Shown here piece after piece: positions 1 to 50,885 of a stretch of DNA of 50,885 bases (position 1 is the stretch's first letter; the number at the start of each line of letters is the position of its first letter). This stretch comes from Arcicella sp. (GTDB taxonomy: Bacteria > Bacteroidota > Bacteroidia > Cytophagales > Spirosomataceae): NCBI GenBank assembly GCA_025354645.1, contig JANXML010000065.1, positions 1 to 50,885 of the forward strand. Reading direction: 5' to 3'. The notes beneath the pieces are model-generated. The model saw nothing but the letters and a program-made list of their open reading frames with translations, did no database searches and was not told the DNA's origin. Position numbers and translations under genes: made by a program.

Positions 1-471
1 TAATACAGGAAATGAAGCCTGAAAAATTACGCCTCCCTCATCATAACGTTCATTCACAAAATGAATGGTAATACCAGATTCTATCTCTTTATTTTCCACA
101 ACGGCTTCATGCACAAAATGTCCGTACATTCCTTTTCCACCGTATTTTGGGAGAAGTGCGGGGTGAATATTGATAATTCTGTTCGGAAAAGCCTCGACCA
201 TATTTTTGGGAACGAGCCATAGAAAACCCGCTAAAATCACCCAATCAATCTGATTTTCGTGTAAAAATTTCACAACTTCGCCCGATTTAAACATTAGTCG
301 GTCGAATATCAAAAGGGGAATTTGCAATTTCTCGGCACGTTGAATTACGCCCGCTTCGGGATTGTTACAGAGAAATAATTTCACTGTAATTTGCTCAGAA
401 TCAGCAAAATATTCAGCAATTCGTTCGGCATTTGAGCCAGAACCAGAAGCAAAAACGGCGATATTTTTCAA
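1..471 (-). CDS. purN: Phosphoribosylglycinamide formyltransferase, partial (right part of gene is off-window)
   Basis: This is the N-terminal 157 codons of glycinamide ribonucleotide transformylase, which adds a formyl group from 10-formyl-THF to GAR in purine synthesis. The N-terminus reads KNIAVFASGSGSNAE, the GAR-binding glycine-rich loop. The active-site region NIHPALLPKYGGKGMYG and a later E-SGITIHFVNERYDEG block are clear. The family is about 190-210 residues, so some 35-50 C-terminal residues are missing at the left edge; no stop is seen. The only plausible start is TTG at 471, since no in-frame ATG lies near. It begins 11 nt after the stop of the upstream UbiA gene, so the two are probably co-transcribed. 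Confidence 0.93.
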   Translation of the reverse strand, partial: MKNIAVFASGSGSNAERIAEYFADSEQITVKLFLCNNPEAGVIQRAEKLQIPLLIFDRLMFKSGEVVKFLHENQIDWVILAGFLWLVPKNMVEAFPNRIINIHPALLPKYGGKGMYGHFVHEAVVENKEIESGITIHFVNERYDEGGVIFQASFPVL

Positions 472-482
472 GATTTTTTTAT

Positions 483-1370
483 TTATACGAATATCATACT
501 TAAAACCCCCATCAGCATAATCCCCTTACAAACATCACTCAAAAATTCAAAATCTCTGGGTTTATCGGCATACACTAATCTGTAAGTTACATAACCTGTC
601 GGAATCATCATTATCAGAAAAATATAAGCTACTCTGTCATTAGGTAATTGGGTTGCTAAAATAAAAAGAGTTACGATAAAAGAAGCAATTAGGACGTAAA
701 CTAACAACTTTGTATGGGCAATTCCCCAGATAATTGGCAACGTTCGGCAACCGTGTTTCTCGTCACCTTTTACATCTTCCATATCTTTGATTATCTCACG
801 AATAAGCGTAATGAAAAATGAAAAAATCGCATAAATCCACACTTCGCTTTGATGTCCAGGATAATAAACTGCCAAAACCAACAAGGAAAATCCCGTTAAT
901 ATTGCCACCATCAAATTACCCCAAAATGCTAATCTCTTTAATTGATTAGAATATAACCACAAACAAAAAACTGCTGATAAATTCACCAGAGCCACTTTTT
1001 TACTTACGAATAATCCTAATAAAATTCCTAAACCATTGAATATTTGATTGATTACTAATGCCCATCTTCTTTTGATATATCGCCCAATCACTACTCTCTC
1101 AGGTTTATTGACCAAATCAATTTTGATGTCGTAATAATCGTTGATGATATAACCAGAAGCAGCAATTAAGACCGTTGCAAGAGAAATGTAAAATAGTTTT
1201 TTTTCAGTAATTATCTCAATTAAATAGCTGAAAGACAAGTCTTTACCGCCAATCAAAAAGAATCTTGTAAAATATTGCGTAAACACAATAATTGCCAAAT
1301 TCTGCCAACGAATCAATCGGCTAAAACCTTGCAAGGCTTGAATGTATGTTACTTTACGGTTTGTTTTCAC
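483..1370 (-). CDS. UbiA-family prenyltransferase (geranylgeranylglycerol-phosphate geranylgeranyltransferase-like)
   Basis: This 295-residue integral membrane protein has about eight or nine hydrophobic segments. Both Asp-rich motifs of the UbiA superfamily are present: NDYYDIKID (N77, D78, D81, D85) and DMEDVKGD (D196, D199, D203). These bind the Mg-diphosphate of a polyprenyl donor. The acceptor cannot be read from sequence. Bacteroidota homologues are often annotated as geranylgeranylglycerol-phosphate geranylgeranyltransferase, but menaquinone or heme prenylation are alternatives. The ATG at 1370 is preceded by a repeat-rich gap rather than a clear promoter. The gene is followed directly by purN. 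Confidence 0.85.
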   Translation of the reverse strand: MKTNRKVTYIQALQGFSRLIRWQNLAIIVFTQYFTRFFLIGGKDLSFSYLIEIITEKKLFYISLATVLIAASGYIINDYYDIKIDLVNKPERVVIGRYIKRRWALVINQIFNGLGILLGLFVSKKVALVNLSAVFCLWLYSNQLKRLAFWGNLMVAILTGFSLLVLAVYYPGHQSEVWIYAIFSFFITLIREIIKDMEDVKGDEKHGCRTLPIIWGIAHTKLLVYVLIASFIVTLFILATQLPNDRVAYIFLIMMIPTGYVTYRLVYADKPRDFEFLSDVCKGIMLMGVLSMIFV

Positions 1371-1375
1371 TTTAA

Positions 1376-1525
1376 AGATAGCACGCAGATGACAAAGATG
1401 CCTTCGGCAACGCAGATTTACGCAGATTTATTGAATATGAAAATTGATTTATCGTTGAACATTAAAAATAGTCCAGACGTTTAGAAAATCTGCGTTGCGA
1501 ATTATCTGCGTCATCTGCGTGCCAA
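1376..1525. repeat. Inverted pair of CTGCGT-type repeats (copy 1)
   Basis: The left arm (about 1380-1430) carries GCACGCAGATGAC and CAACGCAGATTTACGCAGAT. The right arm (about 1487-1523) carries AAAATCTGCGTTGCG and ATCTGCGTCATCTGCGTGCC, its near reverse complement. The arms are built of the reiterated word CTGCGT/ACGCAG. A second inverted pair of the same family lies at 8734-8909. Confidence 0.85.
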
Positions 1526-1628
1526 TAAACCCAAAATTATCTCTTTTTATCCCCCCAAAAAAGAAAAAAACTTATTCTGTGAGACATTTTTAATTTTTCT
1601 TTGTTCTATCTGTAATCATTAACATTTG

Positions 1629-1708
1629 TCCTAATCAAGATTAAAGGATTTATAGGATTGTTATCAAATCTTGTTAATCATAAAATCCATTAATCCTGAT
1701 TAAGATAA
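1629..1708. repeat. Imperfect inverted pair, AATC(C/A)-rich family
   Basis: The left arm contains CCTAATCAAGATTAAAGGAT and the right arm contains CCATTAATCCTGATTAAGAT, which is roughly its reverse complement. It occupies the gap immediately upstream of bshA and so probably lies in that gene's leader or promoter. Confidence 0.6.
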
Positions 1709-1729
1709 TATCTCCCTCATTACTAATTA

Positions 1730-2893
1730 ATGAAAATTGGAATTGTATGTTATCCAACCTACGGCGGTAGTGGCGTTGTAGCCACCGAATTGGGCAAAGC
1801 CCTCGCAAAAGTGGGTCATCAAGTGCATTTTATCACATATTCTCAGCCTTCGAGATTGGATTTTTTTAACGAAAATATCAATTATCATGAAGTCAGTATT
1901 TCGTCATATCCGCTGTTTCAATATTTACCTTATGAATCAGCTTTGGCGAGTAAAATTGTGGATGTTGTTATGAATGAACGGCTTGATTTATTGCATGTAC
2001 ATTACGCCATCCCACACGCATCGGCAGCCTATTTGGCGAAGCAAATTTTGAAGTCTAAAGGTATTCATATTCCTTTCATCACCACTTTGCACGGAACGGA
2101 CATAACGCTCGTTGGAAAAGACCCTTCTTTTGAACCCGTAGTAACGTTTTCAATCAATGAATCTGACGGTGTTACGGCAGTTTCTGAAAGTCTGAAAAAT
2201 GATACTTATGCAGAGTTTGAAATCGTGAATCATGTTGAAGTAATTCCTAATTTTATTGATTTAGAACGCTTCAAAAAACTTCGGAAAGACCACTTCAAAA
2301 TTGCCATTTGTCCCAACGGAGAAAAGTTATTAATGCACACCTCAAATTTCAGAAAAGTAAAGCGTATTGAAGATATTGTACAAGTTTTTTACCGAGTTAA
2401 TAAGCAGATTCCCAGCAAGTTACTCTTGGTTGGCGATGGACCTGAACGTACAAATATTGAAATGCTTTGTCGTGAATTAGGCGTGCAAAATGACGTTCGT
2501 TTTCTGGGTAAATTAGATGTAATCGAAGAAGTTTTATCATTAGCAGATTTATTTTTATTAACTTCCGAAAAAGAAAGTTTTGGACTCGCCGCTTTGGAGG
2601 CAATGGCTTGCGAAGTTCCCGTGATTTCATCCGATGCGGGTGGAATTACCGAAGTAAATATTCACGGCGTAACGGGTTATGTTTCTAAGATTGGAGACGT
2701 GGATGACATGGCAAAAAATGCTATTTCATTGTTGGAAAATGATGAAAAATTAGCTCAATTCAAGCACAATGCCCTCGAACAAGCCAAAGAATTTGATATT
2801 GAAAAAATCTTACCTTTATATGAACGTTATTACGAAAAAGTAACCGCAAAAAGTTGGAAATTTCCAACGCAAATTTGTGTTGAAATTAACTAA
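1730..2893 (+). CDS. bshA: N-acetyl-alpha-D-glucosaminyl L-malate synthase BshA
   Basis: This 387-residue GT-B fold glycosyltransferase (GT4) joins UDP-GlcNAc to L-malate, the first step of bacillithiol synthesis. Family landmarks are the N-terminal MKIGIVCYPTYGGSGVVATE loop, LHVHYAIPHA and TTLHGTDIT, then the donor-site signatures ISNFR-like HTSNFRKVKR, LLVGDGPE and the E-x7-E region SEKESFGLAALEAMACEVP. Length matches known BshA (about 375-385). It implies that this organism uses bacillithiol as its low-molecular-weight thiol. The start ATG at 1730 gives the expected N-terminus. No other bsh gene is nearby. Confidence 0.95.
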   Translation: MKIGIVCYPTYGGSGVVATELGKALAKVGHQVHFITYSQPSRLDFFNENINYHEVSISSYPLFQYLPYESALASKIVDVVMNERLDLLHVHYAIPHASAAYLAKQILKSKGIHIPFITTLHGTDITLVGKDPSFEPVVTFSINESDGVTAVSESLKNDTYAEFEIVNHVEVIPNFIDLERFKKLRKDHFKIAICPNGEKLLMHTSNFRKVKRIEDIVQVFYRVNKQIPSKLLLVGDGPERTNIEMLCRELGVQNDVRFLGKLDVIEEVLSLADLFLLTSEKESFGLAALEAMACEVPVISSDAGGITEVNIHGVTGYVSKIGDVDDMAKNAISLLENDEKLAQFKHNALEQAKEFDIEKILPLYERYYEKVTAKSWKFPTQICVEIN

Positions 2894-2910
2894 CTTTGAA
2901 AGAAAAAATT

Positions 2911-3132
2911 ATGGAAAATGAAGAGTTAAATATCGTTGCTTTTACGGGTTATCGAGGTGAGATGACTAAACCCATTGTTGATATGACTTTTGAAGAACGT
3001 CAATTGTGGAAAAAGGAAATAAATCAGAAAATTCGTAAAAATCTTTTTGAAATTAATATGCCTTTTGTACATAAAATTGATGGAAATATTGTGGCTGAAT
3101 ATGCCGATGGCACGGTTAAAATTATTCCGTAA
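2911..3132 (+). CDS. Small unknown protein upstream of zeta-like kinase
   Basis: This 73-residue protein has no recognised family. It begins MENEELNIVAFTGYRGEMTK at ATG 2911; an in-frame TTG at 2896 is less likely because it lies three bases past the bshA stop. It is soluble, charged and contains an FEERQLWKKEINQKIRKN helix. Its stop codon abuts the ATG of the next gene with no gap, so translation is probably coupled. The tight pairing with a zeta-toxin-like P-loop protein suggests it could be a partner or antitoxin, which is inference only. Confidence 0.7.
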   Translation: MENEELNIVAFTGYRGEMTKPIVDMTFEERQLWKKEINQKIRKNLFEINMPFVHKIDGNIVAEYADGTVKIIP

Positions 3133-3717
3133 ATGGCAAAAGTTTACATTATTGCAGGACCGCCTGGCATTGGTAAAAGTACGAGTGGAAAGCACTTTAT
3201 TCCTCCATTTGTTGAGATTCTGAACCATGATAGTTTAGTTCTACATTACAAATATAAAGCGGAAGTAAACTATGAAGATTTAGCTAATTTGAAAGCAAAT
3301 AACTTTATTTTAGAGCAATTGACAGCGAAAAATGATTTTGGAGTTGAATTAAATTTAGGCTTTGACAATCACTATGAGTTGCTCAAATTTATCAAAAAAG
3401 AGCATTCATATTATCAAATTGAGATTGTCCTTTTTTATACTGATGATGTGAAAATTTGTTTGACAAGAGCCTCGTTAAGAGAAGAAGCGGGTGGACATCA
3501 TGTTGAGCCAAATATTATTTTGAAAATGTATGAAAATACGATTTCTTTAATCAAAAATAATGTTCATTTGATTCATGGAATTCAGTTAGTAAATGTTAAT
3601 TTTGAATCGATTGAATTAGTATATTCCAAAGAAAAAGATTCAATTTTTTCAATTACAGAACTCCCAAATTGGGTAAAATCTCTTGCTCCCGAAACATTAA
3701 ACCTTGAACGAATTTAA
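3133..3717 (+). CDS. Zeta-toxin-like P-loop kinase (COG4185-like)
   Basis: This 194-residue protein opens with a Walker A motif, IIAGPPGIGKST (about residues 5-16), typical of predicted small-molecule kinases of the zeta-toxin superfamily. A later RASLREEAGGHHVEP stretch matches the arginine/GGH-VP element seen in COG4185 proteins. Zeta toxins phosphorylate UDP-GlcNAc, but homologues of this shorter type have no settled substrate. The gene starts immediately after the stop of a 73-residue gene, consistent with a two-gene module. The next gene, ndh, follows after a short repeat-bearing gap. Confidence 0.7.
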   Translation: MAKVYIIAGPPGIGKSTSGKHFIPPFVEILNHDSLVLHYKYKAEVNYEDLANLKANNFILEQLTAKNDFGVELNLGFDNHYELLKFIKKEHSYYQIEIVLFYTDDVKICLTRASLREEAGGHHVEPNIILKMYENTISLIKNNVHLIHGIQLVNVNFESIELVYSKEKDSIFSITELPNWVKSLAPETLNLERI

Positions 3718-3718
3718 A

Positions 3719-3748
3719 AAGCCGAAAGCTGATAGCCGAAAGCCAAAA
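3719..3748. repeat. Short reiterated GCCGAAAGC repeat
   Basis: Two copies of AGCCGAAAGC, separated by TGATA, fill the 34-nt gap before the NADH dehydrogenase start. It resembles a remnant of the word-repeat elements found in other gaps of this window. Confidence 0.5.
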
Positions 3749-3751
3749 TAT

Positions 3752-5035
3752 ATGCCCCTAAATATCCCACAAACTAATCAAAAAAGAATCATCATCATCG
3801 GAGCAGGTTTCGGTGGTTTACAACTTGCCCAAAGTCTTGCAGGTAATGAAGATTTTCAAGTAGTTTTGATTGATAAAAATAACTATCATCAATTTCAACC
3901 GCTCTTTTATCAAGTTGCAACGGCTGGGATTGAACCCTCTGCTATATCGTTTCCCCTGCGTTTGGCTTTTCATAATCACCCAAATATTCACGTGAGAGTG
4001 GCTTCTGTTACGAAAATTATTTCTGAACAAAATAGTATTGAAACTGATTTAGGCACAATTCCTTACGATTATTTAGTATTGGCAATTGGAGCAGACACCA
4101 ACTTTTTTGGCAATCAAAATATCGCAGAAAAAGCCTTACCAATGAAGTCGGTTGGAGAAGCCTTGGGGCTTCGAAATAGATTATTAGAAAGTTTTGAAAA
4201 AGCCTTAGTATCTGATAATGAGGAAGATAGAGCTGGATTATTAAACATAGTTGTTGTCGGAGGAGGACCCACGGGCGTAGAACTTTCAGGTACATTAGCT
4301 GAAATGAAAAAGCACGTTTTACCCAAAGATTATCCCGAATTAAACTTCGATTTAATGCAGATTTACATCGTGGAATCTGGAGCGGAATTATTGGGTCCCA
4401 TGTCAAAAAATGCCCAAATGAAATCAAAAAAGTATCTTGAACAATTGGGAGTCAACGTTATGTTAAATATTCGGGTTAGTGATTTTGATGGACAATATGC
4501 TCATTTTAACGACGGTTCAAAAATTAGAACAAATAATTTGGTTTGGGCAGCTGGTGTAAAAGCCAATTCAATTGAAGGAATTAATCCGTTAATCATCATG
4601 CGGGGAGGGCGAATGAAAGTGAATGAATATAATCAAGTGGAAGGTTACCAGAACGTTTTTGCTCTGGGTGATGTTGCTTTAATGACCGAAGAAAAATTTC
4701 CGAATGGACACCCGCAAGTAGCTCAACCAGCCATTCAACAAGGGAAATTATTAGCTAAAAACTTAGTGGAGTTAATCAAAGGAAACGAACTTAAAGCCTT
4801 TAAGTATAATGACTTAGGCTCGATGGCAACCGTTGGACGAAACTTGGCAGTAGTAGATTTGCCATTTTGGAAATTTCAAGGTTTCTTTGCTTGGTTGACA
4901 TGGATGTTTGTTCACCTCATGGCAATTGTGGGCGTGAAAAACAAATTATTGATTTTTATAAACTGGCTTTGGAATTATGTTACTTATGATCAGTCTTTGA
5001 GGTTAATTATTCGAGCTAAGTCACCTAAGAGTTAA
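3752..5035 (+). CDS. ndh: Type II NADH:quinone oxidoreductase (NDH-2)
   Basis: This 427-residue FAD enzyme moves electrons from NADH to quinone without pumping protons, on the inner face of the membrane. It has the N-terminal FAD Rossmann motif IIIIGAGFGGLQ (about residues 13-24), the second dinucleotide fold VVVGGGPTGVELSG (NADH), and the AAGVKAN and NVFALGDVA motifs of the FAD site, followed by AQPAIQQGKLLAKN. A C-terminal hydrophobic, amphipathic segment (AWLTWMFVHLMAIVG) fits membrane anchoring. I chose ATG 3752 because the TTG-led extension upstream runs through repeat DNA. Confidence 0.94.
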   Translation: MPLNIPQTNQKRIIIIGAGFGGLQLAQSLAGNEDFQVVLIDKNNYHQFQPLFYQVATAGIEPSAISFPLRLAFHNHPNIHVRVASVTKIISEQNSIETDLGTIPYDYLVLAIGADTNFFGNQNIAEKALPMKSVGEALGLRNRLLESFEKALVSDNEEDRAGLLNIVVVGGGPTGVELSGTLAEMKKHVLPKDYPELNFDLMQIYIVESGAELLGPMSKNAQMKSKKYLEQLGVNVMLNIRVSDFDGQYAHFNDGSKIRTNNLVWAAGVKANSIEGINPLIIMRGGRMKVNEYNQVEGYQNVFALGDVALMTEEKFPNGHPQVAQPAIQQGKLLAKNLVELIKGNELKAFKYNDLGSMATVGRNLAVVDLPFWKFQGFFAWLTWMFVHLMAIVGVKNKLLIFINWLWNYVTYDQSLRLIIRAKSPKS

Positions 5036-5082
5036 GACAAACATTTTTTAAAAACTACAAAACCATCAATTAAAAAATTACG

Positions 5083-5090
5083 TATCTTTG
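5083..5090 (+). promoter_or_regulatory. Bacteroidota -7 promoter motif
   Basis: TATCTTTG matches the TAnnTTTG consensus. It lies about 115 nt upstream of the hydroxylase start, implying a leader of roughly 110 nt. A clear -33 TTTG is not visible. Confidence 0.55.
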
Positions 5091-5204
5091 TGATTATAGT
5101 TCAATAAAAATGCGAGTATTTGGCATTTTTTATTAAATTAATACAATTTTTAGTAAATTATTTTCTCTAAGCAATTAAGCTAATCCTACCAGTAAAATAA
5201 TATT

Positions 5205-5855
5205 ATGGAAGCAACACACGAAAAAGTACGACCTAAGAATAGTGGCACAAAACAATTATTTGATAACCCTATTTTAGAGAAACTTTCACATACGCACATC
5301 GCAACCCCCGTGACAATTTTTTTTGTAGCGGGTGCTGTGCTTGGCTATTATGCTTTTACACACACGAACTTAGACAATTGGGCGATTGGTAGTTTATTCT
5401 TGACAGGTGCAATTGTTTTTACTTTTGTAGAATATTGGGTTCACCGCAGTGTTTATCATATTGAGCCTACAACAGAAGCTCGTGCCAATTTCCAGTATGT
5501 TGCTCACGGTGTGCATCACGAATATCCGAAAGATAAAACTCGTTTGGCAATGCCCCCAATCATTGCTGCCGTTGCTGCTATCACGCTTTTTACCATATTT
5601 TTCTTCTTAATGGGTGAATCTGCTTACGCATTTTTCCCTGGTTTTATTTGGGGTTATGCAGCATATTTACTTGTCCATTATTCAGTACACGCCTACGCTC
5701 CACCCAAAAATTTTATGAAACAATTATGGATAAATCATGCTGTACATCATTATAAGAACGGTAATGCTGTTTTTGGGGTATCGTCTCCGTTGTGGGATTA
5801 TATTTTTGGAACGATGGCAACTATGGATAAATCGAAGGTGAAAGAGAATTTATAA
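5205..5855 (+). CDS. Sterol desaturase/fatty acid hydroxylase family protein
   Basis: This 216-residue membrane di-iron enzyme has the histidine clusters HRSVYH, HGVHHEYPKD and HAVHHYK spread over four to five hydrophobic segments, as in fatty-acid 2-hydroxylases and sterol desaturases. Such enzymes insert a hydroxyl group into a lipid acyl chain. In Bacteroidota a role in sphingolipid or capnine hydroxylation is possible, but the substrate is not readable here. It is a stand-alone gene with its own -7 promoter motif upstream and a strong terminator downstream. Confidence 0.88.
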   Translation: MEATHEKVRPKNSGTKQLFDNPILEKLSHTHIATPVTIFFVAGAVLGYYAFTHTNLDNWAIGSLFLTGAIVFTFVEYWVHRSVYHIEPTTEARANFQYVAHGVHHEYPKDKTRLAMPPIIAAVAAITLFTIFFFLMGESAYAFFPGFIWGYAAYLLVHYSVHAYAPPKNFMKQLWINHAVHHYKNGNAVFGVSSPLWDYIFGTMATMDKSKVKENL

Positions 5856-5873
5856 ATTTAGAGAATAGATTTC

Positions 5874-5914
5874 AAAACTCCGCAAGACAAATTGAGTCTT
5901 GCGGAGTTTTTTGT
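5874..5914 (+). terminator. Rho-independent terminator after hydroxylase gene
   Basis: A perfect 15-bp stem (AAAACTCCGCAAGAC and its complement at 5896-5910) closes a 7-nt loop and runs into a T tract. The run of A on the 5' side would also let it work on the other strand. Confidence 0.9.
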
Positions 5915-5916
5915 TT

Positions 5917-5924
5917 TATCTTTG
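5917..5924 (+). promoter_or_regulatory. -7 promoter motif for response regulator gene
   Basis: TATCTTTG sits directly after the terminator and 97 nt before the response-regulator ATG. The resulting leader would consist mostly of the GTTCGAT-type repeat. Confidence 0.5.
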
Positions 5925-5930
5925 GCAATA

Positions 5931-6015
5931 TTCGATGTTCGATTTTATTGTTCGATGTTTGTTATTCATTGTTTGGTTTTACTCGTAAAGAACATCAAAA
6001 ATCGAAAATCTAACA
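5931..6015. repeat. Loose inverted pair of GTTCGAT/ATCGAA words
   Basis: The left half reads TTCGATGTTCGATTTT and TTGTTCGATGTTTG. The right half reads GAACATCAAAAATCGAAAAT, which uses the same words in reverse complement. The pair forms the probable 5' leader of the response regulator. Confidence 0.55.
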
Positions 6016-6020
6016 ACAAA

Positions 6021-6707
6021 ATGAAAATACTACTTATAGAAGACGAGCCAAAAACGCTTCAATCCCTCCGACAAGGTCTGGAAGAGAATGGTTTTGAAGT
6101 TGACATTGCCTACGATGGCATGATTGGGAAGCATCTTGCCAAAAAAAATCAATATCAAATCATTATTTCAGATATTATTATGCCAGGCATTAATGGCTTA
6201 CAAATGAGCAAAGAGTTGCGTCAGGAAGGCATTACTACGCCCATTTTAATGCTCACAGCTTTGGGAAGTATCGAAGAAAAACTGATGGGCTTTGATGCAG
6301 GGGCAGATGATTATTTAGTGAAACCGTTTGACTTTCTTGAACTCTTGGCTCGTATAAAGGTGTTGGCAAAACGCAGTACACAAATGCCATTGCCTGCCAC
6401 GGGTAATACACTGAATTATAGCGACTTAGAGATGAATCTTGATGCTCATTCCGTAACCAGAGGAGGCGATAAAATTGATTTAACCGCCCGTGAATTTGCC
6501 TTATTGGAATATCTTCTACGGAATCATGGAAAGGTAATTTCTAAGGCTGATATTGCTCAAAAAGTGTGGGATAGTCGCTTCGATATGGGAACCAATGTCA
6601 TTGAAGTTTTTATGACGATGTTACGCAAAAAAGTGGATAAAAATTATGATACAAAACTCATTCATACACAATATGGCGTTGGATATGTGTTGAAAGTGGA
6701 AGAGTAG
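6021..6707 (+). CDS. OmpR-family response regulator
   Basis: This 228-residue two-component regulator has a receiver domain (residues 1-115) with acidic pocket E7/D8, phospho-acceptor D51 in ISDIIMPG, the conserved T of MLTALG and the K of LVKPFD. A winged-helix DNA-binding domain follows (LTAREFALLEYLLRNHGKVISK, ending in HTQYGVGYVLK). It starts at ATG 6021; the reading frame is open upstream through repeat DNA but has no better start. The partner is almost certainly the histidine kinase at 7344-8726, two small genes further on. Such CusR-like pairs often sense envelope or metal stress. Confidence 0.93.
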   Translation: MKILLIEDEPKTLQSLRQGLEENGFEVDIAYDGMIGKHLAKKNQYQIIISDIIMPGINGLQMSKELRQEGITTPILMLTALGSIEEKLMGFDAGADDYLVKPFDFLELLARIKVLAKRSTQMPLPATGNTLNYSDLEMNLDAHSVTRGGDKIDLTAREFALLEYLLRNHGKVISKADIAQKVWDSRFDMGTNVIEVFMTMLRKKVDKNYDTKLIHTQYGVGYVLKVEE

Positions 6708-6730
6708 TTTTTTCAAACGGAAAATATTCA

Positions 6731-6738
6731 TATATTTG
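6731..6738 (+). promoter_or_regulatory. -7 promoter motif for small-gene pair
   Basis: TATATTTG fits TAnnTTTG and lies 28 nt before the ATG of the 89-residue gene. This suggests that the two small genes can be transcribed separately from the response regulator. Confidence 0.5.
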
Positions 6739-6766
6739 GGACTTAATTTACACTTCAATTCGTTTT

Positions 6767-7036
6767 ATGACTGGCATAGATTGGTTGCGTACTCTACTTT
6801 TAATTTTAGGTTTTATCATATCAGGAGTGGTAGTTTATTTTCGTACTATCAATCAATTAGAACATAGATTTAGAGATAAAATTGATGACCAAAACAAACA
6901 AATTAATGAATTAAAAATTGAAATCGCCAATCTTAAAAGTAAAGATGATTTACAACAATTAGTAATTGACCAATTTAAAAAACAGGTTTTGGATAATCTT
7001 CCAGCCTTTTATGAAGCAATAAGTCAAAAAAAATAA
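6767..7036 (+). CDS. Small membrane-anchored coiled-coil protein
   Basis: This 89-residue protein has one N-terminal transmembrane helix (about 9-26, LLLILGFIISGVVVYF) and then a heptad-rich stretch (about 30-75, HRFRDKIDDQNKQINELKIE...). No family is recognised. It sits between a response regulator and its likely kinase, with its own -7 motif 28 nt upstream, and is followed after 4 nt by another small gene. It might modulate the two-component system, or the pair may simply be an insertion into the operon. Confidence 0.75.
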   Translation: MTGIDWLRTLLLILGFIISGVVVYFRTINQLEHRFRDKIDDQNKQINELKIEIANLKSKDDLQQLVIDQFKKQVLDNLPAFYEAISQKK

Positions 7037-7040
7037 AAAA

Positions 7041-7274
7041 ATGATGGACTATCAAAGACTTTCAACACTTTCTCAAAAAATACAGAATGGAGCTGCCTCC
7101 AAACCAGAGAAAGATGATTATATGTGGATGATTTATCAAAATGGTTCAATAAATAAATACCAATATGATAATTACAGAAACGATCAAAATAAGACGGATA
7201 TATTAAACGCAGGCTTAACTATTGGGGCAATCCTTTTATTGGGAGCATTATTGAAAAAAGTGGTAAATGCTTGA
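7041..7274 (+). CDS. Small protein with C-terminal membrane helix
   Basis: This 77-residue protein has a soluble, Tyr/Asp/Asn-rich N-terminal part (YMWMIYQNGSINKYQYDNYR) and a C-terminal hydrophobic helix (about 57-72, LTIGAILLLGALLKKV). No family is recognised. Spacing of 4 nt to the preceding coiled-coil gene indicates one transcript, which ends at the hairpin terminator at 7297-7325. Confidence 0.72.
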   Translation: MMDYQRLSTLSQKIQNGAASKPEKDDYMWMIYQNGSINKYQYDNYRNDQNKTDILNAGLTIGAILLLGALLKKVVNA

Positions 7275-7296
7275 CAATTAATTACGTAGTGTATTT

Positions 7297-7325
7297 AGGA
7301 AGTCAGCAATGACTTCCTTTTTTTA
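7297..7325 (+). terminator. Rho-independent terminator between small genes and kinase
   Basis: A 9-bp stem AGGAAGTCA/TGACTTCCT with GCAA loop is followed by a T run. It separates the small-gene pair from the histidine kinase, whose ATG lies 18 nt further on. Confidence 0.85.
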
Positions 7326-7343
7326 TGAAAAAATTTCAATAAA

Positions 7344-8726
7344 ATGCAAATCAGAGCCAGACTTACCCTTCAATTTACACTCTTAGTTTCGGTGATTGTT
7401 TTGGCAATCTTCGGGGTAATTTATTGGCTTCGACTGAATTATATTGAAGCAGAATTCTACAAACGTCTTACGCAAAAAGCCTCCACTTCGGCAGAACTAT
7501 TGGTTACTGTTAAAGAAGTGAATGCCAAATTATTAAAGAAAATTCAGAAGGTAAATAATGATGTTTTATTCCGTGAAAACCTATTTATTTATGATTATAA
7601 AAATGTAAAAGTCCTTTCAGCAAATGATACAATTCGTTTTAAAATCACACCTGAAATGCTTAATCAAGTTCAAAAACAGCATAAAGTGAAATTTAAGCAA
7701 GGTGAATTTAAGATTGTTGGAATGCTTTATATTGACAGATACAATCGAGTTGTAACTGTTGCAGGTGCCGTTGATCAAGCTGGGCAAAAAGACCTTGAAA
7801 ACCTTAAAAATATTATGATTTCGTTATTCTTGGCGATGTTAGTTTTGGTTTCTCTATTAGGTCGATACTTTGCCGCCAGAGCTTTATCACCCATTTCGGA
7901 AGTCATCCAACAAGTGCAATCCATCTATCCACAAAATGTCAATCAACGACTTACCATTAAGAACCCAAAAGATGAAATTGGGCAACTTACTGCCACTTTT
8001 AACGAACTTTTAGAAAGAATTGCGGAGGTTTTTAGATTACAAAACCTCTTTGTTTCCAACGTCTCGCACGAGATGAAAAATCCGTTAATGAAAATAGGTT
8101 CACAGATTGATGTTGCCTTGCTCAAAGGACGAACTCCCGAACAGTATCTCGCTACATTACAGTCGGTTAGACAAGATATTCGAGAAATGGGACAGCTTTC
8201 AAATACCCTGCTGGAACTCGCAAAAGTGAGTGATTTAAACCATAAACTGATGTACGACGAAATCCGTTTAGATGAAACAATTTGGGAAGCGGGTGACCTC
8301 TTATTACAAGCAGAACAAAACTATCAAGTGCAAGTGGACTTTGCGGATGGATTAGAAGAAGATACCCAATTGGTGGTGAAAGGGAATGCCCAACTACTAA
8401 AAACTGCTTTCGTCAATTTAATGGAAAATGGCTGTAAATTTTCAGAAAATCATTCGGTAAAAGTGAGTTTGCATTTTGAAAAAGACCATATCGAAGTTCA
8501 ATTTACCAACAATGGTATCATGGAAAAATCTGAAATGGATTTAATTTTTGAGCCTTTTTATAGAAGTCAAAATACAGCAAGAATCAAAGGTTATGGCGTT
8601 GGATTGTCGTTGGTGAACAGAATCGTAAAACTTCATGGAGGAAATATAACTCTACAATCACTTGATAATCAGACCGTTTTTGTGCTGTGGTTGCCTTATT
8701 CAGTAGGTGCAGCATTTCGTGCTTGA
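7344..8726 (+). CDS. Sensor histidine kinase
   Basis: This 460-residue HisKA/HATPase_c kinase has one transmembrane helix near residues 10-28, a roughly 120-residue extracytoplasmic sensor region and a second helix (about 152-172), then HAMP. The H-box FVSNVSHEMKNPL carries the phosphorylated H242; EMKNPL replaces the commoner ELRTPL. The N-box NLMENGCKFS, F-box IFEPFYR and G2 box GYGVGLSLVNR are intact. It should phosphorylate the OmpR-type regulator encoded at 6021-6707. A terminator precedes it by about 20 nt and no strong -7 motif is visible, so expression may rely on read-through or a weak promoter. Confidence 0.93.
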   Translation: MQIRARLTLQFTLLVSVIVLAIFGVIYWLRLNYIEAEFYKRLTQKASTSAELLVTVKEVNAKLLKKIQKVNNDVLFRENLFIYDYKNVKVLSANDTIRFKITPEMLNQVQKQHKVKFKQGEFKIVGMLYIDRYNRVVTVAGAVDQAGQKDLENLKNIMISLFLAMLVLVSLLGRYFAARALSPISEVIQQVQSIYPQNVNQRLTIKNPKDEIGQLTATFNELLERIAEVFRLQNLFVSNVSHEMKNPLMKIGSQIDVALLKGRTPEQYLATLQSVRQDIREMGQLSNTLLELAKVSDLNHKLMYDEIRLDETIWEAGDLLLQAEQNYQVQVDFADGLEEDTQLVVKGNAQLLKTAFVNLMENGCKFSENHSVKVSLHFEKDHIEVQFTNNGIMEKSEMDLIFEPFYRSQNTARIKGYGVGLSLVNRIVKLHGGNITLQSLDNQTVFVLWLPYSVGAAFRA

Positions 8727-8733
8727 TTGACGG

Positions 8734-8909
8734 CACGCAGATGACGCAGATGCTCCGCAACGCAGATTTTTGCAGATTTTTGAAAAATTTTAATTACCTA
8801 TAAGTTAAATCTTAGATTGAAAAGAAAGGTTTAATTATTTGAATTATGGTATAAAATTTAAAAGAATAAAATCTGCGTTGCCAAAGGCATCTGCGTCATC
8901 GGCGTGCCA
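8734..8909. repeat. Inverted pair of CTGCGT-type repeats (copy 2)
   Basis: The left arm has GGCACGCAGATGACGCAGAT then CAACGCAGATTTTTGCAGAT. The right arm has AAAATCTGCGTTGCC and GGCATCTGCGTCATCGGCGT, its near reverse complement. About 95 nt of AT-rich DNA separates the arms. The outer end of the right arm overlaps the last codons and stop of folK. Confidence 0.88.
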
Positions 8910-9375
8910 ATAATTCTTGTAATTCCGAAACCGTTTTTCCAAACCCAGGATGCACGAAATTAGGGGCAATTTCCGCCAGTGGAGTTAATACAAAGTCTCG
9001 CTCTTGCAGGAGTGGATGCGGGATTTTCAGACCTGGTTCATCAATAATTTCATTTCCATAAAACATAATGTCAATATCAATTAATCTTGCTCCCCATTTC
9101 TCTTTTCTTACTCTACCTAACTGATTTTCAATGGCTTGCGTTTGTTTTAAAATCTCTAAGGGTTCTAAGTTTGTATGTATGGCAATGGCTAAATTTAAAA
9201 AATCTGGTTGGTCGGTCATACCCCAAGGTTTTGTTTCATAATCTTTTGACTGTGAGACAATTAAACCTACTTTCTGACTTAATAATTGAATAGCTTTATC
9301 CAATATTTCCTTTCTATTTCCTAAATTTGACCCTAAAAGTAGATATACCATTTGGAGATTTGAAGTTTGTATCAT
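8896..9375 (-). CDS. folK: 2-amino-4-hydroxy-6-hydroxymethyldihydropteridine diphosphokinase
   Basis: This 159-residue HPPK transfers pyrophosphate from ATP to 6-hydroxymethyl-7,8-dihydropterin in folate synthesis. It has YLLLGSNLGNR at the N-terminus, the QSKDYETKPWGMTDQPDFLN substrate loop, the LGRVRKEKWGARLIDIDI motif (the two Asp bind Mg) and IPHPLLQERDFVLTPLAEIAP. An internal ATG at 9351 (MVYLLLGSN) is an equally good start. The last codons (Leu-Ala-Arg-Arg-stop) are supplied by the adjoining CTGCGT-type repeat, so the C-terminus has been reshaped by that element. Confidence 0.94.
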   Translation of the reverse strand: MIQTSNLQMVYLLLGSNLGNRKEILDKAIQLLSQKVGLIVSQSKDYETKPWGMTDQPDFLNLAIAIHTNLEPLEILKQTQAIENQLGRVRKEKWGARLIDIDIMFYGNEIIDEPGLKIPHPLLQERDFVLTPLAEIAPNFVHPGFGKTVSELQELLARR

Positions 9376-9382
9376 TTGTATT

Positions 9383-9739
9383 TTAAGCCCCTACCAATTT
9401 GTTTAAAGGTAAGTGCAACCCCCTACTTAAATTCTTAACCATTGAAAGCGTCAACTCTCGTTTTCCACTTAAAATTTTTGAAACTTGACTTTTGTGACCT
9501 ATGTAAGGTATCAAATCGCTTTGTTTAAGGTGTTTGGTATTCATCACAGATTTTAAATAAGCAATTGGCTCCACTACTGGAATTGGATAATGTTTAGCTT
9601 CGTAAGCCTCCACAAGTGTTACTAAAATATCTAATTCGTCACCTTGGGGAGTACCCAAAGTAGGTTGAGAATCCATTAGATACCATATTTTCTCTAATGC
9701 TTCTTCGTATTGGTCCTCAGTTTTTATTGGTTTTAACAT
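9383..9739 (-). CDS. higA: HigA-family antitoxin (HTH)
   Basis: This 118-residue antitoxin has an N-terminal region (MLKPIKTEDQYEEALEKIW) and a C-terminal XRE helix-turn-helix (LKQSDLIPYIGHKSQVSKIL...), matching the longer HigA family (COG5499). It should neutralise the HigB RNase encoded just upstream and bind the operon operator. I chose ATG 9739; the frame stays open 28 codons further up, but that segment lies inside higB and is Ile/Lys/Leu-rich. It overlaps higB by 23 nt, the usual toxin-first order of hig operons. Confidence 0.9.
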   Translation of the reverse strand: MLKPIKTEDQYEEALEKIWYLMDSQPTLGTPQGDELDILVTLVEAYEAKHYPIPVVEPIAYLKSVMNTKHLKQSDLIPYIGHKSQVSKILSGKRELTLSMVKNLSRGLHLPLNKLVGA

Positions 9740-10034
9740 ATTCAATATTTTTAGCTTTAATTTTATCATATTCAGCATGAGTACCAATCCACACCGTAAA
9801 AATAATTTTATTTTTATAATCAATCTTTGTAATTAGGCGATAATCATTTCCTTTAATATTGAAAATTACTCTGTTATTCCCCAATAAACTTGCATTACTA
9901 AAAGTAACTTTAACTTCATTTGGAGTTTCCCATTCGCATTCACTTACGATGTCTAACCACTCTAAAAGTGAAGATTCGGCTTGTGGATTATCCTCCCAAT
10001 ATTTCTTTAAGGTACTCTTATCGATTATTCTCAT
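9717..10034 (-). CDS. higB: HigB-type mRNA interferase toxin
   Basis: This 105-residue HigB toxin (PF09907-like) is a ribosome-associated RNase that cuts mRNA. Typical family features are MRIIDKSTLKKYWEDNPQAE at the N-terminus, the central FNIKGNDYRLITKIDY block and the C-terminal FTVWIGTHAEYDKI block ending in a conserved His and Tyr. A TACATTTG -7 motif and a dyad lie immediately upstream, shared with the divergent YqgE promoter. Expression is probably autorepressed by HigA. Confidence 0.92.
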   Translation of the reverse strand: MRIIDKSTLKKYWEDNPQAESSLLEWLDIVSECEWETPNEVKVTFSNASLLGNNRVIFNIKGNDYRLITKIDYKNKIIFTVWIGTHAEYDKIKAKNIEYVKTNKN

Positions 10035-10041
10035 AATTAAA

Positions 10042-10080
10042 CAAATGTATAAAAATGTTGCCTAATTGACAACTTTTTTG
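10042..10080. promoter_or_regulatory. higBA promoter with dyad operator, abutting the divergent yqgE promoter
   Basis: On the minus strand a -7 TACATTTG (10042-10049) lies 20 nt after a TTG -33 element. The spacer holds the dyad TTGYC-N5-GRCAA (GTTGCCTAATTGACAAC, 10057-10073 as written on the plus strand), a likely HigA site. The plus-strand -33 of yqgE (TTTTTTG, ending 10080) directly adjoins it. Confidence 0.6.
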
Positions 10081-10108
10081 CAAATTTATCAAAAATAAAA
10101 TATCTTTA
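10077..10108 (+). promoter_or_regulatory. Promoter for YqgE/AlgH gene
   Basis: TTTG at 10077-10080, a 20-nt spacer and TATCTTTA at 10101-10108 fit the Bacteroidota -33/-7 pattern. The gene starts 41 nt downstream. Confidence 0.65.
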
Positions 10109-10149
10109 AGGAAAATAGCAAAACATCAACATTTGAAAATTTATTAATT

Positions 10150-10704
10150 ATGCGAAATGTAAAACAAGGCTCCGTTTTAATCTCTGAACCGTTTTTGGGA
10201 GATCCCAATTTCGAGAGAAGCGTTGTGTTAATTTGTGAACACGAGACAACGCAAGGCACATTTGGTTTAGTTCTCAACCAAACCTCTAATTTATTGCTCG
10301 CCGATGTATTGGAGGAAAACATTTATCCCGATGTTCCTCTTCAAGTTGGTGGACCTGTTCAGCACAACACACTTCACTATTTGCACCGCCGTCCTGATTT
10401 AATTGATGGTGGCGTTGAAATTATGGATGGCGTCACTTGGGGAGGCAACTTCACGCAGGTCAAGGATTTGTTGAACAATGGAGTGCTGTCTCCCAACGAT
10501 ATTCGCTGTTTTATTGGCTATTCAGGTTGGGAAATTGACCAATTGGTTGGTGAACTTAAAAAAGATTCTTGGATAATTTCAGAAATAACCGCCGATGTAA
10601 TTTTTGATACGCCTCCAAAGAATTTTTGGAGAAGTTTATTAAAGGATATGGGCGGGGATTTCAAAGTAATGTCAAATTACCCAATTGATCCCCGATTAAA
10701 TTAA
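10150..10704 (+). CDS. YqgE/AlgH family protein (DUF179)
   Basis: This 184-residue soluble protein begins MRNVKQGSVLISEPFLGDPNFERSV, the hallmark of the YqgE/AlgH family, and continues with CEHETTQGTFGLVLNQ, GGPV and FIGYSGWEIDQLVGEL. The biochemical role is unknown; in Pseudomonas AlgH was linked to alginate expression. Length is standard. It has its own promoter facing away from higBA, whose operator lies against the -33 element, so HigA binding might affect it. Confidence 0.93.
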   Translation: MRNVKQGSVLISEPFLGDPNFERSVVLICEHETTQGTFGLVLNQTSNLLLADVLEENIYPDVPLQVGGPVQHNTLHYLHRRPDLIDGGVEIMDGVTWGGNFTQVKDLLNNGVLSPNDIRCFIGYSGWEIDQLVGELKKDSWIISEITADVIFDTPPKNFWRSLLKDMGGDFKVMSNYPIDPRLN

Positions 10705-10726
10705 CGATTACTCAAAAATATATTAG

Positions 10727-10815
10727 ACCACAAATTGTGCGGGATTTAACAGGTTTTCACCGATTTTTTTATTTATATCTGTGTAAATCTATTTAATCTT
10801 TACAATCTGTGGTTT
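10727..10815. repeat. Imperfect inverted pair, ACCACA-ATTGT family
   Basis: The left arm ACCACAAATTGTGCGGGATT plus TTAACAGGTTTTCACCGAT is matched by the reverse complement of ATCTGTGTAAATCTATTTAA plus TCTTTACAATCTGTGGTTT. By eye about three quarters of positions agree. It lies between yqgE and the CPBP protease gene. Confidence 0.65.
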
Positions 10816-10865
10816 ATTTTTTATGGTAACTTTTCCAATTTTATTTTCCATTTAACCACTCCACA

Positions 10866-11771
10866 ATGTTTAGTCAATTTTTTGCTGCCGCTCGTAATAA
10901 AAATCAGTGGTATTGGTATATCCTCGCTGTTTTCATTATCCTTATTTTTGCCTTTATTTTTTCTCTACCCATCTTCGGAATTGCCACTATGAATGGGGTG
11001 AAAGACACTTCTAAAAACTTGACAGCCAAAGACTTAGGATTAAGCGATGCTCTTTTCTTAGGAGTCGAGATGTTGCCAAGTATTGGATTGACATTGGGCG
11101 TAATTGCTTCCGCTTGGTTGCTTCATAAACGCCCATGGAAATCGCTCATTACCGCTTACCCACATATTCGATGGGAACGTTTTTTATTCGGAAATCTTCT
11201 TTGGTTTGGCTTAATGATTGGTGGCGAATTGATTTTATACTCCCTTAATCCTGATAATTATATTTTCCAGTTTGATGCAACGCAGTTTATGGCTTTGTTA
11301 ATAATTTCTATTTTGGTAGTGCCTTTGCAAGCGGCTGGCGAAGAACTTTTTTTCAGAGGATATTTGATGCAAGGCATCGGTTGGGGAACGAAAAACCCAC
11401 TTATTGCCTTGATAATCACCTCAATAGGTTTTGGGTTATTACATTTAGCAAATCCCGAAATAGAAAAATATGGACAAGAATTTATCGTTACATACATGAT
11501 AATGGGATTGTTTTTCGGTATAATTGCTCTGATTGATGACGGCTTAGAATTGGCAATTGGCGTTCATACCATCAATAATATTTACAACGCTGTTTTAGTG
11601 ACTTTTCCTGGTTCAGCCTTAGAATTACCGACGGTTTTCAGAATTAAGGAATATAATGCCTGGTTAGGTTTTGGAATTGAAGTATTCCTCTTCGTAATTT
11701 TTATCTGGATTTGCACAAAAAAATACGGTTGGACAGATTGGAATAAAATTACTCGAAAAATTATAGAATAA
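10866..11771 (+). CDS. CPBP (CAAX/Abi) family intramembrane metalloprotease
   Basis: This 301-residue protein has about eight hydrophobic helices and the CPBP motifs EELFFRGYL (paired Glu plus Arg, near residue 160), FGLLHLANPE (His) and HTINN (His, Asn), which form the membrane-embedded active site. Family members cleave prenylated or other membrane proteins, or act in bacteriocin self-immunity. The substrate here is unknown. A GGGTT/AACCC hairpin (11771-11804) follows the stop. Confidence 0.9.
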   Translation: MFSQFFAAARNKNQWYWYILAVFIILIFAFIFSLPIFGIATMNGVKDTSKNLTAKDLGLSDALFLGVEMLPSIGLTLGVIASAWLLHKRPWKSLITAYPHIRWERFLFGNLLWFGLMIGGELILYSLNPDNYIFQFDATQFMALLIISILVVPLQAAGEELFFRGYLMQGIGWGTKNPLIALIITSIGFGLLHLANPEIEKYGQEFIVTYMIMGLFFGIIALIDDGLELAIGVHTINNIYNAVLVTFPGSALELPTVFRIKEYNAWLGFGIEVFLFVIFIWICTKKYGWTDWNKITRKIIE

Positions 11772-11804
11772 ACGTAGGCTGGGTTTTGAACCCTGTCTTA
11801 CGTT
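11771..11804 (+). terminator. Hairpin after CPBP protease gene
   Basis: AACGTA..GGGTT-TTG-AACCC..TACGTT forms an interrupted stem overlapping the stop codon. There is no T run, so termination is weak or the hairpin has another role. Confidence 0.4.
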
Positions 11805-11827
11805 GAATAGGATTATTAAACCATAAT

Positions 11828-11858
11828 TTTGAACATCAGTCAAACTTGCGTATTTTTA
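11828..11858 (+). promoter_or_regulatory. Promoter for DUF2911 gene
   Basis: TTTG at 11828-11831, a 19-nt spacer and TATTTTTA at 11851-11858 match the Bacteroidota promoter layout. The start codon follows about 47-70 nt downstream. Confidence 0.6.
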
Positions 11859-11904
11859 CGACAGCCTCAAAAAATCAGTAAACTAACCAAAACAAATTCT
11901 TTCC

Positions 11905-12465
11905 ATGGGCAAGAAAGAAATTTCAATCATGAAAATCTTACGAATATTACTTATTGTTTTGGCAGTTTTAGCTTCTGTCTTTGTTTTTATAAGATTCTAT
12001 TATACAAAATCTTTTAGTCCTTCGGCTTCCGAAAAATTTGAGAAAAATGGTTTAATCGTGACGGTTGATTATTGTCAACCTTCAAAAAAAGACCGTTTGA
12101 TATTTGGGGAAGAGAAAGATAAAGCACTCGTTCCCTACGGAAAGTGGTGGCGAACGGGAGCAAATGAAGCCACAGTTGTAAAGTTTTCAAAGGATGTAAC
12201 TATTGCTGGAAAGTCCTTAAAAGCAGGAACTTATACGCTTTTTACGATTCCAGAAAAGGATAAATGGACAATCATCATCAATGGAGAGGTTGGACAGTGG
12301 GGGCTTTCTTACGACGAGAAAAAAAATGTTTTAACTACTCCTGTACCTTCTCAGCAAACCGACAGTTCAACGGAACAATTTAAAATCAGTTTTGTAGAAC
12401 AACCTGAAGGAGGAGATATGGTTTTGCAGTGGGATACTACGCAGGTGGTGGTTCCGATAAAGTAG
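11905..12465 (+). CDS. DUF2911 domain-containing exported protein
   Basis: This 186-residue protein has an N-terminal signal-like hydrophobic segment (ILRILLIVLAVLASVFVFIRF) followed by a DUF2911 domain with PYGKWWRTGANEAT, AGTYTLFTIPEKDKWTIIIN and WGLSYDEKKN motifs. DUF2911 is common in Bacteroidota and of unknown function. An internal ATG at 11929 gives a shorter, more conventional signal anchor and may be the true start. A strong convergent terminator separates it from the lptD-like gene. Confidence 0.88.
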   Translation: MGKKEISIMKILRILLIVLAVLASVFVFIRFYYTKSFSPSASEKFEKNGLIVTVDYCQPSKKDRLIFGEEKDKALVPYGKWWRTGANEATVVKFSKDVTIAGKSLKAGTYTLFTIPEKDKWTIIINGEVGQWGLSYDEKKNVLTTPVPSQQTDSSTEQFKISFVEQPEGGDMVLQWDTTQVVVPIK

Positions 12466-12526
12466 AGAAGAAATGTAAAAAGGAGGAAAGCATTTGTCGA
12501 TTGCTTTTCTCCTTTTTACACTTCTC
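12465..12526. terminator. Bidirectional terminator between convergent genes
   Basis: A long imperfect stem pairs GAGAAG..TGTAAAAAGGAG..AAAGCA with TTGCTTT..CTCCTTTTTACA..CTTCTC. It serves the DUF2911 gene on one strand and the lptD-like gene on the other. Confidence 0.8.
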
Positions 12527-12531
12527 CCATT

Positions 12532-15393
12532 TTAAAATCCAGCTCTATCATAAGAACTTCTTCTGCGAGATAATTTCAACTCCTGCAAAAGTGCCGATTT
12601 CACTCTTAAATCAAATGAATAACTACTTTGTCTTCCGTAATAGGCACTCGCAATGGGTGTCCAGTTGAAGGCTGCTTCCCAACAGTGCAAATCTCGGTGA
12701 ATACTTATATTGGTTAATGAAACACCTTTATTTGTAAAATCATATCCTGACTGTAATTTCATATCCCATTTCTCCGTAAGTTTTAGGGTTCCATTAAACG
12801 TAACAGCACTCACAACAACAGCAGGAGCTAACCCTAATCTACTCAGATTGTACTGATAACTAAACTGAAATTGCCACGGCACCGACCAATCTACATATTC
12901 ATTAATATTTTTGTTAATTTGCTTCACTTGCTCTTGCTGAAAATCGTTATTCGGCAAATTTGAGTTCTGAGGCAGTTGTTTCTTTTGATTCGCCGCCACT
13001 GGTTGAAAACTCTTACCAACCGAAAATCCTAAATTTGATAAACTCGGGGCTTGCAATTCGTCTTTCCTGGTTCCAACTAATGAAGATCCATCTGCAACAT
13101 ATTTGTAAGGATCCAATGAACCATTCAAATTTATATCAAATTTTTTCACCCTCGAAGTCGCTGAAAATGAAATTGGGGCTAACTTAAATTGTTGGGCAAA
13201 GAAGTTGTAATTGGTTGATAAAGAAAAATTATCTAATAACGTAATTTTTTCATATTCCTTAGCCGCAGTATCAGACTTAGACTTTACTTTGGCTTCTAAG
13301 GTATTGGAAAGACTGAAATTTATACCACCCGACTGACTTCCATAATTAGTTTGTCGTGGGTCGAAAGTAGAGATTCTTCTGAATGAACCCATTACTTGTT
13401 TTCCTTCGATTGTTCTAATATCTGTACCCTTCGTACTTACCTGTACTTCTTGGTAAAATCCATAAGTTGGGTCAGTGAAATCAGGAGTATAATTAAGGCT
13501 AATTGAAGGAGTCATAATATGCCTGATTCCACGCAAACGCCCCTTATTGATATTAATCGTTCCATACAAACGGGTGTTCATGCTGGCAGAAAAATTATAT
13601 TGATAATCTGGAAAAAATCCTTGTCCCGATGAGTCAATATTCACTACGCCATTACGAGCCAAAGTATCACTTGGATAAGGTTTGAAACGGGGGTCACTTG
13701 GCTGGATAAAAGTATATTTAAACTTGCGACGATACACATTTCCTGAAAGACTCATGCCAGGCGTTAAGTTGATATATTTACCTAATTTAATATTTGGAAG
13801 AGCCAAAGGAATCGAATAAGTCATTCTGAAATTGGCATTTTTGAAGATTTCAGGCAAATTTTCAAGATTAAAAGGAATTACGCCATCACGGGCTAAATTG
13901 GCAGTTTGATTTACGGTTAAACGAGGGTCTGTAATTAAGGGTTTATTGGGGTCAGTATCAAGTGTATCTTTTTGACGGTTCACATTATAGGGCAAACTGT
14001 TGTAGGCACGGTTGTTTAGGGCAACCTGATTGGTGATTCCGAAAGAACCGTTGAAATCTAAACCCAAACGAAAACCATCCCAGAAACGCTCTGCAACCGC
14101 ATTTTTCTTTTTGAAAGGTTGAAATTGATTTAATCCGAAAGAGAAATTATTATTCACATTGACCGCCTTCGTAATCGTATTTTGGTCTGCTTGCAAACTT
14201 AAACTCGTCCGAATGGTCTGACCAAAGTTTCTTGAATATTGAATAGATGAATTCAAAGCCGTTGAAATATAACTATTTGAGGTAACGCTATTAAATTGAG
14301 CATTTGAATTACTTTGAACATTCACCGAAGCCGAGAAACTTGAATTCCCTCGACTTTGCGGCGAATGCGACCATTGAATTCCAAAATCATTACGACTTTG
14401 GCGGTTGAATTCTTTACCATCGTTACTATTTCGGAAAGTCAAATTAAATGTTCCTCCATAACGATAACGCTTGATATATTGCGAATTTGCGGTTAATCCG
14501 AAACTGCCTTTTGAATAAATTTCTCCCGTTAATTTCAAGCCAATATTTTCGCTTATCGCAAAATAATATCCGCCATCACGTAGATAAAATCCCCGTCCAA
14601 ACGGTTCATCACCATACGTTGGTACAACAATCCCCGAGGTTCCGTTTTCTTGCGGGGGTTTATACGGAAAGAAACCAAAAGGCAAACCAATGGGCAAAGG
14701 AATTTCGTTTAATTCAAAGCGAAAAGGTCCTGAAACAATTTCCTTTTTCCCAACCATTTTGATTCTTGATGCTCGAATATTATAATGCGGATGTTCTAAA
14801 TTACAGGTTGTATAAATAGCATTTCTGATATAAAGATTATCCTCGTTGTCCTTCTTCACACTTGTTCCTTGCACATAAGCATCACCTTGCTTGGTGATTA
14901 ATCCTTTTATAATTGCTTTTCTGGATTTGAAATTATATTTAATCTCATCGGCATCGTAAGGTTCGCCACCTTGTTTAAAAACTGGTTTTCCGATGGTCTT
15001 ATTGGTAACGGTATCTTTCGTACCTTTGGCAAAGACTTCGTTTTTGTCCCAATTGAGTTGGATGAAATCAGCCTGCAAAACAACGTCTCCATAAGTAACT
15101 TTTGCGTCACCGTATAAATAAACTACCTGATTTTGCGTATCCATAATAGTGGAATCAGTGGCAGAATAAACTACGGTGGTTTGTAAATCGTTATTCTTTT
15201 TTAAAGAGTCGGGAACAGCTTTTTTCAAGCTATCAACTTTGATTGTATCCTTTTTAGTAATATTTGGAATGATATTTTTAGAATTTGTTATAACCTGCCC
15301 TCCAATAATACGTTGTGCTTTGGCATTATTTACAACAAAAAGCCCTAAAAATAGACCAATTACGATACTGAATATGTGAAGTGCTTTTTTCAG
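12532..15393 (-). CDS. lptD: LptD-like LPS-assembly outer membrane protein, non-canonical start
   Basis: This large protein (about 953 residues) inserts lipopolysaccharide into the outer leaflet. An N-terminal OstA/LptA-like jellyroll (YSATDSTIMDTQNQVVYLYG, then VTYGDVVLQADFIQLNWDKN) precedes a long C-terminal beta-barrel full of alternating short strands and ending in aromatic/hydrophobic residues. The first ATG/GTG/TTG in frame (TTG 15228) would drop the signal peptide. The frame upstream encodes KKALHIFSIVIGLFLGLFVV then NNAKAQ, a textbook signal sequence, so I place the start at CTG 15393; ATT 15405 is an alternative. A TAATTTTG -7 motif on the minus strand at 15431-15438 fits either. Related Bacteroidota proteins are annotated as putative LptD. 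Confidence 0.8.
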   Translation of the reverse strand: MKKALHIFSIVIGLFLGLFVVNNAKAQRIIGGQVITNSKNIIPNITKKDTIKVDSLKKAVPDSLKKNNDLQTTVVYSATDSTIMDTQNQVVYLYGDAKVTYGDVVLQADFIQLNWDKNEVFAKGTKDTVTNKTIGKPVFKQGGEPYDADEIKYNFKSRKAIIKGLITKQGDAYVQGTSVKKDNEDNLYIRNAIYTTCNLEHPHYNIRASRIKMVGKKEIVSGPFRFELNEIPLPIGLPFGFFPYKPPQENGTSGIVVPTYGDEPFGRGFYLRDGGYYFAISENIGLKLTGEIYSKGSFGLTANSQYIKRYRYGGTFNLTFRNSNDGKEFNRQSRNDFGIQWSHSPQSRGNSSFSASVNVQSNSNAQFNSVTSNSYISTALNSSIQYSRNFGQTIRTSLSLQADQNTITKAVNVNNNFSFGLNQFQPFKKKNAVAERFWDGFRLGLDFNGSFGITNQVALNNRAYNSLPYNVNRQKDTLDTDPNKPLITDPRLTVNQTANLARDGVIPFNLENLPEIFKNANFRMTYSIPLALPNIKLGKYINLTPGMSLSGNVYRRKFKYTFIQPSDPRFKPYPSDTLARNGVVNIDSSGQGFFPDYQYNFSASMNTRLYGTININKGRLRGIRHIMTPSISLNYTPDFTDPTYGFYQEVQVSTKGTDIRTIEGKQVMGSFRRISTFDPRQTNYGSQSGGINFSLSNTLEAKVKSKSDTAAKEYEKITLLDNFSLSTNYNFFAQQFKLAPISFSATSRVKKFDINLNGSLDPYKYVADGSSLVGTRKDELQAPSLSNLGFSVGKSFQPVAANQKKQLPQNSNLPNNDFQQEQVKQINKNINEYVDWSVPWQFQFSYQYNLSRLGLAPAVVVSAVTFNGTLKLTEKWDMKLQSGYDFTNKGVSLTNISIHRDLHCWEAAFNWTPIASAYYGRQSSYSFDLRVKSALLQELKLSRRRSSYDRAGF

Positions 15394-15415
15394 AAGTCTT
15401 AAAATTTTATCTTTG
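15385..15415 (+). promoter_or_regulatory. Promoter for amidase gene
   Basis: TATCTTTG at 15408-15415 is preceded about 20 nt upstream by a T-rich -33-like tract. It overlaps the 5' end of the divergent lptD-like gene, so the two promoters interleave. Confidence 0.6.
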
Positions 15416-15430
15416 TGATGTTTTCCGCTA

Positions 15431-15438
15431 CAAAATTA
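15431..15438 (-). promoter_or_regulatory. -7 promoter motif for lptD-like gene
   Basis: On the minus strand the bases read TAATTTTG. A transcript start about 7 nt downstream (near 15424) would leave a leader of about 20-30 nt before the proposed ATT or CTG start. Confidence 0.5.
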
Positions 15439-15478
15439 ATCCTTTACTCGTTGAAGATAACGTACCCAATTGAAAATA

Positions 15479-16294
15479 ATGTTAAAGTTTGTTAAAGGTT
15501 TCATATTAGCTACTACAATTTGTGGATTAGGAAGTTTCGCACCACTTCAAGATTCGAGCAATAGTTCGATTGAAAATCCGCCCAATTCTGGTAAAACACG
15601 ACTCAAAACGGTGGTTTTGGATGCTGGACACGGAGGTAAAGATCCTGGTTGTCACGGTGCAAGTCATAACGAATCAAAAATTGCCTTGAAAATTGTTCTG
15701 GCATTAGGTCAAAAAATCTCAGACGAATATCCAGATGTAAAAGTAATTTATACTCGTAAGAAAGATATTTATCCCACGCTCAACGAACGTTCTGCACTTG
15801 CCAATCGGAATAAGGCAGATTTATTTATGTCAATTCACTGTAATTCTCACCCTTCTGCCAAGTTTGCTGGAACGGAAACTTACACGATGGGGTTACATAA
15901 GACGAACGACAATCTGAATGTTGCCAAACGTGAGAACTCCGTAATCTTACAAGAGAAGGATTATCAAAAGACTTATAACGGATTTAATCCAAATTCACCA
16001 CTTGCACACATTATGATGGCTAATTATCAGAATACTTTCATGATGAACAGCATAAAATTTGCTCAGAAAGTAGAGCGTCAATTCAAAAAACAAACCAACA
16101 GAACCAGCTATGGCGTAAAGCAGGCAGGTTTTTTGGTACTTTGGGAAACCGCCATGCCAAGTGTTTTGATTGAAACGGGTTTTTTAACGAACGAAGCCGA
16201 AGAAAAATATTTAGCTTCCGAAGAAGGAAAAGAAGAAGTTGCTCAAGCCATTTTCAAGGCTTTTAAATTGTATAAAGAAGAAATTGATAACTAA
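15479..16294 (+). CDS. N-acetylmuramoyl-L-alanine amidase (Amidase_3)
   Basis: This 271-residue periplasmic zinc amidase cleaves the bond between MurNAc and the stem peptide. A signal peptide (MLKFVKGFILATTICGLGSF) is followed by the Amidase_3 fold with VVLDAGHGGKDPG (Zn ligand H51), E65 in HNESK, FMSIHCNSHP (second His ligand) and the catalytic Glu in SVLIETGFLTN. It lacks LysM or AMIN domains, so it is a minimal AmiC-type enzyme, perhaps for cell separation. I chose ATG 15479 over an in-frame TTG three codons earlier. Confidence 0.93.
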   Translation: MLKFVKGFILATTICGLGSFAPLQDSSNSSIENPPNSGKTRLKTVVLDAGHGGKDPGCHGASHNESKIALKIVLALGQKISDEYPDVKVIYTRKKDIYPTLNERSALANRNKADLFMSIHCNSHPSAKFAGTETYTMGLHKTNDNLNVAKRENSVILQEKDYQKTYNGFNPNSPLAHIMMANYQNTFMMNSIKFAQKVERQFKKQTNRTSYGVKQAGFLVLWETAMPSVLIETGFLTNEAEEKYLASEEGKEEVAQAIFKAFKLYKEEIDN

Positions 16295-16432
16295 TATCAG
16301 TTATCAGTCATCAGTTAACAGTTATCAGTTTTCCATCATTAATATACTTAGGCAATTTTGAATTTGAACCTCAGTAATTATGGTAATGAATTGTTTACTG
16401 ATAACTGTTTACTGATAACTGTTTACTCAAAA
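16294..16432. repeat. Inverted pair of ACTGATAACTGT-type repeats
   Basis: The left arm (16294-16332) contains TTATCAGTCATCAGTTAACA and GTTATCAGTTTT. The right arm (16391-16428) contains TTTACTGATAACTGTTTACT and GATAACTG, its reverse complement. It fills the whole gap between the amidase and the MCE gene. Confidence 0.85.
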
Positions 16433-16433
16433 C

Positions 16434-17384
16434 ATGACTATCTCTAAGGAAACAAAAGTGGGTTTGCTTGCCCTTATCTCATTCGTAATTCTATACTTAG
16501 GATTTAATTTTCTAAAAGGAAAAGATTTCTTTTCTTCCCAAAACAAATATGTTGTTGTTTATGATAATGTAGAAGGTTTGACTGCTGCCAATCAAGTATC
16601 GTTAAGTGGCATGAAAGTGGGTCAAGTAAAATTCGTTGAATTAATTCCAGGTAATAAAGTAAAGGTTACCCTTGTTATTCGGAAGGATTTGCCTTTGCCT
16701 ACTGATACGAAAGCGATTTTATCTTCCGACGGGTTGTTAGGAGGAAAATTAATTAGATTGGAATTTGGCAAAAATAATAAATTTATTGAAAATGATGGAC
16801 AATTGGTTGCTGGAAGAGAAACGGGTATTTCTGATTTGATAAAAGAAAAAGCTCTTCCATTACTCCAAAATTTAGATTCTTTGACGCTTTCATTAAGAGT
16901 TGTTACCAAAAGTTTTGAAGCCACAGGTTCATCTGTGAACGGATTAATCAAAAATACGGATAAAACCATCTCTACTTTGGGCGGTACAATGGGTTCTACA
17001 ATTGATGAAAATCGAGCAAGTCTTGCGGGTATAACTGCCAATATGAAATCATTATCTGGTAATTTGATTGAAACAGAAAAAAGTTTAAAACCACTTATCG
17101 GGAAATTCAGTTCAATTGCAGATTCATTGAATGCCTTAAAAATCAGTCAAGCAGTTGCCACTACGCAACGTTCGTTGGAGGGTTTGCAGAGAATAATGAC
17201 AGGAATTGAAAGAGGACAAGGTTCGATGGGTAAATTATTAAAAGACGATTCATTGTATTCAAATATTAATCGCTCACTGGCAGATTTAGATAAGTTGCTG
17301 ATTGACTTCCGTTTAGCCCCACGTAGATACGTAAATGTGTCTATTTTTGGAGGAAAAAAGGCAGACCCACCAACGGTGAAATAA
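16434..17384 (+). CDS. MCE/MlaD family lipid-transport protein
   Basis: This 316-residue protein has an N-terminal membrane anchor (VGLLALISFVILYLGFNFL) and one MCE domain (about 35-115) with the YDNVEGLTAANQVSLSGMKVGQV signature and SSDGLLGGKLIRLE. A long helical C-terminal region (about 125-300) rich in Leu/Ser/Thr should form the hexamer tunnel. MlaD-type proteins carry phospholipids between membranes. The usual ATPase and permease partners (MlaE/MlaF) are not adjacent in this window. A 24-bp hairpin follows the stop. Confidence 0.9.
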   Translation: MTISKETKVGLLALISFVILYLGFNFLKGKDFFSSQNKYVVVYDNVEGLTAANQVSLSGMKVGQVKFVELIPGNKVKVTLVIRKDLPLPTDTKAILSSDGLLGGKLIRLEFGKNNKFIENDGQLVAGRETGISDLIKEKALPLLQNLDSLTLSLRVVTKSFEATGSSVNGLIKNTDKTISTLGGTMGSTIDENRASLAGITANMKSLSGNLIETEKSLKPLIGKFSSIADSLNALKISQAVATTQRSLEGLQRIMTGIERGQGSMGKLLKDDSLYSNINRSLADLDKLLIDFRLAPRRYVNVSIFGGKKADPPTVK

Positions 17385-17405
17385 GAAGGAATGAAGATAG
17401 TTGGT

Positions 17406-17460
17406 AAAGGAGGAATGGAGACAGAAAATACAATTTTCTGTCTCCATTCCTCCTTTATTC
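17406..17460. terminator. 24-bp perfect hairpin between convergent genes
   Basis: The left arm at 17406-17429 starts AAAGGAGGAATGGAGACAG and the right arm at 17433-17456 is its exact complement, with a loop of only three bases (ACA). It terminates the MCE gene and probably the Lrp gene on the other strand. Its GGAGACAG words recur in the LuxE-like gene insert. Confidence 0.85.
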
Positions 17461-17468
17461 TTTCCTCC

Positions 17469-17936
17469 TCAAAGAGAAATTGGCACGGGAGTTTGGCTCC
17501 TAATCTCGTTCACCACAAAACGACTTTGAGCATTGCCGATGTTGGAAAGAGTAGCTAATTTATGAAGAATAAAATGTCTGTATTCATCCATATCTTTTAC
17601 TAAAACCTTCAAAAGAAAATCTGACCCACCCGAAACACAATAACATTCCACAACTTCGGATAATAATAAAACATCCTTTTCAAATTGTTCCAAAAAAACC
17701 GCAGCGTGTTCTTTTAAAGTAACATCTACAATAACAACTAAACTTTTTCCTAATTTTGATTTATTGAGAATGGCAGTATATTTTTCTATAACACCCTCAC
17801 GTTCAAGGCGTTTGATGCGTTCATGAATGGGCGTAGTGGTCATATTCAAGCGTGAAGCAATTTCTTTATTAGTCATCAAAGCATCATCTTGAAGAAACTT
17901 TAAGATTTGTAAATCTATGTTGTCTAAGTTTGTCAT
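17469..17936 (-). CDS. Lrp/AsnC-family transcriptional regulator
   Basis: This 155-residue regulator has an N-terminal winged HTH (NIDLQILKFLQDDALMTNKE, then IASRLNMTTTPIHERIKRLE) and a C-terminal RAM ligand-binding domain with SEVVECYCVSGGSDFLLKV. Members sense amino acids and act as octamers or dimers. I chose ATG 17936; a start at 17963 lies inside the preceding CYTH gene and adds nine residues of poor match. The short gap to the CYTH gene suggests shared transcription. Confidence 0.9.
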   Translation of the reverse strand: MTNLDNIDLQILKFLQDDALMTNKEIASRLNMTTTPIHERIKRLEREGVIEKYTAILNKSKLGKSLVVIVDVTLKEHAAVFLEQFEKDVLLLSEVVECYCVSGGSDFLLKVLVKDMDEYRHFILHKLATLSNIGNAQSRFVVNEIRSQTPVPISL

Positions 17937-17953
17937 TTTACAAGATACTAAAT

Positions 17954-18427
17954 TTATATCCAATTTTTAAAGGGATTTTTTGATAAATTAGCATTAAAAT
18001 ACTGGTCTTCGTGGGTAACTTCATAATCAATCCAATCAGGGATTTTATACCATTCTTCGATTGAATGTAACTCAATTTCAGCCACAATTAGCCCTTGATT
18101 ATCACCGTGAAAAACGTCTATTTCCCACGTTTTTCCTTCATAATTAACCTTGTAGCGTGTTTTTTCAATATTATTTTCCGTAAAACCCTTTAACAATTCT
18201 ATTGCCTCAGATTTTGGAATTTGGTACTCATATTCAGGTTTAATAGCAGGATTATCGGTTTTCCCTTTTATCGTAAGAAATCCTTTATTCTCAGTGGCTC
18301 GCACACGAACCGTTTTTGCTTTTTCATTAACGATATAACCTTGACGATAATATTCGCCTTGGGGTTTTGCGAGAGTACTCCAAAGGTCTTTTTTTACTAA
18401 ATATTTTCTTTCAATTTCAAATGGCAT
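17954..18427 (-). CDS. CYTH domain protein (triphosphate tunnel phosphohydrolase type)
   Basis: This 157-residue protein starts MPFEIERKYLV with the ExExK signature of CYTH enzymes, then YYRQGYI, TVRVRATENKGFLTIKGKT, EKTRYKV and WEIDVFHGDNQGLIVAEIEL, which together line the tunnel with acidic and basic residues. Bacterial relatives hydrolyse tripolyphosphate or other triphosphates. Length is typical. It probably starts a transcript that continues into the Lrp gene. A complex repeat lies directly upstream. Confidence 0.93.
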   Translation of the reverse strand: MPFEIERKYLVKKDLWSTLAKPQGEYYRQGYIVNEKAKTVRVRATENKGFLTIKGKTDNPAIKPEYEYQIPKSEAIELLKGFTENNIEKTRYKVNYEGKTWEIDVFHGDNQGLIVAEIELHSIEEWYKIPDWIDYEVTHEDQYFNANLSKNPFKNWI

Positions 18428-18440
18428 GGTTTATTTTTTT

Positions 18441-18528
18441 AGTATAACAGGTTTCCAACCTGTTAAATTAACAATAATAGGTTTCCATCTGTTAAATTAA
18501 CAATAACATGTTGGAAACCTGTTATACT
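18441..18528. repeat. Composite repeat: two direct units plus inverted copy (AACAGGTTTCCAACCTGTT type)
   Basis: The arm at 18441-18465 (starts AGTATAACAGGTTTCC) matches the reverse complement of 18504-18528 at 24 of 25 positions. A third, direct copy (TAGGTTTCCATCTGTTAAAT) lies between them, followed by the same AATTAACAATAA spacer as the first. It occupies the gap upstream of the CYTH gene. Confidence 0.88.
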
Positions 18529-18534
18529 AAAAAA

Positions 18535-18566
18535 TACCCTCGATTTCTGTAACAAAATCAAGGGTA
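18535..18566. terminator. Hairpin with TACCCT/AGGGTA stem
   Basis: TACCCTCGATTT pairs with AAATCAAGGGTA (one mismatch) around an 8-nt loop. It lies downstream of the 146-residue membrane protein gene on the minus strand and may end that transcript, although no long T run follows. Confidence 0.4.
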
Positions 18567-18661
18567 AAGATAGTTTAGATTATCTGTTTTAAGATGACAA
18601 AGACTTGTAATTGAGTATTATCTCTGGCTAATGCCTAAATCCTAATTCCTAAACCCTAATA

Positions 18662-19102
18662 TCATTTCCGAAACAAATTACGAACTAAAAATCCACTCAT
18701 TGCTCCCCAACCGCCCACGAGACCACCAATTAAAACGGTTGCAGCAATCAATACGCCTACGTTTCCACCCACGGGAAGAATTTGAGCAATTTTATTTGAT
18801 AGTATTCCTTGTGTTGAAAAGTGATGATACCAAACCATTATTAGCCAAAGCGTTGTAACAGCAGCCGTTCCTTTCGCAAAAGTTTCGCCACTTGATGTTC
18901 CGAAAATTGCCCCGCCAATAAAAGCCGCAATTGCCACCGTCCACCATTCAAAAAAATACCCCAAGATGAAGGCTAAAACCACAATTGTGGCGGTGAGTGG
19001 ACTGGCGAAAAGTTCTTTAATTTTATCCAGAACCGATGAAAAACCAGCTTTTGCATCTGCCGTACTAGGAATATTAGGTTGCTGTGGAATGTTTAGTGCC
19101 AT
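18662..19102 (-). CDS. Unknown small membrane protein
   Basis: This 146-residue protein has a short soluble N-terminus (MALNIPQQPNIPSTADAKAG) followed by about four hydrophobic helices (residues 38-55, 56-75, 80-95 and 110-140) rich in Gly and Ala. No family is recognised. It lies between hemC and the CYTH gene on the same strand. The coding sequence uses ordinary codons for this window and has no overlapping competitor, so it is probably real. Confidence 0.75.
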   Translation of the reverse strand: MALNIPQQPNIPSTADAKAGFSSVLDKIKELFASPLTATIVVLAFILGYFFEWWTVAIAAFIGGAIFGTSSGETFAKGTAAVTTLWLIMVWYHHFSTQGILSNKIAQILPVGGNVGVLIAATVLIGGLVGGWGAMSGFLVRNLFRK

Positions 19103-19150
19103 AATGTGGTTTGTATAATTTTGATAAATATAGTTAGTTTTTGTTAGAAA

Positions 19151-20155
19151 CTACAAATTTGCTTTTATATCCTTTAAAATTCTATCTCCTCCTAAACTCA
19201 AAATCATTTCAGCCAACGCTTTACCAATTTCTTCTGGATTTGTTCCTGTCATGGTTTCTTTCAAGATTTCTGAGCCATCCAAACTTACGATTCCGCCTGT
19301 GATAAGTAGCCCCGAAGCGTCGGTCGCCCTAACCCCCAGAGGGGGGACTTTCGAGTCAGATTTATTGGAGTTGTTAGCTCCCCCTCTGGGGGTTAGGGGG
19401 GCTACATTTGCAAAAACTGGAATACTACAACCACCCTGTAAACGTCTCAAAAAGGCACGTTCAGCCAATAATTGCTGTTCCGTCTCAGCGTGATTACACA
19501 GTTCTCTAATTTTAGCTTTTTTCTCTGAATCTAAACCGACAGCACATTCCAACGCTACTGAACCTTGTCCAACGGCGGGCGTGAAAGTATCCACAGAAAT
19601 CATCTCGGCAATGTGTTCTTCGTAGCCCATCCGATGCACGCCTGCGTAGGCAAGAATTAGGGCATCGCACACACCGCTTTCCAATTTTGCCATGCGAGTT
19701 TGAAGGTTTCCACGCATGTCAACCGTCTGAATATGAGGATAATAGTGTTTCAACATTGCCACTCTGCGGGTTGAAGACGTGCCGACAATAAAGGGTTTTC
19801 CACTATCTAATCGCAAACTTTTATCAAAACTTACCAAGACATCGTTCACTTTTTCACGTTCGGTAAAAGCGATTAATTCCAAATCTTCCGACAATTCTGA
19901 TTGTAAATCTTTGGCAGAATGTTGGGCAATATCAATTTGTCCAGAACGCAATTGTTGTTCCAATTCTTCCGTAAAAACCCCTTTTGAACCAATTTTTGAC
20001 AATGAACGGTCAAGAATTTGGTCGCCCTTGGTATTGATGATAACGATTTCGACTTCAAGTCCGCCACGTTCCAACGTTTCTCTGATGTATTCTGCTTGCC
20101 AAAGGGCTAATTTTGAGCCTCTTGTGCCTAATTTTATAACATTATTTATCGACAT
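19151..20155 (-). CDS. hemC: Hydroxymethylbilane synthase (porphobilinogen deaminase) with in-frame palindromic insertion
   Basis: HemC condenses four porphobilinogen units to hydroxymethylbilane in heme synthesis. Landmarks are IKLGTRGSKLALWQAE, the catalytic Asp region (about KDLQSELSEDLELIA), VGTSSTRRVAML, MRGNLQTRMAKLESG and the dipyrromethane-cofactor Cys (C243 in LQGGCSIPVFA). At 334 residues it is about 25-30 longer than usual. The excess is residues 252-281, encoded by a GC-rich inverted repeat (19327-19398) inserted in frame between FANV and GLLITGG. The cofactor loop itself is intact, so the enzyme is probably functional. A hairpin ends just before the start codon. Confidence 0.95.
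   Translation of the reverse strand: MSINNVIKLGTRGSKLALWQAEYIRETLERGGLEVEIVIINTKGDQILDRSLSKIGSKGVFTEELEQQLRSGQIDIAQHSAKDLQSELSEDLELIAFTEREKVNDVLVSFDKSLRLDSGKPFIVGTSSTRRVAMLKHYYPHIQTVDMRGNLQTRMAKLESGVCDALILAYAGVHRMGYEEHIAEMISVDTFTPAVGQGSVALECAVGLDSEKKAKIRELCNHAETEQQLLAERAFLRRLQGGCSIPVFANVAPLTPRGGANNSNKSDSKVPPLGVRATDASGLLITGGIVSLDGSEILKETMTGTNPEEIGKALAEMILSLGGDRILKDIKANL
19327..19398. repeat. GC-rich palindromic element inside hemC (family P1, copy 1)
   Basis: The arms CCCTAACCCCCAGAGGGGG (19327-19345) and its exact complement (19380-19398) flank a 34-nt AT-richer spacer. Each arm also holds its own mini-palindrome CCCCC-AGA-GGGGG. Read on the hemC strand it encodes APLTPRGGA, a spacer, then VPPLGVR. 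Confidence 0.93.
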
Positions 20156-20162
20156 AATAAAA

Positions 20163-20185
20163 ATGTCTTGACGAAATCAAGACAT
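20163..20185 (-). terminator. Hairpin between mazF-like gene and hemC
   Basis: ATGTCTTGA-CGAAA-TCAAGACAT forms a perfect 9-bp stem. On the minus strand it is followed by TTTTATT and then the hemC ATG, so it can terminate the toxin transcript and would also overlap the hemC ribosome-entry region. Confidence 0.75.
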
Positions 20186-20190
20186 GATAA

Positions 20191-20514
20191 CTAAGTATTT
20201 ATTTGTAAAATCTCGACTAAATTTTTATCTAATTTAGTTAATTGAAGTGTCGATATTTCTCCTAATTTCCCCAAAACTAATCCTGAATCAATTGTTGCTA
20301 ATTTTGATAACCTAATCAGTGAATCTCGTTTTAAACCATTGTTTGAATCTGCAATTAACAACAAATCATTGGCATCCTGCCAACCTATTTGAGTAGTGAT
20401 GAAAGCAACTGTAACGTCCAAAGGATTAGAAATCAGTACTAATGCAGGTCTTGTTTTGTTTCCTGAAAGATCCGTAAAAGGAAACGGGAGTAAAACTATG
20501 TCACCTTTTTTCAT
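20191..20514 (-). CDS. MazF/PemK-type mRNA interferase
   Basis: This 107-residue toxin begins MKKGDIVLLPFPFTDLSGNKTRPALVL, the SH3-like start of PemK/MazF endoribonucleases, with the conserved basic TRPALVL turn. Later come IRLSKLATID and LGKLG, matching the second catalytic block. It cleaves mRNA at short sites when free of antitoxin. Its ATG overlaps the stop of the antitoxin gene by one base (TAATG), so translation is coupled. Confidence 0.88.
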   Translation of the reverse strand: MKKGDIVLLPFPFTDLSGNKTRPALVLISNPLDVTVAFITTQIGWQDANDLLLIADSNNGLKRDSLIRLSKLATIDSGLVLGKLGEISTLQLTKLDKNLVEILQINT

Positions 20515-20738
20515 TAAAAAACTTCTTTTAAATCTTTAACTGAATATAATTCTTCATCTTCTTTCAAAAAATTGAAAGCCTTAGAATTTGCGTTTATAAT
20601 TGTCAATCCTTTTGTAAGAGATGTTTCTTCAAACCTTTTAGCAATAAATTCAGCATAATCATATACTTCTTCTATCTTTTCGGTTGGCAACTTCTCTAAT
20701 TGATTAATGGTCTGTTTGATTAGCTCCTTTTTACTCAT
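20514..20738 (-). CDS. Antitoxin partner of MazF/PemK-like toxin
   Basis: This 74-residue protein resembles short helical antitoxins of the DUF2281/VapB-like type: an N-terminal helical LIKQTINQLEKLPTEKIEEV segment and DYAEFIAKRF, then an acidic C-terminal tail (LKEDEELYSVKDLKEVF) that would wrap the toxin. It is encoded first in a one-base-overlap operon with the interferase. Family assignment is from pattern and context. Confidence 0.78.
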   Translation of the reverse strand: MSKKELIKQTINQLEKLPTEKIEEVYDYAEFIAKRFEETSLTKGLTIINANSKAFNFLKEDEELYSVKDLKEVF

Positions 20739-20771
20739 GTCCTTTATCTTTAATTTTTTAACAAATATACC

Positions 20772-21953
20772 CTATTTCTTAAACAATTGTGCAATCGTCA
20801 ATGATAAGTCTAAATGCAAAATTTTAGCTCTTCCGTTGCGTTCTAAATAATAATGTGTTTGACTTAATTCATTCACTATCAACTCAATAGCTTCTGCTTT
20901 TACAGCCTTTGAAAAGTTCTGTACGAACGTTAATTCTTCGCCTTCCAATCTTACCAAAGCCTCTGCACCGTTTTTCCAGAGCAATAAATCCCTAAAAATA
21001 TTCAGTCCGTATTCCATCATTCCTTTCTGATATTCTTTTGGAAAAGCATCAAATTCATCCGCTGTTTTGACTAAAACTGTAAAATCGGGCTTATAAGCTG
21101 AACGCATCCAAGTGGCAAACCATTGATGTTTACTTTCGCCTTCATAATTGACTAATTCGGATGCTTTCGAGAAATTTCCCTCCGAAAGATAGGCGATTTG
21201 TTTGGCTCTGTCATAGGCAACGCCCTCTTTTTCAGTAAGATAACCAATCGTTTCCTCATCCGTGAAAGCGGGAATCACAATGCGTTGCGTTCGGGAAAGA
21301 ATGGTTGTCAATAATTTATTGGTATCATTACAAACCAGAATAAATAACGTTTTGGCGGGCGGTTCTTCCAATAATTTCAGTAAAGAATTCGCCGATTCGA
21401 TATTCATCAATTCGGGTTGCCAAATGATTAAGATTTTGTATTCTGCTTCAAATGCTTTCAAAGAAACTTTTTCGATGATGTTATGAGCTTCTTTTATCGG
21501 AATAATTCCTTGCTTGTTGCCCGTAACGCCCGTGAATTCCAACCAATCTGTCAAACTTCTGTACGGACTTTGAATTAAGAATTTTCGCCAAGTTGGCAAT
21601 AACTCCAAAATGGTTTCTTTGGCACTTGGCGTTGGGAAAATGTGGTGAATATCGGGATGAACCATTTTTGCCATCTTCACACAGGAAGCACAACGTCCGC
21701 AGGCATCAGCGGAGTGGTCAGTGGGGACACTGACCACGGCAGAGGGGACACCAGCCACGGGAGAGCCGTGGTCGGTGTCTCCACCGACCACTTTTTCACA
21801 GTTAATATACGTGGAATACGCCCAAGCCAAAGCCAGATTTGCACTGCCCACGCTCCCATGAAACAACTGAGCATGAGCCACATGGTTAGACTCAACGGAG
21901 TGAATGAGGGTATTTTTTATAGACAGTAATCCTGGAATATCCTTGAATAACAA
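20772..21953 (-). CDS. holB: DNA polymerase III delta' subunit with in-frame palindromic insertion in the zinc module
   Basis: Delta' is part of the clamp loader that opens the sliding clamp at replication. The AAA+ fold is recognisable: AQLFHGSVGSANLALA at the degenerate P-loop, ANSLLKLLEEPPAKTLFIL and TILSRTQRIVIP (sensor 1/SRC motif). The zinc module uses C52 and C85-x2-C88-x2-C91. Between C52 and C85 lie about 28 extra residues (54-81, containing GGDTDHGSP and SVPTDHS) encoded by a paired palindrome at 21714-21791. Related proteins keep this spacing short. The frame is preserved, so the gene is presumably functional. Confidence 0.92.
   Translation of the reverse strand: MLFKDIPGLLSIKNTLIHSVESNHVAHAQLFHGSVGSANLALAWAYSTYINCEKVVGGDTDHGSPVAGVPSAVVSVPTDHSADACGRCASCVKMAKMVHPDIHHIFPTPSAKETILELLPTWRKFLIQSPYRSLTDWLEFTGVTGNKQGIIPIKEAHNIIEKVSLKAFEAEYKILIIWQPELMNIESANSLLKLLEEPPAKTLFILVCNDTNKLLTTILSRTQRIVIPAFTDEETIGYLTEKEGVAYDRAKQIAYLSEGNFSKASELVNYEGESKHQWFATWMRSAYKPDFTVLVKTADEFDAFPKEYQKGMMEYGLNIFRDLLLWKNGAEALVRLEGEELTFVQNFSKAVKAEAIELIVNELSQTHYYLERNGRAKILHLDLSLTIAQLFKK
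21714..21791. repeat. Paired palindromic element inside holB (family P2)
   Basis: GTGGTCAGTG-GGGA-CACTGACCAC (21714-21737) and GTGGTCGGTG-TCTC-CACCGACCAC (21768-21791) are each perfect 10-bp palindromes. They are inverted copies of one another at about 22 of 24 positions. A partial third copy (GGGGACACCAGCCACGG) lies between them. Confidence 0.92.
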
Positions 21954-22094
21954 TGAATGAAGGGTTTTTGTGGAAATTGATTTTACAAAGGTAAGGGTTT
22001 CGGAGAATTGTTACAATGCAAGAAAATAGGAAATCAAAAAGCTGCATTTTTTTAATAACTTCGTAGAAAATTTACCCCACCGAAAAACCATTCA

Positions 22095-23606
22095 ATGAGT
22101 GTTCTCAAAAAATTAGCGGGCGAAACTGCCTCTTATGGAATCAGTACAATCCTTGGTCGTTCGCTGAATTTCCTTTTGGTTTTTATTCATACCGCCGCTT
22201 TTATGCCTGGCGAGTTGGGAATTAACATCAAATTATACAGCTACGTTGCCCTCGCCAACATCATTTATACCTACGGCATGGAAACCGCTTTCTTTCGCTT
22301 TGCTCCTGAAAATGAAACGAAATATTATAATATTATCCAATCAGCCGTTATTGTCAGTAGCATTTTTTTCTCGGGAATTCTCATCATTTTTTCTTCCCCC
22401 ATCATTGCATATTTAGGTTATCAAGGCAAAGAAATATTCTTGATTTGGATTGCTTTAATCATTGCCATTGATGCCATTACTGCCATTCCTTTTGCCCGTT
22501 TGAGATTAGAAAAAAAGACTTCAAGATTTGTTAAAGCCAAGATTGTCAACATCTTAATCAATGTATTTTTAAATATTTTCTTTTTATTAGTATTAAAGAA
22601 AATCGCAGAGGGAGATTATTTTACGTCTTTGCAACCGATGGCAACAAAATTGTATAATCCCAAGATTGGAGCGGGTTACATTTTCTTGGCAAATCTTATT
22701 GCAAATGCTACATTTTTCTATTTTCTCCGCCCTGAATTCAGAGATTTTACATTCCAATTTGATAAAAAAGAATTTAAAAAATTGTGGATTTATGCTTATC
22801 CAATTATGATTATGTTGGTTGCAAGTACGTTCAATATGGTTTTTGATAGAATGTTATTGGAAAAACTTTTACCCGAAGATTTTTATCCAAATCGTACTTC
22901 GCAGGAAGCGTTAGGAATTTATGGAAATGTCTATAAACTTTCCATTTTTATGTCGCTGGCAACTCAGGCTTTTCGATATGCCGCCGAACCATTTTTTCTT
23001 TCCAAAACAGGCGATAAAAATTCGCCCGATGTGTTGGCAGATGTTACCAAGTGGTTTTTAATAACTTGTATTTTTATTTGGTTGGGCGTAAGTTTAAACC
23101 TTGATTGGTTGAAGGTGTTTTTCTTACGCAAGAAAATTTATTGGGAAGGAATTTCAGTTGTACCCGTATTATTGTTAGCCAATTTATTTTTAGGCATTTA
23201 CTATAATATTTCCGTTTGGTTTAAACTCAATAACAAAACATATTTTGGAACGCTCATTACTTTTATTGGTTTAGCAATCACGATTATTGCCAACATCATC
23301 CTCATTCCACGTATTGGATATATGGGTTGTGCGGTTGCTTTTTTGATTTCTTGTTTTTCCATGACGGCACTTTGTTATTGGCTCGGACAACGATATTATC
23401 CCGTTCCCTACAAAATTGAATCAGCTTTGGGATATATAATCTCGGCAGGGTTATTGATTTATTGTGTTATGCAGATTCAGTTCGATAGTCTCTGGTTATC
23501 AATTCCTTACCACCTGATTCTGTTACTTTTATATACTGCTGGTGTTGTTATTGTTGAGCGAAAGACGATTATTCCATTGAAAATCAGAGATAAATACAAA
23601 TTATAG
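22095..23606 (+). CDS. Polysaccharide biosynthesis/flippase protein (Wzx/MATE-like)
   Basis: This 503-residue protein has about 14 hydrophobic helices. It opens with LKKLAGETASYGISTILGRSLNFLL, the characteristic start of polysaccharide-export flippases, and includes a conserved AFRYAAEPFFLSK segment midway. Such MOP-superfamily proteins flip lipid-linked oligosaccharides across the inner membrane. No glycosyltransferase cluster is nearby, so the cargo cannot be inferred. It is transcribed divergently from holB, sharing a roughly 140-nt gap. Confidence 0.9.
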   Translation: MSVLKKLAGETASYGISTILGRSLNFLLVFIHTAAFMPGELGINIKLYSYVALANIIYTYGMETAFFRFAPENETKYYNIIQSAVIVSSIFFSGILIIFSSPIIAYLGYQGKEIFLIWIALIIAIDAITAIPFARLRLEKKTSRFVKAKIVNILINVFLNIFFLLVLKKIAEGDYFTSLQPMATKLYNPKIGAGYIFLANLIANATFFYFLRPEFRDFTFQFDKKEFKKLWIYAYPIMIMLVASTFNMVFDRMLLEKLLPEDFYPNRTSQEALGIYGNVYKLSIFMSLATQAFRYAAEPFFLSKTGDKNSPDVLADVTKWFLITCIFIWLGVSLNLDWLKVFFLRKKIYWEGISVVPVLLLANLFLGIYYNISVWFKLNNKTYFGTLITFIGLAITIIANIILIPRIGYMGCAVAFLISCFSMTALCYWLGQRYYPVPYKIESALGYIISAGLLIYCVMQIQFDSLWLSIPYHLILLLLYTAGVVIVERKTIIPLKIRDKYKL

Positions 23607-23657
23607 GGGTGAAATGTCAATTTTTTTCACCAAATTTGAGGTAAGTTCTTTATTTAT

Positions 23658-23764
23658 TAGTAACTGGTTAGTAGTTATCAGTCAATCAAATTTGATTTTT
23701 ACTTATATAATCGGCGTTATTTACAGAGATTCTAATAACCATTAACCGATTACCAATAACTATT
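23658..23764. repeat. Loose inverted pair of AGTTATCAGT/ATTACCAATAAC words
   Basis: The left part TTAGTAACTGGTTAGTAGTT and the right part ACCATTAACCGATTACCAAT, then AACTATTA, share words in opposite orientation (GGTTA, AGTTAT). The pair fills the gap before the coiled-coil gene. Confidence 0.5.
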
Positions 23765-23770
23765 ATTCAG

Positions 23771-24100
23771 ATGGATGAATCTCAAATACTTACTCGATTT
23801 AATTCCTTAGAAATAAAACTTAAAGGATTATTGAGAGATTATATTGAGGTGAAAAAACAACTTATTGAAGTTAAAATAGACAATGAAAAGCTGAGAACCG
23901 ATTTATTTAATTCTCAAAAAGAAACCCAAGATTTACAGAAAGATTTAAACCAAGAACGAAAAAACTTTAAAAAATCAGATAAATTCACTAAGATTGCAGT
24001 AAACAATCTAAAAAGTACAGGCGACCCTGCCGAATTGAAAGAAAAAATTGACGAATATATTTTAGAAATAGAAAAGTGTATTACTCAACTTAGCAATTAA
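23771..24100 (+). CDS. Coiled-coil protein preceding ZapA
   Basis: This 109-residue, highly charged protein is nearly all predicted helix with heptad character from about residue 8 to 80 (LEIKLKGLLRDYIEVKKQLI...), and a C-terminal tail similar to the NLKSTGDPAELKEKIDEYI stretch seen in Bacteroidota neighbours of zapA. It has no enzyme motif. Spacing of 11 nt to zapA indicates one transcript. By size and coiled coil it could be a ZapB-like Z-ring factor, which is inference. Confidence 0.8.
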   Translation: MDESQILTRFNSLEIKLKGLLRDYIEVKKQLIEVKIDNEKLRTDLFNSQKETQDLQKDLNQERKNFKKSDKFTKIAVNNLKSTGDPAELKEKIDEYILEIEKCITQLSN

Positions 24101-24111
24101 CATAAGTAATA

Positions 24112-24414
24112 ATGGACAAGAAAATCGTTTGTAATGTCATGGTTGGTACCGAGTATTTTACGCTCAATCCACTCACTGAATTGGACGAAGAAGTTGTTCG
24201 GAAAGCCGCTAATTTGATTAACGACAAAATGCAGTTTTACCAGCAGAAGAATGGTATCAAAAGTACTCAAAGACTTCTGGCACTATCTGCATTAGATTTT
24301 GTAATGAGCAATCTAAAATCCGATTTACACTATGAAGATTTTCAAGTCAATATTTCTGAAAAAATCATAGGAATTGAAAGGTTAGTAGATTCTGTTATAG
24401 AAACACAATTTTAA
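24112..24414 (+). CDS. zapA: Cell division protein ZapA
   Basis: This 100-residue protein has a ZapA fold: an N-terminal beta region (IVCNVMVGTEYFTLNPLTEL), the conserved DEEVVRKAANLINDKM helix start, then QRLLALSALDFVMSNL. ZapA bundles FtsZ filaments at midcell. The sequence shows the FEEY-LRKAA-like block typical of Bacteroidota ZapA in modified form. It follows the coiled-coil gene and precedes rny across a 420-nt gap with a terminator. Confidence 0.88.
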   Translation: MDKKIVCNVMVGTEYFTLNPLTELDEEVVRKAANLINDKMQFYQQKNGIKSTQRLLALSALDFVMSNLKSDLHYEDFQVNISEKIIGIERLVDSVIETQF

Positions 24415-24834
24415 ATTCGTCATAAACAATACATTAATCGTTTTTTTTACATCAGCTTAAATTAAATATCCTTACTTGAATAGTTTAAAATGATGTATTT
24501 AATCTAATTGAACGATTATATTTTTAATTAAAGAAATTATTGAGTAAAATGTCAATTCTGTTTTACTCAATTTTGATTTTTATTAATACATTTGAATAAA
24601 AATATGCCCTTTATTATTTATTAATTCACTGATTGTAAGCTGTTTAAATTCAAATTATTAATTTTTCAAACAATAAAACTTCTAATTAAAAACCCTTCTT
24701 TTCAATCGGCATTTGTCTGTTTTAGTCCCATTTTTCACTCAATTTTGCAGTAAAACCATTCGTAGAAAACTATTTTAAATCATGTTCTCTATGTTTACTA
24801 TGTGGTTGCAGAATTAACTAAAACGATATAAGAA
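24415..24834 (+). other. 420-nt AT-rich gap between zapA and rny
   Basis: It holds a terminator (24539-24580) and, further on, a TTTTGC-containing -7-like site (CAATTTTG near 24742-24749) that could start the rny transcript with an 80-90 nt leader. I see no coding region and no convincing folded RNA. Confidence 0.5.
24539..24581 (+). terminator. Terminator after zapA
   Basis: ATTGAGTAAAA (24539-24549) pairs perfectly with TTTTACTCAAT (24561-24571) across an 11-nt loop, followed by TTTGATTTTT. Confidence 0.8.
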
Positions 24835-26454
24835 ATGCTATATCCCATCATTGCCGCAGTGGTTTCCCTAATTGTAGGGCTGTTCGTAGGTAAAGCCATA
24901 TTTGCGAAAGAAACCAAAAAAATAGAAGAAGAAGCAACCGCCAAAGCTGCCGATATTGTTAAAACTGCCGAACTTCAAGCGGAAAATATTAAGAAAGACA
25001 GAGTTTTGGAAGCCAAAGAAAAGTTCTTGAAATTACGTTCAGAATTTGAGGATGATTCCAATAGAAAGAAGCAGATTTTAGTTCAAAACGAACAAAAATT
25101 GAAAGACCGTGAACGTCAGATTCAACAGTCAATGGATGATGCCAGAAAATCAACGGAGCAAGCAAAACTATCGGTTGATCAAGTCAAAAAGATGGAAGCC
25201 GATGTGATATCACAACGCCAATCATTGACTTCAAAAGAAGAAAACCTGAGGAAGAAAACCGAAGAAGCCGAGAAAAAACAAGCCGAAGCCGATGAAATGT
25301 TTGCTTCACAAGTGGCTCAATTAGAGAAAATTGCGGGTTTAACAGCCGTTGAAGCAAAACAGCAATTGATTCAAGCCATGACTGCCGAAGCTGAAACGAA
25401 GGCTTCATCTATGATTAAAACAGCCATTGAAGAAGCAAAGTTAACCGCAACAAAAGAGGCAAAGAAAGTCGTTATTGAAACCATTCAAAGAACGGCGGCA
25501 GAAAATGCGATTGAAAACTGCGTATCGGTTTTCAACATTGAATCTGACGATGTGAAGGGAAAAATAATTGGTCGTGAAGGGCGTAATATTCGTGCATTGG
25601 AAGCCGCTACGGGTGTTGAATTCATTGTTGATGACACACCAGAGGCAATTATCATCTCGGGTTTTGATCCCGTCCGTCGTGAGATTGCTCGTTTATCGCT
25701 CCACCGTTTGGTGCAGGATGGACGTATTCACCCCGCTCGTATCGAAGAAGTTGTGGCAAAAACGAAAAAGAACATCGATGATGAAATCGTCGAAATTGGC
25801 GAGCGAACTGTTATTGATTTAGGCATTCACGGCTTGCATCCTGAGTTGATTAAAATGGTTGGCAGAATGCGTTTCCGTTCATCTTACGGACAGAATCTTT
25901 TGCAACACTCACGTGAAGTAGCAAAACTTTGTGCAACGATGGCGGCTGAATTAGGACTGAATGCCAAAGCGGCAAAGCGTGCTGGTTTATTGCACGATAT
26001 TGGTAAAGTTTGGCACGAAGAAGCGGAATTGCCACACGCAATTTTGGGTATGCAATTGGCGGAAAAATATAAAGAAAACGCTGAGATTTGCAATGCTATT
26101 GGAGCTCACCACGATGAGATTGAAATGACTTCAATGATTTCACCAATAATTCAAGTTTGTGATGCCATCTCGGGTTCACGCCCTGGAGCGAGACGTGAGA
26201 TGATGGAGTCATACATGAGACGTTTGAAGGAATTGGAGGAATTGGCAGTAAATTTTCAAGGTGTTCAGAAATGTTATGCTATCCAGGCAGGACGTGAATT
26301 GCGGGTTTTGGTGGATGCGGAAAACGTTACAGACGAAAAAGCAAGTTCATTATCGTTCGATATTTCGCAAAAAATTGAAAAAGAAATGCAATATCCAGGG
26401 CAGATTAAAGTAACGGTGATTCGTGAAATGAGAGCGGTGAATTATGCAAAATAA
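24835..26454 (+). CDS. rny: Ribonuclease Y
   Basis: This 539-residue membrane-anchored endoribonuclease initiates mRNA decay. Order of parts: an N-terminal transmembrane helix (residues 3-20), a long coiled coil (about 28-200), a KH RNA-binding domain with [15 protein letters not shown] (about 242-256) and an HD hydrolase domain with the metal-binding H387-D388 pair in GLLHDIGK and a later AHHDEIEM. The C-terminus [13 protein letters not shown] is typical. Length is standard (about 520). It is preceded by zapA, a common order in this phylum. Confidence 0.96.
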
Positions 26455-26468
26455 ACAGTGATAGACTA

Positions 26469-26596
26469 TGTCATTGCGAATATTGTAAATGTCATCCGAG
26501 TGCAACGAAGTAATCTTTTCGATTTATGCAAGTGACTTGGAGTTCAAAATTATTTTCATCAATCCAAAAGAATGCTTCCCTGCGGTCGCAATGACA
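26469..26596. repeat. GTCATTGCGA-type inverted-repeat element
   Basis: TGTCATTGCGA (26469-26479) and TCGCAATGACA (26586-26596) are perfect 11-bp terminal inverted repeats around about 106 nt that includes CATCCGAGTGCAACGAAGTA and the opposing GAATGCTTCCCTGCGG. The layout is that of non-coding MITE-like repeats seen in many bacterial genomes. Confidence 0.8.
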
Positions 26597-26607
26597 AAGT
26601 TCATAGT

Positions 26608-26648
26608 TTTGTAAAAGCTCTCTGACAATCAATTCAGGGGGCTTTTTT
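26608..26648 (+). terminator. Probable rny terminator
   Basis: AGCTCTCTGA pairs with TCAGGGGGCT (including G-U pairs) around CAATCAAT, followed by TTTTTTT. Confidence 0.7.
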
Positions 26649-26728
26649 TATCATAAACAAATTCTAAGACTATAATTGTATGCAGCAATTTTCAAAACTT
26701 TCCAGATATAATTAGGTATCGTCAAACA

Positions 26729-26755
26729 AAAATCCCCGCCATCGGCAGGGATTTT
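26729..26755 (-). terminator. Terminator for the acetyltransferase pair
   Basis: AAAATCCCCGCC and GGCAGGGATTTT pair around ATC with one mismatch. On the minus strand the stem ends in GGGGATTTTTG, giving the T run just after the GNAT gene. Confidence 0.75.
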
Positions 26756-26778
26756 ATGAATTAACCTTTTCTAAAAAT

Positions 26779-27294
26779 TCACACAAGTTGTGCAAATGTC
26801 TTTTTCATCAAAAAATCGGTTTGGGCATCGTCTCCTAATTGGAAAATATGCTCTCCAAATATTTCAAAACCCCATTTTTGATAGAACTTGATTGCTCTGG
26901 GGTTGTGTTCCCACACGCCTAACCAAATGCTTTTGTAGTTATTTTTAAGGGCTACGTCAATACATTTTTGCATTAACATCGTTCCATATTTTTGTCCGTG
27001 ATATTGTTTACTGATATAAATTCTTTCAATTTCCAAAGCACTTTTATCGGGATTCTCTTCTAAATTCATCCTCATTTTTGCATAGCCAATTGTCTGATTT
27101 CCCAATTCGACTAACAAAAATATTGTTTTGGGCATAAGAATTTCATCTGAAATTTGCTTTTTATTGAATTTTTTATCCAGATATTTCTTTAAATCTTCGG
27201 GCGTATTTTGTTGCCCGTAAGTTTCAATAAAAGTTTGTTTGCCAATTTCACAAAGCAGGTCAGTATCCTCAATAGTGGCAATTTTTATTTTCAT
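26779..27294 (-). CDS. GNAT family N-acetyltransferase
   Basis: This 171-residue GNAT enzyme has the acetyl-CoA loop ISKQYHGQKYGTMLMQKCID (Q/RxxGxG/A variant) and the motif B segment WLGVWEHNPRAIKFYQKWGFE. The N-terminal IATIEDTDLLCEIGKQTFIETYG resembles spermidine/ribosomal-protein acetyltransferase relatives. The substrate is unknown. The ATG at 27294 overlaps the upstream acetyltransferase stop (ATGA), so I prefer it to the TTG at 27300. A terminator follows. Confidence 0.88.
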   Translation of the reverse strand: MKIKIATIEDTDLLCEIGKQTFIETYGQQNTPEDLKKYLDKKFNKKQISDEILMPKTIFLLVELGNQTIGYAKMRMNLEENPDKSALEIERIYISKQYHGQKYGTMLMQKCIDVALKNNYKSIWLGVWEHNPRAIKFYQKWGFEIFGEHIFQLGDDAQTDFLMKKTFAQLV

Positions 27295-27779
27295 ACCCAA
27301 TCTTTACTTGCTAAAACAACCGATGTTTCAACCTGACGAACAGGCACAGACCAATATTTTAACAATAATCTATTTTTTTCATTTTCTTCCAATAGCCGAA
27401 AACCATGTTTTAGATAAAAGTCAATTGCCCATTTTGCATCTGCCCATGTTCCTATTAAAACTGGTGTTGTAGAGATTTTAACAAGATAATTTAATAATTG
27501 AGTCCCAATTCCTTTTTTACGCTCATTCGTCCGAACATAAGCATGCCGAATTAATGTTACATCGGATTTAAACTGAATACCCATAACTCCTAAAATTTTT
27601 TCATTTTCCGTAAACTTCCAAAATTCTACCGACTCATCAATTTGCTTTATTAATTCCTCTTTTGACATATATGGTTCGTGCCATCTATCCGCTGGAATTA
27701 TTCCCTTGTAGGCAATGGATGCATCATTTATAATCTCGTAAATCTCATTGAAATCTTCTGTATCACATTTCGTAATCAT
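27291..27779 (-). CDS. GNAT family N-acetyltransferase
   Basis: This 162-residue acetyltransferase has the A-motif VRTNERKKGIGTQLLNYLV, in which KKGIGT binds the CoA pyrophosphate, and the B-motif WAIDFYLKHGFRLLEENEKN. The N-terminus ITKCDTEDFNEIYEIINDAS is the standard GNAT start. The substrate is unknown. It is the first gene of a two-gene GNAT operon with a 4-nt overlap and lies divergent to a LysR regulator, which may control it. Confidence 0.88.
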   Translation of the reverse strand: MITKCDTEDFNEIYEIINDASIAYKGIIPADRWHEPYMSKEELIKQIDESVEFWKFTENEKILGVMGIQFKSDVTLIRHAYVRTNERKKGIGTQLLNYLVKISTTPVLIGTWADAKWAIDFYLKHGFRLLEENEKNRLLLKYWSVPVRQVETSVVLASKDWV

Positions 27780-27897
27780 ATAATTTATAGCGTTTGTTAT
27801 TCTAATGAAATTTGAATTATCGTCTTACAAAAAAATGAAATTCTATTTATAATAAAAAATACTTAATTTGCATTAATTAATGCCAAAATCACATTAA

Positions 27898-28791
27898 ATG
27901 GAATTTCGACAATTAGAATATTTCTTGGGCGTTGCTTCTGAATTGCATTTTTCAAGAGCGGCTGAAAAATTATTTATTGCACAGCCCGCTTTAAGTCGAC
28001 AAATTCAGCAGTTAGAAGACAATTTAGGAGTATTACTTTTTGAAAGAGATAAGCGTAATGTGAAATTAACCTCAGCAGGAGAATATCTTCGTGAAGAAGC
28101 GAAACAGGTTATTTCTCAATTAGAAAATATCAGTAAAAGAACTCAACAAATTCACAAAGGCGAAAGTGGAGAAATTAGAATTGGGCATCCTGGCTCGGCA
28201 ATCTATTCAGTTATTCCTCCGATTTTGACGAGTTTACGCACAAATTTTCCAGAAATAAAAGCAAAATTATCGGAAGTTTTAGAAGATGATTTATTTGGAA
28301 ACTTGAAAAATTATCAAGTAGATGTTGGTTTTATCAGGGAGCCTTTCGTTGATAAAAATATTGTTTCAAAAGTGATTTTTGAGGAATCATTTGTTTTGGT
28401 TTTGCCTGAAAATCATTGGATTTCGCAGGAAAATTTCATTAGCTTAGCCCAAGTGAAATATGAGTCATTTGTTTTACCTCCACGATATGCAGGTTCTGCC
28501 TATTATGATTTGCTGGTTCGGATGTGCGAACGAGAAGGGTTTGCACCCAATATATCGCATGAATCTAATTATGGTGCAACAATCCTACGATTAGTGGAAC
28601 ATAATTTGGGGGTTTCTTTGATGCCAATTTCTTATAAATTCAGTTCAGCGATGCGAGTAAAATTTATTGAATTAATGGATGTACCCGAAAGAACTCATCT
28701 TTCAATGGCTTGGCGAAAAGATGATACAAATCCAGTTTTGTTGAATTTTTTGAAAGCAGCAGAATCAGTGATATTTGATAACGTGGTATAA
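27898..28791 (+). CDS. LysR-family transcriptional regulator
   Basis: This 297-residue regulator has an N-terminal winged HTH (MEFRQLEYFLGVASELHFSR, then AAEKLFIAQPALSRQIQQLE) and a C-terminal periplasmic-binding-protein-like effector domain starting near residue 90 (GEIRIGHPGSAIYSVIPPIL). It is closest in look to the CatR/BenM/AlsR group. LysR regulators usually control the divergent neighbour, here the GNAT pair across a 118-nt gap, although this is inference. A TTAATTTG motif lies just upstream. Confidence 0.93.
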   Translation: MEFRQLEYFLGVASELHFSRAAEKLFIAQPALSRQIQQLEDNLGVLLFERDKRNVKLTSAGEYLREEAKQVISQLENISKRTQQIHKGESGEIRIGHPGSAIYSVIPPILTSLRTNFPEIKAKLSEVLEDDLFGNLKNYQVDVGFIREPFVDKNIVSKVIFEESFVLVLPENHWISQENFISLAQVKYESFVLPPRYAGSAYYDLLVRMCEREGFAPNISHESNYGATILRLVEHNLGVSLMPISYKFSSAMRVKFIELMDVPERTHLSMAWRKDDTNPVLLNFLKAAESVIFDNVV

Positions 28792-28805
28792 TCGCCAAAA
28801 CTCAT

Positions 28806-28813
28806 TATCTTTG
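28806..28813 (+). promoter_or_regulatory. -7 promoter motif for NifU-domain gene
   Basis: TATCTTTG fits TAnnTTTG and lies 33 nt before the ATG. Confidence 0.6.
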
Positions 28814-28845
28814 GGTAAATAAATTTAAAACCGTCTAAAAACATC

Positions 28846-29100
28846 ATGGAAGCAATATTTGAACATCCTCTTCAAGGGAAAATAGAAATAGCTTTGGATA
28901 AAATTCGCCCTTATTTAATAGCTGATGGAGGAAATGTGCGAGTGCTTGAAATTACGGACGAAAACACTTTGCGTTTGGAATTAGTGGGTGCGTGTGGGTC
29001 ATGTTCAATGTCGGCTATGACTTTCAAAGGAGGTATTGAGGACACCATTCGCCGTGAAGTTCCTGAGATTTTAAAAGTTGAAGCAACAAACATTAATTAA
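28846..29100 (+). CDS. NifU-like C-terminal domain protein (Fe-S scaffold)
   Basis: This 84-residue stand-alone NifU/Nfu domain begins with the helix KIEIALDKIRPYLIADGGNV and carries the cluster-binding CGSC motif (CxxC) in LVGACGSCSMSAMT. Such proteins carry and deliver 4Fe-4S clusters to apo-enzymes. Length matches the isolated domain. It has its own -7 motif and is followed by two small unknown genes and a ligase gene on the same strand. Confidence 0.93.
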   Translation: MEAIFEHPLQGKIEIALDKIRPYLIADGGNVRVLEITDENTLRLELVGACGSCSMSAMTFKGGIEDTIRREVPEILKVEATNIN

Positions 29101-29122
29101 AAAAATAACCACATTTTATAGT

Positions 29123-29305
29123 ATGGAATTAAACCAAGAAACCTTGTTTCTCAAAAATTGGCTTGAATCAGAATTACTATCGTTAGAAATCGAAATAATG
29201 GAATTTCCGTCTGATATAAGAAATGATGAATTTGATTTTTTAATAAAAAAAGCCATTAATTATCGAGGTTTACTTGAGAGAATTAAAAAAGAATTGGAAC
29301 AATGA
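29123..29305 (+). CDS. Small helical protein, unknown
   Basis: This 60-residue charged protein (MELNQETLFLKNWLESELLS...) is probably all helical. No family is recognised. I chose ATG 29123 because the frame upstream overlaps the nifU-like gene. Its stop overlaps the next start in ATGA, so it is translated in tandem with the 76-residue gene that follows. Confidence 0.65.
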   Translation: MELNQETLFLKNWLESELLSLEIEIMEFPSDIRNDEFDFLIKKAINYRGLLERIKKELEQ

Positions 29306-29532
29306 GACAAGAAATAATTGACTTCCGCAACAGAATGCAATCTGCGACTTCAAAAGAAGATGCTCAGTTGATTGCATACGAATTACACGCTTTTTTGAAA
29401 ACACTTTCAAAAGATGAACAAACTGCATTTAATGAGGATGTGAAGGCAAGAGTAAAGTCTAAATTAACAGTTATCGAAAAATTATTTGATACTTTCGAAG
29501 CTGTCCGACAAGACCGATTGAATTTTGCATAA
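29302..29532 (+). CDS. Small helical protein, unknown
   Basis: This 76-residue protein (MRQEIIDFRNRMQSATSKED...) is charged, helical, and of unknown family. It begins in a 4-nt overlap with the preceding small gene and lies 27 nt before the ddl start, so the four genes from the NifU protein to Ddl may be one operon. Confidence 0.7.
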   Translation: MRQEIIDFRNRMQSATSKEDAQLIAYELHAFLKTLSKDEQTAFNEDVKARVKSKLTVIEKLFDTFEAVRQDRLNFA

Positions 29533-29559
29533 CAAATATTATTACGAATTATAATTTTA

Positions 29560-31338
29560 ATGAAAATAGGCATATTTTTTGGCGGTCCTGCCCGTGAACG
29601 TGAAATTAGTTTTGCTGGTGGAAAAACCGCAATGGAAAACATTGATAAATCACTTTTTGAACCCGTACCTGTCTTTGTAGATGGTTGCGGGAATTTTATT
29701 TTATTGAATCCCGAATTGGTCTATGCTCCTTCGATTCGGGATTTTTATCCTCCTCAATCTTACCAAGGTAATTATCGTATTTATTCCGAATCATTAGGGC
29801 AAATACCTGATGATGAACTACTTACGATGATTTCAACGGTTGGTACAAAAATTTCTCCTGATACATTTTCTGAATATTTCAAATTTGCTTTCATTGCAAT
29901 GCACGGACCTGGTTGTGAAGATGGTAGTATTCAAGGGCTTTTGGAATGGTACGGAATTCCGTATTCGGGACCGAGTTTGATGGGGTCTTCTATTGGAATT
30001 GATAAAATTGCTCAGAATGATTTAATTAAATTGGCGATTGGTTTAGATAAAAAAACAACAATCCTGACTCGTGCTTATTTTGAGGCTAATGATTCAGCAA
30101 AAGTGTTTGAAGAAATAAAAGCAAAAGTTGGTTTGCCGTTTGTTGTTAAAGCACCGCATCAAGGTTCTTCCATTGGGGTTTCATTTGTAAAAAAAGACTC
30201 GGTAAATGATTTTGAAAAAGCCATCAAACAATGCCTTTTCATTAGAGAAGTATCTGAAAATGAATGGAATAGCGTTGATAAACATGAATTTGTGCAACGC
30301 ATGGCGAACTTGGATGAAGGCATTGGTTTGCCCGTTTCAATGAATGGTAAAGTGATTTTTCATCCTTCAGAATTATTGGAAAAACTGAATGAAAATCTTA
30401 ATAAAGATACTCAAATTGTTCAATTAATTTCTATGAATTCCGAAGATGCCGTATTAATTGAAGGCTTTGTGAAAGGACAGGAATTTAGTTGTGGAGTTAT
30501 TCAAACTCCTGATTGTGAATCGGTTGCACTTCCTCCTACTGAAGTTATTGCAACTGTCGAAGTGTTTGATTTCAAGGCAAAATATCAGTCAAATACCACC
30601 CGCAAGAAAATTCCTGTGGATACTTCTTTGGAAAATAATCAGAAAATTCAGCACGATGTAAAAGCCACTTCTGATGCTTTAAAATTTGGCGTTTGCACTC
30701 GTATTGACGGATTTTTAACACCCGATGGACGTGTAATTCTGCACGACCCAAATACCATTCCAGGAATGTCGCCTACTTCGCTGATTTTCAAGCAAATGGC
30801 TGAAATTGGGATGAATGTAACTGATGCCATTACGTATTTTATTCGTCAATCAATTCGTGAACGTATTAGGGCAAGTAAGAATACTTTTAAGTTTCAAAAA
30901 CTGTTAGATAAATTAGATACTGCCATTGCGAAACGAATTAAAGATATGCCAAATCGTAAAAAGGTAGCGGTAGTTTTTGGAGGATATTCGCTTGAAAATC
31001 AAGAAGATAGTTTCGTAAAATCTCGTAAGGCGTTTGGAAAATTGGCGGCTTCGACGGAATACTTACCTATTCCCGTTTTTGTTACTCTGGAAGGCAAATA
31101 TCATCAATTACCTGTTAATTTGATGTTTAAGGAATTTGCGGAGGATATTGTGAAATTATTGGACGGTTTTGTTCATCCTTTAATTGTTTCAACTCGCAAG
31201 AATGCCGAATCCATCACGCTTCATTTTACGGGAAAACTGATGGAAAATGTAAAAATAATCAACTCGCTTGAAGGCTTTGATTTCGGGGTGAATTGTGGGA
31301 AGAATTTAGTAGTTGATTTACCAATTTTGGAGATTTAA
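29560..31338 (+). CDS. ddl: D-alanine--D-alanine ligase with C-terminal second N-domain
   Basis: This 592-residue protein makes D-Ala-D-Ala for peptidoglycan. Residues 1 to about 435 are a full ATP-grasp ligase: IGIFFGGPAREREISFAGG, AMHGPGCEDGSIQGLLEWYG, PYSGPSLMGSSIGIDK, VVKAPHQGSSIGV, RIDGFL and DPNTIPGMSPTSL. Typical Ddl stops there at 310-370 residues. The last roughly 130 residues begin again with KVAVVFGGYSLENQEDSFVK, a second copy of the N-terminal Ddl fold with no ATP-grasp part. It may be a truncated tandem duplicate or a regulatory domain. A 15-bp hairpin terminator follows. Confidence 0.88.
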   Translation: MKIGIFFGGPAREREISFAGGKTAMENIDKSLFEPVPVFVDGCGNFILLNPELVYAPSIRDFYPPQSYQGNYRIYSESLGQIPDDELLTMISTVGTKISPDTFSEYFKFAFIAMHGPGCEDGSIQGLLEWYGIPYSGPSLMGSSIGIDKIAQNDLIKLAIGLDKKTTILTRAYFEANDSAKVFEEIKAKVGLPFVVKAPHQGSSIGVSFVKKDSVNDFEKAIKQCLFIREVSENEWNSVDKHEFVQRMANLDEGIGLPVSMNGKVIFHPSELLEKLNENLNKDTQIVQLISMNSEDAVLIEGFVKGQEFSCGVIQTPDCESVALPPTEVIATVEVFDFKAKYQSNTTRKKIPVDTSLENNQKIQHDVKATSDALKFGVCTRIDGFLTPDGRVILHDPNTIPGMSPTSLIFKQMAEIGMNVTDAITYFIRQSIRERIRASKNTFKFQKLLDKLDTAIAKRIKDMPNRKKVAVVFGGYSLENQEDSFVKSRKAFGKLAASTEYLPIPVFVTLEGKYHQLPVNLMFKEFAEDIVKLLDGFVHPLIVSTRKNAESITLHFTGKLMENVKIINSLEGFDFGVNCGKNLVVDLPILEI

Positions 31339-31345
31339 AGTAAAT

Positions 31346-31380
31346 ATTCATGGCATGATTTCCTCAATCATGCCATGAAT
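31346..31380. terminator. Terminator between ddl and a convergent small gene
   Basis: A perfect 15-bp stem ATTCATGGCATGATT (31346-31360) with its complement at 31366-31380 and loop TCCTC. It ends exactly where the convergent small gene stops. Confidence 0.8.
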
Positions 31381-31580
31381 CAATCATAAATTTCATTTCT
31401 TTTTGAAAAGTACTTTTGGAAGATAATTTCATAATAATTCGATGATAACTCAATTGCGGAATTGGGTTTAAATGAAATTTCTTTTCCGCCAATGCGATTG
31501 GAGAGTATTTTTGGTTCAGCAGTATGAGCCAGTAGCGAAACGGATAATCCTAAAAAGAAGGCTAACAGTTTGATTTTCAA
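31380..31580 (-). CDS. Small exported protein, unknown
   Basis: This 66-residue protein starts with a clear signal peptide (MKIKLLAFFLGLSVSLLAHTA) followed by about 45 polar residues (EPKILSNRIGGKEISF...). No family is recognised. It is transcribed toward the ddl terminator and has few alternatives in the other frames. The signal peptide is the main reason to believe it is real. Confidence 0.6.
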   Translation of the reverse strand: MKIKLLAFFLGLSVSLLAHTAEPKILSNRIGGKEISFKPNSAIELSSNYYEIIFQKYFSKRNEIYD

Positions 31581-31647
31581 GGTGATATAATGGATTAGTG
31601 ATAAGGTTTTGGGTTTTCAAATGTAGTTTTTTATTGGATAAAAACAA

Positions 31648-31677
31648 AAATAACCCACGTTTTCACGCAGGTTATTT
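31648..31677. terminator. Terminator downstream of lipoprotein gene
   Basis: AAATAACCCACG and CGCAGGTTATTT pair with a small internal mismatch around TTTTCA. It lies just beyond the stop of the minus-strand lipoprotein gene. Confidence 0.7.
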
Positions 31678-31697
31678 ACTTAACGGTAAGGTTGTTT

Positions 31698-32255
31698 TTA
31701 CCTTTTATAAAGCACAATTGGACTCGTTTCCGTAATGTTACTTTTGTTCAAAGCTCTGTCCATGATTTGTACTGTAAACTTAACCGTATCAGATTTGCCT
31801 GTCAAGCCTGGAATTTTGTCAAAATTTGTATATCCAAAATTAGTAGAATAGTCAATTATACCTTCAATTGCACCCGCTTTTGTACCTTGTTTAAAGCGAA
31901 ACCCCTTCAAATTTCCTCCTATTTTTTCAACAGGATTGCTTTTAGTATATTTTCCATTCTTAGCCACCAGAATATTTACGTCAATCGTCTTAATACTGTC
32001 GCCCGTTCTTTTAACCAATGCCTTATAATCCTCTTCAGAAAAACCCAAATCGCCATCACCATCTTTAAAATCTATCGAAATTATTACAGAATCTCTTTTT
32101 GTTACATTGCCAAGAATGTCAGGAGAAGAAGTTGTGACTACTTGAATATTGCTAAAACCAATTTCAGGCGTAAAGCTAAAATTAGGTTCTCCTGTGCAAG
32201 CCAGCACGAATATAGAAAGAGAGGCTATAAGTAAAATTCTATTTTTCATAAACAT
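31698..32255 (-). CDS. Putative lipoprotein
   Basis: This 185-residue protein has a lipoprotein signal peptide with lipobox FVLAC (Cys near residue 20). A mature part of unknown fold contains FKDGDGDLGFSEEDY, an Asp/Gly-rich segment common in Bacteroidota surface lipoproteins and reminiscent of calcium-binding loops. The second ATG (32249) gives the more typical MKNRILL start. A terminator lies beyond the stop. Confidence 0.8.
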   Translation of the reverse strand: MFMKNRILLIASLSIFVLACTGEPNFSFTPEIGFSNIQVVTTSSPDILGNVTKRDSVIISIDFKDGDGDLGFSEEDYKALVKRTGDSIKTIDVNILVAKNGKYTKSNPVEKIGGNLKGFRFKQGTKAGAIEGIIDYSTNFGYTNFDKIPGLTGKSDTVKFTVQIMDRALNKSNITETSPIVLYKR

Positions 32256-32314
32256 TTAACGAAATTGAACGATATGTTGTTGTTTTATCCCCTCGTAAAG
32301 TTAACGATTTGACT

Positions 32315-32322
32315 TAATTTTG
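32315..32322 (+). promoter_or_regulatory. -7 promoter motif for LuxE-like gene
   Basis: TAATTTTG matches TAnnTTTG, 44 nt before the ATG. Confidence 0.5.
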
Positions 32323-32366
32323 CGTTACTATTTTTAAGAACTTGTTTAAACAGGTTCATTATCTTC

Positions 32367-33452
32367 ATGCAACAAGCTCAACTATTCAAACAAAAAGTTT
32401 TACAATTAATTCCCGAAGAATTTGATTCTTTGGCTTTGGAGATTTTTCGATACCAAGCTGAAAACAATAAAATCTATAAAAAATATTTACAACTCCTTCA
32501 TGTTCAAGTAGATAAAATTAATGAAATAAATCAAATTCCATTCTTACCGATTGAATTCTTCAAAACACAAACCATAATTTCGGGAGAAGACAGAACTCAT
32601 ATTACTTTTGAAAGTAGTGGAACAACGGGACAAAACGCTTCGCAACATCACGTTCAAGACCCCGATTTTTATGTTGAAATTGCTGAACAAATTTTTGAAA
32701 TATTTTACGGTAAACTCTCTGATTTTCAAATATTTGCCCTGCTTCCCTCCTATCTCGAACGCACAAATTCATCTTTAGTTTACATGGTTGAGCATTTTAT
32801 CAAAAAAAGTGGTTCATTAAACTCTGGATTTTATTTAGATGATTATGAAAGTTTAGCGAACGCCTTGAAAGGAGACAGAGGACGGGAAACAGGAGAAATA
32901 TCAACCTCCAATTCCTCGTTGTTGTCTGTGTCTTCACAGGCAAATAAGAAAATACTCTTAATCGGTGTCACCTTTGGTTTATTAGATTTTGCTGAATCAG
33001 GCATTGATTTATCTTTTTTCCAAGACATTGACAATCTGATTGTTATGGAAACTGGTGGCATGAAAGGGCGAAGAAAAGAACTTCTCCGTGAAGAAGTTCA
33101 TGAGATTTTAACAAAAACTTTTTACGTAAAATCTATTCATTCAGAATATGGAATGACGGAATTGCTCTCGCAAGGATATTCAAAAGGTGAAGGGATTTTT
33201 GAACTTCCAGTTTCCATGAAAATATTATTGAGGGATGTAAATGATCCTTTTCAGTATGTCACAAATTCCCGTTCTGGCGGAATTAATATCATTGACCTTG
33301 CCAATATTGATTCATGTTGCTTCATAGAAACCAAAGATTTGGGAGCATGGTCTGAGCCACACGCAGACATACAAACAACAGAAAAAACTTTCAGAATATT
33401 GGGTAGGTTTGATAATTCAGATATTCGGGGATGTAATTTGATGGTACAATAA
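32367..33452 (+). CDS. LuxE/acyl-protein-synthetase-like protein
   Basis: This 361-residue protein belongs to the adenylate-forming LuxE-like family (acyl-protein synthetase/acyltransferase). It has ITFESSGTTGQNASQH (phosphate-binding loop), VKSIHSEYGMTELLSQ (the tyrosine/EYG-TE motif) and IETKDLG plus FRILGRFDNSDIRGCNL at the C-terminus. It may activate an acyl chain for transfer to a protein or polysaccharide. Residues about 168-192 (GDRGRETGEI..) form a low-complexity loop encoded by degenerate GGAGACAG-type repeat words (32868-32945), probably another repeat-derived insertion. Confidence 0.85.
   Translation: MQQAQLFKQKVLQLIPEEFDSLALEIFRYQAENNKIYKKYLQLLHVQVDKINEINQIPFLPIEFFKTQTIISGEDRTHITFESSGTTGQNASQHHVQDPDFYVEIAEQIFEIFYGKLSDFQIFALLPSYLERTNSSLVYMVEHFIKKSGSLNSGFYLDDYESLANALKGDRGRETGEISTSNSSLLSVSSQANKKILLIGVTFGLLDFAESGIDLSFFQDIDNLIVMETGGMKGRRKELLREEVHEILTKTFYVKSIHSEYGMTELLSQGYSKGEGIFELPVSMKILLRDVNDPFQYVTNSRSGGINIIDLANIDSCCFIETKDLGAWSEPHADIQTTEKTFRILGRFDNSDIRGCNLMVQ
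32868..32945. repeat. Degenerate GGAGACAG-word element inside LuxE-like gene
   Basis: GGAGACAGAGGACGGGAAAC on the left faces TTCCTCGTTGTTGTCTGTGT on the right, loosely complementary. The words match the 24-bp hairpin at 17406-17456. Frame is kept. Confidence 0.45.
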
Positions 33453-33455
33453 AAA

Positions 33456-33482
33456 AGCCCAAAGATTATAAATCTTCGGGCT
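33456..33482. terminator. Bidirectional terminator between LuxE-like gene and mscL
   Basis: AGCCCAAAGATT and AATCTTCGGGCT pair around ATA with one mismatch; A and T runs flank both sides. Confidence 0.8.
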
Positions 33483-33525
33483 AAACTATTTATCAATTAA
33501 CTGATAATGAATTACTTATACTTTA

Positions 33526-33831
33526 TTATTCAGGTTTTGGACCTGTCAAACCTGCTCTTGTAGCAGCTTTAATAATCATAAATACAACCAACGCAATTAT
33601 TAAGAATTCAATAACGGTCTGAATAAAATTACCATACATTACGTTGGCAGTTCCAACGGTTACGGCTAATTTTTTGAAGTCAACTCCTCCGAGAAATATT
33701 CCAACTACTGGCATAATAATATCATCAACTAATGACGCTGTAATTTTTCCGAATGCACCACCGATAATTACACCGACAGCCAAATCAAGGACGTTGCCTT
33801 GTGCGATAAATGTTTTAAAGTCTTTTAACAT
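33526..33831 (-). CDS. mscL: Large-conductance mechanosensitive channel MscL
   Basis: This 101-residue channel opens under membrane tension to release solutes during osmotic downshock. The N-terminal helix FKTFIAQGNVLDLAVGVIIGGAFGKITASLVDDIIMP is the strongly conserved MscL TM1; a second helix (about 70-90) follows the short periplasmic loop. It is shorter than E. coli MscL (136), lacking most of the loop and the C-terminal bundle, as in several Bacteroidota. Confidence 0.93.
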   Translation of the reverse strand: MLKDFKTFIAQGNVLDLAVGVIIGGAFGKITASLVDDIIMPVVGIFLGGVDFKKLAVTVGTANVMYGNFIQTVIEFLIIALVVFMIIKAATRAGLTGPKPE

Positions 33832-33886
33832 TGCTTAGTTTGGGTTTTTTGTGGACAGATTATGAATAAGGATAAATAGTTTCTAC

Positions 33887-34768
33887 TTAAAACGTGTACA
33901 AGAAGCCAAGCCCTAAATTACGAGCTTGCTGAATTTGAAAACTTTGATCATCGTCATATAACAAGATTAAATCAAAGGTTGCACTAAAATATTTGTTGAT
34001 TTTTGCGGCTAATTTCGCATCTAAACGATTGTCTGTATTGGCTGGTTTGTTTGCATCAATGAAAATTGAATAACGCAGTTTCAAGTTCACGTTCTTGGCA
34101 ACATCTTTATCAAATGAAGCAACGATTTGCATGATTGCAACATCGTTTTGTAAAGATTTTCCCACTGGAACACCATAAGCTGGTTGCAAAACACCACTTT
34201 TGTTTTTTTGAAATACACTTTCATCCGAAACAATTGTCTGACGAAACGCACCTGGAGCAAAAACTATGTTAAAAAATGGTTTTGGCTTCCATTCAAATCC
34301 AACATATTCTGTGATGAATGCAGGAGCAAAAAGGTTTGAAATTTTAAGATCCGATCCGTCCGCATTTGCTCCGTATTTATAACCAGATGTGAATTGGGTT
34401 TGAAAGTTCAAACCACCCACCAACGACCAAACCTTTGATAATTTACGCCCCACCTTAGTATCGAAAAATAAACGATCAATACTTTTTCTTGTTCCTGAAC
34501 CATTGTCTAAGATTCCGTATTGCAATTGCAAGTCATTTGCCCACGTTGTTTTGTCTCGTGCGTATTCTCCCTTTGTATTGAAAAATACGTTGAAACCCGT
34601 AGCATTTTGCCCACCAGCAACCCAATCGCTAAAACCAGCGTTGCTAAAATTAGCACCAAATTGTGATGATTTCTTCCAGTAAGACGTATCTTTTGCTGCT
34701 TCTTGTGCATAAAGATTGGATGAAACAAATAAAGTAATAATGATTAATAATGGCAATTGCTTTTTCAT
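33887..34768 (-). CDS. DUF3078 outer-membrane beta-barrel protein
   Basis: This 293-residue protein has a signal peptide (MKKQLPLLIIITLFVSSNLYA) and then the DUF3078 domain: YWKKSSQFGANFSNAGFSDWVAGG, FNTKGEYARDKTTWANDLQLQYG and IDRLFFDTKVGRK. Alternating strands and a C-terminal LGLGFLYTF fit an outer-membrane barrel. DUF3078 is a Bacteroidota family of unknown function. Downstream gene mscL is on the same strand but separated by about 55 nt. Confidence 0.9.
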   Translation of the reverse strand: MKKQLPLLIIITLFVSSNLYAQEAAKDTSYWKKSSQFGANFSNAGFSDWVAGGQNATGFNVFFNTKGEYARDKTTWANDLQLQYGILDNGSGTRKSIDRLFFDTKVGRKLSKVWSLVGGLNFQTQFTSGYKYGANADGSDLKISNLFAPAFITEYVGFEWKPKPFFNIVFAPGAFRQTIVSDESVFQKNKSGVLQPAYGVPVGKSLQNDVAIMQIVASFDKDVAKNVNLKLRYSIFIDANKPANTDNRLDAKLAAKINKYFSATFDLILLYDDDQSFQIQQARNLGLGFLYTF

Positions 34769-35110
34769 AAACAGCTATTTTTTTTAAGCAAGGTACAATT
34801 CTAAATTAACGGACGTGGTTGTTCCTCGCAATGAAAGTTTTAAATTAAATGTCCGTCGAAATGACGTAGCTATTTTGATGTGATGTGTATTTTAAGAGAT
34901 AAATTAGCGTATCTTAAAATATTAGTTGAAGCGTTAATATTAAAATAACATTCAAATAAAGCCATAATTTCTTATTACCTTATTTTAATTTTGGGTACTA
35001 TTATTTAAAACGAGATTAGTGAGAGAAAGTAACAGGTAAATGTAGTTTAGTTAAATTACATTATCAATTTATATAATTAAAATCAATTTTTAAGATTCTA
35101 TTCAATTTTC
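34769..35110. other. 340-nt gap with degenerate repeat remnants
   Basis: Around 34818-34873 it contains GTTCCTCGCAATGA and GTCCGTCGAAATGACG, words of the GTCATTGCGA and GTCATTTCGAC repeat families in opposite or altered form. The rest is AT-rich, with no coding region or clear hairpin. Confidence 0.5.
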
Positions 35111-35926
35111 TTAATTAAATACTTCAATTTTCTTATTTTGAAGCACACTCAACGGAAAAACAGTTTGCGTTTCTCCAGTATCCAAGGTTATTGAAGTTAT
35201 ATCCATTGATAAAATATTTCCTTTAACACCGTCAATTTCAACGGTTTGCCCTTCTCTGAACTTGTTTTTAGAATAGAAACTCGACAGAATATTTGACAAA
35301 ACATCCCTTGAAGCCATTCCATAACCGATGGCAAAAGCAAAAATTACCCCGCCAATAATCAGATTAAAACTTGACTCCAACAAACTCGTTTCAATTCCTG
35401 CCTGTTTCAAAGCGGCAATAATTACAATGATTAAGAAAAACGAGAAAACAATACTTCCCAATAATTTTCCAGATTCAATTTTTAATGACTTACAAATATT
35501 AATAACCGCATTTTTCAACGCATCAGCAATCATTATTCCCGCAAAAGTCATTATTGCCGCCACAATCAATTTAGGAATCAAAATCATTACCGAAGCAATC
35601 ATGTCCGACAGTGCTTTAATTCCCATCAGTGTGGTTGATATTGTGATGAACATCAACAGAATATAATAATAAAGGATTGATGGAATTAATGAACTAAATT
35701 TTATTTCCCCCATTTTCTTAATTATATTAATTTCATTCAACTTATCGCCCAACTTGTCAATCCCTGTTTTTTCAAGTCCTTTTTGAAGAAATTTTCGAAT
35801 AAGTTTAGCCACAAAAAAGCCAATCAACAGTACGATTATTGCAGGAATAAAATTTGAAATAAATCCAGTAAGTTGTTCTAAAAGTTTTCGGAAGGTATCA
35901 ATAAGAATGTCCTGAATATTTGGCAT
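35111..35926 (-). CDS. MscS-like mechanosensitive channel family protein
   Basis: This 271-residue protein has four to five transmembrane helices (for example IPAIIVLLIGFFVAKLI, LIPKLIVAAIMTFAGIMIAD and IVFSFFLIIVIIAAL) with the internal TM-helix repeats of small MscS-type channels. A pore-like segment FAFAIGYGMASRDVLSNILSS is followed by a short beta domain (VEIDGVKGNILSMDITSITL). It probably gates on membrane tension. It stands alone, next to the mscL/DUF3078 region. Confidence 0.85.
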   Translation of the reverse strand: MPNIQDILIDTFRKLLEQLTGFISNFIPAIIVLLIGFFVAKLIRKFLQKGLEKTGIDKLGDKLNEINIIKKMGEIKFSSLIPSILYYYILLMFITISTTLMGIKALSDMIASVMILIPKLIVAAIMTFAGIMIADALKNAVINICKSLKIESGKLLGSIVFSFFLIIVIIAALKQAGIETSLLESSFNLIIGGVIFAFAIGYGMASRDVLSNILSSFYSKNKFREGQTVEIDGVKGNILSMDITSITLDTGETQTVFPLSVLQNKKIEVFN

Positions 35927-36052
35927 GGCTTAATTTGAAGTTTTAATAATAGTTAAATTATTGATAAGCAGACAGTTAAACGATTGAAAGATTAAAGTAT
36001 AAATAATGAAGTGTTAATAAAATAACCAATCGTAATTATCGACCGATTAATG

Positions 36053-36238
36053 TTAAGAATTCTTATCTTCGTTTGAAAAAGAAGCGACTATCGCACCTAT
36101 AAAATTTCCCACGAATAATTCAACAATCGCAGAAACGTTGCGAATGGAATCAATCTCTGAAACAAGTGCCTTTTTTATATGTTCAGGTACTTGCCCGTCG
36201 GGTTCGAGAAGTTTGAAAGGGTTTTCTTTTTCTGACAT
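36053..36238 (-). CDS. Small conserved protein downstream of ECF sigma factor
   Basis: This 61-residue protein (MSEKENPFKLLEPDGQVPEH...) has an amphipathic/hydrophobic C-terminal half (AIVELFVGNFIGAIVASF) that may associate with membrane. Small genes of this kind, starting with a xNPFxLLE-P motif, are often found after ECF sigma genes in Cytophagales, as I recall the family. It lies 95 nt after the sigma factor gene on the same strand. Confidence 0.7.
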   Translation of the reverse strand: MSEKENPFKLLEPDGQVPEHIKKALVSEIDSIRNVSAIVELFVGNFIGAIVASFSNEDKNS

Positions 36239-36333
36239 CTTTTTATTTCTGAGTCCTATATTCTAAGTTGTTGCCCGTGTCTTCATAAATGAATATAATT
36301 ATCTGTGAAGGCACAAACAACGACATCCAAAAT

Positions 36334-36933
36334 CTATTCATTCCAAAAAAATAAACTTGCCACTTTCGCAATAATGACTCCCCAGAACAATACGCCCTCC
36401 AAATATACCTTACGAAGTTTCTCTTTTGCCCGTAACAATCTCATTTTCACGGCACTTTCTGAAATATCCAAAGAATCTGAAATTTCTTTTATGCTCAAAT
36501 CATCTTGATACTTCATCATTAATATTGATTTCTCTTCTGGCAAAATCAATTTCATTGCTTTATTCAACTGTTGAGCTTCGAGTTCAGCAATCTCTGAATC
36601 ATCGTCATCATCAGGAACATCAAAGTTTTCGTCTAAACCAACTTCCGAGTATTTTTTAGAAACACGAGTTTGGTCGATACAATAATTGTAAGTAATTGAA
36701 TATAACCAAGTTGAAAATTTAGCAGTTTCTTTATAGGAACCAAGATTTAAAACTAATTTCAGGAAAATATCATGCGTAAAATCCTCCGCTTTTGCATCAT
36801 CTTTCACAAAAGACAAGCATTTCCGATAAACTTTATCAGAATAGCGGTCATAGAGTTGCTCGAAATACAGATTCTTCTGTGTTTCAATGAAAAGAGCGAC
36901 TAATTGTTCGTCTGTAAGTTTTTTTACGTTCAT
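36334..36933 (-). CDS. ECF-type RNA polymerase sigma factor with C-terminal hydrophobic tail
   Basis: This 199-residue sigma-70 family protein has region 2 (FEQLYDRYSDKVYRKCLSFV..AEDFTHDIFLKL..STWLYSITYNYCID) and region 4 (EEKSILMMKYQDDLSIKEIS then DSLDISESAVKMRLLRAKEKL). An acidic linker (DVPDDDDDSEIAEL) joins them. Unusually, it ends in about 20 hydrophobic residues (LEGVLFWGVIIAKVASLFFW) that could anchor it to the membrane. A TTTTTG-N19-TAGCTTTC promoter lies upstream (minus strand, -7 at 36944-36951). Confidence 0.92.
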   Translation of the reverse strand: MNVKKLTDEQLVALFIETQKNLYFEQLYDRYSDKVYRKCLSFVKDDAKAEDFTHDIFLKLVLNLGSYKETAKFSTWLYSITYNYCIDQTRVSKKYSEVGLDENFDVPDDDDDSEIAELEAQQLNKAMKLILPEEKSILMMKYQDDLSIKEISDSLDISESAVKMRLLRAKEKLRKVYLEGVLFWGVIIAKVASLFFWNE

Positions 36934-36943
36934 ATTTTAATGC

Positions 36944-36951
36944 GAAAGCTA
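36944..36951 (-). promoter_or_regulatory. Promoter -7 for sigma factor gene
   Basis: On the minus strand TAGCTTTC follows TTTTTG after 19 nt, close to the TTTG-N19-TAnnTTTG pattern. The ATG is 11 nt downstream of the motif. Confidence 0.45.
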
Positions 36952-36991
36952 ATACAACCACACAAAATAACAAAAATATTTTGTTTACCCC

Positions 36992-36999
36992 TATCTTTG
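36992..36999 (+). promoter_or_regulatory. -7 promoter motif for DUF6438 lipoprotein gene
   Basis: TATCTTTG followed by C fits the consensus, with a leader of about 80 nt to the ATG. Confidence 0.55.
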
Positions 37000-37088
37000 C
37001 GAGTAATTAAATCACGAAATATGCTTGTAATGAAGTAATTACATACTATTTAAGGTTAATTAGGCGTTCATTAATTAAATTTATCTTT

Positions 37089-37562
37089 ATGAAACTTTCA
37101 GCTATATTAGTGTGCTTATTTATTTTTGGTGCTTGTAAAAGTCATAAAAAAGTGGTTGAAAAAAATACTGAAAATGCAAGGCAAATTATTCCACAACAAG
37201 TTTTTTCTTTAGAATTAACCCCCTGTTATGGAACATGCCCAACTTATAAAGTAATAGTTTTTGAGAATGATAGTCTGATATATGAAGGCGTGAGATTTGT
37301 AGCTAAGGAAGGAAATGTTTCTAAAAAATTACCACAAGGAACTGTAAATCAATTAGTTGAAAAATTTAGAGGAGCTAATTTCTTTAAATTTCAAAATCAA
37401 TATACTTCCAATATGACTGATTTTCCAACCACTTATATTTCATTTACGGATCAAGGGATTACCAAAAAAATAATGGATTATTACAAAGCACCAGAAAGTT
37501 TGAGGCAATTGGAAAAATTAATTAGTGATTTAGTAAATGATGAAGTTGAAATAAAAAAATAG
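37089..37562 (+). CDS. DUF6438 lipoprotein
   Basis: This 157-residue protein has a lipoprotein signal with lipobox FGAC (Cys16). Its mature part carries the DUF6438 pattern: FSLELTPCYGTCPTYKVIVF, then SLIYEGVRFVAKEGN, and a C-terminal helix. The paired Cys in PCYGTCP are conserved in the family; the function is unknown. It is divergent from the ECF sigma factor and might be one of its targets, which the sequence alone does not show. Confidence 0.85.
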   Translation: MKLSAILVCLFIFGACKSHKKVVEKNTENARQIIPQQVFSLELTPCYGTCPTYKVIVFENDSLIYEGVRFVAKEGNVSKKLPQGTVNQLVEKFRGANFFKFQNQYTSNMTDFPTTYISFTDQGITKKIMDYYKAPESLRQLEKLISDLVNDEVEIKK

Positions 37563-37713
37563 ACGCTTTTAGTAAGTTTAATCATTTATCAATTTGTGAA
37601 TAATTTAAACCCAAAAAATTTAGCATTATTCTTGTATATTTAATAATTTTATTGATAAAAAAATCTAATAAAATCTTAATCTGAAACTTAATGTAAAAAC
37701 ATTGATTATCCAG

Positions 37714-37810
37714 TAATTTTGTAGGCAATGAGCGGAATGATTCCAAAATATTATAAACGAAGTAGAGCAAAAGATTCTCTTGTAGGGAATCTTTTCTCTT
37801 TTTTGAACAA
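37714..37810 (+). promoter_or_regulatory. ppk1 leader: -7 motif plus attenuator-like hairpin
   Basis: TAATTTTG (37714-37721) would start transcription near 37728. Within the leader AAAAGATTC (37770-37778) pairs with GAATCTTTT (37788-37796), followed by CTCTTTTTT, a terminator-like stem 5 nt-scale upstream of the real ATG at 37815. Confidence 0.5.
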
Positions 37811-37814
37811 TTTT

Positions 37815-40019
37815 ATGAATACCAAACAAACACCCGAAGAAAAGCGTCGTCTTGAAAAAGTGATAAATAAATCTTACGACGTAATTGAAAAATCTGATTA
37901 TATTAGTCGAGATTTAAGTTGGATAAAATTTGATGAGCGTGTCCTCGACCAAGCCCGTGACAATCGTCGAAATATATTTGACAAACTCAAATTTTTAGCT
38001 ATCACAGCCTCTAATTTAGATGAATTCTTTTCAATTAGGGTTGGGTCATTGTATAATTATATTGATTTTGGCAAAGAACGAACTGATTATTCTGGACTTA
38101 GAGAAATCCCTTTCAAAAAGACCTTAATGGTTGCAACACAGGCATTTGTGGAAGAATCTTTGAGGCTTTATCGAGAAGAAATAGTCCCAGATTTTGCTGA
38201 AAATGGGTTCAGAATTGTTAATATTTCTGAATTAAATAACGAAGAAACCGAACAAATTGTCGATTACTTTAGTCGCACAATTTATCCCATGCTTACCCCA
38301 ATGGTTTTTGACCACACGCACTCTTTTCCGAGTTTATTAGCAAAAACTTTAATATTTGGGGTGGTTACAAGAAGTGAAAACGAACGTAGTGAAAATGGCA
38401 AAAATGAAAACAGAAAAATTAGTTTTGTGCAAATTCCACAGAACTTAAAACGATTCCATATTTTTGAAAGGGAAGATGAAACGCTCTTTGTTCCGATTGA
38501 AGAGATAATCCGTCATGAGATTTGGAAATTGTATAAAAACGTAGAAATTGAAGCAGTGTCACTTTTTAGACTTACTCGAAATGGAGATTTTGATATGGTG
38601 GAACATGAAGATTCGGAAACGGATTTTATTGATGAAATCAGAAAGAAAATCAAAGACCGCCGTTTGGGTAGAGTTACGAGAGTGGAAATCGAATCTGGAT
38701 GTTCAGAATGGATGTTGGAGATGATGTTGAAGCGTTGGAAGATTGATAAAAACGGGATTTTTCAAAGTGATAATCTGTTAGATTTTACGGCTTTTTGGCA
38801 AATTATTAAACATCCAGAATTCAAATCGAAACAACCCCTACAGAAATCATCAGTACCAGCTTTGGGCTTAAATTCACAAACGCCCGACAATATTTTTGAA
38901 GCAATGAGTGAAGGAGATATTCTTCTGCATCACCCCTACAACAACTTTGAGCCTGTTTTGCAACTCTTAGAACAAGCCGCAGAAGACCCACAAGTATTGG
39001 CAATTAAGATTACACTATACAGAATTTCCAAAAATTCACGCATTGCGGATGCCTTGTTGCATGCGGCTGAAAATGGCAAACACGTTTCGGTTTTATTTGA
39101 AGTGAAAGCTCGTTTTGATGAAGAAAATAACATCCGTGAAGCTCAACGTTTATCAAAAGCGGGATGTTTTGTGATTTATGGAATTCCTGGATTGAAAACA
39201 CACACAAAACTTTTGCAAGTAATTAGAAATGAGGGAGATAGAGTAAAAAGTTATGCTCATTTATCGTCGGGAAACTATAATGAAGATACGGCAAAACTTT
39301 ATACTGATATTGGACTTTTAACAACCGACGAAGTTTTGACAAGAGATATTTCTGAATTTTTTAATGTTATCACAGGGCATTCACAACCGCATTCTTATGA
39401 GCGATTAATTACTGCCCCACGGGATATGCGGAAACGTCTGGTAGAGATGATTCATAATGAGGCAGACAATGCCCGTGAAGGACTACCAAGCGGTATTTGC
39501 CTTAAAATCAATTCATTACAAGATAAAATTACGATTGATGAACTCTACAAAGCCTCACAATCGGGAGTTCCAGTTCGTTTGATTGTCCGAGGAATTTGCT
39601 GTTTACGTCCGCAACGAAAAGGACTTTCCGATAATATTACGGTGCGGTCGATTGTGGGCGATTTTTTGGAACATACCCGCATTTATTATTTTCATAACAA
39701 CGAAGAACCGAAGGTTTATGGAGGTTCGGCGGATATTATGGTGCGTAGTTTTGACCGTAGGATTGAATCACTCTTTGAAATTCATGCCGAAAACGTGAAA
39801 CAGCAAACAATTCATATTTTGGATTGGAATTTGAAAGACAATGTGAATGCCTACGAGATGCAAGAAGACGGTTCGTATAAACATTGTGCCTCGCCAACGG
39901 AATGTGGGATGGAACCTTTTGATACCCAGAAAAAATTCTTCAAAGTTTCGATGAATGAAGTGATGCAGGCGAAGTTGTTTGAACCAGTGGAGGAGGTTTT
40001 AGAAGAAGTTTTAGCGTAA
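37815..40019 (+). CDS. ppk1: Polyphosphate kinase 1
   Basis: This 734-residue enzyme polymerises ATP gamma-phosphate into polyphosphate. The N-terminal domain begins YISRDLSWIKFDERVLDQAR and ATTSNLDEFF-like ITASNLDEFFSIRVGSL. The catalytic His pair is in LKTHTKLL (H463) and FLEHTRIYYF (H620), with the HHPYNNFEPV loop earlier. A Ser/Glu/Asn-rich loop near residues 192-204 (SENERSENGKNEN) is encoded by short reiterated words and looks inserted. I chose ATG 37815; the frame is open for 29 more codons, but that part contains the hairpin leader. Confidence 0.94.
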   Translation: MNTKQTPEEKRRLEKVINKSYDVIEKSDYISRDLSWIKFDERVLDQARDNRRNIFDKLKFLAITASNLDEFFSIRVGSLYNYIDFGKERTDYSGLREIPFKKTLMVATQAFVEESLRLYREEIVPDFAENGFRIVNISELNNEETEQIVDYFSRTIYPMLTPMVFDHTHSFPSLLAKTLIFGVVTRSENERSENGKNENRKISFVQIPQNLKRFHIFEREDETLFVPIEEIIRHEIWKLYKNVEIEAVSLFRLTRNGDFDMVEHEDSETDFIDEIRKKIKDRRLGRVTRVEIESGCSEWMLEMMLKRWKIDKNGIFQSDNLLDFTAFWQIIKHPEFKSKQPLQKSSVPALGLNSQTPDNIFEAMSEGDILLHHPYNNFEPVLQLLEQAAEDPQVLAIKITLYRISKNSRIADALLHAAENGKHVSVLFEVKARFDEENNIREAQRLSKAGCFVIYGIPGLKTHTKLLQVIRNEGDRVKSYAHLSSGNYNEDTAKLYTDIGLLTTDEVLTRDISEFFNVITGHSQPHSYERLITAPRDMRKRLVEMIHNEADNAREGLPSGICLKINSLQDKITIDELYKASQSGVPVRLIVRGICCLRPQRKGLSDNITVRSIVGDFLEHTRIYYFHNNEEPKVYGGSADIMVRSFDRRIESLFEIHAENVKQQTIHILDWNLKDNVNAYEMQEDGSYKHCASPTECGMEPFDTQKKFFKVSMNEVMQAKLFEPVEEVLEEVLA

Positions 40020-40130
40020 GGAGATTATAGTTGGCTGTATTTCAGTTCGCAATACACAACTTGCGACACTAATATATAATTTTATACTGTTTTTTAATAT
40101 AAATGTCAAACCATTATTATATGTATATTT

Positions 40131-40169
40131 TACTGCAAAATCCTTACTAAATACTGCAAAATCCTTACT
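40131..40169. repeat. Tandem 18-bp direct repeats upstream of phosphodiesterase gene
   Basis: TACTGCAAAATCCTTACT occurs exactly twice (40131-40148 and 40152-40169), period 21 bp, ending 12 nt before the ATG. The period of two helical turns suits binding of a regulator on one DNA face. Confidence 0.85.
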
Positions 40170-40181
40170 TCCTTTTGACTT

Positions 40182-41081
40182 ATGAAAAATCTATTTTTTT
40201 ATTCTTTTCTGCTTATGACGACATCATCATTTTCACAAAAATTTGATATTGAAGGACATCGAGGTTGCCGAGGTTTGATGCCCGAAAATACCATTCCTGC
40301 CTTTCAAAAAGCTCTTGATTTAGGTGTAACTACCTTAGAATTAGACGTTTGCATTTCAAAAGACGGACAAGTGGTCGTTTCGCACGAACCTTACATGAAT
40401 GCCCTTTTTTGTTCAAAACCTGATGGCTCGCCCGTGACGAAAACGGATGAAAAAGTATTGAATTTATACACGATGTCTTATTCAGAAATTAGGAAGTATG
40501 ATGCGGGAATTAGAGGAAATATCCTCTTTCCAGAACAGCAAAAAGTAGCAACATTTAAGCCTCTTTTGCGGGATATGTTGAAGGTTTGTGAGAAGTATAT
40601 TAAGTTGAATAATTTGCCCAAAGTGCAATATAACATTGAAATAAAATCGGAAGAAAAAGAATACGGAATTTCACAACCTAAAACGGTTAAAGAATTCTCA
40701 GATTTGGTGTATCAAGAAATAATCAGACAGGTTTCTCCCGAGCGGGTAATATTACAAAGTTTTGATTTCAATGTGTTGAAATTCTGGCACTTACAGTTTG
40801 AAGAAGGCAAATATAAGAAGGTTAGGTTGTCGGCTTTGGTAGAAAATGAAATGGTGGATAATACCTTGGCGAGTTTGGGATTTAATCCTGATATTTTTAG
40901 TCCTTATTATAAAAATTTGATTAAAAGAAGAGTTGATATGTGTCATGACAAAAACATAAAAGTGGTGCCGTGGACGGTGAATGAAGTGGTGAATATGAAG
41001 GAAATTATGGCTCTTGGCGTGGATGGATTAATTACGGATTATCCAAATCGGTTTTTTGAGATGAAGGATTTAAAGGATTAG
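40182..41081 (+). CDS. Glycerophosphodiester phosphodiesterase family protein (exported)
   Basis: This 299-residue GDPD TIM-barrel enzyme has a signal peptide (MKNLFFYSFLLMTTSSFSQ). The active site is visible in FDIEGHRGCRGLMPENTIPA (His-Arg, Glu), LELDVCISKDGQVVVSHEP (Glu, Asp, second His) and YNIEIKSEE. It releases glycerol-3-phosphate from glycerophosphodiesters in the periplasm. The C-terminal VVPWTVNEVVNMKEIMALGVDGLITDYPNR block is canonical. Confidence 0.93.
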   Translation: MKNLFFYSFLLMTTSSFSQKFDIEGHRGCRGLMPENTIPAFQKALDLGVTTLELDVCISKDGQVVVSHEPYMNALFCSKPDGSPVTKTDEKVLNLYTMSYSEIRKYDAGIRGNILFPEQQKVATFKPLLRDMLKVCEKYIKLNNLPKVQYNIEIKSEEKEYGISQPKTVKEFSDLVYQEIIRQVSPERVILQSFDFNVLKFWHLQFEEGKYKKVRLSALVENEMVDNTLASLGFNPDIFSPYYKNLIKRRVDMCHDKNIKVVPWTVNEVVNMKEIMALGVDGLITDYPNRFFEMKDLKD

Positions 41082-41085
41082 TTTT

Positions 41086-41160
41086 GCCACTAAGATTCTA
41101 AGGCACAAAAAGGGTTTTAGTAAAATCTTGAATAAAACTTAGCGTCTTTGTGCCTTAGTG
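41086..41160. repeat. Inverted pair of CACTAAGGCACAAAG-type repeats
   Basis: CCACTAAGATTCTAAGGCAC followed by AAAA on the left is matched in reverse by CTTAGCGTCTTTGTGCCTTA then GTG on the right. The right arm touches the next gene's start region. Confidence 0.75.
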
Positions 41161-41175
41161 ACAAGAAATAAAATT

Positions 41176-41619
41176 ATGGAAGAAATACCAGAACATACCA
41201 TTATCTACACTCGCCCAACTGACCATCTTTTGCTTTTGTTGGGTGGTTTAGGCACGGCTCTGTATATGATTTTCTTTTTGGTTCAGACGGAATATTTATT
41301 AGGATTTTCATTTATTTGCTTATCTATCTTCCTGATTTACAGATACATACAAACTTCAAAGCCACAACCCAAATTGATTTTAAGTCAAGAAGGAATTCAA
41401 CTAATTGGGCAACCTTTCGTGTCTTGGGCGATGGTACACGGCTTACAAATTCGTCCCGATATTAAAGGAAATAATTATTCTGAAACTTTTGTTTTTACAA
41501 ATAATGGAAGAATTCAAGAGATTCCGATTCCAAAATTATCCATCACTTCCTGGCAATTAGAAAAACTTTTAGAGATTTATCAAGAGCGATTTAGGGTTAC
41601 TCAGATTGTAGAAGATTGA
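41176..41619 (+). CDS. Small membrane protein with PH-like domain, unknown
   Basis: This 147-residue protein has two transmembrane helices (about 17-35 and 40-58, LLLLLGGLGTALYMIFFL and FSFICLSIFLIY) followed by a beta-rich region of about 85 residues (LILSQEGIQLIGQPFVSWAM...) like bacterial PH/YcxB-type domains. No family is certain. An in-frame GTG at 41158 lies inside the upstream repeat, so I chose ATG 41176. Confidence 0.75.
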   Translation: MEEIPEHTIIYTRPTDHLLLLLGGLGTALYMIFFLVQTEYLLGFSFICLSIFLIYRYIQTSKPQPKLILSQEGIQLIGQPFVSWAMVHGLQIRPDIKGNNYSETFVFTNNGRIQEIPIPKLSITSWQLEKLLEIYQERFRVTQIVED

Positions 41620-41683
41620 CCAGTCATGAAACCTATAAAAATTTGTAGCGTTCCATTTTAATGATGAAACTTATTTCTATTTA

Positions 41684-41713
41684 TAATGTTATAACATTAA
41701 ATGTATATACATT
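41684..41713. promoter_or_regulatory. Two adjacent perfect palindromes in pirin promoter region
   Basis: TAATGTTATAACATTA (41684-41699) and AATGTATATACATT (41700-41713) are back-to-back perfect palindromes just upstream of the pirin start, typical of tandem operators for a dimeric repressor such as MarR or TetR types. Confidence 0.65.
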
Positions 41714-41727
41714 ATTTAAAAAATAGT

Positions 41728-42471
41728 ATGATGGAAACGATAATAGAAACAGCCGTTAAAAAAACGCTGCACAAAGCAAACAGTCGTGGACAGGCTGACC
41801 ACGGTTGGTTAAAAACCCGCTTGACATTCTCATTTGCGGGTTATCATGATCCAAATAGAGTTCATTTTGGGGTGTTGAGAGTGCTGAATGATGACCAAAT
41901 TGCGGGTGGTAAAGGCTTTGGAATGCACCCACACGACAACATGGAAATAATTACAATTCCCTTAGAAGGCATTGTTGAACACCGTGATAATCAAGGAAAT
42001 CATGGTATTATTACTAAAGGTGAAGTGCAAGTAATGTCGGCGGGAACGGGCGTTTATCACTCTGAATTTAATCATTCAAAAGAGGATTTATTAAAATTAT
42101 TCCAGATTTGGTTGTTTCCAAACAAGGGCAACGTTGAGCCACAATACGGACAAATGAAATTCGATTTGGCAGCACAGCACAATAATTTTCAATTGTTAGT
42201 TACACCTTTGGAAGCCAACATTCCAGACACTTTGGGCATTCACCAAGATGCTTTTTTCAGTATGGGGAAATTTGAAGCAGGTCAAGAATTTAATTATAAA
42301 TTAAATATTGAAGGCAATGGATTATATATTTTGGTGGTGAATGGTGAAGTGGAAACAAGCGGAGAAAACTTGCAATTTAGAGATGGCTTGGGCTTAGAAA
42401 ATATTACGGAAGTAAATTTCAAAACCAAAGACGACGTTGAATTATTGTTAATGGAAATTCCAATGAATTGA
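41728..42471 (+). CDS. Pirin family protein
   Basis: This 247-residue bicupin has the metal-binding motif FGMHPHDNMEI (two His plus Glu), a further His/Glu in VMSAGTGVYHSEFNHS, and the start SRGQADHGWLKTRLTFSFAGYHDP typical of pirin/YhhW proteins, some of which are quercetin dioxygenases. I chose the ATG at 41728 (MMETII); the frame is open from 41701 but that segment is the palindromic operator. A strong terminator follows. Confidence 0.92.
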   Translation: MMETIIETAVKKTLHKANSRGQADHGWLKTRLTFSFAGYHDPNRVHFGVLRVLNDDQIAGGKGFGMHPHDNMEIITIPLEGIVEHRDNQGNHGIITKGEVQVMSAGTGVYHSEFNHSKEDLLKLFQIWLFPNKGNVEPQYGQMKFDLAAQHNNFQLLVTPLEANIPDTLGIHQDAFFSMGKFEAGQEFNYKLNIEGNGLYILVVNGEVETSGENLQFRDGLGLENITEVNFKTKDDVELLLMEIPMN

Positions 42472-42504
42472 TTTTCAGTTGGTTAAAATATAAATAGTCC
42501 CATT

Positions 42505-42545
42505 AACGGAGGCTGGGTTCAAAATCCAGCCTCCGTTTTTTTCCA
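42505..42545 (+). terminator. Terminator after pirin gene
   Basis: A perfect 12-bp stem AACGGAGGCTGG (42505-42516) with CCAGCCTCCGTT (42526-42537), a 9-nt loop and a T run. Confidence 0.92.
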
Positions 42546-42607
42546 GATTATAAAGGTCTTCAAACTTGTACAAGAATGAACCTTCACGCTCAGACAATAA
42601 AACTTCA

Positions 42608-42638
42608 TTTCAAAAACAATATTTCTGCCCTAACTTTG
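42608..42638 (+). promoter_or_regulatory. Promoter for membrane/TPR gene
   Basis: TTTC at 42608-42611 and TAACTTTG at 42631-42638, separated by 19 nt, fit the phylum's pattern. The ATG is 22 nt downstream of the -7 motif. Confidence 0.6.
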
Positions 42639-42659
42639 TTCTAAGAAAAACAACTAATT

Positions 42660-45116
42660 ATGAATTCAGTATCATTCTGGAACAACTTCCAAAAACCCAC
42701 AAAATTTCTTTATATTCTTTCCTTAACAATTCTTGTTATCTCGTTGATAATCTTTGGTTTAGCTTATTTCAAAGGATTAGAAAACGTGATACATTGGGAT
42801 GTGTTGAGTGAATTGGGTGAAGTTCCAATCATCCTCGATCAATTCAAAGTTGGCGAAGAAATCCTTAGTATCCCTTCCAAAACTTTCACGGTTACGGAGC
42901 AATTTGTGGCTTCTCCGATGGCAATAAATACGCTTGGAAATTACCTATTTTTAGGACTTTTCATGACTGGATTTTTGATTATTTTATCTGCAACATCAGC
43001 CCTACGTCGTTTTTGGTATTTGATATTTATGGGGTCGGTAATTCTGTTAATTGTTACTTTCAATTTGAGTTTGGTTTTCAATTTATCGGATAATTATACC
43101 AACCTCGGAGCCATCATTTTATACATCGGAACAAGCTATTTTTTCCATGCTTTTCGCCCAGATATTGACATTCTTAAACGCTTTTTTACATTCCTTTTCA
43201 TAACAGTTTTGGTCGGAATTTCAATTCATTATTTCAGTAAAGTAGTCACTCCATTCCTGCTACTTTCAAGTTACAGAACCTCAGGAGCAATGTTTCTTTC
43301 CATTGGCTTCATTTTTTTAATTTCTTATGAAATAATTAATGGATTTTTGATAATTACAACTTCTTCAAAAGGCTCGAAACAATTACTTAACTTTCTGATT
43401 ATCAGTTTTATATATTTAGTAAACGTTCTATTAGTTTTCTTATACAACAACAAAACGATTGACTGGAATATGATTTACTTGAGTCCTTTTTTGTTATTAA
43501 TTATCTCAATAATATTGGGAATATGGGGTTTTAAACAACGAAGAAATTTGAGCATTGAAGTGATGGATTTTGAGGAATCGGGAGCGTTTATATACATAGG
43601 TTTAAGCATCATTACACTTGCAACGTGCGGACTTGCCTTCGCAACGGGAAATGATCCAATGGTTGAAGTTTTTGAGGATGCTGTAACTTACTCGCATTTA
43701 GGTATGGGCATTATGTTTTTAGTTTATGTAATTCTCAATTTTTCAAGCCTTTTTCGGGATGGATTAGAGGTTTATAAAGTCGTTTTTAAACCTTTTCGTT
43801 ACCCAATTTGGATGTTCAGAATTATGGCTTTAATCATGGTTGGAGGTTTGCTTTTATTCATTGATTTTTTTCCAGTAAATCAATTCTCCGCTGCCAATTA
43901 CAATGCTTTGGGCGACTATTACGCCACTGATAAAGATTACAAGTTTGCCGAAATTGAGTATAAAATTGCATCATCCTACGAACCTCGAAATCATAAAACC
44001 AATTATGCCTTAGCTTCCCTTGCTCTCAATCAAGGCGACAATGAAACGGCAGGCGTTTATTTCAGAAAAGCAACCGCCAAAAATCCATCACCCTTTGATT
44101 ATGAAGGACTTAGCCGTTCGCTTTCGGATGGTGACCAGTTTTTTAATGCCATTTTTGTGTTGAAAGAAGGCGTACAAAAATTTCCAAAATCAGGTGAATT
44201 GCAGAATAATCTTGCTTATTTATATAACAAATCAAAACTGCCAGATTCGACTTTGATTTATTACGATATGGCAATTAAGAATGCTAAAAAACCAGAAGTT
44301 CCAGCCAGTAATTTACTGGCATTTTGGGCAAATAATTTGAAAGAAAAAGGCATTGAGGAAGTATTGGATAAAACGGAAGATATCAAGTATAATTCATTTC
44401 AAGCCAATAAATTAGCAATAGCCCCCCCCGCCCCCAATGGGGGAGCCAGTATAATGAATTTGGACTCAGATGCTCCCCCTCTGGGGGCGGGGGGGGCTTC
44501 TCTTTCCGTCTCCAATTTCGCCCTAATTTATAACCTTTCCCTTCGTCAAAAATCAAAAGGTAAATCATTGCCATTGAGGCGATTAGCTGAATCAGAAGAC
44601 AATGAATCGTTATCAGAAGATTTACTTTTTGCCAATGCTTTGCAAGATTATTACCAAGGTGATAAACTCATTGCATTTCAGAATTTTCAGGCTTGGTCTT
44701 TGGGAGATTCTACCGATAAAAAAGGGAAATATTACGCCCTTTTATTGAACACTTTACTGAAAAAAGAAAAAGCTGAATCTGTATTCATTTCCGACATAAA
44801 AAACCCAACTGGGCAAGGTTTAAAACGTTACCCTTTGAATGAAAATGTGGTTGAAAAAGTCGTGGAAATTTTCAATAAAAATAAACAACCCGAAAAGGCT
44901 TACGATGCCATTTCAAAGGCAATTGCTTGGCGAAAAGATTCGCCAAAACTATACGAATTATACATCATACAAGCCCTAAACATCGGCATGAAAGACTATG
45001 CAACAGATGGTTTGACCACACTCAAAAAATTATCCCCAACCGATTATCAGCGTTTTCTACCGACCTATCAAGCCAAACTACAATCCATAGAAAAGGCAGG
45101 GGTTGGGTTTAAGTAA
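42660..45116 (+). CDS. Large membrane protein with C-terminal TPR region and in-frame palindromic insertion
   Basis: This 818-residue protein has about 11-12 transmembrane helices in residues 15-405, then a soluble TPR-like region (NYNALGDYYATDKDYKFAEIEYKI.. and repeating helical pairs) to the end. The function is unknown; similar TM-TPR proteins in Bacteroidota are annotated only as TPR or membrane proteins. Residues about 588-616 (APPAPNGGAS..APPLGAGGAS) are encoded by a GC-rich palindrome (44420-44499) and interrupt the TPR region in frame. It precedes a LolD-like ATPase by 32 nt, so the two may be co-expressed. Confidence 0.85.
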   Translation: MNSVSFWNNFQKPTKFLYILSLTILVISLIIFGLAYFKGLENVIHWDVLSELGEVPIILDQFKVGEEILSIPSKTFTVTEQFVASPMAINTLGNYLFLGLFMTGFLIILSATSALRRFWYLIFMGSVILLIVTFNLSLVFNLSDNYTNLGAIILYIGTSYFFHAFRPDIDILKRFFTFLFITVLVGISIHYFSKVVTPFLLLSSYRTSGAMFLSIGFIFLISYEIINGFLIITTSSKGSKQLLNFLIISFIYLVNVLLVFLYNNKTIDWNMIYLSPFLLLIISIILGIWGFKQRRNLSIEVMDFEESGAFIYIGLSIITLATCGLAFATGNDPMVEVFEDAVTYSHLGMGIMFLVYVILNFSSLFRDGLEVYKVVFKPFRYPIWMFRIMALIMVGGLLLFIDFFPVNQFSAANYNALGDYYATDKDYKFAEIEYKIASSYEPRNHKTNYALASLALNQGDNETAGVYFRKATAKNPSPFDYEGLSRSLSDGDQFFNAIFVLKEGVQKFPKSGELQNNLAYLYNKSKLPDSTLIYYDMAIKNAKKPEVPASNLLAFWANNLKEKGIEEVLDKTEDIKYNSFQANKLAIAPPAPNGGASIMNLDSDAPPLGAGGASLSVSNFALIYNLSLRQKSKGKSLPLRRLAESEDNESLSEDLLFANALQDYYQGDKLIAFQNFQAWSLGDSTDKKGKYYALLLNTLLKKEKAESVFISDIKNPTGQGLKRYPLNENVVEKVVEIFNKNKQPEKAYDAISKAIAWRKDSPKLYELYIIQALNIGMKDYATDGLTTLKKLSPTDYQRFLPTYQAKLQSIEKAGVGFK
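44420..44499. repeat. GC-rich palindromic element inside TPR gene (family P1, copy 2)
   Basis: The left arm (44420-44446) starts AGCCCCCCCCGCCCCCAATG and the right arm (44472-44498) is its near-perfect reverse complement (25 of 27), with a 25-nt spacer. Each arm has a CCCCC..GGGGG core like the hemC copy. It is read in the same frame as in hemC. Confidence 0.93.
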
Positions 45117-45148
45117 ATTGGTAAGTTTGTTTTAAATTATTATCAAAA

Positions 45149-45880
45149 ATGGAAATTATACAAACTACCAATATTTCAAGACGTTACGTTATGGGTGAAG
45201 AGATTATCCAAGCTCTCAAAGACGTAACTATTTCCGTAAATCGAGGTGAATATGTGGCTTTCATGGGTCCTTCGGGTTCAGGAAAATCCACGCTCATGAA
45301 CATTGTGGGTTGTTTAGATACGCCCACTTCTGGACTTTATATTCTTAATAATCAGGACGTTAGCGAAATGACTGAAAATGAATTAGCAACGGTTCGTAAT
45401 AAAGAAATTGGCTTTGTATTCCAGACTTTCAATTTATTGCCTCGTCAATCTTCGCTCGATAATGTGGCATTGCCTTTAATTTATGCGGGTTATAACAAAG
45501 CCGATAGAATTGAGAAAGCCATGCTCACCCTCAAAGGTGTAGGACTTGAAAACAGGGCTCATCACAAACCCAACGAACTTTCGGGTGGACAACGCCAGCG
45601 AGTAGCCATTGCCCGTGCTTTGGTAAACGACCCTTCAATCCTTTTGGCGGATGAACCCACAGGAAACTTGGACACCAAAACTTCCTACGAAATCATGGAT
45701 TTGTTCGACCAATTGTATTCAAAAGGTAACACCATCGTAATGGTTACGCACGAAGACGACATCGCCCAATACGCCCATCGAATCGTGCGTTTACGTGATG
45801 GATTAGTGGAAACGGATAAAATTAATCCTAATGTGAAGAAGGCGAAGGAGTTGATGATGAGTTTAAAATCGCAGGATTAG
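45149..45880 (+). CDS. ABC transporter ATP-binding protein (LolD/MacB-like)
   Basis: This 243-residue ATPase has Walker [10 protein letters not shown] (about 41-49), Q-loop FQTFNLLP, the signature [16 protein letters not shown], Walker [13 protein letters not shown] and the H-loop VTHE. The [12 protein letters not shown] and LDTPTSGLY features place it in the LolD/MacB/FtsE group, which powers extraction of lipoproteins or other substrates from the inner membrane. Its permease partner is not in the window. Confidence 0.94.
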
Positions 45881-46100
45881 GATGACTATGAACAAGAAAT
45901 TCTTATGTATTCTGTTCTTTTCATATCAAAACTTCTAATTTTAATCGGTGGTTATTTACGGATTAATCAAGGCAACAGTTATAGCTTAATAAATACTGGA
46001 GGATTCTCACTTTTAATACTTCAATTCAGGGAATTTAATAATTAACAGAAAATAATTGGTTTTTTTATACTTACAGACTTGCAAAACCAAAGAACTTCCG

Positions 46101-46108
46101 TACCTTTG
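46101..46108 (+). promoter_or_regulatory. tRNA promoter
   Basis: TACCTTTG (46101-46108), preceded by TTG 19 nt upstream (46079-46081), gives a strong Bacteroidota promoter about 27 nt before the tRNA. Confidence 0.7.
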
Positions 46109-46134
46109 CAGTCCAATCAAATGGAACACAACAC

Positions 46135-46207
<73 letters not shown>

Positions 46208-46215
46208 CGCAGAGC

Positions 46216-46254
46216 AAAGCTAATTATCTAAATATCAGATAGTTAGCTTTTTTG
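46216..46254 (+). terminator. tRNA terminator
   Basis: AAAGCTAATTATCT (46216-46229) pairs with AGATAGTTAGCTTT (46237-46250) with one G-U pair, then TTTT. Confidence 0.85.
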
Positions 46255-46392
46255 TTTTCAAATTGGGGACGGTTTGGGGGGCGGTATTTAATCATTTACT
46301 AAAAAACCATGAAAATAATTTGAAATTTCTTTCAGCGTGGAGGAATTAAGATATAATAATTATTACTTTTGTGTATCGCAACCGAGTTGAAC

Positions 46393-46431
46393 ACCATATC
46401 AACGGTTGCTACCGTAAGCCGTTGTTATGGT
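46393..46431. repeat. Hairpin with ACCATA-CAACGG stem
   Basis: ACCATATCAACGG (46393-46405) pairs with CCGTTGTTATGGT (46419-46431) at 12 of 13 positions around a 13-nt loop. Confidence 0.75.
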
Positions 46432-46462
46432 CTCATTATTGCCTAATCTACCATGACAACAA

Positions 46463-46495
46463 AACGCCCAAATCTACAAAGTAGGTTTGGGCGTT
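46463..46495. repeat. 15-bp hairpin with CGCCCAAA core
   Basis: AACGCCCAAATCTAC pairs with GTAGGTTTGGGCGTT (one G-U pair in plus-strand RNA) around AAA. It shares the CGCCCAAA core with the hairpin 100 nt further on. Confidence 0.85.
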
Positions 46496-46563
46496 GCTGA
46501 TTTTATAGGGTTTGACTTTTAACGTTTAAGAATCATTTAACCAAGACTTAACTAACAACCTCC

Positions 46564-46617
46564 ACTATAAACAGGAACGCCCAAACTATTAATGGTTTGG
46601 GCGTTCCTGTTTATAGT
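46564..46617 (+). terminator. 23-bp perfect hairpin, terminator-like on the plus strand
   Basis: The arms at 46564-46586 (ACTATAAACAGGAACGCCCA and AAC) and 46595-46617 are exactly complementary around TATTAATG; TTTT follows on the plus strand. It overlaps the stop codon of the minus-strand gene. Confidence 0.85.
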
Positions 46618-46844
46618 TTTTGTACGAAGTTATCAAGTTCATAAGATTGATTTTTTTCGACCTCTGCCAAACTACCCATAAATTGGGAAACATAGAAAAT
46701 TGCATCATTGCAAGGTATCGAATCTTTATTTGCGAAAACCAAACATAAAACATCCGCTAAACTTTTCTGTAATAGCTTGTAACCTGTAAACGGCTCTAAT
46801 TCTGAAACCGTAATGACGTAACCGTCTTTTGTGAAATGTACCAT
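46611..46844 (-). CDS. Unknown 77-residue protein of the mobile element
   Basis: The protein MVHFTKDGYVITVSELEPFT... has no recognised family. It seems a small globular protein with a beta-strand start and helical remainder (YKLLQKSLADVLCLVFANKD). The leader upstream holds a candidate structured RNA ending in a T run about 15-20 nt before the repeated TTGTAAGTTTTTAGGAAT leader motif (as written on the plus strand). Its stop lies in the arm of a 23-bp hairpin. Confidence 0.6.
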   Translation of the reverse strand: MVHFTKDGYVITVSELEPFTGYKLLQKSLADVLCLVFANKDSIPCNDAIFYVSQFMGSLAEVEKNQSYELDNFVQKL

Positions 46845-46846
46845 GA

Positions 46847-46991
46847 TTGTAAGTTTTTAGGAATGAAAATAAAAAGCCCTGCCTAAGTGTTCCTAATGTA
46901 CTTACAGCACACTTACGGGCGTTTCCGCTACCGCACACATAACAGGGCAATATCTTTGAATATCGTAACATTTTGTAAGTTTTTTAGGAAT
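46847..46991. repeat. 18-19-nt direct repeats bounding a leader RNA cassette
   Basis: TTGTAAGTTTTTAGGAAT (46847-46864) recurs as TTGTAAGTTTTTTAGGAAT (46973-46991), one T longer. Each copy directly precedes an ATG on the minus strand (46844 and 46971). Confidence 0.85.
46862..46948 (-). ncRNA. Candidate three-way-junction RNA with terminator-like tail
   Basis: On the minus strand GCCCTG (46948-46943) pairs with CAGGGC (46881-46876), followed by TTTTTATTTT. Inside, TGCGG-TA-GCG-GAAA-CGC-CCGTA forms a hairpin with a GNRA tetraloop (46935-46914) and AAGTGT/ACACTT a second (46914-46885). A reading frame of 81 codons also runs through it from ATG 46971 (MLRYSKILPCYVCGSG...) and cannot be excluded. 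Confidence 0.4.
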
Positions 46992-47237
46992 ACAAATTTT
47001 ATCACTAAAACCGAAACAACCAAGCGGAGGTAAGAAATTATTTTTTGCGGAGCGTTAGGGCGTTGGGGAAATATGACTTTCAAACGTCTTGGAACGTAAT
47101 TAATCCAATGCTTTCACATTTGGCGTACTCCTGCCGAGGGCTTGCATTTTATGAGTTGTGAATGATTAAGACCTTTACGCCCGTGAATTAGTTTTTTGCC
47201 TATCATTCACAACTCATAAAACGCTGATATTTTTCTC
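46992..47237. other. Gap with a 20-bp inverted repeat
   Basis: No gene is visible. It contains GCGGAGG (47024) and GCGGAGC (47047) and the perfect inverted repeat described separately at 47147-47221. Confidence 0.6.
47147..47221. repeat. Perfect 20-bp inverted repeat with 35-nt spacer
   Basis: TTTTATGAGTTGTGAATGAT (47147-47166) is exactly complementary to ATCATTCACAACTCATAAAA (47202-47221). It lies downstream of the 92-residue minus-strand gene. Confidence 0.9.
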
Positions 47238-47516
47238 TCAAATGTTCTTATAATAACCGTTTTTGTAAATTATATCCTCAATGGTACGAGGTGCATAATA
47301 GTATTTTTTTGAAAGTTTATCAATAACAACCGAGACTTTAAAACCTTCTGCATTTACTAAATTATCAAAATCTAATCTAACGGCTTTTACCTTTCTGACA
47401 ATATGGACGGGTGGAGTTAATACCCTAACAATTTTAACGGCTTTTTTTTCCTTCATTAAATTATTTTGTTTTGGATTGATTACAATTAATAATAAAAATC
47501 TAAAATAAGGCATCAT
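47238..47516 (-). CDS. Small basic protein of the mobile element
   Basis: This protein has up to 92 residues. An ATG at 47516 overlaps the previous stop (ATGA); an internal ATG (47456) gives a 72-residue form starting MKEKKAVKIVRVLTPP. The C-terminal VVIDKLSKKYYYAPRTIEDIIYKNG resembles a helix-turn-helix of the kind seen in mobile-element regulators. It is probably co-translated with the 93-residue HTH protein. Confidence 0.6.
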   Translation of the reverse strand: MMPYFRFLLLIVINPKQNNLMKEKKAVKIVRVLTPPVHIVRKVKAVRLDFDNLVNAEGFKVSVVIDKLSKKYYYAPRTIEDIIYKNGYYKNI

Positions 47517-47794
47517 TTAATCCGCTCACGCTTCAAATAATTGTAAATAGTAGTCTTACATACTCCTAACTCTTTTGCAGTCTCTAAATAAGACTTTCCA
47601 TTATTTATTAATGATAAGGCTTTTTCCTGTAATGTACGGTCATCGGTTGGTCGTTTCCATCCTCCATCACTAATGTAATGTTCAATCGTTCTTGGTGAAA
47701 GGTCAAGTAATTTACCTATTTCCTTAGCGGTTAATCCCATCGTGAAAAAGCGGAGGGCTTTTTGTGGGTTGTTCTGGTTTGTTAATGTTCTCAT
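47513..47794 (-). CDS. Double helix-turn-helix DNA-binding protein
   Basis: This 93-residue protein has two HTH units: GLTAKEIGKLLDLSPRTIEHYIS (about 20-42) and SYLETAKELGVCKTTIYNYL (about 68-87). It is likely a regulator of the element. In the gap upstream AAGTGAAAT occurs twice 11 bp apart (47821-47829, 47832-47840) between its promoter and start, a plausible autoregulatory site. Confidence 0.8.
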   Translation of the reverse strand: MRTLTNQNNPQKALRFFTMGLTAKEIGKLLDLSPRTIEHYISDGGWKRPTDDRTLQEKALSLINNGKSYLETAKELGVCKTTIYNYLKRERIK

Positions 47795-48252
47795 TATTTG
47801 CGTATTGGTTGGAAAAATTCAAGTGAAATCAAAGTGAAATACAAATTTTTTGAAAAATTGCCTATCGTAATGTTTCAGCGAAATACAACGTATTTTTATG
47901 AACTGTTTTAATACACTTAAAACGTACACCCCTACTTTTACCTTTTCAGCTACTTTGTACCATTCAGTAGATTTTTAAGCCTAAAAACACCTAAAAAGGG
48001 CTTAAAAACTTCAAATTATTAGTAAAAAGCTACCTAAAAATGTCTCATTTTTGTGGGTACGGTACTTTAATGATACGTTTAATAGATTGTTAATTAATAA
48101 GGTGATTTTAGTTGTATTTTTAGGGCTTATTTCTCTGATTGCTAAATACTTACCTTCAAATGAACGATTATGATACACCGTTCAAAATAACCGCTATTAT
48201 TAAATATTTAAAAGTCAATTCGTGAAAACTAATGTATATACATTAATTTCAT
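47795..48252. other. 458-nt AT-rich gap: candidate control and origin region
   Basis: It holds the AAGTGAAAT pair (47821-47840), CCTAAAAA words near 47980, 47990 and 48033, an inverted pair TTTTTAAGCC/GGCTTAAAAA (47972-47981, 47999-48008) and the perfect palindrome TAATGTATATACATTA (48230-48245). No coding region is visible. Confidence 0.55.
48230..48245. promoter_or_regulatory. Perfect palindrome TAATGTATATACATTA
   Basis: The core AATGTATATACATT is identical to the palindrome at the chromosomal pirin promoter (41700-41713). Here it lies just beyond the stop of the replication-initiator-like gene. Confidence 0.6.
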
Positions 48253-49707
48253 TTATTTGTTTTCACGGTTCAATTTACTTGCATAATTTTTGGCATCTAC
48301 ACCCGTGAGTATTTCGGGCGTTGGTTCGTTGGGGCATCCGTATAATTTTGGTTCATCATGTAAAATCTCAATTTTTACAATCGTATTGAGCCACCCACGA
48401 CTAACCGCAATTTCTGAACTTTTCAAAGTTACCGTTTCCGTTTGTTGCGTTGGGTCGTCTAAGTTTTTGTAAGTAACTCGAATGTATTTTTCTGTTTCTT
48501 TCGCTTTCATTATTTGGGCTTTAAAAGTTCTACGTTTGTTACTGTCTTTGTTCCTGCATCGTTTTGCAAGTGGATTAAATTTTATTGAACAAAACCAAGA
48601 ATTTACACGGTTTTGATTTATCGGTTTTCCACACGTTTTGCAAACTCTTTCGTTTACAGTTGCGGAGGTAGATTTTAATTCAATTTTCCCGTTTTCAATT
48701 TCTATTGGAGTTTGTGACCTTTTAACCTGATATTCAAGCGGTGAAAAGGTAACAATTTCTATTGCTTCTTTTTCATTAAAACTTGGTAAAAAGGTAACAA
48801 TTTTACTTGCTTCATTTGGTACATTTATACACCTTTTCCACTCTGCAAAAACTTTATTTTTCAAATCATTTTGATAGTCAAAAGCCTTGCATTTTTTCAA
48901 GATTCTATCAAGCACAATTTTATTATAAACTCTATTTTGTTTATTCAATTCCTTCCAAAAAGAGGGAATACGCATTGATTGGATTTTGAGTTTTTCACGG
49001 TCAGAAAGTACCGTTAAATCAATATCATAGGGAATAAAAACGGTATTTTCTAAGGTATCTGTGAGCAAACCAAGCAAAGGATTTACTTTCAAAGGGTCGC
49101 ATAAATCAGATAGAAAAGTGATTTTGAAACACTCAATATCTACCATTTTCAAAACTTTATACTCAATTCTTAAAATGTTGCGTTGGGGTTGCCCTGAAAC
49201 AAAACCTTTATCATAAATCTTGATTTCGTAGTTATTTCTAACACATACCACACCGTTACGCCTGTTTTTATTGATAGCTTCATAGGGCTTATTTCCATGA
49301 ACCACTACCGATTTTATAACCCGTTGGGGACTATAAGGTAAGTAAAGATTTACGCCAAATTCCAGTCCGTGGAGTACGGTTTTAGTTGGGTCAATATCAA
49401 ACTTTTTCGCTAACTCATTAACTATACGCACACAATTATTGTGCGTAAATCGGTTGTAATTGTGTTCACCACCATTAAAGTATTTATGAAGTGAACCACT
49501 TAGAATTTTGATACATTCATCTACACTTTTTGCGGAGGGTATCACTTTGAAAGTCAAGCCTTTATACTCTGCATTGCATCTACTTTTAATTTCGCCAGTG
49601 CCTTCATTCACTACGATATTATCAAAGCCGTATTCTCTCAAAATAGGGTTGTCAAGCCACTTTGAGGGCAAAAGGTTATGTATTGAAAGATTTACAAAAT
49701 CTATCAT
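48253..49707 (-). CDS. Replication-initiator-like protein (filamentous-phage gpII type) with zinc ribbon
   Basis: This 484-residue protein has the hallmarks of phage/plasmid single-strand initiators: MIDFVNLSIHNL, the LEFGVNLYLP strand, NYEIKIYDKG and LRIEYKVLKM, as in gpII/X-type replication proteins. A C-terminal zinc ribbon (CKTCGKPIN..WFC..RC) and a basic tail (KRRTFKAQIMKAKETEKYIR) follow. It probably nicks and starts rolling-circle replication of the excised element, although the catalytic tyrosine cannot be assigned by eye. Other plasmid Rep families remain possible. Confidence 0.65.
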   Translation of the reverse strand: MIDFVNLSIHNLLPSKWLDNPILREYGFDNIVVNEGTGEIKSRCNAEYKGLTFKVIPSAKSVDECIKILSGSLHKYFNGGEHNYNRFTHNNCVRIVNELAKKFDIDPTKTVLHGLEFGVNLYLPYSPQRVIKSVVVHGNKPYEAINKNRRNGVVCVRNNYEIKIYDKGFVSGQPQRNILRIEYKVLKMVDIECFKITFLSDLCDPLKVNPLLGLLTDTLENTVFIPYDIDLTVLSDREKLKIQSMRIPSFWKELNKQNRVYNKIVLDRILKKCKAFDYQNDLKNKVFAEWKRCINVPNEASKIVTFLPSFNEKEAIEIVTFSPLEYQVKRSQTPIEIENGKIELKSTSATVNERVCKTCGKPINQNRVNSWFCSIKFNPLAKRCRNKDSNKRRTFKAQIMKAKETEKYIRVTYKNLDDPTQQTETVTLKSSEIAVSRGWLNTIVKIEILHDEPKLYGCPNEPTPEILTGVDAKNYASKLNRENK

Positions 49708-49758
49708 AGGACTGTTTAATACGGAAAAATTTGGATAACTAATTGAACAAAAAGCGGC

Positions 49759-50184
49759 TTAATTTATGCCGTTCTTTTGTTTCAGTTCAATGATAAAATC
49801 AAGGGCGGTTTCGATCGCCTTTCTTGATTCACTTAATACATTTTCAGAATAATATTTAGTTATCAAATCACTACTATAAGCTAATCGGTAAGCGGAGGGA
49901 ACGCACCCAAAAACAAGTGATAAAGCGTAAAAATATTTATCACTTCCCACGGCATTACGGGAACAACGTTTAACAGGAAACGACACCAAACAATTATAAT
50001 ATTTTTCTGCCTGTATAAATGCCGTATCGTGTTCATACTGCAAAATCAGTTCCTCTGATTCATTACTTTGAATAATAAAATCAAGGGTTGTAAGTTCATC
50101 AATGATATTTCTAAGTTCGTTTTCTGCATCAAATAAGGTTTTACCAAGATTGATAAATTGAGTTGCTGAAAGGGGCTTTTTCAT
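49759..50184 (-). CDS. Unknown mobile-element protein (paralogue A)
   Basis: This 141-residue, mostly helical protein has no recognised family. Its C-terminal half carries YNCLVSFPVKRCSRN...FYALSLVFGCVP...FIIELKQKN, matching the neighbour at 50196-50636 at about the same positions, so the two are tandem diverged copies. It lies 11 nt after that gene and 51 nt before the initiator-like gene. Confidence 0.75.
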   Translation of the reverse strand: MKKPLSATQFINLGKTLFDAENELRNIIDELTTLDFIIQSNESEELILQYEHDTAFIQAEKYYNCLVSFPVKRCSRNAVGSDKYFYALSLVFGCVPSAYRLAYSSDLITKYYSENVLSESRKAIETALDFIIELKQKNGIN

Positions 50185-50195
50185 GTTATTAGTAA

Positions 50196-50636
50196 TTACG
50201 ATACTGTATTAATTTTCTTTAAACGTATAAGCACAAATAAAATATGATTTAAGTCTTTTCGTAAGTCCCTAAAATCGTCTAATCTTTCATTATTTATCTT
50301 TGAACTTTCCCAACTCGTTAAGGAATAAAGGTTTTCTATTGAAATACAAACAAAGCCCGCTACCCTATAAAATAACGGTAAATAAAGCCCGTGTCTTACA
50401 CATTTACTGATAGGAAAATCTAATAAATGATTTCTTAAAAACCTTAAAGCCGTTTTGTATTCCTCAAATCTATCCTTTCTAACAACTCCATAGGTTCCAC
50501 ATTTATCAACAACTACATTCATTAAATCATCTACAATAGTTAATTTGTCCAAGCAACTTTTTGTAATGATACCCATTTCGTTAATATCCTTTTCTATCTG
50601 TATTCTTTTTGATTCAGATAAGCCGTTTATATTCAT
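50196..50636 (-). CDS. Unknown mobile-element protein (paralogue B)
   Basis: This 146-residue helical protein has no recognised family. The block LRNHLLDFPISKCVRHGLY..LFYRVAGFVC.. and the ending FVLIRLKKIN parallel the neighbour at 49759-50184. Its ATG overlaps the stop of the HTH gene upstream (ATGA), so it is translated with it. The pair may be a two-subunit complex. Confidence 0.75.
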   Translation of the reverse strand: MNINGLSESKRIQIEKDINEMGIITKSCLDKLTIVDDLMNVVVDKCGTYGVVRKDRFEEYKTALRFLRNHLLDFPISKCVRHGLYLPLFYRVAGFVCISIENLYSLTSWESSKINNERLDDFRDLRKDLNHILFVLIRLKKINTVS

Positions 50637-50885
50637 GGTTGCAATTCCTCCTTTTTAGCATTAATTGCCTTTGGTGAACTCATAACTTCACTACGTTTGT
50701 ACCGTACCTTGTTACCAATACGATACGACTGTAACAAGTCTTTACGTGTCCATTCCCACAATGTAGGGAGCGAACATTTAAGAAGTTTTGCAGTTTCTTC
50801 ACGGGTTAAATATTCCTCTGCATCGTTGGGAGCGGAGGGCGTGGGGGCTTTGTGCTTAATGTCCAGTAACAAAGATTCAATGTTA
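50633..50885 (-). CDS. Excisionase/MerR-like HTH protein, 5' end uncertain
   Basis: About 80 residues include YLTREETAKLLKCSLPTLWEWTRKDLLQSYRIGNKVRYKRSEV, a winged HTH (HTH_17) common in excisionases and element regulators. The frame runs open to the right edge; a TTG at 50872 is the only start codon seen, so the true start may be off-window. Its stop overlaps the start of paralogue B. Confidence 0.8.
   Translation of the reverse strand, partial: NIESLLLDIKHKAPTPSAPNDAEEYLTREETAKLLKCSLPTLWEWTRKDLLQSYRIGNKVRYKRSEVMSSPKAINAKKEELQP

Follow-up and report, generated by a model that had tools for sequence, protein, structure and literature searches.

An in-frame palindromic element in hemC of Arcicella sp. 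and its likely kinship with elements carrying a DUF559 nuclease

The hemC gene of Arcicella sp. carries a long palindrome within its reading frame, which raises the question of what this palindrome is and how it came to lie there. The DNA analysed, referred to throughout as the window, is a stretch of 50,885 nucleotides (NCBI GenBank assembly GCA_025354645.1, contig JANXML010000065.1), and its genome is designated G000. A sequence-only reading of the window had proposed that HemC holds about 30 extra residues (252–281) encoded by a palindrome at 19327–19398 with exact 19-bp arms, inserted just after the cofactor cysteine loop with frame and motifs intact. It took the insert for a selfish palindrome tolerated as a loop, in the manner of the Rickettsia palindromic elements. 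The gene and the parts of the insert are delimited as follows.

19151–20155, minus strand: hemC (porphobilinogen deaminase, also called hydroxymethylbilane synthase), the host gene, 334 aa, identified from its ORF and Pfam domains.
19308–19403, no strand assigned: miniature palindromic element AGCC...GGCT of 96 bp, adding 32 codons to the hemC frame, recognised from its sequence, with ends placed by comparison with other copies; missing in four HemC of the same genus.
19309–19326, plus strand: tail module GCCCCGAAGCGTCGGTCG of the left arm, present at 10 places in its own genome.
19327–19345, no strand assigned: left arm, including the mini-hairpin CCCCC-AGA-GGGGG at 19333–19345.
19346–19379, no strand assigned: spacer, beginning with a motif like GACTTTCGAGTC; similar spacer starts occur in several other copies.
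19380–19398, no strand assigned: right arm, including the mini-hairpin CCCCC-TCT-GGGGG at 19380–19392.

The claim of exact arms held, as the two 19-nt arms are 100% complementary with 34 nt in between. The arms are preceded on the left by GTAGCCCCGAAGCGTCGGTCG and followed on the right by GGGCTAC, and the outer ends AGCC and GGCT are also seen in other copies. Since comparison with these copies sets the recurrent ends at AGCC and GGCT, the element is taken as 19308–19403; the extra residues are thus real, but their extent had to be corrected. The encoded peptide is approximately VAPLTPRGGANNSNKSDSKVPPLGVRATDASGL. Frame and motifs are intact as had been stated, with a 334-aa ORF in which both Pfam porphobilinogen deaminase domains (PF01379 and PF03900) score over their cut-offs. 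In alignments with PDB structures, HemC is interrupted after E. coli residue 248, and the chain picks up at about residues 260–265 (weak second matches). In terms of the enzyme's fold, this is the hairpin turn following the cofactor cysteine loop, in agreement with the proposed position. Structure prediction for HemC from its single sequence was uninformative (mean pLDDT 35.8). The RNA of 19310–19410 is predicted to fold at −49.9 kcal/mol, compared with a mean of −32.5 for 200 shuffles (z −5.3). No Rfam family reached its gathering score with the element, the only matches being sub-threshold ones to microRNAs.

HemC was detected in 38 of the 39 genomes searched. Within the genus, HemC lacks the insert in G003, G005, and G006 (303 aa, 92–93% identical over residues 5–249) and in G001 (309 aa, 88% identical), so that one outcome that would have refuted the sequence-only reading, the presence of the same residues, encoded by non-palindromic DNA, in all close relatives, was not met. 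The HemC proteins of G002, G004, and G007, also of the same genus (338, 330, and 329 aa, respectively), carry a different insert at the same turn. In G007 and G004 it is an inverted repeat of CAGT-rich units, with 32-nt arms that are 84% complementary (L082 2245–2336 and L084 1267–1361), and two unrelated repeat families therefore fill one permissive HemC turn in sister species. No inverted repeat was detected in the HemC insert of G002. Other short repeats were observed in PrmC of G005 (GGCAGTCGGCAGTTGG) and adjoining the element in PyrD of G013.

The second refuting outcome, an absence of further copies in the genome, was not met either. With up to two mismatches, the hemC arm has 32 matches in G000, while its reversed-pattern control has none; CCCCCNNNGGGGGR has 50, against 1+1 for its control. 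Within the window, the arm occurs three times at up to three mismatches (0.00 expected per shuffled window), and the tail GCCCCGAAGCGTCGGTCG, at up to two, is found at 10 places in the genome, the hemC one included. G000 has 33 element clusters, two of them inside the window. The second complete copy there lies in frame in another long gene:

42645–45113, plus strand: 823-codon open frame that hosts the second copy in the window, with orthologues in G003 and G005.
44420–44498, no strand assigned: the other complete element of the window, lying in frame in the 823-codon ORF (IAPPAPNGGASIMNLDSDAPPLGAGGA).

This ORF matched no Pfam family at E 1e-5 and appears TPR-like by eye; its orthologue in G003 retains a relic of the tail module. 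A different repeat was observed at window positions 18441–18530, where inverted and direct copies of units like AACAGGTTTCCAACCTGTT lie between a CYTH-like gene (17954–18427; named by eye) and the gene at 18662–19102. Elsewhere in the genome, units of this type form 31-bp arrays beside a Y1 transposase ORF of RAYT size (L039).

The unit of the palindromic family is an arm of about 25 nt, in which a C-rich tail (AGCCCCCTAA and variants) is joined to a small hairpin, CCCCC-NNN-GGGGG, and two such arms face each other around a short spacer whose sequence differs among copies. Across 171 arms from G000, G005, G013–G015, and G017, the commonest tails were AGCCCCCTAA (82) and AGCCCCCCCCG (17), followed by the hairpin and then usually by A and A or G; in 161 of them the tail before the stem measures 10–11 nt. 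The base just outside AGC was G in none of the 171 arms, which suggests a target or end preference. Loop triplets matched in 13 of 24 two-armed copies in G000 (p 0.005), 23 of 25 in G005 (p 0.0002), and 7 of 16 in G013 (p 0.11), and because they often match, the arm pair tends to act as a unit; single arms occur too. The 51 two-armed copies measured were 54–128 bp long. A constant length modulo 3 was rejected, as these copies spread over the three classes (24, 18, and 9), which means that it is the insertion as a whole that has to preserve the frame. A design confined to a single frame was likewise rejected, given that several frames are used (SPLTPRGG, PPNPQRG, APQPPEGEL, and FPLWGLGG). Some cluster sets retained only clusters with at least one exact CCCCCNNNGGGGG unit, leaving C94:984, C333:570–629, and C289:16251 uncounted, and L215 and L217 were left out as repeats of places already counted.

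The family is patchily distributed. Exact CCCCCNNNGGGGGTTAGGG was found in six of 39 genomes, its own included (G000, 22; G005, 30; G013, 29; G014, 4; G017, 3; G015, 1), and was absent from six of the eight genomes of the same genus. A wider sample of 296 genomes from across the phylum contained nine, again including its own, in which the arm occurs with at most one mismatch. Named records (23 stretches) also carry it, among them Salegentibacter, Aequorivita, Flavobacterium, Gillisia, Lacihabitans, uncultured Aquimarina, and MAGs labelled Prevotella and Fibrobacter. The arm is further present in 13 viral contigs (IMG/VR, L277–L289), at least two of which (L287 and L289) carry an in-frame copy, in ORFs 570 and 551 codons long; such contigs could possibly serve as a route between hosts.

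A copy was counted as genic if it lay in an ORF of at least 200 codons with at least 20 codons on either side. This rule excludes contig-end pieces (L005, L052, and L067) and N-terminal copies (L008, L022, L032, and L060), may admit a spurious ORF, and is not in itself proof that every ORF is a gene. The search for clusters was confined to stretches retrieved around pattern matches, so the counts are not whole-genome censuses; several copies in one gene were counted singly. By this rule, elements were genic and in frame in 14 of 33 clusters in G000, 14 of 28 in G005 (same genus), 26 of 37 in G013 (another genus), 1 of 3 in G014, 3 of 3 in G017, and the only one in G015. Pfam domains over cut-off support 11 of the 14 in-frame hosts in G000 (HemC, an RNA ligase, an FAD/FeS oxidoreductase, PDH E2, an FG-GAP protein, PrmC, two histidine kinases, PBP1c, an SNF2 helicase, and an ISP enzyme), and the remaining three have none. 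Equivalog cut-offs were exceeded by six of ten scanned hosts in G005, namely LeuRS (two element copies), ValRS, PheT, MurD, ArgC, and PBP1c, and by six of ten in G013, namely MetH, ValRS (two copies), LeuRS (three), Mfd, LigA, and PyrD. The element is also in frame in MetH of the isolate Flavobacterium sp. I-STPP5a, in MnmE of G140 (4.13 Mb, one contig), and in RNase R of a Prevotella MAG; the MnmE and RNase R hosts likewise exceed curated cut-offs.

Twelve G000 hosts were aligned with relatives. For nine, at least one relative shows no hemC-type element in the loop concerned, and for one, the 823-codon ORF, a relative has a relic; for PBP1c and the RNA ligase, the only orthologue found has an element of its own. 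Ribosomal bypass or splicing is not favoured, since all 12 hosts compared keep an open frame through the insert. With its genome-wide copies, in-frame copies in many curated families, and insert-free orthologues, the proposal of a selfish palindrome tolerated in frame is supported.

Certain sites recur. LeuRS of G005 and G013 carries miniatures at two common turns and ValRS at one, and PBP1c, the RNA ligase, the 823-codon ORF, and the L044 protein carry them at the same loop in G000 and G005, as other variants or at other offsets. A histidine-kinase site is common to G000 (twice), G013, and G227. Inheritance, lateral transfer, and target preference were not distinguished for these sites. No clean empty site was found in the aligned hosts in which a target site duplication could be read, the loops being diverged around the sites. 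As an internal control, a GTAG-REP family of G000 (GTAGCTCGAAGTGGCACTTCGAGA) with 84 matches was examined at 30 loci, merged to 26 clusters. It was genic in only two of these, in frame in RibD and CrtD, against 14 of 33 for the palindromic element (Fisher p 0.003). This GTAG-tagged family (L040, G000:C180; also L310 and L338) was found around a Y1 ORF of RAYT size.

Longer relatives of the element, which had been overlooked together with the 96-bp extent, its exchangeable tail modules, and the occurrence of such elements elsewhere in Bacteroidota and in MAG contigs labelled Fibrobacter, encode a DUF559 nuclease between the same kind of arms. DUF559 proteins are Vsr-like and of the PD-(D/E)XK type (PMC12907096). 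In NCBIfam scans, MetH of G013 and that of Flavobacterium sp. I-STPP5a (L118) both proved to contain a DUF559 domain. Arms of the hemC type lie on both sides of an in-frame DUF559 in MetH of G013 (L218), G014 (L362), and this Flavobacterium, and were seen in that arrangement only in these three MetH cases. The printed sequence puts the whole insert at about 504 bp in G013 and at about 450 bp in L118; each length is divisible by three. MetH of G014 contains two DUF559 domains in one frame of 1645 codons, the second framed by two complete miniatures. In LeuRS of G140, a DUF559 insert occupies the same turn as miniatures do in G005 and G013; on the T. thermophilus enzyme this turn falls between residues 236 and 243. 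The hemC tail module GCCCCGAAGCGTCGGTCG recurs in the arms of the G007 DUF559 element, and the peptide ATDASG, encoded by this module, on the right side of the DUF559 inserts of G005 IleRS and G007.

A search with PF04480 gave 21 matches in 13 of 29 genomes, nine of them within long host frames: LeuRS and RecG of G140, IleRS of G005, MetH of G013 and of G014, an AddA/RecB-like protein that scores below its cut-offs, and two PDDEXK_1 proteins. The pattern E...W...Q...D...E.DG..H is kept in 18 of 18 aligned DUF559 domains, which share eleven invariant residues; the presumed active-site residues E, W, Q, D, E, D, G, and H are all among them. No splicing junction (His-Asn plus Cys, Ser, or Thr) was seen when the DUF559 inserts were read by eye, except in L368 of G140. 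This tenth PF04480 case is a DUF559-like nuclease in a frame of 717 codons with the intein-like end VVVHN-C; it looks like a true intein and might be a bridge between both kinds of in-frame nuclease.

To assess the flanks of DUF559, the left flank was aligned locally with the reverse complement of the right, and 984 control windows were scored in the same way. The Bacteroidota set comprised 18 loci, that is, an earlier set of 22 without the intein L368, the diverged L372 and L379, and the partial L370; the coordinates of L118, which had cut into its arm and with which no repeat was found, were narrowed. Inverted repeats above the 99th percentile of the controls flank 12 of these 18 loci and 6 of 8 loci from other phyla (cyanobacteria, alphaproteobacteria, and Deinococcus), or 18 of 26 overall, in four phyla. 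The eight were chosen from 35 plasmid-collection records to span taxa, not at random. The six Bacteroidota loci without a flanking repeat above the 99th percentile include the in-frame LeuRS and RecG of G140. In the earlier form of the test, 12 of 22 loci scored above every one of 200 shuffles made from their own flanks. A harsher control, with flanks swapped between loci, left only 7 of 22 standing out; the similarity of arms from locus to locus raises its 99th percentile to 49. Arm sequences vary between DUF559 elements, and short-ORF DUF559 genes between inverted C-rich repeats of other sequence were observed at L369, L371, L374–L377, L380, L381, and L384–L387. DUF559 was also seen between hpa genes on two Deinococcus plasmids and between transhydrogenase subunit genes on a Sphingomonas plasmid.

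The anatomy of the element, its dispersal, its tolerance in frame, and the association of arms with the nuclease are shown. That the hemC insert is an in-frame mobile palindrome is very likely, and its kinship with the DUF559 elements is likely. That DUF559 is the mobiliser is inferred, no movement having been observed, and is only slightly more probable than not. The reading we favour, with a probability of roughly 0.62, is that the hemC insert is a non-autonomous miniature of a mobile family whose full-length relatives have the structure arm–DUF559–arm. One criterion for a MITE, terminal inverted repeats common to a longer nuclease-encoding element, is met in the three MetH cases, the cutting of DNA by DUF559 being inferred. 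Another, an autonomous copy in the same genome, is not, as G000 (assembly 95.4% complete) holds no conserved DUF559 and only one diverged match (E 3.8e-9) without flanking repeats. Under the favoured reading, DUF559 would act on DNA by nicking or cutting, either at the target or at the hairpin arms, after which a copy would arise at a new site through repair or strand transfer, with miniatures served in trans by the nuclease. Insertions in genes would survive only if the frame is kept and the site is a surface turn, where they would add a flexible Pro/Gly-rich loop; HemC, in this view, merely tolerates its insert.

A bolder version would make DUF559 proteins the mobility genes of a widespread and undescribed class of elements, in which a nuclease between hairpin arms enters essential genes without splicing and moves miniature coding palindromes in trans. 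One system would then comprise the palindromes of Bacteroidota and the comparable C-rich hairpin repeats that surround DUF559 in cyanobacteria, alphaproteobacteria, and Deinococcus. We suspect that this goes a little too far to be right, while leaving it in play.

Other explanations have to account for the same observations. The element could be a REP or REPIN family, two inverted hairpin units and a spacer forming a mobile hairpin moved by a REP-associated tyrosine (Y1, HUH) transposase. Its architecture is indeed like that of REPINs, which are inverted REP doublets with a spacer (PMC3116915), and the GTAG-REP family is also sometimes in frame in genes, as in RibD and CrtD. G000 has six Y1_Tnp matches, two of them in ORFs of 219 and 216 aa amid other repeat families; this is the size of a RAYT. 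However, none of the 36 Y1_Tnp loci examined (of 44 matches) is bounded by arms, and the only one with a hairpin unit (L182) has it at position 288, away from the gene. The 10–11 nt tail before the stem also speaks against this origin, and membership of the GTAG or CGTC REP super-family was rejected, with terminal GTAG in only 18 of 167 arms and CGTC in none. We consider the REP explanation unlikely. The same holds for the possibility that the palindrome is selfish and coding, as in Rickettsia, with an unknown mobiliser, DUF559 being a passenger or a separate element that favours the same loops or lands near palindromes. In its favour, only three of six arm-bearing genomes among G000–G024 carry a conserved DUF559 (E under 1e-20), compared with 6 of 19 without arms, so that co-occurrence is not significant (p 0.63). 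Unrelated repeats of the CAGT-rich or GGCAGT type moreover fill the same HemC and PrmC loops and adjoin the element in PyrD, which indicates that such loops are generally permissive. Passenger status would not, however, predict the inverted repeats on both sides of DUF559 in most of the loci tested.

A domesticated feature, whether an mRNA hairpin, a terminator-like or G-rich structure, or a useful HemC loop, would fit the strong predicted hairpin and the 19 of 33 G000 copies that lie outside long ORFs. It is very improbable in view of the absence of the insert from four same-genus HemC, its presence in unrelated proteins, the lack of an Rfam family at gathering score, and the variation of the spacer between copies. 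An artefact of assembly or binning deserves mention, given that the source is a draft of 392 contigs in which the contig ends C229/C233 and C56/C377 fall inside elements; the repeats thus probably fragment the assembly. This can be all but dismissed, as elements are in frame in MetH of a named isolate, Flavobacterium sp. I-STPP5a, and in MnmE of the single-contig G140.

Knowledge of coding palindromes goes back to the Rickettsia reports of 2000 and 2002; no mobiliser is named in the sections of the cited papers bearing on them. The sequence-only reading knew of no formal description for this lineage; likewise, none of the motif peptides, of the arm sequence, or of the link between DUF559 and palindromes was found in the open-access literature searched, a search that left most subscription papers outside its scope. 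Since a nuclease is bounded by the same kind of arms as the miniatures, and once lies at the same loop, the movement of coding palindromes becomes directly testable. If the link is true, it would give a role to DUF559, formally a domain of unknown function; should the nuclease prove to be the mobiliser, the elements would form a new class, and otherwise an extension of known coding palindromes. Essential enzymes (LeuRS, IleRS, MetH, HemC, PrmC, and LigA) that hold from a few up to about 170 foreign residues are natural experiments, relevant to how proteins evolve, to annotation, and to selecting permissive sites at which proteins can be tagged.

Several known systems share features with these elements. 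The coding palindromes of nematomorph mitochondria (PMC6649704) are also inverted repeats within translated genes, but they are perfect and both of their arms encode protein as part of the gene, whereas the arms described here are inserts missing from orthologues. Homing endonucleases of the Vsr-like EDxHD kind and inteins (PMC3943268) place a small PD-(D/E)XK-type nuclease in frame in a conserved host protein. The DUF559 inserts resemble them in having a nuclease domain in frame within such a protein, and differ in that no splicing motif was recognised by eye (L368 excepted), several unrelated target sites are used, end palindromes are present in many cases, and miniature forms exist. REPINs with RAYT (Bertels and Rainey, 2011; PMC3116915) are likewise inverted doublets of short palindromes with a spacer, presumed to be the replicative unit; they are described as extragenic and as lying beside RAYT genes, while the elements analysed here are linked to DUF559 and in many cases lie within genes.

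Closer in behaviour are the GTAG/CGTC REPs that lie within genes (Di Nocera, 2013; PMC3733652), whose hairpin units pair up as inverted dimers around spacers. Dimers or groups of these REPs that keep the frame encode 20–30 aa, DNA ligase, tRNA synthetases, and repair genes are among their targets, and about the same site was struck in two species in recB of Xanthomonas. Terminal GTAG is found in over 90% of units in most GTAG REP families, and Bacteroidetes are named once in the text of that study, for CGTC repeats (PMC3733652). In contrast, the tag is not conserved in the present elements, no RAYT was found beside the arms at the 36 Y1_Tnp loci examined, and their genic share is larger than that of the GTAG-REP of G000. 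The hemC element works, by analogy, like the Rickettsia palindromic elements (Ogata, 2000, 2002, as given in PMC10969869, PMC3733652, and PMC6649704); no sequence comparison with them was made and membership is not claimed. It differs from them in phylum, in length (54–128 bp here, about 150 bp for the Rickettsia elements), and in having longer relatives that encode a nuclease, which the cited sections do not report for the Rickettsia elements. Like them, these elements are palindromic, multi-copy, variable between species, and in frame in unrelated genes, including housekeeping ones, and they are missing from orthologues in related species, as in the HemC of 303–309 aa from four same-genus genomes and for 9 of the 12 hosts compared.
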